From Caryophanales bacterium (GTDB lineage Bacteria > Bacillota > Bacilli > Bacillales > DSM-4216): a stretch of 52,761 bases of DNA. This document shows, in pieces, positions 1-52,761 of this stretch. The stretch covers positions 1-52,761 of the forward strand of contig JADBKC010000003.1 in the NCBI GenBank assembly GCA_014896555.1. Direction: 5' to 3'. Positions within the stretch are counted from its first letter, which is position 1; each line of letters begins with the position of its first letter. The notes below the pieces were generated by a model. That model was not told the DNA's origin, searched no databases, and saw only the letters and a list, made by a program, of their open reading frames with translations. A program made the position numbers and the translations under genes.

Positions 1-1971
<1,971 letters not shown>

Positions 1972-1975
<4 letters not shown>

Positions 1976-4900
1976 GCCATCACCGCCTCGATGTGTCCTT
2001 TCATTTTTGTTTTTGGCATAGCTTCCATCGAAAAAGTCATCGATTCCAGCACTCTCAATATCGCTTCCGCTGTATCCAGCGACGTTAAACATGGAATGCC
2101 GTTTTCCACCGCTTCACGACGAATTTTAAAGCCGTCGCGCTGCGGCTGCTTTCCTTTTGTCAACGTATTAATGATAAACTGCGCTTGTCCCTGACGAATG
2201 ACATCCAATATATCTGGCTGTTTCGAGCCTATTTTTCCTACCGTTTCTGCTGCAATGCCTCCCATTTGCAAATATTTGGCTGTACCGCTTGTCGCAAGAA
2301 GCTTAAATCCAATAGCCGCAAATCGTTTGGCTAGTTCTAATGTTTCTTCTTTATCCTTATCCGCAACGGTCAATAAGATGGAACCTTTTTGCTGAATTTT
2401 GATTCCGGAAGCTAAGAGTCCTTTATAGAGCGCTTTTTCCAATGTGACGTCTTTCCCCATCACTTCCCCGGTTGATTTCATTTCCGGTCCAAGTGTTGTA
2501 TCCACTTGGCGCAGCTTTGCAAAGGAAAAAACAGGAACTTTTACAAATACGCCCTTTTGTTCTTCAGCTAATCCTGTAGAATAACCCATTTCTTTTAAAT
2601 TCGTTCCCAAAATGGCTTTTGTCGCCAAGTTTGCCATTGGAATATTCGTGATTTTGCTTAAAAACGGCACTGTTCGGCTTGAACGCGGATTGACTTCTAG
2701 AACAAACACATCCTCCTTGGTCACGACGTATTGAATATTCAGTAAACCGATAATTTTTAAACCTTTCGCTAATGTAATCGTATAATCGACGATTTTGTCT
2801 TTCTGTTCTTTCGTTAACGTTTGCGGTGGATAGACGGCAATGGAATCACCTGAATGGACGCCGGCACGTTCAATATGCTCCATAATTCCCGGGATGAGCA
2901 CATCGTTTCCATCCGAAACGGCATCGACTTCGATTTCTTTTCCTGTTAGATAACGATCAATTAGCACTGGATGTTCTGGATTGATTTTGACAGCATTTTT
3001 CATGTAATGAAGCAATTCCTCTTCATGATAAACGATTTCCATAGCACGACCACCTAACACGTAAGATGGTCTCACAAGAACCGGATAGCCGATTTCAGCT
3101 GCGATTTTCACTGCTTCTTCTGCGGAGAAGGCCGTCTTTCCAAGCGGTTTCGGAATGTTGAATTGATCGAGTGCGATTTCAAACTTGTCGCGATCTTCCG
3201 CACGATCAATGTCTTCTCGAGATGTTCCTAAAATGTTGACTCCCCTCTCCACCAATGAATCTGCCAAGTTAATAGCCGTCTGTCCTCCGAATTGGACGAT
3301 AACTCCTTCCGGTTTTTCCAAATCAATAATATTCATGACATCTTCAATCGTGAGCGGCTCGAAATAAAGTTTATCCGAAATGCTGAAATCAGTGGAAACC
3401 GTTTCCGGATTGTTATTAATGATAATCGCTTCATACCCTGCTTCTTGAATGGCCCAGACAGAATGGACCGTCGCATAATCAAATTCCACTCCTTGACCAA
3501 TTCGGATAGGTCCAGATCCGATTACGACCACCGATTTCCGACTGGTGACAATCGATTCATTTTCTTCTTCATACGTTCCATAATAATAAGGAGTTTCCGA
3601 CTCAAATTCGGCAGCACACGTATCGACCATTTTATAAACCGGGACAATCCCACATTGTTTTCTCCAGTCATATACTTCTTTTTCTGTTTTATTCCACAAT
3701 TTTGCTATGGTCGCGTCGGCAAAGCCCATTTGTTTCGCTTTCTTGGTCTTTTCCACATCAAATGGATGGGATTTTAATATTTCTTCATAGGACACAATGT
3801 TTTGAAATTTCTTTAAGAAAAAGAGGTCGATTTTGCTCCATTCATGAATAGTCTCAATCGGAATTCTCCTGCGAAGGGCTTCGCCAATACAAAACAAGCG
3901 TTCATCATCTGCTGTGCGAATACGAGTCTCCAATGTTTGTCCATCCAGTCCAGCCAACTCTTTCCGTTCTAAATGGAATACATTGTTTTCTAGGGAGCGT
4001 ATGGCTTTTAAGATGGATTCTTCAAATGTTCTTCCAATCGCCATTACTTCTCCGGTCGCTTTCATTTGCGTTCCAAGAATCCGGTTCGCTGATTCGAATT
4101 TATCAAATGGCCAACGCGGAATTTTAGAAACGACATAATCAAGCGCTGGTTCAAAACAAGCGTACGTTTTCCCGGTTACAGGGTTCTTTATTTCATCAAG
4201 TGTCAACCCAACAGCGATTTTGGCCGCCAATTTGGCAATCGGATACCCTGTTGCTTTTGAGGCGAGCGCCGACGAACGGCTAACGCGTGGATTCACTTCG
4301 ATGATATAGTAATGAAAACTTTTCGGATCAAGCGCCAGCTGGACATTGCATCCGCCTTCGATCTCTAAAGCGCGAATAATTTTTAATGACGTATTGCGGA
4401 GCATTTGATATTCTCGATCGCTAAGTGTTTGGCTTGGCGCTACTACAATAGAATCGCCTGTATGAATGCCGACTGGATCGATGTTTTCCATGTTGCAGAC
4501 AACAATGGCATTGTCATTGGAATCACGCATGACTTCATATTCGATTTCCTTATACCCGGCAATGCTTTTTTCTACCAAGCATTGATGAACCGGGCTTTTT
4601 TTCAGTCCTCCTGATACAATCTCAATGAGTTCTTCCTCGTTATGGCAAATTCCGCCGCCTGTTCCGCCAAGTGTATAGGCAGGACGAACAATGACTGGAT
4701 AGCCGATTTTTTCTACAAAGGAATAGGCTTCTTCCAAAGTGTGAACAATCTCGCTTTCCGGAACTGGTTCGCCCAATTCTTTCATCAGATTGCGAAACAG
4801 TTCCCGATCTTCTGCTTTTTGAATGGCGGATAGTTTCGTCCCTAAAATTTCCACTCCGTATTGTTCTAATACGCCTTCTTTCGCCAGTTCGACAGCTAAG

Positions 4901-5190
4901 TTCAAGCCAGTTTGACCGCCAAGCGTGGGCAAAATGGCGTCAGGTCGTTCTTTTTGAATCACTCGGGTTACAAACTCGAGAGTTAAAGGCTCCATATACA
5001 CCACATCGGCAATTTCAGTATCCGTCATAATGGTCGCTGGATTCGAGTTGACAAGAATGACGCGATAGCCTTCTTCTTTCAACGCCAAGCATGCTTGTGT
5101 TCCTGCATAGTCAAATTCTGCTGCTTGGCCGATAATAATCGGTCCGGATCCAATTACTAAAATGCTTTCAATATCTGTACGTTTAGGCAT
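1972..5190 (-). CDS. pyrAB: Carbamoyl-phosphate synthase, pyrimidine-specific, large subunit
   Basis: The large subunit makes carbamoyl phosphate from ammonia, bicarbonate and two ATP. The 1072 residues show the duplicated ATP-grasp layout: [19 protein letters not shown] opens the carboxyphosphate half (about residues 1-400) and the parallel [18 protein letters not shown] opens the carbamoyl-phosphate half (from about 550). The C-terminal 140 residues form the MGS-like allosteric domain ([11 protein letters not shown]). The start is ATG 5190 (MPKRTDIE), with AAGGAG 7 bases upstream, not the ORF-track 5211. It overlaps pyrAA by 8 bases. Its place in the PyrR-controlled operon marks it as the pyrimidine enzyme rather than an arginine-specific paralogue. 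Confidence 0.96.
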
Positions 5191-6276
5191 GGAGAGTCTC
5201 CTTTCCAACATGTTGATAGTCTTCCATCATGCGCATAAAACGATCAAATAACGAATTATCATCTTCCGGACCCGGTGAGGCTTCCGGATGGTACTGTACC
5301 GTGAAAGCCGGATAATCTTTGTGCTTCAACCCTTCGATCGTTCCGTCATTCAGAGCAATATGGGTGATTTCCAATCTTGTATTTTCAAGTGAAGCCTCAT
5401 TTACGGCAAATCCGTGATTTTGGGAAGTTAAGGCGGTTTTTCCTGTTTCTAAATCTTTTACAGGATGATTGGATCCTCGATGGCCGAATTTTAATTTGAA
5501 CGTATCTGCGCCGCAAGCTAATGCAAATAGCTGATGTCCCAGGCAGATGCCGAAAACAGGCACTTTTCCAAGCAGTTTACCGACGGTTTCAATCGCTTCA
5601 GGAACATTTTTCGGATCTCCCGGGCCATTGGAAAGCATCACACCATCCGGCTTATATCGAAGAATGTCTTCTGCAGTTGTATTGTATGGAACAACGACAA
5701 CATCACAGTTTCGTTTGTTTAGCTCCCTTAAAATGCCGTGTTTCATCCCAAAATCCATCAGCACAACGCGAAATCCGCGGCCAGGGCTCGGGAATGGGGA
5801 TTTAACCGATACTTGTTTTACTTGATCGGTTGACAGTTTCGTTTCTTTTAAGCGAGCGATGATGCGATCAGGAGATTCGTTTTCGGAAACAATCGCCCCT
5901 TTTAATGTGCCGTATCGGCGGATAATTCGCGTTAGTTTTCTCGTGTCCACCCCAGCTATTCCTGGGATGTCTCTATATTTCAAGTATTCATCGATCGCCC
6001 ATTCACTCCGCCAATTGGAAGGAAAGTCCGCGGCTTCTTTTACGATCAATCCTTTTACCGCCGGATGGATCGTTTCAAAATCATCTCGGTTTATGCCATA
6101 ATTTCCAATGAGCGGATAAGTAAATGTGACGATTTGACCGCAATAAGAAGGATCGGACAGCACTTCTTGGTAACCTGTCATCCCTGTCGTAAATACGACT
6201 TCTCCAATTGTTTCTTTTCCGCTTCCAAACCCTTCCCCGATCATGATGGTCCCATCTTCTAAAATCAGCTGTTTCT

Positions 6277-6280
<4 letters not shown>
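5183..6280 (-). CDS. pyrAA: Carbamoyl-phosphate synthase, pyrimidine-specific, small (glutaminase) subunit
   Basis: The small subunit hydrolyses glutamine and channels ammonia to PyrAB. The N-terminal half carries the CarA-specific domain ([14 protein letters not shown]). The C-terminal half is a class I glutamine amidotransferase with the nucleophile motif FGICLGHQL (Cys near residue 240) and the His-Glu pair in [10 protein letters not shown]. From GTG 6280 the protein is 365 residues, matching the family. AAGGAAGGG lies 7 bases upstream, and the GTG overlaps the pyrC stop as GTGA. The ORF-track start at 6355 is an in-frame extension into pyrC. Confidence 0.96.
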
Positions 6281-8470
<2,190 letters not shown>

Positions 8471-8573
8471 TTAAAATTTTGTTTTCAATCCTAAAGAGAA
8501 AGGTTTTTCTTTTAACGTTCGAATCATTTCAAAAATAATGTTTTTTTAGATATTTGTTTTTTTATACAGGCAT

Positions 8574-8610
8574 AAAAAAACCTCTTTGCAGCTAAATGCC
8601 GACAAAGAGG
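8574..8610 (-). terminator. Intrinsic terminator of the pyrR-pyrB PyrR attenuator
   Basis: On the minus strand CCTCTTTG and CAAAGAGG form a stem closed by about 14 loop bases and followed by seven T residues. It stands between the PyrR-binding loop and pyrB, exactly where the attenuation terminator of a Bacillus pyr operon lies. When PyrR with UMP holds the upstream loop, this hairpin should form and stop transcription before pyrB. Confidence 0.9.
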
Positions 8611-8684
8611 TAAGCAAAATCATGCGCTCGCTGTTTGATACACCGTACCCATACCACAGCACTGTCATTCTTCCTTCCCTTTGT

Positions 8685-8701
8685 CAGCCTCTCTGGACTG
8701 C
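8685..8701 (-). promoter_or_regulatory. PyrR-binding loop, pyrR-pyrB attenuator
   Basis: The minus strand reads GCAGTCCAGAGAGGCTG, matching the conserved PyrR anti-antiterminator loop CAGTCCAGAGAGGCT known from Bacillus pyr leaders. It sits about 75 bases before the terminator hairpin at 8574-8610. Binding of PyrR-UMP here should stabilise the anti-antiterminator and cause termination. Confidence 0.92.
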
Positions 8702-8719
8702 ATTTAAAAGGGGATCTAT

Positions 8720-9388
<669 letters not shown>

Positions 9389-9389
9389 T

Positions 9390-9406
9390 CAGCCTCACGG
9401 GACTGT
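9390..9406 (-). promoter_or_regulatory. PyrR-binding loop, pyrR leader
   Basis: ACAGTCCCGTGAGGCTG on the minus strand fits the PyrR recognition loop (AGTCC...GAGGCT) with a changed centre. It is about 30 bases downstream of the promoter -10 and upstream of the leader terminator, the expected order for a pyr attenuator. Confidence 0.88.
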
Positions 9407-9433
9407 ATTAAAGGTTCTTATTCATCTGCCATC

Positions 9434-9462
9434 ATGATACTCTTTTCTATCTTGGATGTCAA
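9434..9462 (-). promoter_or_regulatory. Sigma-A promoter of the pyr operon
   Basis: TTGACA, a 17-base spacer and TATCAT stand on the minus strand just after the rluD stop, with the -35 overlapping the last codons of rluD. Transcription would start near 9427 and enter the PyrR leader. The -35 is perfect and the -10 has one mismatch to consensus. Confidence 0.85.
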
Positions 9463-10370
9463 CCTTCCGATCGCAAAAAAGCAAGAATTTTAGAAAAATC
9501 ATCCGGCAATGGAGCTTTAAATTCTAAATACTCGTCCGTTCTTGGATGAACAAAGCCAAGTACCTCAGCGTGCAAAGCTTGTCCTTCAATATTTAATGTT
9601 TTTTTAGGGCCATACTTCGAATCTCCGGCTAAAGGATGGCCGATGTATTTCATATGGACGCGGATTTGATGAGTCCGTCCCGTTTCCAACTCGCATTCAA
9701 TCAAACTATATTGACGAAAACGTTCCAAAACTCGAAAATGAGTGACCGCATGTTTGCCGTTATCGACGACTGCCATTTTTTGCCTGTCTTTTAGGTCTCT
9801 GCCTATAGGAGCATCAATTGTTCCAACATCATGTGGAATCACGCCGTGAACGATCGCTTTGTATTTTCTTGTAACCGTTTTATTAGAAAGCTGCTCAGAA
9901 AGTTTTTCGTGTGCATAATCATTTTTAGCCGCCATCAATAATCCGGAAGTATCTTTATCAATGCGATGAACAATTCCAGGCCTTAGAACGCCGTTGATGC
10001 CTGACAAGTCTTTGCAGTGAGCCAACAGCCCATTGACAAGAGTGCCTGACAGATGCCCTGGAGCCGGATGAACCACCATTCCACGCGGTTTATTGACAAC
10101 GATGACATCTCGATCTTCATAGTAAATGTCCAAGTCCATTTTTTCCGGTGTGATTTCCAGTACTTCCGGTTCCGGAACGCGAACAACAATACGGTCATCT
10201 GTCTCACATTTATAATTGGCTTTCACAGTCGCTCCATTGACTGTAACGCGTCCTTTTTTGATCCAATCTTGTACTTGACTCCGTGACCAATCTTCGTTCC
10301 ATTGACTGAGAATTTTATCAATTCGTTGATGCTGATCCTCTTCTGTGATGATATGTTCAATTCGTTCCAT
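9459..10370 (-). CDS. rluD: Ribosomal large subunit pseudouridine synthase, RluD family
   Basis: This 303-residue enzyme isomerises uridines in 23S rRNA. An N-terminal S4-like RNA-binding domain (about residues 15-75, RIDKILSQW...GRVTVNG) precedes the catalytic domain, whose active-site Asp lies in IVHRIDKDTSGLL near residue 137. C-terminal ELETGRTHQIRVHM is also typical. It corresponds to B. subtilis ylyB by position, between lspA and pyrR. ATG 10370 overlaps lspA by 14 bases, so the two are co-transcribed. The exact rRNA sites cannot be told from sequence. Confidence 0.93.
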   Translation of the reverse strand: MERIEHIITEEDQHQRIDKILSQWNEDWSRSQVQDWIKKGRVTVNGATVKANYKCETDDRIVVRVPEPEVLEITPEKMDLDIYYEDRDVIVVNKPRGMVVHPAPGHLSGTLVNGLLAHCKDLSGINGVLRPGIVHRIDKDTSGLLMAAKNDYAHEKLSEQLSNKTVTRKYKAIVHGVIPHDVGTIDAPIGRDLKDRQKMAVVDNGKHAVTHFRVLERFRQYSLIECELETGRTHQIRVHMKYIGHPLAGDSKYGPKKTLNIEGQALHAEVLGFVHPRTDEYLEFKAPLPDDFSKILAFLRSEG

Positions 10371-10842
10371 TCGCTTTCTGTCTTTCCCTCCGATCTTCTA
10401 ATAACAGAGCAATAATCAAAAGCACCACCCCGATTGTGAGCGATGAATCAGCGAAATTGAATATCGGAAAATCATAATGGAAAATATACGTATGGATAAA
10501 GTCCACGACTTCTTTCCGGAAAAACCGGTCCAGAAAATTTCCAATCGCTCCTCCGAGAATAAACGAAAGTCCGATTGACAGAAGCGTTTTATCTTTTCCG
10601 TATTTTACCATGTAATAAATGATGCCAATGACTACAATGATGGTTAAAATGTAAAATAGCCACAACTGTCCTTGGAGCATCCCCCACGCCGCTCCTTTGT
10701 TGCGATGGGAAGTTAAGTACAAAAGATTCGGCACGATTTCAATGCTTTGACCGATTTGCATGTATTTGACAATCAGCCACTTCGACCATTGATCGATTAT
10801 CACCACCACAATTGCTAAACCGAAGTAATACAGTAAACGCAC
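10357..10842 (-). CDS. lspA: Lipoprotein signal peptidase (signal peptidase II)
   Basis: LspA is a four-helix membrane aspartyl protease that removes lipoprotein signal peptides after Lgt modification. The catalytic Asp residues are in GGAIGNFLDR and FNFADSSLTIG, and SHRNKGAAWG is the other conserved block. GTG 10842 is preferred to the ORF-track start at 10857 because GGTGGAGG lies 8 bases upstream, giving 161 residues. Hydrophobic helices are evident at the N-terminus, around LWLFYILTIIVVIGIIYY and at the C-terminus. It overlaps rluD downstream. Confidence 0.95.
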   Translation of the reverse strand: MRLLYYFGLAIVVVIIDQWSKWLIVKYMQIGQSIEIVPNLLYLTSHRNKGAAWGMLQGQLWLFYILTIIVVIGIIYYMVKYGKDKTLLSIGLSFILGGAIGNFLDRFFRKEVVDFIHTYIFHYDFPIFNFADSSLTIGVVLLIIALLLEDRRERQKANGTN

Positions 10843-10923
10843 AATGGTTACCTCCACCTCTAAAGTGAATTGTTACCTTTGCATTTTAGCATAACGTTTT
10901 CGATTCAACAATTGTGGATTTGT

Positions 10924-11202
10924 TTATCCATATATTCCTTTTTTGCCATATGTTAAAAAGCTTTTCTCCCATTCATTAATTGTTTCCATTGTAGGAATTT
11001 GTTTGATCCATTCAAAAGGAATCCATTCTCCGCTGATTTCGCATTTTCCAAAATCTCCCGACTCAAATTTTTTTAAAGCTTTTACAATATCCTTCTTTTC
11101 CTGCTCAATGTAACGACACACTTCTTCTTTCTGGGATCGTGAATTCATTAATTCTTGATAGGCGATCTTCAATTCATGATAGATCATCTCATACGATGCC
11201 AT
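10924..11202 (-). CDS. Small DksA/TraR-like protein (YlyA position)
   Basis: This protein of 92 residues lies between ileS and lspA, where B. subtilis has ylyA of the DksA/TraR group. The segment FGKCEISGEWIPFEWIKQIPT resembles the DksA-type GxCExxGxxIPxxRLxAxPT signature. Only one Cys remains there, so a four-Cys zinc finger is not formed. An N-terminal helical part precedes it. ATG 11202 has GGAGG 7 bases upstream; the ORF-track start at 11247 and the ATG at 11208 are worse placed. Function is unknown; a role as an RNA polymerase accessory factor is only inferred from the family. Confidence 0.7.
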   Translation of the reverse strand: MASYEMIYHELKIAYQELMNSRSQKEEVCRYIEQEKKDIVKALKKFESGDFGKCEISGEWIPFEWIKQIPTMETINEWEKSFLTYGKKGIYG

Positions 11203-11339
11203 TTTCATCCCTCCGTGAACACCGAATTGAAGTGTTCTTTTCTGCAAGTTTTGGTTTACAGCTTTTCAACCAAAAAAACCTACTTCTCCATTTCTTTGTA
11301 CTGTTAGTGTTCCTTTATGAACAAAATTGTTGCGATGAA

Positions 11340-11380
11340 AGAAAAAGAAGCTTTGGATAAAATTATGATCCAAAGCTTCT
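11340..11380 (-). terminator. Terminator downstream of ileS
   Basis: AGAAGCTTTGGAT and ATCCAAAGCTTCT form a 13-base perfect stem with a nine-base loop on the minus strand, followed by a T-rich tract. It begins within a few bases of the ileS stop and separates ileS from the DksA-like gene. Confidence 0.9.
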
Positions 11381-11386
11381 CTCGAA

Positions 11387-14158
11387 TTAAGCTAAATGGG
11401 AATAATGGTTTTTCACCACATCCGCACAGCGCGGGCAAAGAGTTGGGTGTTCTGAATCTAATCCAACTTCCGGAGTCACTGTCCAGCAGCGTTCACACGT
11501 TTCCCCTTCCGCTTTTTCAACCACAATGGCTGTCCGTTCTAGCTTTAAGGCGTGTTCAGGAGCGTCTTCCAGCCGACCAGCTACTTCCAATCCTGACACG
11601 ATGAACAATTGTTTTAAGTTTTCATGAATGGAATCAAGCAGAGCTTTTGTTTCATCGTTCACGTAAAGTTTGACGTGGGCGGTCAGCGATTTTCCGATGA
11701 TTTTTTCGTTTCGCGCTTCTTCCAGCGCTTTAAGAACATCATCGCGCAGTTTCATAAATCGATCCCATTTTTCTTCTAATTCTTTACTGTTAGGAATCTC
11801 TTTATAAACCGGCATGTCCGTTAATTGCACACTTTCTTCCGTTACACCAGGAATATGTTCCCACACTTCATCCGCTGTATGCGCAAGAATCGGAGCCAAT
11901 AATTTGACGAGGGTAACAAGACATTCATATAAAACGGTCTGAATGGCCCGCCGTTCATAGAAGTTCATCGGTTCAATATACAGAATATCTTTCGCAAAAT
12001 CGAGATAGAATGAACTTAAATCAAATGTGCAGAAATTATTAATTTCATGATAAATCGCCGAGTATTCATAATGTTCATAATGATCGTGGACATTTTTCAT
12101 TAAATGATTTAATTTGACAAGGATATACTGGTCAACTTCACGCAGATTGTCATAGGAAAGCGAATCTTTTTTCGGATCAAAATCGGCAAGGTTACCTAAC
12201 AAGAAACGGAACGTGTTGCGGATTTTGCGATACACTTCTGAAACTTGCTTTAAGATCGCATCAGACACGCGAACATCGGCTTGAAAATCGACGGAAGCTA
12301 CCCAAAGTCTCAATATATCAGCGCCGTACTGATTCATCACCTTAGCTGGTACAACCACGTTGCCAAGCGATTTGCTCATTTTCCGTCCTTCACCGTCTAA
12401 AGCAAATCCGTGGCTAAGAACGGCTTTGTACGGAGCTTTTCCTGTAACAGCGACTGCGGTAGTCAATGATGAGTTAAACCAACCGCGGTATTGGTCAGAA
12501 CCTTCTAAGTACAGATCAGCAGGACGGTTTAATTCTTCTCTTTCCAGTAAAACGGCTTGATGCGAAGATCCGGAATCAAACCATACGTCCATAATATCGG
12601 CTTCTTTTGTAAATTGACCGTTCGGGCTGCCAGGATGTTTAAATCCTTCTGGAAGAAGATCTTTAGCCTCTCTTTCAAACCATACATTGGAACCGTATTG
12701 GCGGAACAATTCCGAAACATGCTGGATGGTTTCATCCGTTATGATGGCTTCCCCGTTTTCTGCATAAAATACTGGAATTGGCACTCCCCAAGCCCGCTGG
12801 CGGGAAATACACCAGTCGCCGCGGTCGCGAATCATATTGTAAAGACGAGTTTTTCCCCATTCAGGCACCCAATTTGTTTCTTCTACAGCTTCGAGAAGCT
12901 GTTCTCTAAAGGCGTTGATGGAAGCGAACCATTGGGCAGTCGCTCTAAAAATAACCGGTTTTTTCGTACGCCAATCGTGTGGATAGGAGTGGGTGATAAA
13001 CGTTAGTTTTAGCAGAGCACCCGCTTCTTCTAATTTTTTCGTAATGGCTTTATTCGCATCATCGTAAAAGAGTCCTTCAAAACTTGGAGCGTCTTCTGTC
13101 ATGCAGCCTTTATCATCTACCACTGATAAGACATCCAAATTGTATTTTTTCCCGACCAAGAAATCGTCTTCCCCGTGTCCAGGCGCTGTATGAACGCATC
13201 CCGTACCTGAATCTGTAGTCACGTGCTCTCCTAGCATCACGAGTGAATCGCGTCCGTATAAAGGATGTTTGGCAACGACATACTCTAGTTCTGTTCCCTT
13301 TAAAGTTTTTACTACACTTGGCGCATCCCATTCGAGAGCAGTTGAAACATCTTCAAGCAAAGCTTCCGCCACCACATATTTGTGGTCATTTACTTGAACA
13401 ACAACATAATGAATGTCAGGATGAACCGAAATCCCGAGATTGGCAGGTATCGTCCAAGGAGTGGTCGTCCAAATGACAATGCTTGTATCCGAATCCAATA
13501 CACCTTTTCCATCTTTCACAGGAAAAGCAACGTAAATGGATGGTGATCTTTTGTCTTTGTATTCGATTTCCGCTTCTGCAAGGGCCGATTCACTTGAAGG
13601 TGACCAATAAACCGGTTTTAAGCCTTTGTAAATATACCCTTTTTTCGCCATTTCTCCAAATACTTTAATTTGCTGGGCTTCGTACTCTGGCTTTAATGTA
13701 ATATAAGGATTTTCCCAATCGCCTCGTACACCTAGTCTTTTAAATTGTTCACGCTGATTGTTGATTTGTTCATAGGCATACTGCTCGCAAAGCTTACGGA
13801 ACTCGGCCACGCTCATTTCTTTCCGATTGACGCCTTTATTAGTCAAAGCCTGTTCAATCGGGAGTCCGTGTGTATCCCAACCGGGAACATAAGGAGCATG
13901 ATAGCCGCTCATTGATTTATAGCGTACAATAAAGTCCTTTAAAATTTTATTCAGAGCATGCCCCATATGAATATCTCCGTTCGCATAAGGAGGACCGTCA
14001 TGCAGGACAAAAAGAGGTCGTCCTTCTGTACGTTTTTGCACTTTTTGGTAAATATTCATTTCTTCCCATTTTTTTTGGATAGCAGGCTCTCTTTTTGGTA
14101 AATTTCCACGCATTGGAAAATCCGTCTTAGGCATTAACAGTGTTTCTTTATAGTCCAT
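11387..14158 (-). CDS. ileS: Isoleucyl-tRNA synthetase
   Basis: IleRS charges tRNA-Ile and edits valine. The 923-residue protein opens with [17 protein letters not shown] and carries the class I HIGH variant HMGH in [18 protein letters not shown], the catalytic KMSKS in [15 protein letters not shown], the CP1 editing domain (about residues 200-400) and a C-terminal zinc finger [12 protein letters not shown]...CPRC. Length matches B. subtilis (921), making it the bacterial type 1 enzyme. AAGGAGG precedes ATG 14158. Expression is governed by the T-box leader directly upstream. Confidence 0.97.
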
Positions 14159-14468
14159 TTCTTTAACCTCCTTGTCCGTTCATGAAAAGCATTGTAAATA
14201 CAAAACAAAAAACCTTCTCCTCCCAAAAAGGGACGAGAAGGTTTTATTATTCCCGCGGTACCACCCTTATTGGCAAACAAACTGTCTGCCCGCTCGTTCA
14301 TTCGTAACGTGAACAAACCGCTGTCTTCTACACATCCATCCGGATTTTCAAAGACAGGACTCAAGGGTGATCTTCCATTCTTCGCTTATACCGGCTTCCA
14401 CCCTCCCGGCTCGCTGAACAATAAGCCATAAGAATGTACTCTCCCCGTCATCGTTTTTCCCTTATACC
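14159..14468 (-). promoter_or_regulatory. T-box riboswitch leader of ileS
   Basis: The untranslated leader has all T-box landmarks on the minus strand: stem I elements (GATGACGGGGAGAGTAC, AGCGAGCCGGGAGGGTGGAAGCCGG), a candidate specifier ATC within GAAGATCACCC at about 14369-14371, the conserved T-box AGGGTGGTACCGCG at 14254-14267 and the terminator at 14204-14244. Uncharged tRNA-Ile should pair with the specifier and, through its CCA end, with the T-box bulge, allowing read-through into ileS. The ATC (Ile) specifier agrees with the downstream gene. The ORF-track entry 14134-14364 lies within this RNA and is not a gene. Confidence 0.95.
14204..14244 (-). terminator. T-box terminator of ileS
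   Basis: The minus strand gives CCTTCTCGTCCC, a T-rich loop and GGGAGGAGAAGG followed by TTTTTTG. This is the terminator helix that competes with the antiterminator formed by the T-box at 14254-14267. Confidence 0.9.
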
Positions 14469-14474
14469 TTTTAC

Positions 14475-14503
14475 ATTATAAAAATCGTACGTCTGTCCGT
14501 CAA
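14475..14503 (-). promoter_or_regulatory. Sigma-A promoter of ileS
   Basis: TTGACG, a 17-base spacer and TATAAT lie on the minus strand immediately before the T-box leader. Only one base departs from consensus. Confidence 0.9.
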
Positions 14504-14558
14504 GTCTTGCTTCAATGCTCTCTTTAGGTGAGAAGTGAGAGGCAATCAAAAACGAGTC

Positions 14559-15071
14559 TTACTCCTCGTGTTCATCTTGCAGACTTTTCAGATCCGTTGC
14601 ATCTACTTCAAATTCCATCAGCTGATCCCAATCGTCGTTGTTTAACAAATCCAGTTGGGCTTCCACAAGCATTTTAAAACGGGTTCGAAAGACTTTTGAT
14701 TGCTTTTTGAGCTCTTCGATGTCAAGAGCGATTTTCCTCGCTTTTGATAAAGCCTCATTGACAATGCGGTCCGCATTTTTCTCCGCTTCCTTAATGATTA
14801 ACTTAGCTTCTTTTTGAGCATTTCGCTTTACATCTTCGGCGGCTTCCTGAGCGATCAAAATCGATTTATTGAGCGTTTCTTCGATATCTGAATAATGATT
14901 CAGACGTTCACGCAAAGATTCCAGTTGTTCTTCTAGATCTTTTTTTTCCCGCAAGATCAGTTCGTAGTCTTTAATCACTTGATTTAGAAACTCATTGACT
15001 TCATCTTCATCATAGCCTCTAAATCCTTTACTGAATTCTTTATTATGTATGTCCAAGGGCGTTAAAGGCAT
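14559..15071 (-). CDS. divIVA: Division site and cell-pole coiled-coil protein DivIVA
   Basis: DivIVA binds negatively curved membrane at septa and poles, positions the Min system and anchors chromosome origins during sporulation. The 170-residue protein starts MPLTPLDIHNKEFSKGFRGYD, the conserved lipid-binding domain, and then runs as long heptad coiled coil (ILREKKDLEEQLESLRERL, AEDVKRNAQKEAKLIIKEAEK). AGGTGG precedes the ATG. It heads the ylm cluster in map order, though it is transcribed last. The extreme C-terminus is acidic, as in relatives. Confidence 0.96.
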   Translation of the reverse strand: MPLTPLDIHNKEFSKGFRGYDEDEVNEFLNQVIKDYELILREKKDLEEQLESLRERLNHYSDIEETLNKSILIAQEAAEDVKRNAQKEAKLIIKEAEKNADRIVNEALSKARKIALDIEELKKQSKVFRTRFKMLVEAQLDLLNNDDWDQLMEFEVDATDLKSLQDEHEE

Positions 15072-15155
15072 ACAGCCACCTCCATACCAATCTATGGACT
15101 TTATTATAAAGGTTTTTTTCCCATTTGTAATGAATATCTTGCAATTTTCACCAAA

Positions 15156-15935
15156 TTATTTCAAAAGACCTAAAGTAATTCGCCACTTCTCTTTTTTTGT
15201 TTGATCATCAATCAACAGCAGCTTGCATCTTCCTTTTCCCCGAACAGAAATAATATCCCCTTCTGCACATAAGAAAGCAGGGTTGTCCACCACTTTCCAA
15301 TTTACTTTGACAAAGCCGCTTTTGATCATCGTTTGTACTTTTTGGCGAGACAGCTTGGCATAAGAGGAAATCATCACATCCAAACGCAATGATGTGACGG
15401 TTGTTTGAACCGGTTGCCAGCTTTCTTCCGATTCAATCGCTTCTTCGAATTTTTTTTCTTCCAGTTCGATGGACACTTTTCCGGCTTGGCGATAATGTAA
15501 TTTCACAAAATCAGCCATTTCCGCGGCAGCTATAAATTGAAAACGACCTTCTTTATTGGCTAGAATATCGCCGAATTTTTCCCGCCGAAGTCCAAGACCC
15601 ATTAAACTTCCTAATACGTCGCGATGATTTAAAACAGCAAACTTTTTGGGGTAGAGAATTTCAAACAGCGTTACTTGAAAGTCTTCTTGTTGGGCAGAAA
15701 AGTAAGGAGGATAAAGGAGCCCCCTCTTTCGCTCCGCCTGTTCTGTTCCGCCGAAAAACGCCGCTTTTACTTCGGAGTTTTTTCCTAACAAGGAAGACAA
15801 AATTTGCTGTTGTCGAGGATCTAAAAAATCCATCAATTTTGGTGCATACTTTTCTTCGACCTGTCGAATCGACTCGAGGACCTCGTCAATAAACTCCTTT
15901 TCCTCCGGTCGGAAATGCTGATAAATCGTTGACAT
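15156..15935 (-). CDS. ylmH: S4-domain RNA-binding protein YlmH
   Basis: YlmH has an N-terminal YlmH-specific domain (about residues 1-170) and a C-terminal S4 domain (RLDVMISSYAKLSRQKVQTMIKSGFVKVNWKVVDNPAF, quoted in parts; residues about 180-230). S4 domains bind structured RNA. Recent work on B. subtilis links YlmH to ribosome-associated quality control in parallel with RqcP. At 259 residues it is the usual length. It lies between divIVA and ylmG as in B. subtilis. Confidence 0.93.
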   Translation of the reverse strand: MSTIYQHFRPEEKEFIDEVLESIRQVEEKYAPKLMDFLDPRQQQILSSLLGKNSEVKAAFFGGTEQAERKRGLLYPPYFSAQQEDFQVTLFEILYPKKFAVLNHRDVLGSLMGLGLRREKFGDILANKEGRFQFIAAAEMADFVKLHYRQAGKVSIELEEKKFEEAIESEESWQPVQTTVTSLRLDVMISSYAKLSRQKVQTMIKSGFVKVNWKVVDNPAFLCAEGDIISVRGKGRCKLLLIDDQTKKEKWRITLGLLK

Positions 15936-16090
15936 CGTTTACTCCTTTTTCCTAACGAAATCGAAACGGTTGCTTAAATGACCCTTTCTCTTCAACGCAA
16001 AAATTTGTCGGCCATTATTTGAACGATTACAGAGTCAACCCAATCCAAAACGTTCACTGAAATCTTTACGAAATGGAATTTAAAACTCTT

Positions 16091-16354
16091 CTATAACACC
16101 CAGTAAGCAAGCTGATGTAATCCCCGAGTGGCCAAGTTTAAAACAATAAACGCCACAATAGGGGAAAAGTCAATCATCCCGATCGGAGGCACAATTCGCC
16201 TGAACGGTTCTAAATAAGGTTCACAAATTTTCGCAAGAAACTGTCCGAAACTAGATTCTCTAGCTCCAGGCAACCAAGACATCAAAATGTAGATAATTAA
16301 CGCCCATGAATAGATTTCAATGAGCCAGGACAAAGCATTAAAAACGAGTAACAT
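16091..16354 (-). CDS. ylmG: YggT-family membrane protein YlmG
   Basis: This small membrane protein (87 residues) has two hydrophobic segments: [18 protein letters not shown] near the N-terminus and [16 protein letters not shown] near the C-terminus. Between them [20 protein letters not shown] is the YGGT family signature. Its biochemical role is unknown, but the gene is linked to sepF in many Gram-positives and plants, suggesting a part in division or organelle nucleoid partition. ATG 16354 with AAGGTGG 11 bases upstream is preferred to the GTG at 16369, which overlaps sepF. Confidence 0.88.
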
Positions 16355-16359
16355 TCTTC

Positions 16360-16791
16360 TTATAACCACCTTGAATTATCCATATTTTCTTCTGCCAATA
16401 TTTCAGAAATAGAACCAGAAATCTCCACATTATCAGGAGCGCATAGAAAAATTTTTGGACCTAAATGCTGAATGTCTCCACCTATAGCATAGACAGTCCC
16501 GCTCAAAAAATCCACAATCCTTTTGGCCTGGTCATGCTGGATTCTTTGTAAATTGACAATCACAGCTTTATGGCTTTTTAAATGATCTGCAATTTCTTGA
16601 GCTTCAGCAAAAGCACGAGGTTCTATTAAAATTACTTTAGATGATTTTTGCACACTTTGCAAACTGACAACATTTCGCTTTGGAGGTTCTTTCGACTGTT
16701 GTTTCGGCTCCTCCTGTACTTTAATCTCCTCTTCCTCTTCATATTCATCGTCCAGAAGGAAAAACGTTTTAATTTTTGACTTGATTCCCAT
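16360..16791 (-). CDS. sepF: FtsZ-bundling division protein SepF
   Basis: SepF bundles FtsZ filaments and tethers them to the membrane, overlapping in function with FtsA. The N-terminal [13 protein letters not shown] is the amphipathic membrane helix, followed by an acidic and Gln-rich linker (about residues 14-45) and the alpha-beta SepF core ([47 protein letters not shown]). Length is 143 residues. GGAGGGG lies 9 bases before the ATG. B. subtilis calls it ylmF. It is transcribed with ylmE and ylmG. Confidence 0.95.
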
Positions 16792-16806
16792 CCTTCCACC
16801 CCTCCT

Positions 16807-17478
16807 TTAATCACCTACAAGAGCCGTTCCGATCCTAATAAAAGTTGCTCCTTCTTCAATCGCGATGGGAAAGTCATTGCTCATGCCCATAGATAGTTCC
16901 GTGCAAGGCGCATAAGGCAAATCGAGATTTTGAATTTCCAACTGTAATTGTTTCAGCCGCCGGAAGCAGTTTCGTATGATGGCCTCATCTGTTGTCAACG
17001 GGGCCATCGTCATGAGCCCGACCACCTTAATCTTTGGAAATGCTTCTAATCGTTTGATAAAATCTTCAACCGCTTCAGGAGCTAACCCATGTTTCGATTC
17101 CTCTCGTGACGCATTCACTTGGACAAAACAAGACACTGGTTCATTCGCTCGCCTATTGATCTCTTTTGCGAGCGACAGTCTGTCCAAAGAGTGTATGTAG
17201 GAAACTTTATCTATAATGTTTTTTACTTTTCGGCTTTGCAGCGTTCCAATAAAATGCCACACAGGTTGATCTCTCAATATTTCCCACTTATCCATAAGGC
17301 TATCATCTCGATTCTCGCCAAGATGAATGATTCCTGCATCCAGAGCTTCTTTTGCCCTCTCAACGGATACATATTTCGTAACGGCCACTATTTGAACTTC
17401 TTCTGGACGGCGCCTTGAACGTTCACATGCTTCTTCAACTTGTTTTTGAATGTTCGCTAGCTTATCGGCTACTTTCAA
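16807..17478 (-). CDS. ylmE: PLP homeostasis protein YlmE (YggS/PROSC family)
   Basis: This is the alanine-racemase-like PLP-binding protein that buffers pyridoxal phosphate and affects amino-acid balance. The PLP lysine is in [11 protein letters not shown] near residue 34, and [24 protein letters not shown] and [23 protein letters not shown] are all family motifs. From TTG 17478 the protein is 223 residues; AAGGGGG lies 9 bases upstream. The ORF-track start at 17589 runs 37 codons into ylmD. It overlaps ylmD by 17 bases. Confidence 0.94.
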
Positions 17479-18298
17479 GATGCGAAACCCCCTTCCATCC
17501 GATAAAACCAAGCATTCTCCCCGTCTTTCCATTGTCGCGACGATGAGAATAAAACTCATGATGACAGCTTGTACATAATGAGGTGACAAGAATGTTTTCT
17601 TTCGGCACCCCCGCTTTTTTTAAAATCGTGAGGTTTAACGCTTTTAAATCCAATTGGTAGCGCCCTATTTCTGTTTCAACATAAGGAATGTCATCGTTAG
17701 GCGAAAGAATGGCATTGACTTTTCGAATGACACGATCATCGACTTGATAACAATTTTGGCATATGGAAGGGCCAATGGCTACAAACAGCTCAGTCGGATC
17801 GATACCATCACTCAGCCACTTTGTTGCCATTTCCCCGGCAATTTTTTGAACGGTTCCTTTCCATCCAGAATGAACAATGCCGATTCTTTGCCATTTAGGG
17901 GCAAGAAAATAGATAGGGACACAGTCAGCATAACACATCGTAAGCAAAACGCCTTTTTCCTCTGTGTAAAAACCGTCAGTGTCCTTTATAGTATCTTCGT
18001 AGCGAAGAGCGCCCTTTCCTCGATCATGTTTCGTGATTTGACGAAGATTTTTTCCATGAGTCTGTTCTGCACTAACCCATTGCTGAAGAGGAAACCCTAT
18101 CTTTTTTGCTAATATCCGGCGGTTTTCGCACACATCGTCGCCGTTGTCGTTGACATGAAACGCCAAGTTCATCCTGTGAAACGGTTCGCTGCTTATTCCC
18201 CCGTTTCTCGTCGTAAATCCAGCTACGAGGCCAGAATATTTCTTCATCCAGGAGTCAAGAACATAAAGATCGTTCATCAAACGAAAAGGTTCTGTCAT
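17462..18298 (-). CDS. ylmD: Multicopper-oxidase-fold purine nucleoside phosphorylase YlmD (YfiH family)
   Basis: YfiH-family proteins have a laccase-like fold but are known to act on purine nucleosides. Metal and active-site residues are visible in [29 protein letters not shown] and [25 protein letters not shown] 18298 with GGGAG 8 bases upstream gives 278 residues, the length of the B. subtilis protein. The ORF-track start five codons earlier has no good ribosome site. It is co-transcribed with ylmE. Confidence 0.93.
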
Positions 18299-18363
18299 AA
18301 CGACAACTCCCATTTTTTCTTTAGTTTATCATGATTGCCAACAAACGTCACTGATAAAGTGCT

Positions 18364-18639
18364 TTATTCTTTTGGTTCTTCTATTTTTGACTGGGTATAA
18401 TAAGAGCCGCGTGTGCGGACAAGAATCACATCTTCGCCGATTTTCACAATCTGGCTCCAAGGTATGACCGTTTCTTCTTCTTTCCCAAAAAAACCAAGGA
18501 CTTTTCCCCCGTTATTCATCACAATCGCATCAATTTTTCCTGTATCGAGATTAATTTCAATATCTGTTATATTCCCAAGCTTTTTTCCGTCAGAAACATT
18601 GACAACGTCCTTCACTTGAAAATCAGAGACTCTTGCCAT
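18364..18639 (-). CDS. ylmC: PRC-barrel protein YlmC/YmxH family
   Basis: This protein is a single PRC-barrel domain: VNVSDGKKLGNITDIEINLDTGKIDAIVM is the typical opening, followed by GFFGKEEETVIPWSQIVKIGEDVILV. Length is 91 residues, slightly longer than B. subtilis YlmC. In sporulating bacteria the YlmC/YmxH family has a conserved place beside sigG. The molecular role is unknown. It is preceded by sigG and a strong terminator, so it begins its own transcription unit. Confidence 0.88.
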   Translation of the reverse strand: MARVSDFQVKDVVNVSDGKKLGNITDIEINLDTGKIDAIVMNNGGKVLGFFGKEEETVIPWSQIVKIGEDVILVRTRGSYYTQSKIEEPKE

Positions 18640-18693
18640 TCTCTCTCCCCATTTCTTTTCCGTCTTATTATTACAATATATGCTCTCACCCTA

Positions 18694-18731
18694 AACAAAA
18701 GACCCCACAAGCGAACAGCTTGCGAGGTCTG
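18694..18731 (-). terminator. Terminator downstream of sigG
   Basis: AGACCTCGCAAGC, a five-base loop and GCTTGTGGGGTCT form a 13-pair stem (with one wobble and one mismatch) on the minus strand, followed by TTTTGTTT. It begins a few bases after the sigG stop. Confidence 0.9.
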
Positions 18732-18735
18732 TTTC

Positions 18736-19512
18736 TTATTGAATATTTTTATTCATTTGCCGGATGGCTGCTTTTTCCAGTCTTGAAACTTGCGCTTGCG
18801 ATATGCCAATCTCTTCGGCTACCTCCATTTGAGTTTTTCCTTGGAAAAAGCGTTTTCTTATAATCATTTTTTCTCTTTCGTTTAATCTCTTCATGCCTTC
18901 TTTAAGCGCAATCCCTTCAATCCAATGGCTGTCTAAATTTTTTTCGTCGCTCAGCTGATCCATGACATAAATGGGGTCTCCACCGTCATGATAAATCGGT
19001 TCAAAAAGGGAAACAGGATCTTGAATGGCATCTAATGCAAACACAATTTCTTCATGGGGGACATCCAATTCCTTGCTTATTTCTTCGGCTGTTGGTTCCT
19101 TCGATGTTTCACTGATCAGCCTCTCCCGTACTTGCAGAGCCTTATAAGCGATGTCTCGAAGGGAACGTGAAACGCGGATTGGGTTATTGTCGCGCAAATA
19201 ACGACGAATTTCCCCAATAATCATCGGGACCGCATAAGTGGAAAATTGAACATTTTGACTTAAATCAAAATTATCGATCGATTTCATTAAACCGATGCAG
19301 CCTACTTGAAATAAGTCATCCACGTATTCGCCTCGATTATTAAACCGCTGAATCACACTTAAGACAAGTCGAAGATTTCCATTAACGAGCTTTTCTCTTG
19401 CAGAAAGATCGCCTGCTTGCATCTGCTTGAAAAGCTCACGCATCTCCTCATTTTTCAATACAGGGAGTTTAGAAGTATTCACACCACAGATTTCTACTTT
19501 GTTGCGCGTCAT
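18736..19512 (-). CDS. sigG: Forespore late sigma factor sigma-G
   Basis: Sigma-G directs late forespore transcription. The 258 residues match the family nearly end to end: MTRNKVEICGVNTSKLPVL is the sigma-G-specific N-terminus, region 2 includes DDLFQVGCIGLMKSIDNFD, and region 4 includes EEIGISQAQVSRLEKAAIRQM. ATG 19512 has AAGGAGG close by. Upstream is a sigma-F promoter (19550-19578), consistent with activation by the early forespore factor. The gene lies 215 bases after sigE, as in B. subtilis, with no ylmA following it. Confidence 0.97.
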   Translation of the reverse strand: MTRNKVEICGVNTSKLPVLKNEEMRELFKQMQAGDLSAREKLVNGNLRLVLSVIQRFNNRGEYVDDLFQVGCIGLMKSIDNFDLSQNVQFSTYAVPMIIGEIRRYLRDNNPIRVSRSLRDIAYKALQVRERLISETSKEPTAEEISKELDVPHEEIVFALDAIQDPVSLFEPIYHDGGDPIYVMDQLSDEKNLDSHWIEGIALKEGMKRLNEREKMIIRKRFFQGKTQMEVAEEIGISQAQVSRLEKAAIRQMNKNIQ

Positions 19513-19549
19513 TGATTCCCCTCCTTGCAGGAGCTGCTATTTCAAAGAT

Positions 19550-19578
19550 CAGTATCTCCTTGGAAGGGAATTTTATGC
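19550..19578 (-). promoter_or_regulatory. Sigma-F promoter of sigG
   Basis: GCATA, a 14-base spacer and GGAGATACTG stand on the minus strand about 37 bases before the sigG start. Both elements match the sigma-F consensus (GYATA and GGNRANAHTR) at every defined position. Confidence 0.8.
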
Positions 19579-19727
19579 ATGCTTGAATCCATCTTCAAAA
19601 CCCGTTGCCGCCGCTTATCTGTAAAGCGCTTGACTCTCTTTTTCATCAGATCGCTGTTAAAATTTATTATTTCCATCTATTTTTTATTTTCAGAAAAAAT
19701 GATTGGATGCCAATCGATCCTTGCCAT

Positions 19728-20447
19728 TTAAACCATTTTATTAAATTCTTTTCGTAGTCTTTGAATAATTCGTTTTTCTAGCCGAGAAATGTAGGATTGC
19801 GAAATTCCGAGCATATCCGCGACATCTTTTTGGGTTTTTTCTTCCTCCCCGTTTAGGCCGAATCGCAGCTCCATAATTTGCTTCTCCCTGTCCGACAGTT
19901 GATGCAAAGCTTTAAATAACAATTTTTTGTCCACTGTCGATTCTAAATCTTTCGTAATAATATCATCCTCAGTCCCAAGAACATCGGATAAAAGCAATTC
20001 GTTTCCATCCCAATCGACATTAAGAGGTTCATCAAAGGAAACTTCAGAACGGATCTTATTGTTTCTTCTTAAATACATTAAAATTTCATTTTCAATGCAC
20101 CGCGATGCATATGTAGCTAGTTTGATTTTTTTCTCTGGATTAAACGTGTTAACGGCTTTGATGAGACCGATGGTACCAATGCTGATCAGATCTTCTATGT
20201 TAATGCCAGTGTTCTCGAATTTTCGCGCAATGTAGACAACTAGCCTCAAATTGCGTTCAATTAAGATGGATCGAGCGGCTTTATCCCCTTTCGGCAGCTT
20301 CTCCAGCAGCACTTCCTCTTCTTCCTTGGATAGCGGCGGAGGAAGGGCCTCGCTCCCCCCGATGTAATAAATTTCATCGGTTTTTAATCCTAAAGCAAGC
20401 CATAATTTATACCAAAAATACGTCCATCGTACTTTCCATTTTTTCAT
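19728..20447 (-). CDS. sigE: Mother-cell early sigma factor, pro-sigma-E
   Basis: Pro-sigma-E becomes the first mother-cell sigma factor after SpoIIGA removes its N-terminal pro-sequence. The first 27 or so residues ([20 protein letters not shown], then a hydrophilic hinge) form the amphipathic membrane-binding pro-peptide, and the conserved [13 protein letters not shown] marks the processing region. Region 2 ([18 protein letters not shown]) and region 4 ([19 protein letters not shown]) follow. The 239-residue length equals B. subtilis. It is 53 bases downstream of spoIIGA in the same operon. Confidence 0.97.
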
Positions 20448-20500
20448 GTTTTTGTCATCTCCCTTCTATTTTCAATCCATACGAGTAGAGTAATAATACC

Positions 20501-21418
20501 TTAAGATGCACTTTCTTCCGGCGCAGCTGCCGCTAATTTCGGGTGGACAATACAAGAAAAAGCTTGATCCGCTGACAATTGTTGGATGGTAAAATGAATC
20601 AATGCTTTAGAAACTCTTTGATAGTTTTGAATTTCCACCCCATCTGAATTAAAGGCCAGCAAAAGCTGACGAGTTTTTCCAATGCTTTGAGCAGGGATGA
20701 AATGGACCCGGTCCGTCCACTTTTGGTTTAATTCTAATTCTCCATTTAAAAACTTATCTGGATCTTCAGCTATTTCCAATATTTCTCTAGGAAGAGTATG
20801 TTCCAGTCCTTTGGTGGAAACAATCATAACGGGCGTTTTTGTCAATGGATCAAAAAGCTGATTTCCGCTGTCAACAAGCCCTTTTAATTCCAATCGGCAG
20901 CCGGCAAAATGAATGATGACATCAACAAGTTGATCATATTGAATTTTGGCTGTTTCGAAATCTTCCAATCTCCTTTTGGAAAAATACCAAGCAAACGGAA
21001 TGGCCATCATGACAAACACCCAGCTGATAGGATCGCCAAATCCTTTTACATTCGCTAGAAGCGTGGTGGACTGAAGATAGGCATCAAATGAAATAAAATA
21101 ATGAATACCAATTAAGATTCCTCCTAGTAGGAAGGTCGCAAAATATAATGTCAGCAAATTGGACAGAAAAAAACGAAACCTTTTATAGCCGAACACCGCT
21201 AATACCATCCATATGGAGAACAAAACTTTCACAGCCGGATTTCCCGCGATTGTCGAAAGCGGAGTTGACATGAGAAGAACAAGACAAGATCCGATTATCC
21301 CTCCGAAAGAAATACGAAAAAAAGATACCTTCCTTTTTAAAAAAATCGCCGTCATCCATAACAACAAACTATCCACCAGCAAGTTTAATAGCCATATCAC
21401 ATCAAGATAGACTATCAA
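20501..21418 (-). CDS. spoIIGA: Sigma-E processing membrane aspartyl protease SpoIIGA
   Basis: SpoIIGA cleaves pro-sigma-E in response to the forespore signal protein SpoIIR. Five or so hydrophobic segments fill the N-terminal half (WLLNLLVDSLLLWMTAIFL and others). The soluble C-terminal half holds the aspartyl-protease site GLVDSGNQLFDPLTKTPV near residue 180. Length is 305 residues (B. subtilis 309). The start is TTG 21418, with AAAGGAGG six bases upstream. Expression probably depends on the Spo0A-type promoter at 21454-21502. Confidence 0.95.
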   Translation of the reverse strand: MIVYLDVIWLLNLLVDSLLLWMTAIFLKRKVSFFRISFGGIIGSCLVLLMSTPLSTIAGNPAVKVLFSIWMVLAVFGYKRFRFFLSNLLTLYFATFLLGGILIGIHYFISFDAYLQSTTLLANVKGFGDPISWVFVMMAIPFAWYFSKRRLEDFETAKIQYDQLVDVIIHFAGCRLELKGLVDSGNQLFDPLTKTPVMIVSTKGLEHTLPREILEIAEDPDKFLNGELELNQKWTDRVHFIPAQSIGKTRQLLLAFNSDGVEIQNYQRVSKALIHFTIQQLSADQAFSCIVHPKLAAAAPEESAS

Positions 21419-21453
21419 TGTCTTCCTCCTTTTTCTTCCCTTTTGTTATCGAA

Positions 21454-21532
21454 AGTATATCTTACTGCCCATCCAAAGTGTGTCATAATTTGGATTCGAT
21501 AATAGTTTTTTTTTTAATGATATATTCGAAAA
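21454..21532 (-). promoter_or_regulatory. Probable Spo0A-dependent spoIIG promoter
   Basis: On the minus strand TATACT (21454-21459) is preceded after 21 bases by ATGACA (21481-21486), an unusually long spacer like that of the B. subtilis spoIIG promoter, which sigma-A uses only with Spo0A. TTATCGAA (21495-21502) lies 8 bases upstream of the -35, and TTTTCGAA (21525-21532) lies exactly 30 bases further. Both are one base from the 0A-box TTGTCGAA. The assignment is by analogy. Confidence 0.65.
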
Positions 21533-21820
21533 TTGTCAGCTTTATTCCTAAAACACGTTCTTATCTCTTCTTTGACATTCATTTCGAAAGTTTTTGTAAC
21601 GAAGTTGAATTTAAAAGATCATGTACTGATGCCGAAAGAGAGTTCTAAGAAACTGTATGCAATATAGCCACGGTTGCTGAAAACTTGATAGATTCCATTT
21701 TGTAAAAATCCAATATTCACTGAAAGCGCAAATAAATCCCCATTACGACAAATGGAGACGATCTTCTTTCCCAAAAATGGACTGACACTAAACCGATTCC
21801 TATCGTTTGTTTAATGGTAC

Positions 21821-21876
21821 AAAAAAATGACTGCCTCTAAAAACCGTCAATCACGGATTTGAGACAGTCATTTTCT
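21821..21876 (-). terminator. Terminator downstream of ftsZ
   Basis: AAAATGACTGTCTC and GAGGCAGTCATTTTTTT pair across a loop of about 23 bases on the minus strand soon after the ftsZ stop. The rest of the 483-base gap to spoIIGA holds only the spoIIG promoter region. The protease genes bpr and vpr/bpf found near here in B. subtilis are not present. Confidence 0.85.
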
Positions 21877-21901
21877 TCATTTATTACATTCGGTCCATCA
21901 T

Positions 21902-23053
21902 TTATCTGCGGCGATTGCGATTGCGCAAAAATGTTGGGATATCAAGCGTATCTTCCAGCGGTTGAACATTGGAGCGGGACGGTGTTTCAAAGTGAGAGGC
22001 TTCTTCTCTTTTTCCTTCACGCTTGATATGACTGGAAGGAGCTGCATTCGCTTTAGATTGTCCTAATCCAGAACGAAGAGGTTTGCCAGTTTGCGCTGTA
22101 TCTTCCTTAAATCCAGTCGCTATGACAGTAACGACAATTTCGTCTTTTAAATTTTCATTTATAACAGATCCAAAAATCATATTGACTTCTTGATCCGATG
22201 CAGAAGCTACAATATCTGCCGCTTCTTGAACTTCATAAAGACTTAAATTCGTTCCGCCTGTAATATTCATGAGCACGCCTTGGGCGCCATCAATGGACGT
22301 TTCAAGGAGCGGGCTGGAAATAGCCTTTTTCGCAGCTTCTGCTGCCCGATTTTCACCGGAAGCGACTCCGATTCCCATTAAAGCTGATCCTTTATTAGAC
22401 ATAATCGTTTTGACATCAGCAAAATCGAGGTTAATTAAACCCGGAACGGCAATCAAATCAGAAATTCCTTGAACTCCTTGGCGCAATACATTGTCGGCTT
22501 CCCTGAACGCTTCGAGCATCGGAGTGCTCTTATCAACAATTTCCAGAAGGCGGTCATTCGGAATCACAATTAATGTGTCCACCGCTTCTTTCATTGCCGC
22601 AATTCCTCCGGCTGCTTGGTTCGCACGTTTTTTCCCTTCAAATGTAAAAGGGCGCGTCACTACTCCAACAGTCAGTGCTCCTAACTCTTTTGATATTTGG
22701 GCGATGACTGGAGCGGCCCCAGTTCCTGTACCGCCGCCCATCCCGGCTGTTACGAATACCATATCTGCGCCTTTGAGAGCTTCTTCAATCTGCTCTTTGC
22801 TTTCTTCTGCTGCTTTTTTTCCTACTTCTGGGTTAGCCCCGGCCCCTAGTCCTCGAGTTAGCTTGGCCCCAATTTGCATTTTGATTTCCGCTTTGGATAA
22901 ATTCAACGCTTGTGCATCTGTGTTGACGGCAATAAATTCAACGCCTTGTACTCCATGTTCAATCATACGGTTGACTGCATTGTTTCCTCCGCCGCCAACA
23001 CCGATTACTTTTATCGACGCAAATGAATCTACACTCATATCAAACTCCAACAT
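21902..23053 (-). CDS. ftsZ: Cell division tubulin homologue FtsZ
   Basis: FtsZ polymerises with GTP to form the division ring. The tubulin signature [13 protein letters not shown] is near residue 105, and the N-terminal [15 protein letters not shown] is the nucleotide-binding glycine loop. After about residue 315 a variable Lys-, Ser- and Glu-rich linker leads to the conserved tail peptide [16 protein letters not shown] that binds FtsA and SepF. Length is 383 residues. AGGAGG precedes ATG 23053. It lies 39 bases after ftsA and ends at a strong terminator. Confidence 0.98.
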
Positions 23054-23092
23054 GACAAATCCTCCTAATTCGTCGTTATTCCTACAAGATGA

Positions 23093-24394
23093 CTACTCAT
23101 CAAAAAAGTAACCAAAAATTCGTTTCATTTTAGCAGTAAATGTTTCTTCTTTACGTTTGTCAGATTTCACTTTTTCTTTCGAAGGTTGCGGCTCTATCTC
23201 TTTTTGAATTCTAGCCTCTGGCACCATTACCGGTTCCGGATTGGCACTCACCGTTCTTCCTTGCATTCTTGCAGTCTTGTAAGCATACTGTATTAAACCA
23301 ATTGAAGTGATAAATTGTGGATTTCGTACGCCTATGTAATCTGGGACTGCAATGCGTACTCGATTTTCAAAAATACTTTGAGCCAGTTCCATCACACCTG
23401 GCATATTGGCAACCCCGCCTGTAAGAACAATGCCACCCGGCAAATCATGGACACCCAACCGTTTCATTTCTTGCCGTGCCAATTCAAAAATCTCTTCTAA
23501 TCTTGCTTCAATAATATCAGAAATTTCTAATTGATTGAATTGTTGATGTTGGTCGCTTCCAATGATTGGAACACTGAAAACTTCTTCCTCCGAAGCAAGA
23601 TCATAAAAAGCATGGCCGAATTTTATTTTTATTTTTTCGGCATCTTCCGTATTGGTCCGAAGTCCAACGGATAAATCTTTCGTAATATGATCGCCGCCAA
23701 CAGGAAAAACCGTAGTGGCCTTTATATGTCCTTGTTCAAACACAGATAAGGTGGTAGAACCTCCACCAATATCAATCAATGCAGTGCCTAAGATTTGTTC
23801 GTCACGTGATAAAGCTACCGTTCCAGCTGCCAAAGGCTGTAGGACGATTTCCAAAATCTCCAGTCCAGCTCTTTCCACACAACGCAATGTATTATGTAAT
23901 AAAGTTTTGGATCCGGTTATTAAGATTCCTTCCATTTCCAAGCGGACACCTATCATTCCTCTTGGATCGTTAATTTCATCCAATCCATCGACGATAAACT
24001 GTTTGGGCAAGACGTTAATAATTTCTCGATCCTGCGGAATAGGCATCACTTGGCAAGCGTCCATCACTCTAGCAACATCTTCATCTGTAATTTCACGGTT
24101 TTCACTAGATACAGCGACCACTCCGCTGCAAGGCTGCAGCTGCACTTGATTGGCTGGAATGCCAACGATCACTTGCCTGATCTCCACTCCAACCATTCTT
24201 TCAGCTTGTTCGACTGCTTTTTTTATAGAATGAACGGTTTCATCTATATCAATAATGGATCCTTTCTTAATTCCTTTCGATTTTACATTTCCGACACCGA
24301 TGATATTTAATGAATCATTGACCATTTCGCCGATAATGACTTTCACTGTGGATGTACCGATGTCAAGACTGACATAAATCTCATTGCTGTTCAT
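23093..24394 (-). CDS. ftsA: Actin-like division protein FtsA
   Basis: FtsA anchors FtsZ to the membrane. The actin-like fold is shown by VSLDIGTSTVKVIIGE (phosphate 1), ALIDIGGGSTTLSVF (phosphate 2) and IVLTGGVANMPG (adenosine). A charged linker of about 50 residues leads to the C-terminal amphipathic helix FTAKMKRIFGYFF that inserts in the membrane. Length is 433 residues (B. subtilis 440). AAAGGAGG lies before ATG 24394. It forms an operon with ftsZ. Confidence 0.97.
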   Translation of the reverse strand: MNSNEIYVSLDIGTSTVKVIIGEMVNDSLNIIGVGNVKSKGIKKGSIIDIDETVHSIKKAVEQAERMVGVEIRQVIVGIPANQVQLQPCSGVVAVSSENREITDEDVARVMDACQVMPIPQDREIINVLPKQFIVDGLDEINDPRGMIGVRLEMEGILITGSKTLLHNTLRCVERAGLEILEIVLQPLAAGTVALSRDEQILGTALIDIGGGSTTLSVFEQGHIKATTVFPVGGDHITKDLSVGLRTNTEDAEKIKIKFGHAFYDLASEEEVFSVPIIGSDQHQQFNQLEISDIIEARLEEIFELARQEMKRLGVHDLPGGIVLTGGVANMPGVMELAQSIFENRVRIAVPDYIGVRNPQFITSIGLIQYAYKTARMQGRTVSANPEPVMVPEARIQKEIEPQPSKEKVKSDKRKEETFTAKMKRIFGYFFDE

Positions 24395-24868
24395 TCCCTG
24401 GCACCTCCTTTATCTTACATCCAGCGTAATCCGATTGTGAACAACAATTGACCATTTCCTGTAAATATCTTGTTAAGTTATTCGTCATTTTTTACTTATT
24501 TTCCTTTAAAAAAATGAATTTTTTTCATCGTTCACAGCGATTGCATCTTCTTGAAATTTTCTTAAAAAAATTTGTTGCGATGCAATGGCAAAAGATTGCT
24601 AAGTACAAGTCTACACTAAGATTCAAAGGGAGAAAAGCGAATTTTAGCAAAAGGATTTTCTCTTATATCGTTTTTTCCCTTTTCTTTCACTTTCCCTTAG
24701 TCATAAGCTTTATGTCAGCTGATCTACCATCTCGAACGCAATGGGACAGTAAAAAAATATTTTTTTCCGTATATTTCCATTTTCTGTTAACTTTTTACTG
24801 CATTTCAACGGTGCACAAATGCCTAATTTTTGAAACAGTTTCTTTCATGAACAAGACAATCGACCTTT
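24395..24868. other. A+T-rich intergenic region between divIB and ftsA
   Basis: This 474-base gap takes the place where B. subtilis has ylxW, ylxX and sbp. No coding sequence with a ribosome site was found on either strand; the 162-codon plus-strand ORF (24448-24936) lacks one and is made of low-complexity Phe/Ile/Ser codons. A promoter for ftsAZ is expected here, but no convincing sigma-A or sigma-H pair could be assigned by eye. Confidence 0.6.
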
Positions 24869-25636
24869 TTATCTATTTTTTTGTTTCTCTTCCTCTTTAT
24901 AGGATTGAAAAAAAGAGCCTACTTCTAAATCAATAACTCCTTTTACTTTTGGATCCAATTGACTAACAATAGATGGATAATACATCATTTTTTTTGAAAA
25001 CGTTCCAAGTGTTGCCCTTACTTCGTAACCGTCATTCATATAAAGTGTGATATGATAAGGATCCGTTTTTTTCGGAGTGTAGTGGATCTCTGAAATAGAG
25101 TTGACGATTTCAACCGGCAATTCATTTAACGATTTCACCATTTCTTTTAAAATAACATCTTTTTTGAAATCAAAAAGAATAGGAGCTTGTTTGGGAATTT
25201 TTACTGCTTTTTCTTTTATCACACGACCGTTTTCCAATACAGGCTTAAATATGTCACCATCTGCTAGATAGCCGATTTGTTTCATTTCCTTGATTCTTAT
25301 ATGGACACGGTTCGGAAACTGGACCGACACGGCTGATGATTTAATTTCAGGTATTTTTTTTAGCCGGTTTTCCGCATCGTCCTTGTTCAGTTCCCAAATG
25401 CTCATTCCGTTTTCAATAGCGCTCCATTTTATAATATCTTTCGTTTTCAGTACATGGTTTCCAGAAACGGTAATTTCTTTTATATGGCTGATCGGCGACA
25501 AAAAATAGACCATCGACAACACCAATAAGAAAAAAAGAAAAAGAAGGAAAATCAGCCGGCGATTCGCCTTTTTTTTGCGATATTCTTTTAATCTAGGAAT
25601 ACGGTCTTCCAATGAGACAATTTTCCCATTTTCCAC
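24869..25636 (-). CDS. divIB: Cell division initiation protein DivIB (FtsQ)
   Basis: DivIB is the bitopic divisome protein that complexes with FtsL and DivIC outside the membrane. The order is a basic cytoplasmic segment (about residues 1-25), one membrane helix (LIFLLFLFFLLVLSMVYFL), a POTRA domain (ISHIKEITVSGNHVLKTKDI) and the beta domain. From GTG 25636, with GGGAGG 7 bases upstream, it has 255 residues (B. subtilis 263). The ORF track adds 44 N-terminal codons that look non-coding. It follows murG without the usual murB between. Confidence 0.93.
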   Translation of the reverse strand: MENGKIVSLEDRIPRLKEYRKKKANRRLIFLLFLFFLLVLSMVYFLSPISHIKEITVSGNHVLKTKDIIKWSAIENGMSIWELNKDDAENRLKKIPEIKSSAVSVQFPNRVHIRIKEMKQIGYLADGDIFKPVLENGRVIKEKAVKIPKQAPILFDFKKDVILKEMVKSLNELPVEIVNSISEIHYTPKKTDPYHITLYMNDGYEVRATLGTFSKKMMYYPSIVSQLDPKVKGVIDLEVGSFFQSYKEEEKQKNR

Positions 25637-25783
25637 TCCATTCCCTCCCTGTTGTTGCTGAACAGCTACTAGGAGCATGTTCCCCTTATTCACCTTTTTC
25701 AAGATATATGGAAACATGCGTCGCATAGTACAGGTGATCCATCTTATTTTTCTTGTACGAACGCGCAACTAGGATAATGCGCC

Positions 25784-26890
25784 TTATTGGGAATTTGATG
25801 ATTCCGCCAGTTCTGCCATTAATTGGTACAATCGATCGGATGCATCTGGAATTCCCAATTTTGAAGAAGCTTGTTTCATTTTTTTCAATCGATTCTCGTC
25901 TGTTAAAACGGCATCTAGCTCTTTAACCAGCCGCTCCGGCGACAATTCTTTTTCTAGAAGCAAAATGGCTGCACCCTTATCGGCTAAAGTCCGGGCATTT
26001 TTTTCTTGATGGTTGTTCGTCACATAAGGGCTCGGAATTAATATGCTAGGCACTCCAAGCGCCGTTAGCTCCGCTAAAGTAGTCGCCCCAGCACGAGAAA
26101 CAACCAGATCTACTTCTTTTAATATCTCCGGCATGTTATGAACAAACGGTGCAATGGCCACATTGGTCGGCTTGCCTGCTAAAGAAGCTTCCTTTTTGAC
26201 AGTCTCAAAATGGATTTCTCCTGTTATATACAAAATTTGATACGGTTTGTTCCGAAAAGCAGCCAGCGATTTTACGACCGCTTCATTCAACGGTCTTGCT
26301 CCCCTGCTTCCGCCAAAAATAAGCACCGTAGGAACATTTTCTTTTAATCCAAACGAACGCAAAACCCCATTTTTCTTAGCCGCTACCACTTCGGAAGCCC
26401 GAGGATTTCCAGTCAAAACGACTTTTTCTCGAGGGAAAAACTCCTCGGCTGCCTCAAAACAAACCGCTATTTTATCAACATATTTGCTTAAAAATTTATT
26501 GGTTAAGCCAGGAACGCTGTTTTGTTCATGTATGATGGTGGGAATATGTAATTTCGACGCGGCGTATACGACCGGTCCGCAAACATAGCCTCCAGTACCG
26601 ATGACAATATCAGGCTTATACTCTTTCAGCCACTTCTTGCACTCTCTAACACCCTTTAGAAAGCGAACCACAGTTTTCACGTTATCAAACGAAAGAGATC
26701 GTTTAAAACCAGTAATATGAATAGAGTGAAACTCAATTCCTTCTCGCGGAACAAGCTTTGATTCCAGTCCTTTCTCCGTTCCGATATACAAAAAAGAAAT
26801 TCCGTCATGTTTTTCTTTTATGGTCCTGATGAGAGCCAAAGCTGGGTAAATATGCCCTCCAGTACCGCCGCCACTGACGACGATTTTCAT
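25784..26890 (-). CDS. murG: Lipid II synthase MurG
   Basis: MurG adds GlcNAc from UDP-GlcNAc to lipid I at the inner membrane face. Motifs are the N-terminal glycine loop [52 protein letters not shown] and [17 protein letters not shown] with [10 protein letters not shown]. Length is 368 residues (B. subtilis 363). GAGGTG stands before ATG 26890. A terminator separates it from spoVE upstream, so it must have its own promoter in 26891-27149; none is obvious by eye. Confidence 0.97.
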
Positions 26891-27149
26891 ATTCTTTTCA
26901 CCTCAAATTCTTCCTTTCCTGTACCTATTCATGATAGTCAATCCACACCCTGTTTCTTTTTCGGAAAACACGTTCACAAAGGACTCGACTACATTATCAT
27001 ACTATATTTTAGCGAATGAATGTCCATGCGCAAATACAATTTAATAGAAATTCCATCGTTGTAACATATCTTGTAAGCATTTTGTTAAATTGCAGGGTTT
27101 CCTGCCTTCGTAATGAAGAAAACACCTCTGGCAAAACCGTCTCATATAT

Positions 27150-27186
27150 GAAAAAACTGGAAACCTTAAAACTAGGTTTCCAGTTC
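27150..27186 (-). terminator. Terminator downstream of spoVE
   Basis: AACTGGAAACC, nine loop bases and GGTTTCCAGTT form a perfect 11-pair stem on the minus strand followed by a T tract. It begins four bases after the spoVE stop and should separate spoVE from murG. Confidence 0.92.
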
Positions 27187-27189
27187 ATT

Positions 27190-28284
27190 TTAATATCGAG
27201 AATAGCGACTCACATTTAAAAGAATCCCTATAGCGGCTAATACAAGCGTCAAAGAAGAACCGCCGTAACTTAAGAAAGGAAGAGTAATACCGGTGACCGG
27301 CATGAGCCCGGTCACCACACCGACATTAATCATAACTTGGATGGCCACCATGGAAATAATGCCCGCTGCCAGAAAACTTCCATATAAATCTGGAGCTCCA
27401 AGTGCTACGCGAATGCCCCTCCATAATAAAAGCGCAAATAAAAGGAGCACGATGCTGCCGCCGATAAACCCCAATTCTTCCGCCAATATGGCAAAAATAA
27501 AATCGTTTTGCGGCTCCGGCAAATAGAAAAATTTTTGCCGACTTTCCCCCAAGCCTAGCCCCAATAATCCTCCTGGACCAATGGCATACATCGATTGGAT
27601 GATTTGAAAACCGCTTCCAAGTGGATCAGACCATGGATCCAAATAAGAGGTAATGCGGTTCATCCGATAAGGTGCCGACAAAATAAGAGCCGCAAAACCA
27701 ATGAGCCCAACAAAGGCCAAGCCAGCGAAATGTTTGATTTGCGCACCGGCGATAAAGATCATCAAATGCAAAAACACCATGACAGTTCCTGTTCCGAGGT
27801 CCGGCTGGAGCATAACAGCCCAAAAGCTAAAAACACTAAAGACAATGTAGGTACTGGCCCCTTTTTAAAAGAGGTAATACTTTTGCCGTTCTGATAAAAA
27901 TTTTGCCAAAAAAACAATCATAGCCAGTTTCATAAACTCTGAAGGTTGAATAGAAAATGCCCCAACCCCAATCCAGCTTCGAGATCCGTTTCTAACGGTA
28001 CCCACCCCTGGTACTAACACAAGAATGAGCAATAGAAAGCAAACAACAAGAATCACTTTTGACCATGAACGCCATATCCAATACTCCATATTCATAAGCA
28101 AAAACATCGCCATGACGCCAGTTCCGGCAAAAAGCAGCTGCCTTTTCGCAAAATAAAAAGAATCACCAAACTTATAATTCGCCCAAACAGCGCTGGCGCT
28201 GTAAACCATGATGAGCCCGATGGCCAAAAGACTAAGTGTCAATCCAATTAAAACAAAGTCCGGGGAAGACTTTTTGTAAGACAA
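27190..28284 (-). pseudogene. spoVE: SEDS-family sporulation peptidoglycan polymerase SpoVE, disrupted
   Basis: SpoVE polymerises spore cortex peptidoglycan with SpoVD. The first 139 or so residues (LIMVYSASAVWANYKFGDSFYFAKRQ and RNGSRSWIGVGAFSIQPSEFMKLA, quoted in part) and the last 207 (MLQPDLGTGTVMV to LLNVSRYSRY) are intact and in the same frame. Between them the frame meets TAA at 27865-27867, while the expected SITSFKKGPVPTLSLVFLAF is read in another frame. Two missing bases in an A run (27881-27884) and one in a T run (27822-27825) explain this, and restoring them gives 365 residues against 366 in B. subtilis. The likely start is TTG 28284 after GAGGTG. This is either a true mutation or a homopolymer sequencing error. 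Confidence 0.9.
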
Positions 28285-28384
28285 AGCCAACACCTCGATA
28301 GACATAGATTTGAGCTAATCAGCACGAAATTAGCCGATCGTAGGTGTTGATTCTTTGTTGGGCCCGCATCCACTAGACAAGCTC

Positions 28385-29737
28385 TTACTTCAGTCTATGC
28401 ACGGCCTCAATAAAAATATCACCGCGTTGTTCGAAAGTTTTATACTGGTCCCAGCTAGCGCATGCTGGCGATAACAAAATAGTGTCCCCTTTTTCTGACA
28501 ACTGATACGCTTTTGGCACCGCATCGCTCACATTCTCCGCATGGACAATCGTTTTGATGCCTGCTTTACGCGCCGTTTTTGAAATTTTTTCTGCTGTTTG
28601 TCCAAAAGTGATGACAGCTTTCACATTTTTTAAATAAGGAATAAGGTCATCAAAACCGTTGCCGCGGTCCAGTCCGCCTGCAAGGAGAATAATCGGATTT
28701 TGGAAGGCGCTTAAAGCTGCTTTAGTCGCCAACGTATTTGTTGCCTTCGAATCGTTGTAAAATTTTCGTCCGTTCACTTCACCGACATATTGAGTCCGAT
28801 GCTTGACTCCAGCGAAAACTTTTAACACTTGGCGAATCGCTTCATTTCCCCCTCCAGCCAGTTTCACTGCCGCAACTGCCGCCAGTATATTTTCTAAATT
28901 ATGGGATCCTGGAAGGGCAATTTCTTCTGTATCGATCAATTTTTCACCGCGGAAATAGACGCTGCCGTCTTGAATATATGCTCCGTCTTGAATCACTTGT
29001 TTGGTGGAAAACAGAACTTTTTTCGCCTTGGAAAATTTCGTTAGTTCCATTAATTCTTCTTGATCGCCATTGAGAATCAGATAATCGTCTTCTGTTTGAT
29101 TTCTCGTAATATTCGCTTTCGCTTTTGCATATTCTTCTTTTGTTCCATGATAATCAAGATGAGCCTCATACAAATTGGTAATAATGGAAATATGAGGCCT
29201 GAACGTGTCAATCCCCATTAACTGAAAAGAAGACAATTCCATGACCACTATATTTTCTTCGGTTGCCTTTTGGGCGACTTCAGAAGCCACTTTTCCAATA
29301 TTTCCGGCGATAAGCGGCCGCTTTCCATCCTTTTCTAACATCTCAAAAATTAACGTTGTTGTCGTTGTCTTCCCATTCGTACCGGTAATGCCAATAAAAG
29401 GAGCTTCCGAAATTAAATAAGCCAATTCTACTTCCGTCAAAACCGGAATCCCACGTTCCGAAGCCCCCAAAACAAGAGGGTTCGAATAAGGAATGCCAGG
29501 ATTTTTGACGATATACTCATACCCCTCATCCAACAATTCGATAGGATGAGAACCCGTGATCACCTTTATACCCTGTTCTAGCAAATCTTGGGCTTGAGGA
29601 TTTTCCTGCAAAGGTTTTTTATCGTTCACCGTGACAAATGCGCCAAGCTTATGTAAAAGCGAAGCAGCGCTTGCTCCGCTTTTGGCGAGGCCCAATACTA
29701 ATATTTTTTTATGCTGAAATTTAGTGATTGTTTTCAA
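28385..29737 (-). CDS. murD: UDP-N-acetylmuramoylalanine-D-glutamate ligase
   Basis: MurD adds D-glutamate to UDP-MurNAc-L-Ala. The N-terminal nucleotide-sugar domain ([19 protein letters not shown]), the central ATPase with [16 protein letters not shown] near residue 117, and the C-terminal domain ([32 protein letters not shown]) are all present. Length is 450 residues. The start appears to be TTG 29737, directly abutting the mraY stop (TAATTG), and the N-terminus then aligns in length with B. subtilis MurD. The gene is transcribed with mraY and spoVE. Confidence 0.97.
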
Positions 29738-30712
29738 TTAGTCCCACACTCCGATATAGATTCCTAGTCCTGCACAAATAAGAGCGGCCGTCCAAAAAGT
29801 CACGACGACACGCCATTCTGACCAACCGCCGAGCTCAAAATGATGATGCAGCGGACTCATCCGGAAAATACGCTTGCCGGTCGTTTTAAAAGAAATCACT
29901 TGCAATATAACAGACAGCGTCTCTGCAACAAACACCGCTCCAATGACAAGAAGGACGACCTCCAGCTTTGTCAACAAAGAAATGGTGGCAATCGCTCCCC
30001 CAAGTGCAAGCGATCCGGTATCCCCCATAAACACTTTAGCAGGGTGGGCATTGAATACGAGAAATCCTAGCACAGCCCCCACAACCGCCATCGCAAAAAC
30101 TGCCGTTTCATATTGTGATTGATTCCAAGCCAACACTCCGAATGCCCCAAATGCAATCGCGCACGTTCCTGAAACAAGCCCATCAAGGCCGTCTGTCAAG
30201 TTGACAGCATTGGAAAAACCAACGAGCCAAAAAATGACAAACAGTACATACAACCAGCCTAAATGAATCGATATATCCGTAAACGGAATGGCTAGCTCCG
30301 TTGAATAATGATGCTGCTTGTAGAAAAGATAAAAAATAACGGAAATAATGATTTGACCCAACAATTTCTGCTTGGATGTCAACCCTAAATTCCGCTTCAT
30401 CACCACTTTAATAAAATCATCTAAAAATCCAAGAAGACCAAATCCTACTGTTACAAAAAGCAATAAATAGGTTTCTACATTCGGTTTGGAAAACTTTCCG
30501 GTCATCACTAGAGTCGTTATGATGATGGACAGCAAAATCACGATTCCGCCCATTGTTGGTGTGCCTGATTTTTTTTGATGAGATTTTGGCCCTTCTTTCC
30601 GAATACTTTGCCCGAATTTTAATCTTCTCAAAAAGGGGATAAAAATGGGAGAAAGAAGCACAGTGATCAAAAACCCCATCAAAATCGTATAAAAAATCAC
30701 TTGTTCCATCAT
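29738..30712 (-). CDS. mraY: Phospho-MurNAc-pentapeptide translocase MraY
   Basis: MraY transfers phospho-MurNAc-pentapeptide to undecaprenyl phosphate, making lipid I. The 324-residue protein has about ten hydrophobic helices and the signature motifs [44 protein letters not shown] and [22 protein letters not shown] precedes ATG 30712, which comes one base after the stop of the MurF-like stub (TAACATG). It heads the sub-block mraY-murD-spoVE. Confidence 0.97.
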
Positions 30713-30713
30713 G

Positions 30714-31160
30714 TTATCCCCTCCTCTTCCGATATTGATTTATAGATGAAAATAGTTGTTCCATTTCCCGTTCATCATCTAAATGGTATGTAAAATATTG
30801 ATTGATGGATCGATCGTTTTGATAAAAAATAAATTTTGTCATTTGTTTCCACTCTTTTTGAACAATTTTTTTCTTGTAATTTTCAGCAATCGTATTAAAC
30901 GCAGCGACTAAATCTTGTGTTTGAAAAATAGGAAAATCGTTAGGCACCGATCTCGGCAGGGGGCTGTCAGCGCCCCACAACGCCGCAATCGCTCCTTGTT
31001 CAATGGCCGCTAATAAATCTGGAGTTTCTTCAATGGGCAAATAAAGCCCTTTTGTCATCGAGAATGAAGAAGTGATCGAAACCGTTTCAATTTTCACTTC
31101 CTCCATTTTCGCTCCCGCGAGTTGCTTGAACCATCCGGCTATGTCTTTCATGAATAGCAT
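30714..31160 (-). CDS. Stand-alone MurF-type N-terminal domain protein
   Basis: This 148-residue protein lies between murE and mraY, where some bacteria have murF but B. subtilis has nothing. Residues about 20-95 resemble the UDP-MurNAc-tripeptide-binding domain of Mur ligases: [16 protein letters not shown] matches the IDSRKIxxGxLFVP block, and [16 protein letters not shown] matches the GAAALLW block. The protein ends about where the ATPase domain should begin. No GTNGKT loop or later Mur motif is found downstream, because mraY follows after one base. AAGGAG lies 10 bases before the ATG, so it is likely translated. It could be a decayed murF or a separate ligand-binding protein; function is not known. 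Confidence 0.75.
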
Positions 31161-31164
31161 GGAC

Positions 31165-32625
31165 TTATCTCTCCTTCAAAGCTTCAATGGCTACTTCCCG
31201 ATCATCAAAATGAAGCACTTGATCGCCGATAATTTGGTACGTTTCATGCCCTTTTCCCGCAATGACAACGACATCGCCGGCGGCTGCTTTTTTAATCGCT
31301 TTGAAAATGGCCTCCCGGCGATCCGGAATGATTTCGTATTTCTCTCCTTCAACCCCTTTTTCCATGTCCTTCAAAATAGCTAAAGGATTTTCACTACGAG
31401 GGTTATCCGAAGTAAAAATCGGATCTGTCGCATATTGACAAGCTACTTTTGCCATTAAAGGCCTCTTCGTTCGGTCCCTGTCTCCGCCACAGCCTACGAC
31501 GACGAAAATCCGTTTGTCTGTCAATTGGCGAACTGTTTTCAATACATTTTCAAGTCCATCTGGGGTATGAGCATAATCCACGATAACAGAAAAATCTTGG
31601 CCTTCATGAATCAATTGAAAACGACCGGCCACTCCTTCGATGCCTCCTACCGCTTGAACGATCGTATCGAAGTCCACTTTCGCAACATATGCGGCAGCAA
31701 TGCTCGCTAAAACATTATACACATTAAATTTTCCGGCAAGTTTCGTTTTTATTGTACATTCCCCGTCTGGATACACTAAATCAAACGTTGTTCCCGAGGG
31801 TTGAAGTTCAATATTTTTTGCTTGAAATAAAGCCTCGCGTTCGATGCCGTATGTGACAATATGGGCAGCTGTTTCGCGGATGAAGTACTCGGAAGCCGGA
31901 TCATCAATGTTCAGTACAGCAAACTTTTTCTTATCCCTGTCAAAGGTATTCCCCAGCTGGGCAAATAACAGTCCTTTTGCTCTCCGATACTCATCCATCG
32001 TTTTGTGATAATCCAAATGATCTTGAGTTAAATTTGTAAAAACAGCAATATCAAAGTCACAGCCATGTACCCGCCCTTCCACAAGGGAATGCGAGGAAAC
32101 TTCCATTGCGGCCGTCGACACATGTTTTTCCTGCATTTGATGAAACACTTTTTGCAAGGTTAAACTATCCGGAGTCGTATTTTTTGTTTCCAGCATTTTG
32201 TCCCCTATTTTTATGTACATAGTGCCGATCAATCCGGCCTTTTCGCCTGCTTTCTGAAAAATTTCATACAGCAAATGACTAGTCGTCGTTTTACCATTCG
32301 TTCCAGTAATTCCAATTAACTTTAACGATTTTGTCGGCGATTGATAAAAGGCATCTGCCAATACGGCCATCGCTCTTTTTGTATCTTTTACATACACAAC
32401 AGGGACGTCCACTTCAATGGTCTCTTCGGCCACGATTGCTGCCGCCTGTTGTTCCGCCGCTGCTTTTGCGAACTGATGACCGTTTACCGTATACCCTTTA
32501 ATACAAATAAAAAGGGAACCCTTTTTCACTTTTCGATGATCATTTTCAATCGAAGTGATGTCTGGGTTTTCCTCGGAAGTAAGCTGGTAAAAAGGCAATG
32601 ATTTTATCAAACTTTGCAGTTTCAT
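31165..32625 (-). CDS. murE: UDP-MurNAc-L-Ala-D-Glu:meso-diaminopimelate ligase
   Basis: MurE adds the third residue of the peptidoglycan stem peptide. The ATPase loop is [17 protein letters not shown] near residue 110, the carbamylated-Lys region is [14 protein letters not shown]...[20 protein letters not shown], and DNPRSENP near residue 405 is the motif for meso-diaminopimelate rather than lysine. ATG 32625 with AAAGGA 9 bases upstream gives 486 residues; the ORF-track TTG is three codons earlier. It lies between spoVD and the MurF-like stub. Confidence 0.97.
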
Positions 32626-32895
32626 TATGTCCAATCCTTTCTAACAGTCGCATCCATCCTATGTATTTGGCTGTTTGGCGGTTCTTACGATTCAATCTTT
32701 TCACTGATGGATACTTGGCCATGACAGCCACTCTTTTCTCATTTTAACGAAATTCCTCTGAGAATGCGAACCAATAGTCGAAGAAAAATGAACTCAAAAC
32801 AGAGAGGCAAATTGAAAAAAATGTCGAGCTGTGGCAGTCACTTATTCATATTAACACAGAATGGTATGTTCTGCTTAACTTTTTGAAGAAGAAAT

Positions 32896-32926
32896 AGCGG
32901 TAGGCGGCTTATAGCCGCCTGTCGCT
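32896..32926 (-). terminator. Strong hairpin at the spoVD stop
   Basis: AGCG, GGCGGC, a five-base loop, GCCGCC and CGCT form a nearly perfect inverted repeat that overlaps the spoVD stop codon. The following tract is ATTTCTTCTTC, only moderately T-rich, so it may be a partial terminator or an mRNA-stabilising hairpin between spoVD and murE. Confidence 0.6.
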
Positions 32927-34838
32927 AATTCATAAAAATACGGATGGTGGCTCCTTCTTCTACTTTTGTTCCCGGCTTTGGAGATTGGTTGACCACTTTG
33001 TTTCCATTTCCGCTCACATCGAATTTTAATGGATATCGTTGTTCCAACAATTCTTTTTTAGTCATACCTTCCAGATTGGGAACCTCGATTATTTTCGGGT
33101 CATTCCACTGTCGCTTCTTTTCTATTTGATTTTTTCTCGGTTTGACATTCATTGCCTGCAAACTGTCATCCATCATTTTGCCTACAATTGGAGCTGCGAC
33201 GGTTCCTCCGAATTGAATCGTGCCTTTAGGATTGTCCACTGCCACATAGACGACGATTTGTGGGTCATCTGCAGGTGCAAATCCGATAAAAGAAACGATA
33301 TGATTATTTTCTAAATAACGGCCGTTTTGTGCTTTCTGAGCCGTTCCCGTTTTCCCGCCGACCCGGTAAGAATCGACATAGGCGTTTTTTCCCGACCCTT
33401 TCGCAACGACACTTTCCAACGCATAGCGAATTTGTTTGGATGTCTCTTCCGAAATGACTCTTCTCTTTTTGACAGGAGTTTTTCTCATCAAAACTTCATG
33501 AGTGTTTGGATCAATTAATTCTTTCGCTACATACGGCTGGTACAAAATTCCGCCATTGACGGCAGCGGCAACAGCTGCTACTTGCTGAATAGGAGTAACG
33601 GAAACGCCTTGGCCGAAAGCGGTAGTAGCCAATTCAACTGGCCCTACTTTTTTCAAAGGAAATAATAACCCCTTTCCTTCTCCTTGCAAGTCGATGCCGG
33701 TTTTTTCGCCAAAGCCGAAATTATGGATATATTTGAACAATTTTTCTTTTCCCAGCCGTTCTCCCAATTCGACAAAACCGGGGTTGCAGGAATTTTGGAC
33801 CACTTCCAAAAATGTTTCCGTCCCATGTCCTCCCCGCTTCCAGCAATGTAGTGTGGAACCCGACACTTCAATATAACCGGGATCATGAAACTTTTCTTTC
33901 TCCAAGTCTACCTTTTTTTCCTGAAGAGCCGCAGCCAGAGTAATAATTTTGAATGTCGAACCTGGTTCATACGTGCTCCAAATAGGCAAATTTCGGTTGT
34001 AGATTTCCGGAGGGACATCCTTATAGTTTGCAGGGTTAAAGGTTGGCCTGGAAGACATCGCTAAAATTTCCCCTGTATTTGGGTTCATCGCAATGGCTAT
34101 GATGCCGTCTGGACGATATTTGGCTTCCGCATTGTCCAATTCCCTTTCAATTATCGTCTGCACTTTTGTATCAATGGTCAGCACTAAATCTGCTCCGTCC
34201 ATAGGAGGCTGGTAGTCGTCGGACATATTGGGCATTTTTTTGCCCTTAGCATCAGAATAATATTTCATCGAACCTTTCTGGCCTCTCAACTCTTTATCAT
34301 ATGTCAACTCTAGCCCGGCCAACCCTTGATTATCGATCCCTGTAAACCCTAGTACGTGCGACAAGTAGCTTCCAAATGGATAATAGCGCTTTGAATCTTC
34401 CGCGATAAAAACTCCTTTTATTCCTAACGCTCGAATTTCGTTCGCTTTTTCATAAGAAATTTTTCTGCCCTCAGGTAAGCGTTCAATAGAAGTTTTTTTC
34501 GTCAAGTGCATATACAATTTTTCTTCATTCGCATTGAGAACAGCCGCCAACTTTTCGGCAGCTTCGGCGGGATTTTCAATTTGCCGAGGCATGACATAGA
34601 TCGTCGGAGAGCTTTTGTTTGTAGCTAGTGCAATGCCATTACGGTCGAGAATGTTTCCGCGTTCAGGCTCAAATGGTATATTACGGCTCCATGAGTCTTT
34701 CGCTTTATCTGTCAGCATATCTCCCATAGCAAATTGAACATAGCCAAGTCTAGCATCCATAATAGCGAATATTATCATCCCTGCAAGCAGCAAAAAGGTC
34801 AAACGTTTTCGAACAGTCACTTGAGAAACACGTTTCAA
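32925..34838 (-). CDS. spoVD: Sporulation-specific class B penicillin-binding protein SpoVD
   Basis: SpoVD is the transpeptidase of spore cortex synthesis and partners SpoVE. It has a short cytoplasmic tail, one membrane helix (LTFLLLAGMIIFAIMDARL), a dimerisation domain (SWSRNIPFEPERGNILDRNG) and a transpeptidase with active-site YEPGSTFK near residue 293, SCN and GGKTGTAQ. One PASTA domain ends the protein (IEVPNLEGMTKKELLE). From the second TTG (34838) it has 637 residues; GGAGG stands 7 bases upstream. The neighbouring TTG at 34841 is the alternative. A sigma-E promoter is expected upstream. Confidence 0.95.
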   Translation of the reverse strand: MKRVSQVTVRKRLTFLLLAGMIIFAIMDARLGYVQFAMGDMLTDKAKDSWSRNIPFEPERGNILDRNGIALATNKSSPTIYVMPRQIENPAEAAEKLAAVLNANEEKLYMHLTKKTSIERLPEGRKISYEKANEIRALGIKGVFIAEDSKRYYPFGSYLSHVLGFTGIDNQGLAGLELTYDKELRGQKGSMKYYSDAKGKKMPNMSDDYQPPMDGADLVLTIDTKVQTIIERELDNAEAKYRPDGIIAIAMNPNTGEILAMSSRPTFNPANYKDVPPEIYNRNLPIWSTYEPGSTFKIITLAAALQEKKVDLEKEKFHDPGYIEVSGSTLHCWKRGGHGTETFLEVVQNSCNPGFVELGERLGKEKLFKYIHNFGFGEKTGIDLQGEGKGLLFPLKKVGPVELATTAFGQGVSVTPIQQVAAVAAAVNGGILYQPYVAKELIDPNTHEVLMRKTPVKKRRVISEETSKQIRYALESVVAKGSGKNAYVDSYRVGGKTGTAQKAQNGRYLENNHIVSFIGFAPADDPQIVVYVAVDNPKGTIQFGGTVAAPIVGKMMDDSLQAMNVKPRKNQIEKKRQWNDPKIIEVPNLEGMTKKELLEQRYPLKFDVSGNGNKVVNQSPKPGTKVEEGATIRIFMN

Positions 34839-35052
34839 CAAATCCCCTCCTTTCCGGGCTCGTTTCCAATATATGCTTGTTTTTTTTTAATAGAACGGAC
34901 AAACCCTTAAAGAGAGATCTACTACTATCGTTGAAATGGAACGAGAATGAGACGTATACTATGCACTAGCGCCGTTCACTTTTTCTAGTATCATCAAGCC
35001 ATGATGGACAGGCTGGTGATGAAAACTTTAAAGAGAGACCAATATTTCAAAT
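34839..35052 (-). promoter_or_regulatory. spoVD upstream region with candidate sigma-E promoter
   Basis: Together with the pbpB terminator this fills the 334-base gap between pbpB and spoVD. On the minus strand TTCTATT, 13 bases and CATATATT lie close before the spoVD ribosome site. CATATATT fits the sigma-E -10 pattern CATANNNT, but the -35 matches only five of seven bases and the spacer is one short. The direct repeat TCTCTCTTTAA also occurs twice, about 120 bases apart. No coding sequence was seen. Confidence 0.35.
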
Positions 35053-35102
35053 AAAAAAAGCTGGAACCTATCCCCAATTGTTTGGGCGAGATAGCTCCAG
35101 CT
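35053..35102 (-). terminator. Terminator downstream of pbpB
   Basis: AGCTGGAGCTATC pairs with GATAGGTTCCAGCT, with an inner CCC/GGG helix, and seven T residues follow on the minus strand. It separates the vegetative division block (mraZ to pbpB) from spoVD. Confidence 0.92.
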
Positions 35103-35172
35103 CCACTACTAAAAGTTGTCTACAGAACGTTATTTTTTCGTTTTCCTGTCTTTCTTGTCCTCTTTCTCTTTT

Positions 35173-37326
35173 TTATTGCTGTTTTACGTAATTTTCAGGT
35201 CTTGTTAAATGTATGACAAGCTCCGATCCTTTTTTCACTATTTCATTCGGCTTCATGTTTTGTTTTACCACATAGCCTTTTCCGCTCACACTCAGTTTCA
35301 AGCCTGCTAATTTCGCCACTTTTGTCACATCGCGCAAGGACCAACCCTTTAAGTCCGGAATCGTTAACGGTCCATCTGTTAACAGGATGACCTTTTCTCC
35401 TTCGAGAAGCGTTGTGGACGTTTCTGGATCCTGATTTTGAATAGTGGCTCCCTTTCCTAGCAAAACAGGCTCTAATCCTGCCTCTTTCACTTTTTGAACC
35501 GCATCTTCCGCATTCATTCCCGAATAATCATCGACTTTGATCGTTTTGGCTGAAATCTTGCGCTGCGGTTTAATATTTAAATACTGCAAACTGTTTTTCA
35601 TGACAGGATTAAAAATTTTGGCCACTGGGACCCCTCCCGTCTCATTTTTGAGATGGGGCTGCTGTACGGCCACATATACGATCAGCTGAGGATCATTCTT
35701 TGGTGCCATTCCTAAGAAAGAAAAAAGATAATTTTCCGCACCGCTTAAATAGCCGCCGCCATTAGGATTGGAAAGCTGAGCTGTTCCTGTTTTTCCTATC
35801 ACGTCATAGCCATCAATATTATAAATTTTTCCAGTTCCATTTTTCGCTGTTAAGACCGTACGCAAAATATCCCGAACTTCTTTTGCCGTATTGGAAGAGA
35901 TTGGTTTCCCCACTTCTTCAGGCTTTGTTTGTTTCACTATTTTATTCGTATTAGGATCGACGATTTTATCAATCACATACGGTTTCATCATTTTCCCATT
36001 ATTCGCAATGGCTGTAGCGCCTTGAACAAGCTGTAATGCTGTTACCGTCGTCCCTTGTCCGAAGGCCGTTGTCGCCTTTTCTACAGGATACCGGTATAAG
36101 ATATTTCCGGAAGCTTCATTTGGGAGGTCAATTCCTGTTTTCTTGCCAAAGCGGAAACGGTCCAAATATTCTCGGAACGTATCCGATCCCATCCTATCCA
36201 GCAAATGCACAAAGGCTACGTTGGAAGAACGCTGCACCCCTTCCAAATAAGTAATGGTACCCCAGCCTACTCCACCGTTATGATCACGTATGACGCTGGT
36301 TCCCACTTTATAGCTTCCAGATTTATAAGTTGCATTTGGTGAAAATACGCCTTCTTCCACTGCGGCCGCAAGCGTAAAAATTTTCATCACTGACCCAGGT
36401 TCATAAGCAGATTCCACGATCTCATTGCGCCAATTATCAGACAAACCTTCTCGTGATTCCAAATCGAAAGTAGGTCTTTGGCCCATTGCCAGTATTTGGC
36501 CGGTTTTTGGATCTGCAACAACAGCTATGATTTTAGTAGGATTGTATTCTTTCTCTACTGTGTTCAATGCATCTTCCAAAAATACTTGTATTTTAGAATC
36601 AAGCGTCAAATAAATATTATCGCCGTTCTTCGGTTCTTTCACCATTTCTTTTTTATTCGGCAATAAATATCCCCATAAATCACTCTCATATTGAATTTTT
36701 CCATTTCTGCCGCGTAAAAAGCGGTCATACGCTTTTTCGATTCCTAATTGTCCAATACTTTCGTCTGATTTTTCGTCGTTTTTGGCAAAACCAATTAAAT
36801 GCGAAGCGAATTTGCCGTTCGGATAAAATCGAGTTGAATCTCGCAAAAACACGATTCCGGGCAATTTTTCTTTTTCGATTTTTTCTTTTACATCATAGGA
36901 AAGGTTGCGGCCTGCATTGCCAAATTCAACTTGAAAAACCCCTTTTTTCGTTAAACGCTTGTAAATCTCTTTTTCATCCATATGAATATATTTGGCCAAT
37001 ATTTGGGCGGTTTTTTTCGGATTTGTGACATGATGTGGATTTTTTGGATCGCTTGTTGCCTTTTTATCCAGAATAGCCGCAAGCTTGTAAGTAACCGTAT
37101 CCTCAGCAATCACCTCTCCGTTGCGGTCATAAATGTTTCCGCGATGAGCAACCAATGTATCAGTTTTCATATATTTCTGCAACGCTTCGTTCGCCAACAC
37201 ATGACCGTCTACTTTTCCAGTAATCTCTATGTATAAAAAACGTACAAATAAGACAAAAAAGAGCATAGCGAAAATAACAAATAAAATCGCTGCTCCTTTT
37301 CGGATGTTTATTTGATTTCCATTCAT
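35173..37326 (-). CDS. pbpB: Division-specific class B penicillin-binding protein PBP2B
   Basis: PBP2B is the septal transpeptidase that works with FtsW. A membrane helix (AAILFVIFAMLFFVLFVRFLY) is followed by the dimerisation domain (VAHRGNIYDRNGEVIAEDT), the transpeptidase with YEPGSVMKIFTLA near residue 310, SSN and IGKTGTAQL, and two C-terminal PASTA domains (KTIKVDDYSGMNAEDAV; LTIPDLKGWSLRDVT). ATG 37326 follows the ftsL stop by one base (TAAAATG) and gives 717 residues, one more than B. subtilis. The ORF-track TTG start overlaps ftsL. Confidence 0.96.
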   Translation of the reverse strand: MNGNQINIRKGAAILFVIFAMLFFVLFVRFLYIEITGKVDGHVLANEALQKYMKTDTLVAHRGNIYDRNGEVIAEDTVTYKLAAILDKKATSDPKNPHHVTNPKKTAQILAKYIHMDEKEIYKRLTKKGVFQVEFGNAGRNLSYDVKEKIEKEKLPGIVFLRDSTRFYPNGKFASHLIGFAKNDEKSDESIGQLGIEKAYDRFLRGRNGKIQYESDLWGYLLPNKKEMVKEPKNGDNIYLTLDSKIQVFLEDALNTVEKEYNPTKIIAVVADPKTGQILAMGQRPTFDLESREGLSDNWRNEIVESAYEPGSVMKIFTLAAAVEEGVFSPNATYKSGSYKVGTSVIRDHNGGVGWGTITYLEGVQRSSNVAFVHLLDRMGSDTFREYLDRFRFGKKTGIDLPNEASGNILYRYPVEKATTAFGQGTTVTALQLVQGATAIANNGKMMKPYVIDKIVDPNTNKIVKQTKPEEVGKPISSNTAKEVRDILRTVLTAKNGTGKIYNIDGYDVIGKTGTAQLSNPNGGGYLSGAENYLFSFLGMAPKNDPQLIVYVAVQQPHLKNETGGVPVAKIFNPVMKNSLQYLNIKPQRKISAKTIKVDDYSGMNAEDAVQKVKEAGLEPVLLGKGATIQNQDPETSTTLLEGEKVILLTDGPLTIPDLKGWSLRDVTKVAKLAGLKLSVSGKGYVVKQNMKPNEIVKKGSELVIHLTRPENYVKQQ

Positions 37327-37327
37327 T

Positions 37328-37684
37328 TTACTGCACAACCTTAATGTTTTGTTGATTCAAGTTCAGTCCTTGTTGTTTTGCCTTTTCCCAGATTCTTTCA
37401 TATGTACTTTCTTCACTGATTTGCATTTTTAAATCCGTGTTCACTTTTTGCTGATTTTTCACTTTTGCTTCGATTTTTTGGATCTCCTTATTCGTTTGAT
37501 AAATGGCGGTTTCATTTGAAATGATTTTCACTGACAGCATACAAAAGAACAATGCAAAAACAACGATCATCACTTTTTCCCCCGGGGTCAGCCACCTTTT
37601 ATGGCGGCGGACTTTCCTTGGTGCTCCCGGTTTCCGTAGTTCCTTTTCCTCGAATGCTTGTACTTTTTGCACTACATTCGCCAT
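37328..37684 (-). CDS. ftsL: Cell division protein FtsL
   Basis: FtsL is a small bitopic divisome protein that pairs with DivIC and DivIB. After a basic cytoplasmic tail of about 33 residues there is one membrane helix (VMIVVFALFFCMLSVKII) and a heptad coiled coil (YQTNKEIQKIEAKVKNQQKVNTD). Length is 118 residues (B. subtilis 117). GGGGG precedes ATG 37684. The order rsmH-ftsL-pbpB is standard, and sequence conservation outside the topology is low, as usual for FtsL. Confidence 0.93.
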   Translation of the reverse strand: MANVVQKVQAFEEKELRKPGAPRKVRRHKRWLTPGEKVMIVVFALFFCMLSVKIISNETAIYQTNKEIQKIEAKVKNQQKVNTDLKMQISEESTYERIWEKAKQQGLNLNQQNIKVVQ

Positions 37685-37702
37685 CGTTTTCCCCCACTCA
37701 TT

Positions 37703-38644
37703 CTAAATTTTTTCTGCAATTCTTAGCTTCGCCGAACGGGCACGGTTGTTGCTCATGATTTCTGCTTCATTCGGTACAATGGGCTTTTTTGTGATAACTT
37801 TTAATTTCGGTCTGTATTCTTCTGGAAGTATAGGTAAACCCGGAGGTAAATCTGGACCTGAACTTAGCGATTTAAACATTTGCTTGCAAATACGGTCCTC
37901 TAATGAATGAAACGTGATGACACTTATTCGTCCCCCAGAATTCAATAATTCAACGGCATCGTTCAACGACTGTTCAAATGCGGATAACTCATCATTGACC
38001 GCAATTCTGACCGCCTGAAATACCCGCTTGGCAGGGTGTCCGCCTTTTCTTCGAGCAGGAGCCGGAATGGCTTCCTTGATTAGTTCCACAAGCTGGCCAG
38101 TCGTCTCAATCGGTGCTTGTTTTCGAGCTTCTTCAATGTTTCGGGCGATTGACTTGGAAAACTTTTCTTCCCCGTACCGGAAAAAGATTCGGACAAGGTC
38201 TTCGTAAGGCCATTCATTGACGATTTCATATGCCGTTCGTTCCGCATCAAGATCCATCCGCATATCAAGAGGGGCATCATGATGATAGCTGAATCCCCGC
38301 TCCGGCGTGTCTAGCTGGGGAGAGGAAACACCGAGGTCATATAAAATTCCGTCTACTTTATATAATCCAATCGACTCCAACTCTTGTTTGATGAATCGGA
38401 AGTTGCTTTTGACGAAGGTGATTTGATCTCGGTAAGCATTCAACTTTTCTTTGGCAAATTGCAGTGCCGTGGCATCTTGATCGAATGCAATTAATCGTCC
38501 TCTTTCAGACAATTTCGATGCTAAATAATGACTATGTCCTCCACCGCCAAGAGTGCAGTCGACATAAATGCCGTCGGGCCGAACATTTAGTCCGTCCACC
38601 GCCTCTTTTAATAAAACTGTTTCATGTACAAAATTCATTTCCAT
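37703..38644 (-). CDS. rsmH: 16S rRNA m4C1402 methyltransferase RsmH
   Basis: RsmH (MraW) N4-methylates C1402 of 16S rRNA with SAM. The SAM-binding motif is [16 protein letters not shown], followed by [19 protein letters not shown] with the catalytic region, and [11 protein letters not shown] and [15 protein letters not shown] near the C-terminus. Length is 313 residues. The ribosome site is weak for both ATG 38644 and ATG 38638, so the exact start is uncertain by two codons. It lies 14 bases after mraZ. Confidence 0.95.
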
Positions 38645-38658
38645 CCATCCAATCGAAT

Positions 38659-39090
38659 CTAAATATCAAAATCCATCATATTCTCAGCGATCTCTGTAAA
38701 AGACTCTTCCGACTTTGCAAAATAGTCTTCCCAAATCGGTTTGCTCCAAATCTCTATTCGATTGGAAACTCCTAGAATCACACATTCTTTCTCCAATTGA
38801 GCGTATTGCAAAAGAGTTGAGGGAATATTTATTCTTCCTTGTTTGTCTAGTTCGCATTCCGTTGCTCCTGAAAAGAAAAATCTAGTGAAGCTTCGTGCGT
38901 CTTTTTTTGTTAGGGGCAGTGCTTTCAATTTTTCTTCTAATATCGACCATTCCTGAAGGGGGTATCCAAACAAACATTGATCCAATCCTCTCGTCAAAAC
39001 AAATGCTTCGCCAAGGTCTTCCCTAAATTTAGCGGGGATGATCAATCTTCCTTTTGCATCAATGCTATGTCGGTATTCCCCCATGAACAT
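38659..39090 (-). CDS. mraZ: Transcriptional regulator MraZ
   Basis: MraZ is an AbrB-like DNA-binding protein that represses the dcw cluster in Escherichia coli. The 143 residues contain two copies of the swapped-hairpin fold: [21 protein letters not shown] at the N-terminus and [23 protein letters not shown] in the second half. The protein ends [11 protein letters not shown] like B. subtilis MraZ. It is the first gene of the cluster and its promoter carries phased GTGG repeats (39100-39144) that are probably its own operator. Confidence 0.96.
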
Positions 39091-39099
39091 GTCTAAACC

Positions 39100-39144
39100 C
39101 CACTTTCTAACCTAACTGTACCACATTCCCCCACTTTTCTCCAC
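39100..39144 (-). promoter_or_regulatory. Probable MraZ operator and mraZ promoter
   Basis: GTGG occurs on the minus strand at four positions with spacings of 10, 10 and 21 bases (CCAC at 39141, 39131, 39121 and 39100 on the plus strand). E. coli MraZ binds TGGG-type repeats with a 10-base period in front of its own gene. The third GTGG merges into TGGTACAGT, a possible extended -10 box, so bound MraZ would block RNA polymerase. The rest of the 408-base gap to bshC holds only the bshC terminator. Confidence 0.7.
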
Positions 39145-39461
39145 AACTAATTATTTCTTGAAACATTTAAGATTTCCTCTTTTTGAAAAAAAATTAAAAT
39201 CACCATCTGTTCGATTTAGATTTTCTATGTTCTTGTCTGTCTACACCACTGGTTCGTTCACACTTACCTTCTTTTCTACATCGAAGCGAAACATAATCCG
39301 GATAAGTTTTTCTTTCGATGATCGCTTTCTTTCTTCTTTTTATTACGAGGAATCGACAGTTGAAAAAACTAGATGCTGTCACATGTTGAATCATTCAGAA
39401 GTAGCGAAACGAAAATTAAAGTACAAATCCCTTTTCATCATGGACCGCTCCGTTCAAATAG

Positions 39462-39484
39462 AAAAAACCGGCCAAAGCCGGTTT
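39462..39484 (-). terminator. Terminator downstream of bshC
   Basis: AAACCGGCTTTGGCCGGTTTTTT on the minus strand (given in part: CCGGC, loop, GCCGG, six T) begins about 15 bases after the bshC stop. It isolates bshC from the mraZ promoter. Confidence 0.88.
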
Positions 39485-39498
39485 CAGTGAACGTGATT

Positions 39499-41127
39499 TC
39501 AAATTTTGACTAATTGATGAGTGCCGTCAAACGCAAATGGCAGTTCCAATAGATCCTGAATAAAGGAAATACCGTATTGATTCATAAAATAAAAAAGATT
39601 CCACACTCTTTCTTGAGGGCCGCCGTTCGGATGAAGGCTGTTTTCGATACGGTCGTATTTTTGAAGGATGGCTTGATGTTTGACCATGAGGTTTTGGTCG
39701 GTTTTTTTCTGAAGATAATCCAGCTGCCGCAAATGAAGTTCAAGATTTTTTTCCACAAGAGAAAAAGTTCCTAACTCCATTTTGCGGGCTCTCTCTTTTA
39801 TTTTTTCATACTGCTCCAATAAACCCTCTTTCGTAGACTCGATCAAATCGTGGAAAGTATCGTCCCGTACCGTGTCCCAATATTTATTTTTTTCGCTTGA
39901 TACGCCCGATTCAATCGCTGTTTTGACATCTATTCCTAATACTTCAAGATCTCTGGCCACACTTCTCTCTAGAAGGGTAATATTTAAGCGCGGAAGGATC
40001 GGCGGCAGCTTCATATTCAAAAACTCAAAAGCTAGTTTTAATTCCGCCCAATAAGCAATTTCACCAGGCCCCGCTATAAATGCCAGCGTTGGAAACAGCT
40101 GTTCTTGCATGATCGGTCTCGTGACCACATTATTGCTGAAACAATGTGGTTCTGTTTTCAGTCGATCGAGCAAATGATCCATGCTAATCTCTATTTCGCC
40201 GTTTTTACCGGTAAACCGTTCCTTTTCTTTTTTGTATTCAAGCAAAATTCGTTCTCCACATTCGTAAAGAAAAAGGTTTGCCGCTTCTTCACTCAATTCG
40301 ATCATTTTAGAAAATCCAGCTTGTCGAATGATCGATTGCTGCTCTAGCACTTTTTCCGTAATGCTCTTATTTTCATAGATCATATGCCGAAAATAAGGGA
40401 TTTCCAATTTGCGCAGCGGCTCAAATGCTGAATCTATCAACAAAAGACCGTATTGGCTAAATAATTGGGCGATCAGGCAGCGAAAAAAATCAGCAATGGT
40501 ATTCGAACGTTCAATGGCTTCCCGAAGCAAGTTAAGCAGACCGTTTGTATGCTCTGTTTCTCCGAACTGCCGTATAATCCCTTCGACCCACTTTTGCATC
40601 GTTATTTTATCAAAAGAGATATCAGAAACCATTTTTTTTTCTAAAATTCTTTCCGGATAAGAGATCTTTTCCATTTTCGTTCCTTTTTGAACATAGAGAT
40701 GATTAACTTCCAAGAAATCATGATCCTCTCCAGCGATCCAAAAAACAGGAATGACAGGTACTCCCAGTTTTTCCTCCTGTAAGCCGGCAAAACGAATAAC
40801 GGAAATAATTTTATGAATGGTGTAAAGAGGACCTGTCAATAGCCCCGCCTGCTGGCCACCCAAAACCACCGCTGAATTTGGGAGTTTAAGCTTATGAATA
40901 GATCGCTGAACGGCGGGAATATGTAAAAAATCTTCCATATATTCTTCCACGCAACTAGCTATTTCATTTCGCAGGAATGTCCGGTTTTCAAGTTCTCTCA
41001 GTCTTTTTTCAAATACATGTTCATCAGATAAACGATAATGAAAAAAATCCACAACCGGCTTTTCCTGTTTTAAGTATGATGAAGCAAATAAGTTGATTGC
41101 TGGAATTTGAATGCTTTCCAGTTCCAT
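39499..41127 (-). CDS. bshC: Bacillithiol biosynthesis cysteine-adding enzyme BshC
   Basis: BshC is thought to add cysteine to glucosaminyl-malate in the last step of bacillithiol synthesis. Conserved blocks are VVLGGQQAGLLTGPLYTIHK (nucleotide-binding-like), PVFWIAGEDHDFLEVNH and FIAGPGEIAYWAEL. From ATG 41127 the protein is 542 residues (B. subtilis YllA 539); AAGGGGAG lies 9 bases upstream. The ORF-track start 27 codons earlier is not supported. A C-terminal coiled coil (MELGTFSLVEKNLELHLRQL) is also typical. It is 84 bases downstream of panE. Confidence 0.94.
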   Translation of the reverse strand: MELESIQIPAINLFASSYLKQEKPVVDFFHYRLSDEHVFEKRLRELENRTFLRNEIASCVEEYMEDFLHIPAVQRSIHKLKLPNSAVVLGGQQAGLLTGPLYTIHKIISVIRFAGLQEEKLGVPVIPVFWIAGEDHDFLEVNHLYVQKGTKMEKISYPERILEKKMVSDISFDKITMQKWVEGIIRQFGETEHTNGLLNLLREAIERSNTIADFFRCLIAQLFSQYGLLLIDSAFEPLRKLEIPYFRHMIYENKSITEKVLEQQSIIRQAGFSKMIELSEEAANLFLYECGERILLEYKKEKERFTGKNGEIEISMDHLLDRLKTEPHCFSNNVVTRPIMQEQLFPTLAFIAGPGEIAYWAELKLAFEFLNMKLPPILPRLNITLLERSVARDLEVLGIDVKTAIESGVSSEKNKYWDTVRDDTFHDLIESTKEGLLEQYEKIKERARKMELGTFSLVEKNLELHLRQLDYLQKKTDQNLMVKHQAILQKYDRIENSLHPNGGPQERVWNLFYFMNQYGISFIQDLLELPFAFDGTHQLVKI

Positions 41128-41211
41128 ATATATGTACTCCCCTTCTTCAGACATGTCGTTTTTATATGCTGTGTTTATGGAAAATTCGAAAATAATCCAT
41201 ATCGGCAAAAA

Positions 41212-42132
41212 TCAATGACCGTGGTCCAAATGACTCTCCAGCCCTTTTATTATCCAATAAAATGTTTGAATCATAGGAGTGCTGATTTGTTTTTGTTCCG
41301 CTATCTTTAAAACATATCCTAAAATGGCATCAATTTCTGTTTTTCTCCCATTCTCTAAATCGATCAGCATAGAGGAACGGTTTTCCGCCGTCTTTCGAAT
41401 AATATCCAACACTTTGTTGAATATGTCATCCGATTTATATTCTGGAAACACGGATACCAGTTCCGTAAACATGGACGTTAACAGCTGATAATAATACGGA
41501 TTTTTGATTAATTCTCCATTTGGAACTTTCAAAACAGCCGATAGCGGATTGATCATAGCATTGGCAAATAGCTTTGCCAACAGCATTTTTCGATAATTTT
41601 GATGAAATTGGAAAGGAAACGATCCATCAGTGTGCGACACAAATTTCTCAAGAAATGGCTGCGACCCCCGATAAACCGACACATTGGTCATTCCCCTTCC
41701 CCTCACTCGGACGATCGTATCTTGTTCTTTCAAAACACCGTGTTCGACTGTTCCTAAATAGATGTTTTTTTGAGGAAGCTGTTCCAAAAGAAAAAGATGA
41801 CCCATCCCATTTTGCAAAAACAACAATGAGACATCTGGTGATAATTGACGGAAAAATGGGACCATCCCTTGTAAATGATATTGTTTCACAGCAACCAATA
41901 AGAAAGTCTCATCAATCAAATCCGCATCGGGCAACTGTTTGGCACATACGAGTTCTCTTTGTTCACGGCCATTTTCCTTTAAGGCAATTCCTTCTTCTAG
42001 AATGGCCTTACTTTGTCTAGCTGTTCTTGTATAAACGGTTACTGGAAGCCATTTTGATAGATTGGCGGCATAAAATAGTCCAATAGATCCACCGCCGATC
42101 ACACCGATTTTCATTTCATTTTTTACATCCAT
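41212..42132 (-). CDS. panE: 2-dehydropantoate 2-reductase family protein
   Basis: PanE reduces ketopantoate with NADPH in pantothenate synthesis. The N-terminal Rossmann motif MKIGVIGGGSIGLFYAANL, the central VKQYH and LLFLQNGMGH blocks (the latter containing the conserved Asn), and the helical C-terminal domain (KLFANAMINPLSAVLKVPNGEL) fit. Length is about 306 residues. B. subtilis has two such enzymes; this is the ylbQ position. ATG 42132 (GGGGA 7 bases upstream) and 42135 are both possible. The substrate is assigned by family; paralogues of this fold exist. Confidence 0.88.
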   Translation of the reverse strand: MDVKNEMKIGVIGGGSIGLFYAANLSKWLPVTVYTRTARQSKAILEEGIALKENGREQRELVCAKQLPDADLIDETFLLVAVKQYHLQGMVPFFRQLSPDVSLLFLQNGMGHLFLLEQLPQKNIYLGTVEHGVLKEQDTIVRVRGRGMTNVSVYRGSQPFLEKFVSHTDGSFPFQFHQNYRKMLLAKLFANAMINPLSAVLKVPNGELIKNPYYYQLLTSMFTELVSVFPEYKSDDIFNKVLDIIRKTAENRSSMLIDLENGRKTEIDAILGYVLKIAEQKQISTPMIQTFYWIIKGLESHLDHGH

Positions 42133-42322
42133 CATCCATTCCCCGTCCTCTGGACTCTGCTATTATTCTCTTTCTTTTTGTCCATGATATCACTTTTCCA
42201 ATGTCTGATTTCATCGATCAATTGATCTTTTCTTCACTTTACAAACATTTTATCAAAAATGCCAAACTTTTAATAACCATTTTTCACCGCCGGATGTTAT
42301 CTGGATAGAAAAGAAGAAAACG

Positions 42323-42352
42323 TTTACTTAATTAAATCTATTCATATATAAT
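42323..42352 (+). promoter_or_regulatory. Candidate sigma-A promoter of ylbP
   Basis: TTTACT, 18 bases and TATAAT lie on the plus strand about 90 bases before ylbP. The rest of the 310-base gap to panE is A+T-rich and includes the small inverted repeat ATGATTC/GAATCAT near 42381-42413; nothing else was seen. Confidence 0.55.
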
Positions 42353-42442
42353 AAAATTAAAAAATAGACTCAAAACATTTCATATGATTCTTTTCACCTG
42401 TATAGATGAATCATCCCTCAATAAACAAGGAGGTTTTCGCCT

Positions 42443-42901
42443 ATGACAGTAAAAGTAGAAAATTTAAAAGTAAATTTCAAAACATTAGAGGAGTTCACTC
42501 AGTTTAAAGAATACGGACTTCAAGAACTTTCCATGCTGGAGGAATTAGAATATTCCTTAGTAGAAGACGCGGCTGCTTCCCCTTTTTACGGAATCTACTT
42601 TGGAGACAAATTGGTTGCGCGTATGTGCTTGTATGTAAAAGATGGCCACTTTGATGACGCCTTCCAAGGCTATGATAAGCATCTGGAAATTTGGAAGTTG
42701 GAAGTGCTTCCACAATACCAATTTAAAGGATATGGACGTATGCTTGTAGACTATGCCAAACACTTCAATTTGCCGATTGTGACAAGACCCCGTGTAAAAT
42801 CTCAAGATTTTTGGATAAAAATGGGGTTCCAATCATTATCGAAAGACTCTTCTCGTCTTGTTTGGATTCCCCATTCCATCATCACAAAAAAAATCAGCTG
42901 A
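42443..42901 (+). CDS. ylbP: GNAT-family N-acetyltransferase YlbP
   Basis: This protein of 152 residues is a GCN5-type acetyltransferase of unknown substrate. The acetyl-CoA site is LEVLPQYQFKGYGRMLVDYAK, a Gln/Arg-x-x-Gly-x-Gly/Ala variant, preceded by SPFYGIYFGDKLVARMCLY. AAGGAGG lies before ATG 42443. It is one of only four minority-strand genes here and is flanked by panE and ylbO, both on the other strand. Confidence 0.88.
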   Translation: MTVKVENLKVNFKTLEEFTQFKEYGLQELSMLEELEYSLVEDAAASPFYGIYFGDKLVARMCLYVKDGHFDDAFQGYDKHLEIWKLEVLPQYQFKGYGRMLVDYAKHFNLPIVTRPRVKSQDFWIKMGFQSLSKDSSRLVWIPHSIITKKIS

Positions 42902-42962
42902 TGAAAAGAGAGGCGGATTCAATGGTTCCCCATTTGATCCGTCCTTCTTTTCATTTTGCCGT

Positions 42963-43508
42963 TTAGTTTTGCTCATCTACCGCCAATTTTCTTGCCCTCT
43001 CCATAATATACAGAAGCGAGCGGTAATCCTCTTCCAACTGCTCGTATTTGGTTTTCAGCTGTTCGTATTGTTTCTTTTCTTCATCCATCTTCGCTGTCAA
43101 TGCCTCTATTTCCTTTTCTAGCAATTGTTTTTCTTTAACAACCTGATCACATTGGTCAGCCTTCTTTAGCTTTTCGGTCAAATAAGCAATCATTTCGTCA
43201 ACATTTTGTGTAACAGTGCTCTTCAAATTAGAGCTTGCTAAAGAATCGTCAGTAGATATCCTTTCTTTTAAAAGCTCTTTTTTTACTTGTTTTCGCTGCT
43301 TTTTAGCTAGTTCAATTCCTGATTGATATTGTTTCCTTACATAAGAGTTCCAGCGAAAGCCACAAGCAGCTGCTGTTCGGGAAAGCTTTTTGCCAACTTC
43401 TTCAAAAGCTTTTAATTGCGTGCTTCCGTCTCGAATATGACGCAATACCACTTCTGCTAATAAAACATCTTCATCTTGAGTCCAAGCATCTTGACGCATT
43501 GCAGACAA
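42963..43508 (-). CDS. ylbO: RsfA-family prespore-type transcription factor YlbO
   Basis: YlbO belongs to the RsfA family, which modulates sporulation transcription. The Myb/SANT-like N-terminal domain [18 protein letters not shown]...[18 protein letters not shown] is very conserved, and the C-terminal half is a long coiled coil ([20 protein letters not shown]). The ORF track starts at 43622, but TTG 43508 after GGGGGG and a 6-base spacer gives 181 residues and aligns the N-terminus with B. subtilis. The extension upstream has no family similarity. Confidence 0.9.
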
Positions 43509-43942
43509 GTCTATCCCCCCACTATCACTATCGGTTAATCGAGCCGCAAAAACCGCAAAATCGGCCCTCAAGCTTTTGCTTCCACAAATAGCCGGTAGTA
43601 GTTCCGCTTTATAGTAATACATATGTAGGTAGTAGAAGTGATAGACTGTTTCAAATTCAAATTCCCTTTTTTTATTTCGAAAGGCTTATACCTAATACTA
43701 TTTCCGTTCTGTTGCTGCTTCTTATTTCTTTGGTGAATCGCTTATTCCTTTTGTAAAAGGCAGGTAACATTAGATGAGTTTTCCCGAAAAATCAAATTTC
43801 TTTTTGCCGAAGATGTTACAGAGGAAAAGAATCAGAAATTCACTTTGAGCTTCTTTCAAACTCCGTGTCACTATGTACACCTTTGTGCGAAACAAACCAG
43901 TGCTGCTTTCATGGCTTATAGACTGCCTCTATTAAAGAGTAC
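43509..43942. other. Intergenic region between ylbO and rpmF
   Basis: About 430 bases lie between ylbO and the rpmF terminator. The region is A+T-rich and should hold the ylbO promoter, but no promoter pair was clear enough to report. No coding sequence with a ribosome site and no structured RNA was seen. Confidence 0.5.
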
Positions 43943-43978
43943 AAAAAACGCGAAGGATATGTATCCTTCGCATTTTTT
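43943..43978 (-). terminator. Terminator downstream of rpmF
   Basis: GCGAAGGATA and its reverse complement form a perfect stem of about ten pairs with a tiny loop, followed by six T residues on the minus strand a few bases after the rpmF stop. A-tracts on the other side make it potentially bidirectional. Confidence 0.93.
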
Positions 43979-43983
43979 GAACA

Positions 43984-44157
43984 TTATTTATTCACAACTT
44001 CTTTTCCTTTGTAAGTTCCACATGATGGACATACACGGTGAGCAAGTTTCATTTCACCGCAGTTTGGGCATTCTACCATTCCTGGTACTTGCAATTTATA
44101 ATGAGTACGACGTTTGTTTTTTCTTGTTTTAGATGTTCTTCTGAAAGGTACTGCCAT
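43984..44157 (-). CDS. rpmF: Ribosomal protein bL32
   Basis: bL32 is a small protein of the 50S subunit. From ATG 44157 it has 57 residues: the basic N-terminus [20 protein letters not shown] and a zinc ribbon with CPNCGE and CPSCGTY. All four Cys are kept, so this is the zinc-bound form. AAGGAGG stands directly upstream; the ORF-track start ten codons earlier overlaps it. It is co-transcribed with ylbN, as in most bacteria. Confidence 0.97.
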
Positions 44158-44221
44158 TTTTTCCACCTCCTTAAAGAGAGTTATCATCTATGAAGGCCAG
44201 AATAAGCTGGTTCTTCTCGGT

Positions 44222-44743
44222 TTATTTGTCATCTGCAAAAAGATCAGCCAGCTTTGCCAAGCGGGGATCTATTTTTTCACTCTGTTCTTGAAGAAGTTGA
44301 TCCTCTGTTAACAGCTTCCAATCCTTCCCTGAAGGAAGTTCTTTTTTCTTGGCTTCTTCACTAATCACTTGCATCGGTACTTCCGATAATAACATTTCTT
44401 TTATGACAGGCAACAAATCCAATGTGTCTCCTTGAACCTTATGGACATCTTCATCTTCCCAATCCTGTCTGGACCATTCTTTTAAAACGTATGTCTCGGT
44501 TGAATCGATAGCAAATGGGTATGGAACATCCACCAACGTCCGAGCACACGGCAGAATAAATTGACCCTTCACATGGAGATGAAACGCCACTTTTTCTGCA
44601 CTAATATCAGCTCTTCCCGTAATATGTACGGGTGAAAGATCACGGATTTGTTCATCCATTTGTTTTAATTCCGGTATCTCTACCGTCTCGTCAATGATAA
44701 AGTCATCACGATTTTTTCGCAATTGTGCAATGGACCACTTCAA
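44222..44743 (-). CDS. ylbN: YceD/DUF177 family protein YlbN
   Basis: YceD proteins are encoded before rpmF across bacteria and plants and act in 23S rRNA or large-subunit maturation. Motifs are the central VKGQFILPCARTLVDVPYPF and the C-terminal DPRLAKLADLF. TTG 44743 after GAGGTG gives 173 residues and begins LKWSIAQL like the B. subtilis protein. The ORF-track GTG three codons earlier overlaps the ribosome site. A consensus promoter lies 28 bases upstream. Confidence 0.92.
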   Translation of the reverse strand: MKWSIAQLRKNRDDFIIDETVEIPELKQMDEQIRDLSPVHITGRADISAEKVAFHLHVKGQFILPCARTLVDVPYPFAIDSTETYVLKEWSRQDWEDEDVHKVQGDTLDLLPVIKEMLLSEVPMQVISEEAKKKELPSGKDWKLLTEDQLLQEQSEKIDPRLAKLADLFADDK

Positions 44744-44770
44744 AAAAATCACCTCAAGGCAACAGAAATA

Positions 44771-44799
44771 ATTATATATTCCCCTTATATGATTGTCAA
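44771..44799 (-). promoter_or_regulatory. Sigma-A promoter of ylbN-rpmF
   Basis: TTGACA, 17 bases and TATAAT are a perfect consensus match on the minus strand, fitting the high output needed for a ribosomal protein gene. Confidence 0.93.
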
Positions 44800-44933
44800 C
44801 TTTTTTTCTTTACAGGATAAAGAAAACTATTCTTAGTATACCACTTTTTCATCTATTATCTTCTTTTTGTTGATCCATCCATCCTTCCCCGCTAGAATGA
44901 AAATAACAATTTGCTTTCAAAGGATGAGAAAAC

Positions 44934-46145
44934 GTGAAAAGTGCTGGAATTGTGGTTGAATATAATCCTTTTCATAACGGCCACTTGTATCATATTATGC
45001 AGACGAAACATGTAACAGGTGCTGAAGTGCTGATTGCTGTGATGAGCGGCCATTTTTTGCAAAGAGGAGAACCGGCGCTCCTTTCCAAATGGGCGAGGGC
45101 AAAAATGGCCCTGCATTCCGGAGTTGACCTTGTTGTGGAGCTCCCTTATTATTTCGCCACTCAGAAGGCCGAAACCTTTGCTTTCGGAGCCATTGCTCTT
45201 TTACACGAGCTCGGTGTGGATAGTTTTTGTTTTGGAAGCGAATCAGGGGATATCAAAACGTTTGAAAAAACGGCCATCTTACTGGAAGAAAAAAATGAAT
45301 GGATTCAGAAAGAAATACAAAAATGGGTAAAAACGGGCATCAGCTATCCAAAGGCCCAGTCTCTAGCTATGAAGAACGTTTTGGAAAACATTTCTGTTTT
45401 GGACATATCCAAGCCTAATAATATTTTGGGCCTTCAATATATAAAAGCGAGGAATCGGCTTTCATCACCCATGAAAACGTTTACGATTCCTCGAAAAGGA
45501 GCAGGCTATCACGATAAAAAACCGAATCATTCGATAGCAAGCGCTACTGGTATTCGCCATTCTATTTTTCACCAAACAGGCGTTCGGTTAGACCGTGTAA
45601 AACCGTATGTTCCCGATACGACATTCACCGAATTAAAAAATTATCTTTCCTTTTTCGGTGTTCTCCATCATTGGGAATTGTATTGGCCTTATTTGCAATA
45701 TCAATTGCTTTCTGCTAAGCCGGAGGAACTACATACGATCTACGAAGTGGAAGAAGGAATTGAATATCGGCTGATCGAGGCGGCCCATCAATCCACTTCT
45801 TTTCAGCATTTTATGGAATCCGTCAAAACAAAGCGCTATACATGGACGCGCCTGCAGCGAATGTGCGTACACATTTTAACCAATACATCAAAAGAGCAAA
45901 TGGCGGCTGAATCGCAATATCCTTCCTATATCAGGCTGCTAGGGATGACATCAAAAGGGCGAGAATATTTAAGCAATGTGAAGAAAACATTACAGCTGCC
46001 GTTGATTGCCAAGGCGTCCGTTTATCGGAATCTCTTGACAGCAGATAGGAAAGCGACCAATATTTACGCATTGGGATTGCCTTCAAACAAACGTTCAGAG
46101 CTGCTTAACAGTGATCTTCTCCTTTCTCCTGTGATCATTCCTTAA
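44934..46145 (+). CDS. tmcAL: tRNA(Met) cytidine acetate ligase TmcAL
   Basis: TmcAL makes N4-acetylcytidine at the wobble base of elongator tRNA-Met using acetate and ATP. The nucleotidyltransferase-like N-terminus has GIVVEYNPFHNGHLYH with the HxGH motif, and MSGHFLQRGEPALLSKWARAKMAL is highly conserved. The C-terminal half (SASATGIRHSI) binds tRNA. The start is GTG 44934 with AAAGGATG upstream. Length is 403 residues; B. subtilis calls it ylbM. It is divergent from ylbN. Confidence 0.94.
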   Translation: MKSAGIVVEYNPFHNGHLYHIMQTKHVTGAEVLIAVMSGHFLQRGEPALLSKWARAKMALHSGVDLVVELPYYFATQKAETFAFGAIALLHELGVDSFCFGSESGDIKTFEKTAILLEEKNEWIQKEIQKWVKTGISYPKAQSLAMKNVLENISVLDISKPNNILGLQYIKARNRLSSPMKTFTIPRKGAGYHDKKPNHSIASATGIRHSIFHQTGVRLDRVKPYVPDTTFTELKNYLSFFGVLHHWELYWPYLQYQLLSAKPEELHTIYEVEEGIEYRLIEAAHQSTSFQHFMESVKTKRYTWTRLQRMCVHILTNTSKEQMAAESQYPSYIRLLGMTSKGREYLSNVKKTLQLPLIAKASVYRNLLTADRKATNIYALGLPSNKRSELLNSDLLLSPVIIP

Positions 46146-46191
46146 TCTGTTGTCTTCACTTGAAAAGAAGGAGCAAACAGGAGATTGAAAG

Positions 46192-46214
46192 AGAGGAAGG
46201 TTTCCCTTCTTTTC
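46192..46214 (+). terminator. Possible terminator downstream of tmcAL
   Basis: GAAGG, a four-base loop and CCTTC, extended by AGAG/TTTT wobble pairs, precede a T-rich tract about 50 bases after the tmcAL stop. It is weak. Confidence 0.4.
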
Positions 46215-46311
46215 GTTTGAAAAGTTTTTCCCGCTTTTTGGCAATGGGTCCAGGACTTCTCCACTTTAAGAACGTGGAGGCATTCCTGTTCTCGTTCCAT
46301 TTTTCCGTGTT

Positions 46312-47370
46312 TCATGATTCCTTCGGTTTTAGATTCTGCAAATAAGAAAGGGCATCATCCATCGTTTTGACAGGAACAATTTTCATGTTTGTTTTCGTAT
46401 CTTTGGCCACCTTTACTGCTTCTTCATAATTCGATTGAAATTCTGGGTGCTTCTTCTTCCATTCTTTCGGTACTGGATCATTAGGAGCGAAAAAGATATC
46501 CGCTCCAGCTTTTTCAGCGGCCACTACTTTATAAGCAATTCCTCCAATTCGACCAACGGTTCCGTCCGGAGAAATGGTCCCTGTACCAGCGATTTTATAT
46601 CCTTTCGTAATATCTTGTTTCACCAACTGGTTATAGATTTCCAAACTAAACATAAGTCCCGCAGATGGTCCACCGATGTTTTTCGTATGGATCGTCACTT
46701 TTGGATGAGTGGTCACTTTTATATCGTCCATTAATCCTATTCCAATGCCAGTTTTATGTTTCTGCATAGGGAATTTCATGGTACTGATCGGTTTTGTCAT
46801 TTGTTTTTCTTTGCGAACAATAGTGACTTTCAACTGTGCACCCGGTGGTTTAGATTGGACATATTTCATAAATTGTGAGGATGAAATTAAATTCCTACCG
46901 TCTACCGCAATAATCCTATCTCCTGGCTTTAATACCTTTTCTGCGGGCATATCAGGAAAAACATCCAACACATACACTCCTTTAAAGTGAGTGCGATACG
47001 GCCGTTTGATTTTATGAAAAGCGGCGATGATCGCATTATTTTGTGAGCTGTTCATATCATACATTTGGCGGATATTGTATTCTTCATCTGTTTCCTCTTG
47101 GCCAAACAATTCTTTTTCCGGGATCACTTCATACTTGCGAATAGAAGCGAGCAAATAGGTAGGAAGCGTGGCTTTTCCAATCTTTACTGTTGTCAGCATC
47201 AGTTCTCCCTTTTCTTTTGTCCCGCCTTCGACCTTGATGACCGAATCCAATTCACGGGCGATTCCTGGCTCTGTAATATAATAAGGAAGAGGGGAAAATA
47301 ACATTACAGCCAAGCATAACCCTGCTATAAAAATAAAAAAGTATGACCTTTTATTTTGTCTCACCCTCAT
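46312..47370 (-). CDS. ylbL: Membrane-anchored PDZ and Lon-type serine protease YlbL
   Basis: YlbL is a surface protease; in B. subtilis it helps remove the division inhibitor YneA after DNA damage. One N-terminal membrane helix (SYFFIFIAGLCLAVMLFSPLPYY) is followed by a PDZ domain (GVYVLDVFPDMPAEKVLKPGDRIIAVDG) and a Lon-like domain with catalytic Ser in KNIGGPSAGLMFSLE and Lys in YKVVAAEKAGAD. ATG 47370 with AAGGAG just upstream gives 352 residues. It overlaps ylbK by 20 bases, so both are one transcript. Confidence 0.93.
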   Translation of the reverse strand: MRVRQNKRSYFFIFIAGLCLAVMLFSPLPYYITEPGIARELDSVIKVEGGTKEKGELMLTTVKIGKATLPTYLLASIRKYEVIPEKELFGQEETDEEYNIRQMYDMNSSQNNAIIAAFHKIKRPYRTHFKGVYVLDVFPDMPAEKVLKPGDRIIAVDGRNLISSSQFMKYVQSKPPGAQLKVTIVRKEKQMTKPISTMKFPMQKHKTGIGIGLMDDIKVTTHPKVTIHTKNIGGPSAGLMFSLEIYNQLVKQDITKGYKIAGTGTISPDGTVGRIGGIAYKVVAAEKAGADIFFAPNDPVPKEWKKKHPEFQSNYEEAVKVAKDTKTNMKIVPVKTMDDALSYLQNLKPKES

Positions 47371-48151
47371 GGTTCTCCTTCCAGTCATCTATAATAGTTA
47401 AAATTTCAGGAATCCTTTTACGGGCTTCATTTTCACCAGCTTGAATAATTTCTTGGATGTTCGTAAAACTTCGTGAATTGAATTTTCCTACCGGTGGTTT
47501 GATCATGAGATGTGATTCTACCGTACGATTTTTCATCGCTTCTAGCTGTAAAATGTCGATGCTCTGAATGATAACATCATAAATCGTCGAAATATCCGTT
47601 CCTTTTTTCACTCCCGACACATCAACCCCGATGATAATATCCGCCCCCATTTCCTTTACTACCGAAACTGGGACACGATCCACCACTCCACCGTCCACCA
47701 ATAGTTTACCGTTCCATTTTTCAGGGACAAAGATTCCAGGAATAGAAATGCTCGCCCTAACGGCATCAGCGACGGGACCTTTCGTGAATACAACCTTTTC
47801 TGCCTGTTTCAGGTCCGTGGCGACAATCGCAACGGGCAACATTAAGTCTTCAATATTTTTGCCATGAGTCAATAAACGAATCATGTCTTTGATTCGATTG
47901 CCCGCAATCAATCCCATTTTAGGGACAGTAAAATCTAAAAAGAACTTTTTCCGAAACGCTAAGGAAAACTTGCTTAATTGCTCCATACTGTGGCCCGCAC
48001 CATATAAACTCGCGACAAGAGCACCCATGCTGCTGCCTGCAATCATATCGATAGGAATGGAAGCCTCTTGAAATGCTTTTAATACCCCCACGTGGGCAAA
48101 TCCCTTCGCTCCCCCGGATCCGAGAGCAAGACCGATCTTAAGCTTTGCCAA
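47351..48151 (-). CDS. ylbK: Patatin-like phospholipase family protein YlbK
   Basis: This is a patatin/RssA-type hydrolase. The oxyanion loop is LALGSGGAKGFAHVG, the nucleophile Ser lies in IAGSSMGALVAS near residue 41, and the catalytic Asp is in LLVDGGVVDRVP near residue 152. Length is 266 residues. The start is TTG 48151, with GGAGGT 10 bases upstream. Substrates are unknown, and the pairing with ylbL is conserved in Bacillus. Confidence 0.9.
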   Translation of the reverse strand: MAKLKIGLALGSGGAKGFAHVGVLKAFQEASIPIDMIAGSSMGALVASLYGAGHSMEQLSKFSLAFRKKFFLDFTVPKMGLIAGNRIKDMIRLLTHGKNIEDLMLPVAIVATDLKQAEKVVFTKGPVADAVRASISIPGIFVPEKWNGKLLVDGGVVDRVPVSVVKEMGADIIIGVDVSGVKKGTDISTIYDVIIQSIDILQLEAMKNRTVESHLMIKPPVGKFNSRSFTNIQEIIQAGENEARKRIPEILTIIDDWKENHEGETK

Positions 48152-48349
48152 AACTTACCCGACCTCCTTCTCTATTCAGCTTCCACACTTCCAGTATTTC
48201 CTTGTTCGGTGAAACTCATTTGTTATCATATGGTCTATTTCAAAATCATATGAGTATATTGAATTATCAGGACAAGAAATTCACAGCAGCGATCATTTTA
48301 CCCATTTCCTTACTGTTCAGAGCGAAACTTCAGATAGGAGGTACAGAAC

Positions 48350-49567
48350 ATGACCCCTTCCAAATTAAAAACAGCTGTTTTAGCTCTAATGGCGACTATC
48401 TTTACGTTTTCTTTGATTGCGTTTCCAGAAGAAGCGTTTGAAGCATCCATTAGAGGATTGAATATGTGGTGGGAGGTAGTATTTCCTTCCCTTCTTCCAT
48501 TTTTTATCATATGTGAAATGTTGATTGGCTTTGGAGTGGTCAAATTTATCGGTGTTTTACTAGAGCCGTTAATGCGCCCTCTGTTCCGCGTACCCGGTGC
48601 CGGTGGATTTGTCTGGGCGATGGGAATTGCTTCCGGATTTCCAGCAGGGGCAAAACTGACAGCCAGGTTGCGCCAGGAAGGACAGCTGACTCGAAATGAA
48701 GCAGAGAGACTAGTGTCTTTCACAAATTCTTCTAACCCGTTATTTATTTTTGGTGCAGTTTCTGTAGGATTTTTTTATAACCCTCATCTTGGCGTCATTC
48801 TAGCTCTCTCTCACTATTGCGGTAATTTTCTTGTTGGGTTAACGATGAGATTTTACGGGGAAGATCGGAGAGAAAAAAGAACAAGGAACAACCAAACATC
48901 TCTCTTAAAAGCAGCGTTCAACGCCTTGCATGAAACTAGAATAAAAGAAAATCGACCCATCGGAAAACTATTAGGAGATTCTGTGATGTCATCCATTCAA
49001 ACTCTTTTAATGATAGGTGGATTTATTATTTTATTTTCCGTTGTCAATAAGCTTTTGTACCTTCTACATATCACGTCTTTTGTCAGTCAAATCGTTCAAG
49101 CCCTTTTTTCCTTATTCGGGCTTTCTGCAAGTTTAAGCATCCCTTTTATTTCAGGATTGTTCGAAATCACGCTTGGCAGTCAAATGATCAGCCAAGTTCC
49201 CCATGTACCGGCAATTGAACAAGCCATCCTTGTTAGTTTTCTTCTGGCTTTTAACGGATTTAGTGTTCAAGCACAAGTGGCGAGCATATTGGCGCAAACA
49301 GATATACGCTTTAAACCATTTTTCTTTGCTCGTTTGCTTCACGGCATTTATGCTTCGACCATTGCCTTTTTACTTTGGCCGCTTTTATACGAGCACTTTT
49401 TCAAAAATGGGGAGACACTTCATTCCACTCCGGTATTCAAAAGCGGCCGTCAATCCATGTCTTTGCTTCACTGGTTTGAAAACAACGGTCCTTTCATCAC
49501 CATTTGCGCACTCGTTGTCTATTTATTTATCTATGCTCGCCGTTCCTTTCCCGAACGAATACGCTAA
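48350..49567 (+). CDS. ylbJ: Sporulation integral membrane protein YlbJ
   Basis: YlbJ is a mother-cell membrane protein needed for proper spore development in B. subtilis and related to nucleoside-recognition (Gate) transporters. The 405 residues carry about eight hydrophobic segments, with the Gate-like blocks ASGFPAGAKLTARLRQEGQLT and LVSFTNSSNPLFIFGAVSVGF. AGGAGG precedes ATG 48350. A sigma-E promoter is expected; ATA, 16 bases and CATATGAG near 48227-48254 resembles one but lacks the usual T. The substrate is unknown. Confidence 0.92.
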   Translation: MTPSKLKTAVLALMATIFTFSLIAFPEEAFEASIRGLNMWWEVVFPSLLPFFIICEMLIGFGVVKFIGVLLEPLMRPLFRVPGAGGFVWAMGIASGFPAGAKLTARLRQEGQLTRNEAERLVSFTNSSNPLFIFGAVSVGFFYNPHLGVILALSHYCGNFLVGLTMRFYGEDRREKRTRNNQTSLLKAAFNALHETRIKENRPIGKLLGDSVMSSIQTLLMIGGFIILFSVVNKLLYLLHITSFVSQIVQALFSLFGLSASLSIPFISGLFEITLGSQMISQVPHVPAIEQAILVSFLLAFNGFSVQAQVASILAQTDIRFKPFFFARLLHGIYASTIAFLLWPLLYEHFFKNGETLHSTPVFKSGRQSMSLLHWFENNGPFITICALVVYLFIYARRSFPERIR

Positions 49568-49570
49568 TAC

Positions 49571-49625
49571 AAAACCAGCCAATACAAAGGGGATTTCCCC
49601 TCTTTTTATCAGCTGGTTTGTTTTA
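49571..49625. terminator. Bidirectional terminator between ylbJ and coaD
   Basis: An outer AAACCAGC/GCTGGTTT stem encloses AGGGGATTTCCCCT followed by TTTTT on the plus strand; T runs follow the outer stem on both strands. It fits the short convergent gap between ylbJ and coaD. Confidence 0.85.
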
Positions 49626-49629
49626 GCCG

Positions 49630-50705
<1,076 letters not shown>

Positions 50706-50736
50706 GTTTACTCACCATTGTTAGAAAAATTCTTTC

Positions 50737-50811
50737 TCATGGTATCATAATTTGGCCTTTACCGCTACTAGGAAGCGTTTTCATTATTTTCATTATTTTC
50801 ATTATTTTCAT
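50737..50811 (-). CDS. Possible 24-residue leader ORF upstream of rsmD
   Basis: ATG 50811 has AAGGAG four bases upstream and reads MKIMKIMKIMKTLPSSGKGQ then IMIP and a stop, ending 31 bases before rsmD. The first 12 codons are made by a 9-base tandem repeat. No relatives are known to me; it could be chance. It is listed because the ribosome site and the in-frame repeats coincide. Confidence 0.3.
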   Translation of the reverse strand: MKIMKIMKIMKTLPSSGKGQIMIP

Positions 50812-50817
50812 TATTCT
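50782..50817. repeat. Nine-base tandem repeat, four copies
   Basis: CATTATTTT is repeated three times, followed by CATTATTCT with one change. It lies between rsmD and the csfG-like RNA promoter. Such a tract can change copy number by slippage; nine bases keeps the reading frame of the short ORF. Confidence 0.9.
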
Positions 50818-50856
50818 CCTTATCGATTCTTTTGATGGGTGCTCTCCGTTCTTTAC

Positions 50857-50885
50857 GTATAAATGGAACGGAAATGGGAATAATG
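50857..50885 (+). promoter_or_regulatory. Sigma-F-type promoter of the csfG-like RNA
   Basis: GTATA, a 14-base spacer and GGGAATAATG match the sigma-F consensus GYATA and GGNRANAHTR at every defined base. The spacing equals that of the sigG promoter at 19550-19578 in this window. Confidence 0.7.
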
Positions 50886-50889
50886 AAAC

Positions 50890-51037
50890 TAACAACACTA
50901 GAAAGGTGTTGTTGTCAACCGCGGAGAAGACTTACGTTTCCCCATAAGTTCTTCCTCCGGTTTCTCCTCTCCCTTTACCTTCTATCCTTTTACTAGGAAT
51001 TAGAAGGACCCTGCAGGGAATCCTGTGGGGTTTTTTT
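50890..51037 (+). ncRNA. csfG: CsfG-like sporulation small RNA (ylbH-leader locus)
   Basis: Between rsmD and the DUF7147-type gene the plus strand carries a structured, non-coding stretch. AACAACAC/GTGTTGTT makes the first hairpin. CGGAGAAGACTTA with TAAGTTCTTCCTCCG makes a second of 13 pairs with two bulges and a TTTCCCC-containing loop. A pyrimidine-rich single strand (TTTCTCCTCTCCCTTT) follows, and ACCCTGCAGG-GAAT-CCTGTGGGGT with seven T residues ends it at about 51037. B. subtilis CsfG, a forespore RNA under sigma-F and sigma-G, is known in the ylbG-ylbH interval, so identity is likely by position, promoter and layout. Orientation opposite to rsmD argues against a cis leader. Confidence 0.7.
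51008..51037 (+). terminator. Terminator of the csfG-like RNA
   Basis: ACCCTGCAGG, loop GAAT and CCTGTGGGGT form ten pairs (two G-T wobbles) followed by seven T residues. Confidence 0.9.
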
Positions 51038-51189
51038 CTTTCATCCTTCTGCAGTTGATAGTCGTTTATGACTTGTACTAAGCAAAATCGAAATTCCTAA
51101 AACAAGCAAGCTTGTCCACTCTTTACCTCTGCGATTTTCGCCTTTTCCCTTGTTTGAATTCAAATGTTCCCCAATCACGGATTGTCTTG

Positions 51190-51218
51190 TTGAGCTCTAG
51201 AGAGAGTCGCGCTACAAT
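51190..51218 (+). promoter_or_regulatory. Sigma-A promoter of the DUF7147-type gene
   Basis: TTGAGC, 17 bases and TACAAT lie about 34 bases before the start codon of the gene at 51253. Confidence 0.7.
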
Positions 51219-51252
51219 GTAATAGAATGACAACTAGAACGGAGGAATGAAG

Positions 51253-51642
51253 ATGATTCAACGATTTATTGAACTGGGGGAAGGCTATTCCGATCTTTAT
51301 GAATTAATTGAAATTGCCAAATCCAATCAACACCGCTTAGCTCATTTGATGGCTTTTCATACGGCCATTGGTGAACAGCCCGCAACATCCCTTGTCGCGG
51401 TATTGAATCCAACAGAACGAGGCGAGTTTCAACCTCTATATATTTGCAGAGAAGGCATTCCTCATCCCAATTATAAATCCTCTCAGCGATGGAACGATTT
51501 TAAAAGTGCGGCGTCCTCGCTAGGAAAGGAAATCATTGAGTTAGATGTGAAACCGTCTACATTTTTTGCCGAAAAAGAACTATTTTATCAATATCTGATC
51601 GGCATATTGCGAATGAACCGCTATATTCCGCCTCTTCAATAA
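51253..51642 (+). CDS. Conserved Bacillaceae protein, DUF7147-like
   Basis: This 129-residue protein starts MIQRFIELGEGYSDLYEL and ends YQYLIGILRMNRYIPPLQ. Homologues in Bacillus and Geobacillus are, as I recall, often labelled methylthioribose kinase, but the protein is far too short for that kinase and shows no kinase motif. It has a mixed alpha/beta pattern and no membrane segment. ATG 51253 has GGAGG 7 bases upstream; the ATG at 51247 is too close to it. A sigma-A promoter precedes it. Function unknown. Confidence 0.8.
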   Translation: MIQRFIELGEGYSDLYELIEIAKSNQHRLAHLMAFHTAIGEQPATSLVAVLNPTERGEFQPLYICREGIPHPNYKSSQRWNDFKSAASSLGKEIIELDVKPSTFFAEKELFYQYLIGILRMNRYIPPLQ

Positions 51643-51750
51643 AAAACTTTCAACTGAAAAACAAGACGGATCAAGTAAAAAAAGGCTCCTATGTATCTTT
51701 GAATTTTTTCTCTAGAGTGGATGTAGTAGTAAAACTTTCTATAATGAACC

Positions 51751-51775
51751 AAAAAAGGGAAACTTCCCCTTTTTC
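51751..51775. terminator. Bidirectional terminator between the DUF7147-like gene and ylbG
   Basis: AAAAAAGGGA and TCCCCTTTTT flank a short loop, with A and T tracts on both sides. It lies in the convergent gap after both genes. Confidence 0.8.
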
Positions 51776-51789
51776 CTTTTTCACACCAT

Positions 51790-52065
51790 CTATAGTCCTA
51801 TTTTATAATCATATTCTTTTGCTTTATCCGGTTTCGAGTTTTCAAATTCGGTTTTTAGAAAAGGTTTAAAGGAAGGCTCTACTTTTTTGACAAAGGGTAA
51901 TGCTGATATTTTTTTCATGCAGGCATCTATCTCATCTTGGTTGCAGTACACAACCGCATACTTCATTTTTTTTGAGACATAATGGACATTTCCATATCTT
52001 CTTAATGTCTTGGCTTGTTTTAAACTATAGAGCCAAACAATCATCGCTTGTCTTGCCGTAAACAT
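51790..52065 (-). CDS. ylbG: UPF0298 (DUF2129) family protein YlbG
   Basis: YlbG is a small cytosolic protein of unknown function conserved in Bacilli. The 91 residues contain [33 protein letters not shown] (quoted in part), [20 protein letters not shown] and end [12 protein letters not shown], which match the family along the whole length. GAGGAG precedes ATG 52065. It follows ylbF, separated by a terminator. Confidence 0.93.
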
Positions 52066-52154
52066 AGCATCTCCTCATTTTTCAGAATATTTCATATACA
52101 GTCTAACATAGTTTCAAACTCCCATCAATGCCATAGGCGCCTGTTTAAACGATT

Positions 52155-52185
52155 CAAAAAGCAAAGCACGCTCTGTTGCTTTGCT
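52155..52185 (-). terminator. Terminator downstream of ylbF
   Basis: AGCAAAGCA, eight loop bases and TGCTTTGCT form nine perfect pairs followed by TTTT on the minus strand, about ten bases after the ylbF stop. Confidence 0.88.
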
Positions 52186-52195
52186 TACACCTAGT

Positions 52196-52639
52196 TTATG
52201 CAGAGCAGCCGCAAGCTCCTCCAGAGCCACAGCCGCAACCAGATGATTTTTCGAAAAAGGGGTTCCCAACCGGTACTTTGATATGCGGTGACACGGAATG
52301 AGCAATCAACAAGCTGACCTCATCCAATAATTGTTGCAATGCATTTTCCGCTTTCCGAAAAATCGCAACATTTTCATCCAGATCCATTTCTCTTTTCGCC
52401 TCACGGATATTTTTCATCACGTCCGCATAATCAGGATGGAAGCGTCCAAAACGCTGTACTTCTTCATACCGTTCTTTCAGCCTAGAAAAGCGGTTGATTT
52501 TCTCTTTAGTAGCTGGAGTTTTATATAGTCGATCGTAGCACTTTCGATATTGTTCTGCGATATCAGATTGGACTATCATCTCGGCCAATTTCTCGGCCTC
52601 TTCTATTATTTCAATGGTTTCTAATGTTGCAGCAAGCAT
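52196..52639 (-). CDS. ylbF: Y-complex protein YlbF, RNase Y specificity and competence/sporulation regulator
   Basis: YlbF acts with YmcA and YaaT in a complex that steers RNase Y and promotes competence, biofilm formation and sporulation in B. subtilis. The N-terminal com_ylbF helical domain (AEKLAEMIVQSDIAEQYRKCYDRL, VQRFGRFHPDYADVMK) leads to a Gly- and Cys-rich tail SSGCGCGSGGACGCSA, the candidate iron-sulphur ligand region. ATG 52639 after GGAGGTG gives 147 residues; the ORF-track start three codons earlier overlaps the ribosome site. Confidence 0.95.
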   Translation of the reverse strand: MLAATLETIEIIEEAEKLAEMIVQSDIAEQYRKCYDRLYKTPATKEKINRFSRLKERYEEVQRFGRFHPDYADVMKNIREAKREMDLDENVAIFRKAENALQQLLDEVSLLIAHSVSPHIKVPVGNPFFEKSSGCGCGSGGACGCSA

Positions 52640-52761
52640 ACAGCTCACCTCCGTGCCTTTATTTTATCATGTTTTTTGGATGGATGGAAAGAATCAAGGC
52701 ACGGTCGGTTGAGTCAAGCATTTGTGGGAGGAATTTTATTCCATGCAAATCGAGTAAGCGC

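Follow-up and report, generated by a model that had tools for sequence, protein, structure and literature searches.

The spoVE gene of the window (the whole stretch of DNA analysed here, 52,761 nucleotides) is interrupted by a cluster of small lesions, and this break is very probably a clustered artefact of assembly or consensus calling. The most likely cause would be a local error in the sequence or assembly rather than lost sporulation, because a small-deletion cluster of this kind also breaks the only clear prolyl-tRNA synthetase gene of the assembly.

The interrupted spoVE gene and its lesions

Straight-through translation of spoVE recovers the two ends of the protein in a common frame, separated by a TAA and about 20 incorrect residues. 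A sequence-only reading of this DNA had described intact SpoVE ends sharing a frame, a TAA between them and the expected residues in another frame, and both the open reading frames and the translation bear this out. The features concerned are as follows.

27190..28305, minus strand: spoVE, SEDS glycosyltransferase of the spore cortex, interrupted; PF01098 with one TAA inside, TIGR02615 match in two pieces
27865..28305, minus strand: open reading frame of the N-terminal SpoVE fragment, 146 aa, ending in TAA
27190..27813, minus strand: open reading frame of the C-terminal SpoVE fragment, 207 aa, without a Shine-Dalgarno-like sequence ahead of its ATG
27878/27879, minus strand: lesion 1, 2 bases missing with respect to the same-genus genome
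27816/27817, minus strand: lesion 2, 1 base missing with respect to the same-genus genome
27765..27779, minus strand: lesion 3, a net loss of 3 bases plus several substitutions, which turn the conserved GTCIV into FLHL
25784..26890, minus strand: murG, intact neighbour, from position and sequence
28385..29737, minus strand: murD, intact neighbour, from position and sequence
32925..34841, minus strand: spoVD, partner of spoVE, intact (TIGR02214, 872.6 bits)

The two fragments match TIGR02615, the NCBIfam spoVE model, in order (model positions 1-128 for the N-terminal fragment and 151-354 for the C-terminal one). Their scores, 191.8 and 325.6 bits, both lie below the curated cut-off of 448.8 bits for full-length members, whereas the intact SpoVE of the same-genus relative reaches 579.7 bits. 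The identity as SpoVE is further indicated by the position of the gene in the dcw cluster, with what we take from position and sequence to be murD and murG on either side and spoVD nearby, and by the presence of a separate FtsW and RodA elsewhere in the genome (contigs C119 and C2, which we presume to be FtsW-like and RodA-like from comparison with the relative). A fourth, partial SEDS match, an FtsW-like gene on contig C191 (L123), was rejected as a spare SpoVE; this contig, whose matched stretch shows an identity of only about 70% with the relative, is probably contamination from another species. SigE, SigG, SpoIIGA and SpoVD have their full length, in agreement with the sequence-only reading, and other parts of the genome encode intact Spo0A and SpoIVA. 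Between murG and a divIB-like gene (25640-25784) there is no murB, and the relative is collinear here; the order differs in B. subtilis, where murB stands between murG and divIB.

The lesions were defined by alignment of the window with a genome of the same genus (G001), taken as that of Bacillus smithii DSM 4216T; its chromosome of 3,368,778 bp has the length published for this strain (PMC4995803). All frame-breaking indels of the coding sequence of the window fall inside 115 bases of spoVE (27765-27879), and no frame-breaking indels were found in its other genes (about 43.6 kb) once compensating gaps, gene ends and one spurious extension were set aside, so that the clustering in spoVE is more than chance would give. 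The spurious extension accounts for an apparent defect, two insertions, in the gene at 24869-25768; these fall upstream, outside the gene proper. The sequence-only reading had named two sites in spoVE and overlooked the third patch at 27765-27779. Furthermore, the residues it expected (SITSF... and the stretch ahead of MLQPDLG) differ from those of the relatives, which read ...KYITSFKKG...AFGLIMLQPDLG.

Relatives and selection on spoVE

The window and G001 are about 91% identical, with synteny across almost all of the window, and the source of the window is therefore a sibling species of B. smithii. The spoVE gene of B. smithii lies at the same locus and in the same order, with 90% DNA identity over the gene, but has an intact reading frame of 373 aa. 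Just downstream of it, at L006:2749-3305, the B. smithii genome carries group II intron RNA domains (Rfam RF02001, RF01998 and RF00029), which are absent from this place in the window. A comparison with close relatives, which the earlier reading had proposed as a check, found the segment uninterrupted in all of 109 sequences, of which 29 were loci taken from genomes of relatives and 80 were named loci, with a few belonging to the same genome; the two stop flags among them (L023, L039) lie outside the lesion segment. With respect to other Bacillaceae SpoVE (TIGR02615), both window fragments match the family in order, but the family has a continuous frame and a conserved GTC(I/V)V, whereas the window has no continuous frame and reads FLHL. 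The plasmid and genome-contig collections searched yielded no further sequence of this species.

On either side of the patch, spoVE is still under strong purifying selection. Against G001, the first 140 codons gave a dN of 0.032 and a dS of 0.42 (dN/dS about 0.075) and the last 183 codons a dN of 0.022 and a dS of 0.39 (dN/dS about 0.056), both within the range of the neighbouring genes. The relaxed selection that marks a true pseudogene was thus not seen in the rest of the gene, a test that is uninformative if the loss was very recent. As spoVE was constrained until the lesions arose, they are very recent if they are real at all.

The same lesion type in other contigs of the assembly

The assembly is a fragmented draft of 248 contigs, with 94.76% completeness and 5.37% contamination. 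Sampled contigs were surveyed against G001, covering 168 genes over more than 90% of their length (162,592 bases), for a signature of 1-2-base losses with adjacent substitutions, often several within 50-180 bases. Prolyl-tRNA synthetase is essential, and a cell lacking it is not viable. In the gene that we take to be proS (contig C8, L145), a 2-base loss at C8:5392/5393 splits the reading frame into C8:4064-5398 and C8:5394-5732. G001 has one intact ProS, and no other ProS was found in the assembly, of which the possibly absent 5% or so could conceivably hold a second proS. Matches on contig C163 were considered as a second ProS and rejected: they are much weaker, fall in a single uninterrupted frame of 652 aa and correspond to a match in G001 that is just as weak, which indicates another synthetase. 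A frameshift in the sole proS is impossible in a viable cell, and therefore the assembly must produce such lesions erroneously; the same type of lesion has struck a gene that cannot be lost.

Additionally, a presumed alanine dehydrogenase gene (C41:5518-5586, L158) is broken by two losses of 2 bases each, at a distance of 46 bases from one another. Clustered small indels of the same signature are probably also present in a gene that we take to encode glutaminase (L155:1137-1385) and in a gene of 271 aa (L135:10214-10339), the latter not assigned to a family. The other genes flagged in the survey were set aside, as we read them as compensating gaps in diverged stretches, over-extended start codons or spurious ORFs. 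A shared artefactual cause of the spoVE and proS patches is what we infer from these data. As is the case for artefactual frameshifts in draft genomes, the lesions also strike an essential single-copy gene and are absent from relatives, but here they are clusters of 1-2-base losses and not homopolymer errors.

Alternative explanations and meaning for the organism

For the spoVE lesions, an artefactual origin is not proved, since growth does not depend on this gene and a cell could lose it. Among the alternatives, the one that survives best is a genuine recent pseudogene, in which one clustered event, or several, cost the strain its spoVE and with it the ability to form cortex, the sporulation programme being otherwise still intact. 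The break is clear in the sequence, and the intact state of the other sporulation genes checked is what a very recent loss would predict. Cells need SpoVE to form cortex and heat-resistant spores and not to grow, which was demonstrated in Clostridioides difficile and is also described for B. subtilis (PMC10693644). However, one unusual event would be required to place three lesions within 115 bases of a gene that has not drifted outside them, and the signature in the sole proS shows that the assembly generates such patches by itself. We therefore consider a genuine loss unlikely, and slightly less likely still its more specific form, in which this sibling species of B. smithii very recently ceased to synthesize cortex because one clustered mutation hit spoVE and spared its other sporulation genes.

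The sequence-only reading had favoured sequencing error over mutation. The lesions of the same type in the sole ProS and alanine dehydrogenase genes speak for error; the homopolymer cause that it proposed did not hold. It placed the indels in the runs at 27822-27825 and 27881-27884 (A4 and T4, respectively, on the plus strand), and these do lie near two of the three lesions, but the actual losses, at 27816/27817 and 27878/27879, fall outside the runs, without a length change inside any homopolymer, and the third lesion is left unexplained. In addition, the other genes of the window contain 139 runs of at least 6, which homopolymer miscounts would have struck first, and none of these genes is frame-broken. 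Miscounting is consequently unsupported, the alignment with the same-genus genome contradicts it as the explanation of the spoVE break, and we give it hardly any weight. Equally improbable is a functional split SpoVE, made as two translation products that come together in the membrane, since the second ORF, although it has an ATG just after the lesion, has no ribosome-binding site ahead of it, other residues stand behind DLGTGTVMV instead of the conserved GTC motif, and none of the relatives examined has a split SpoVE.

An artefact of assembly or consensus calling thus remains the preferred reading, in which the gene would be an ordinary SpoVE at its usual dcw position and 27765-27879 a local patch of wrong sequence, which could have originated, for example, where coverage was thin or a gap had been filled. 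The same clustered lesion type affects about 3 to 5 of the 168 sampled genes, so that claims of gene loss from this genome need to be supported by reads. Caution is therefore advised before other broken genes of this assembly are called pseudogenes or the organism asporogenous; the organism itself would most likely have an intact spoVE.
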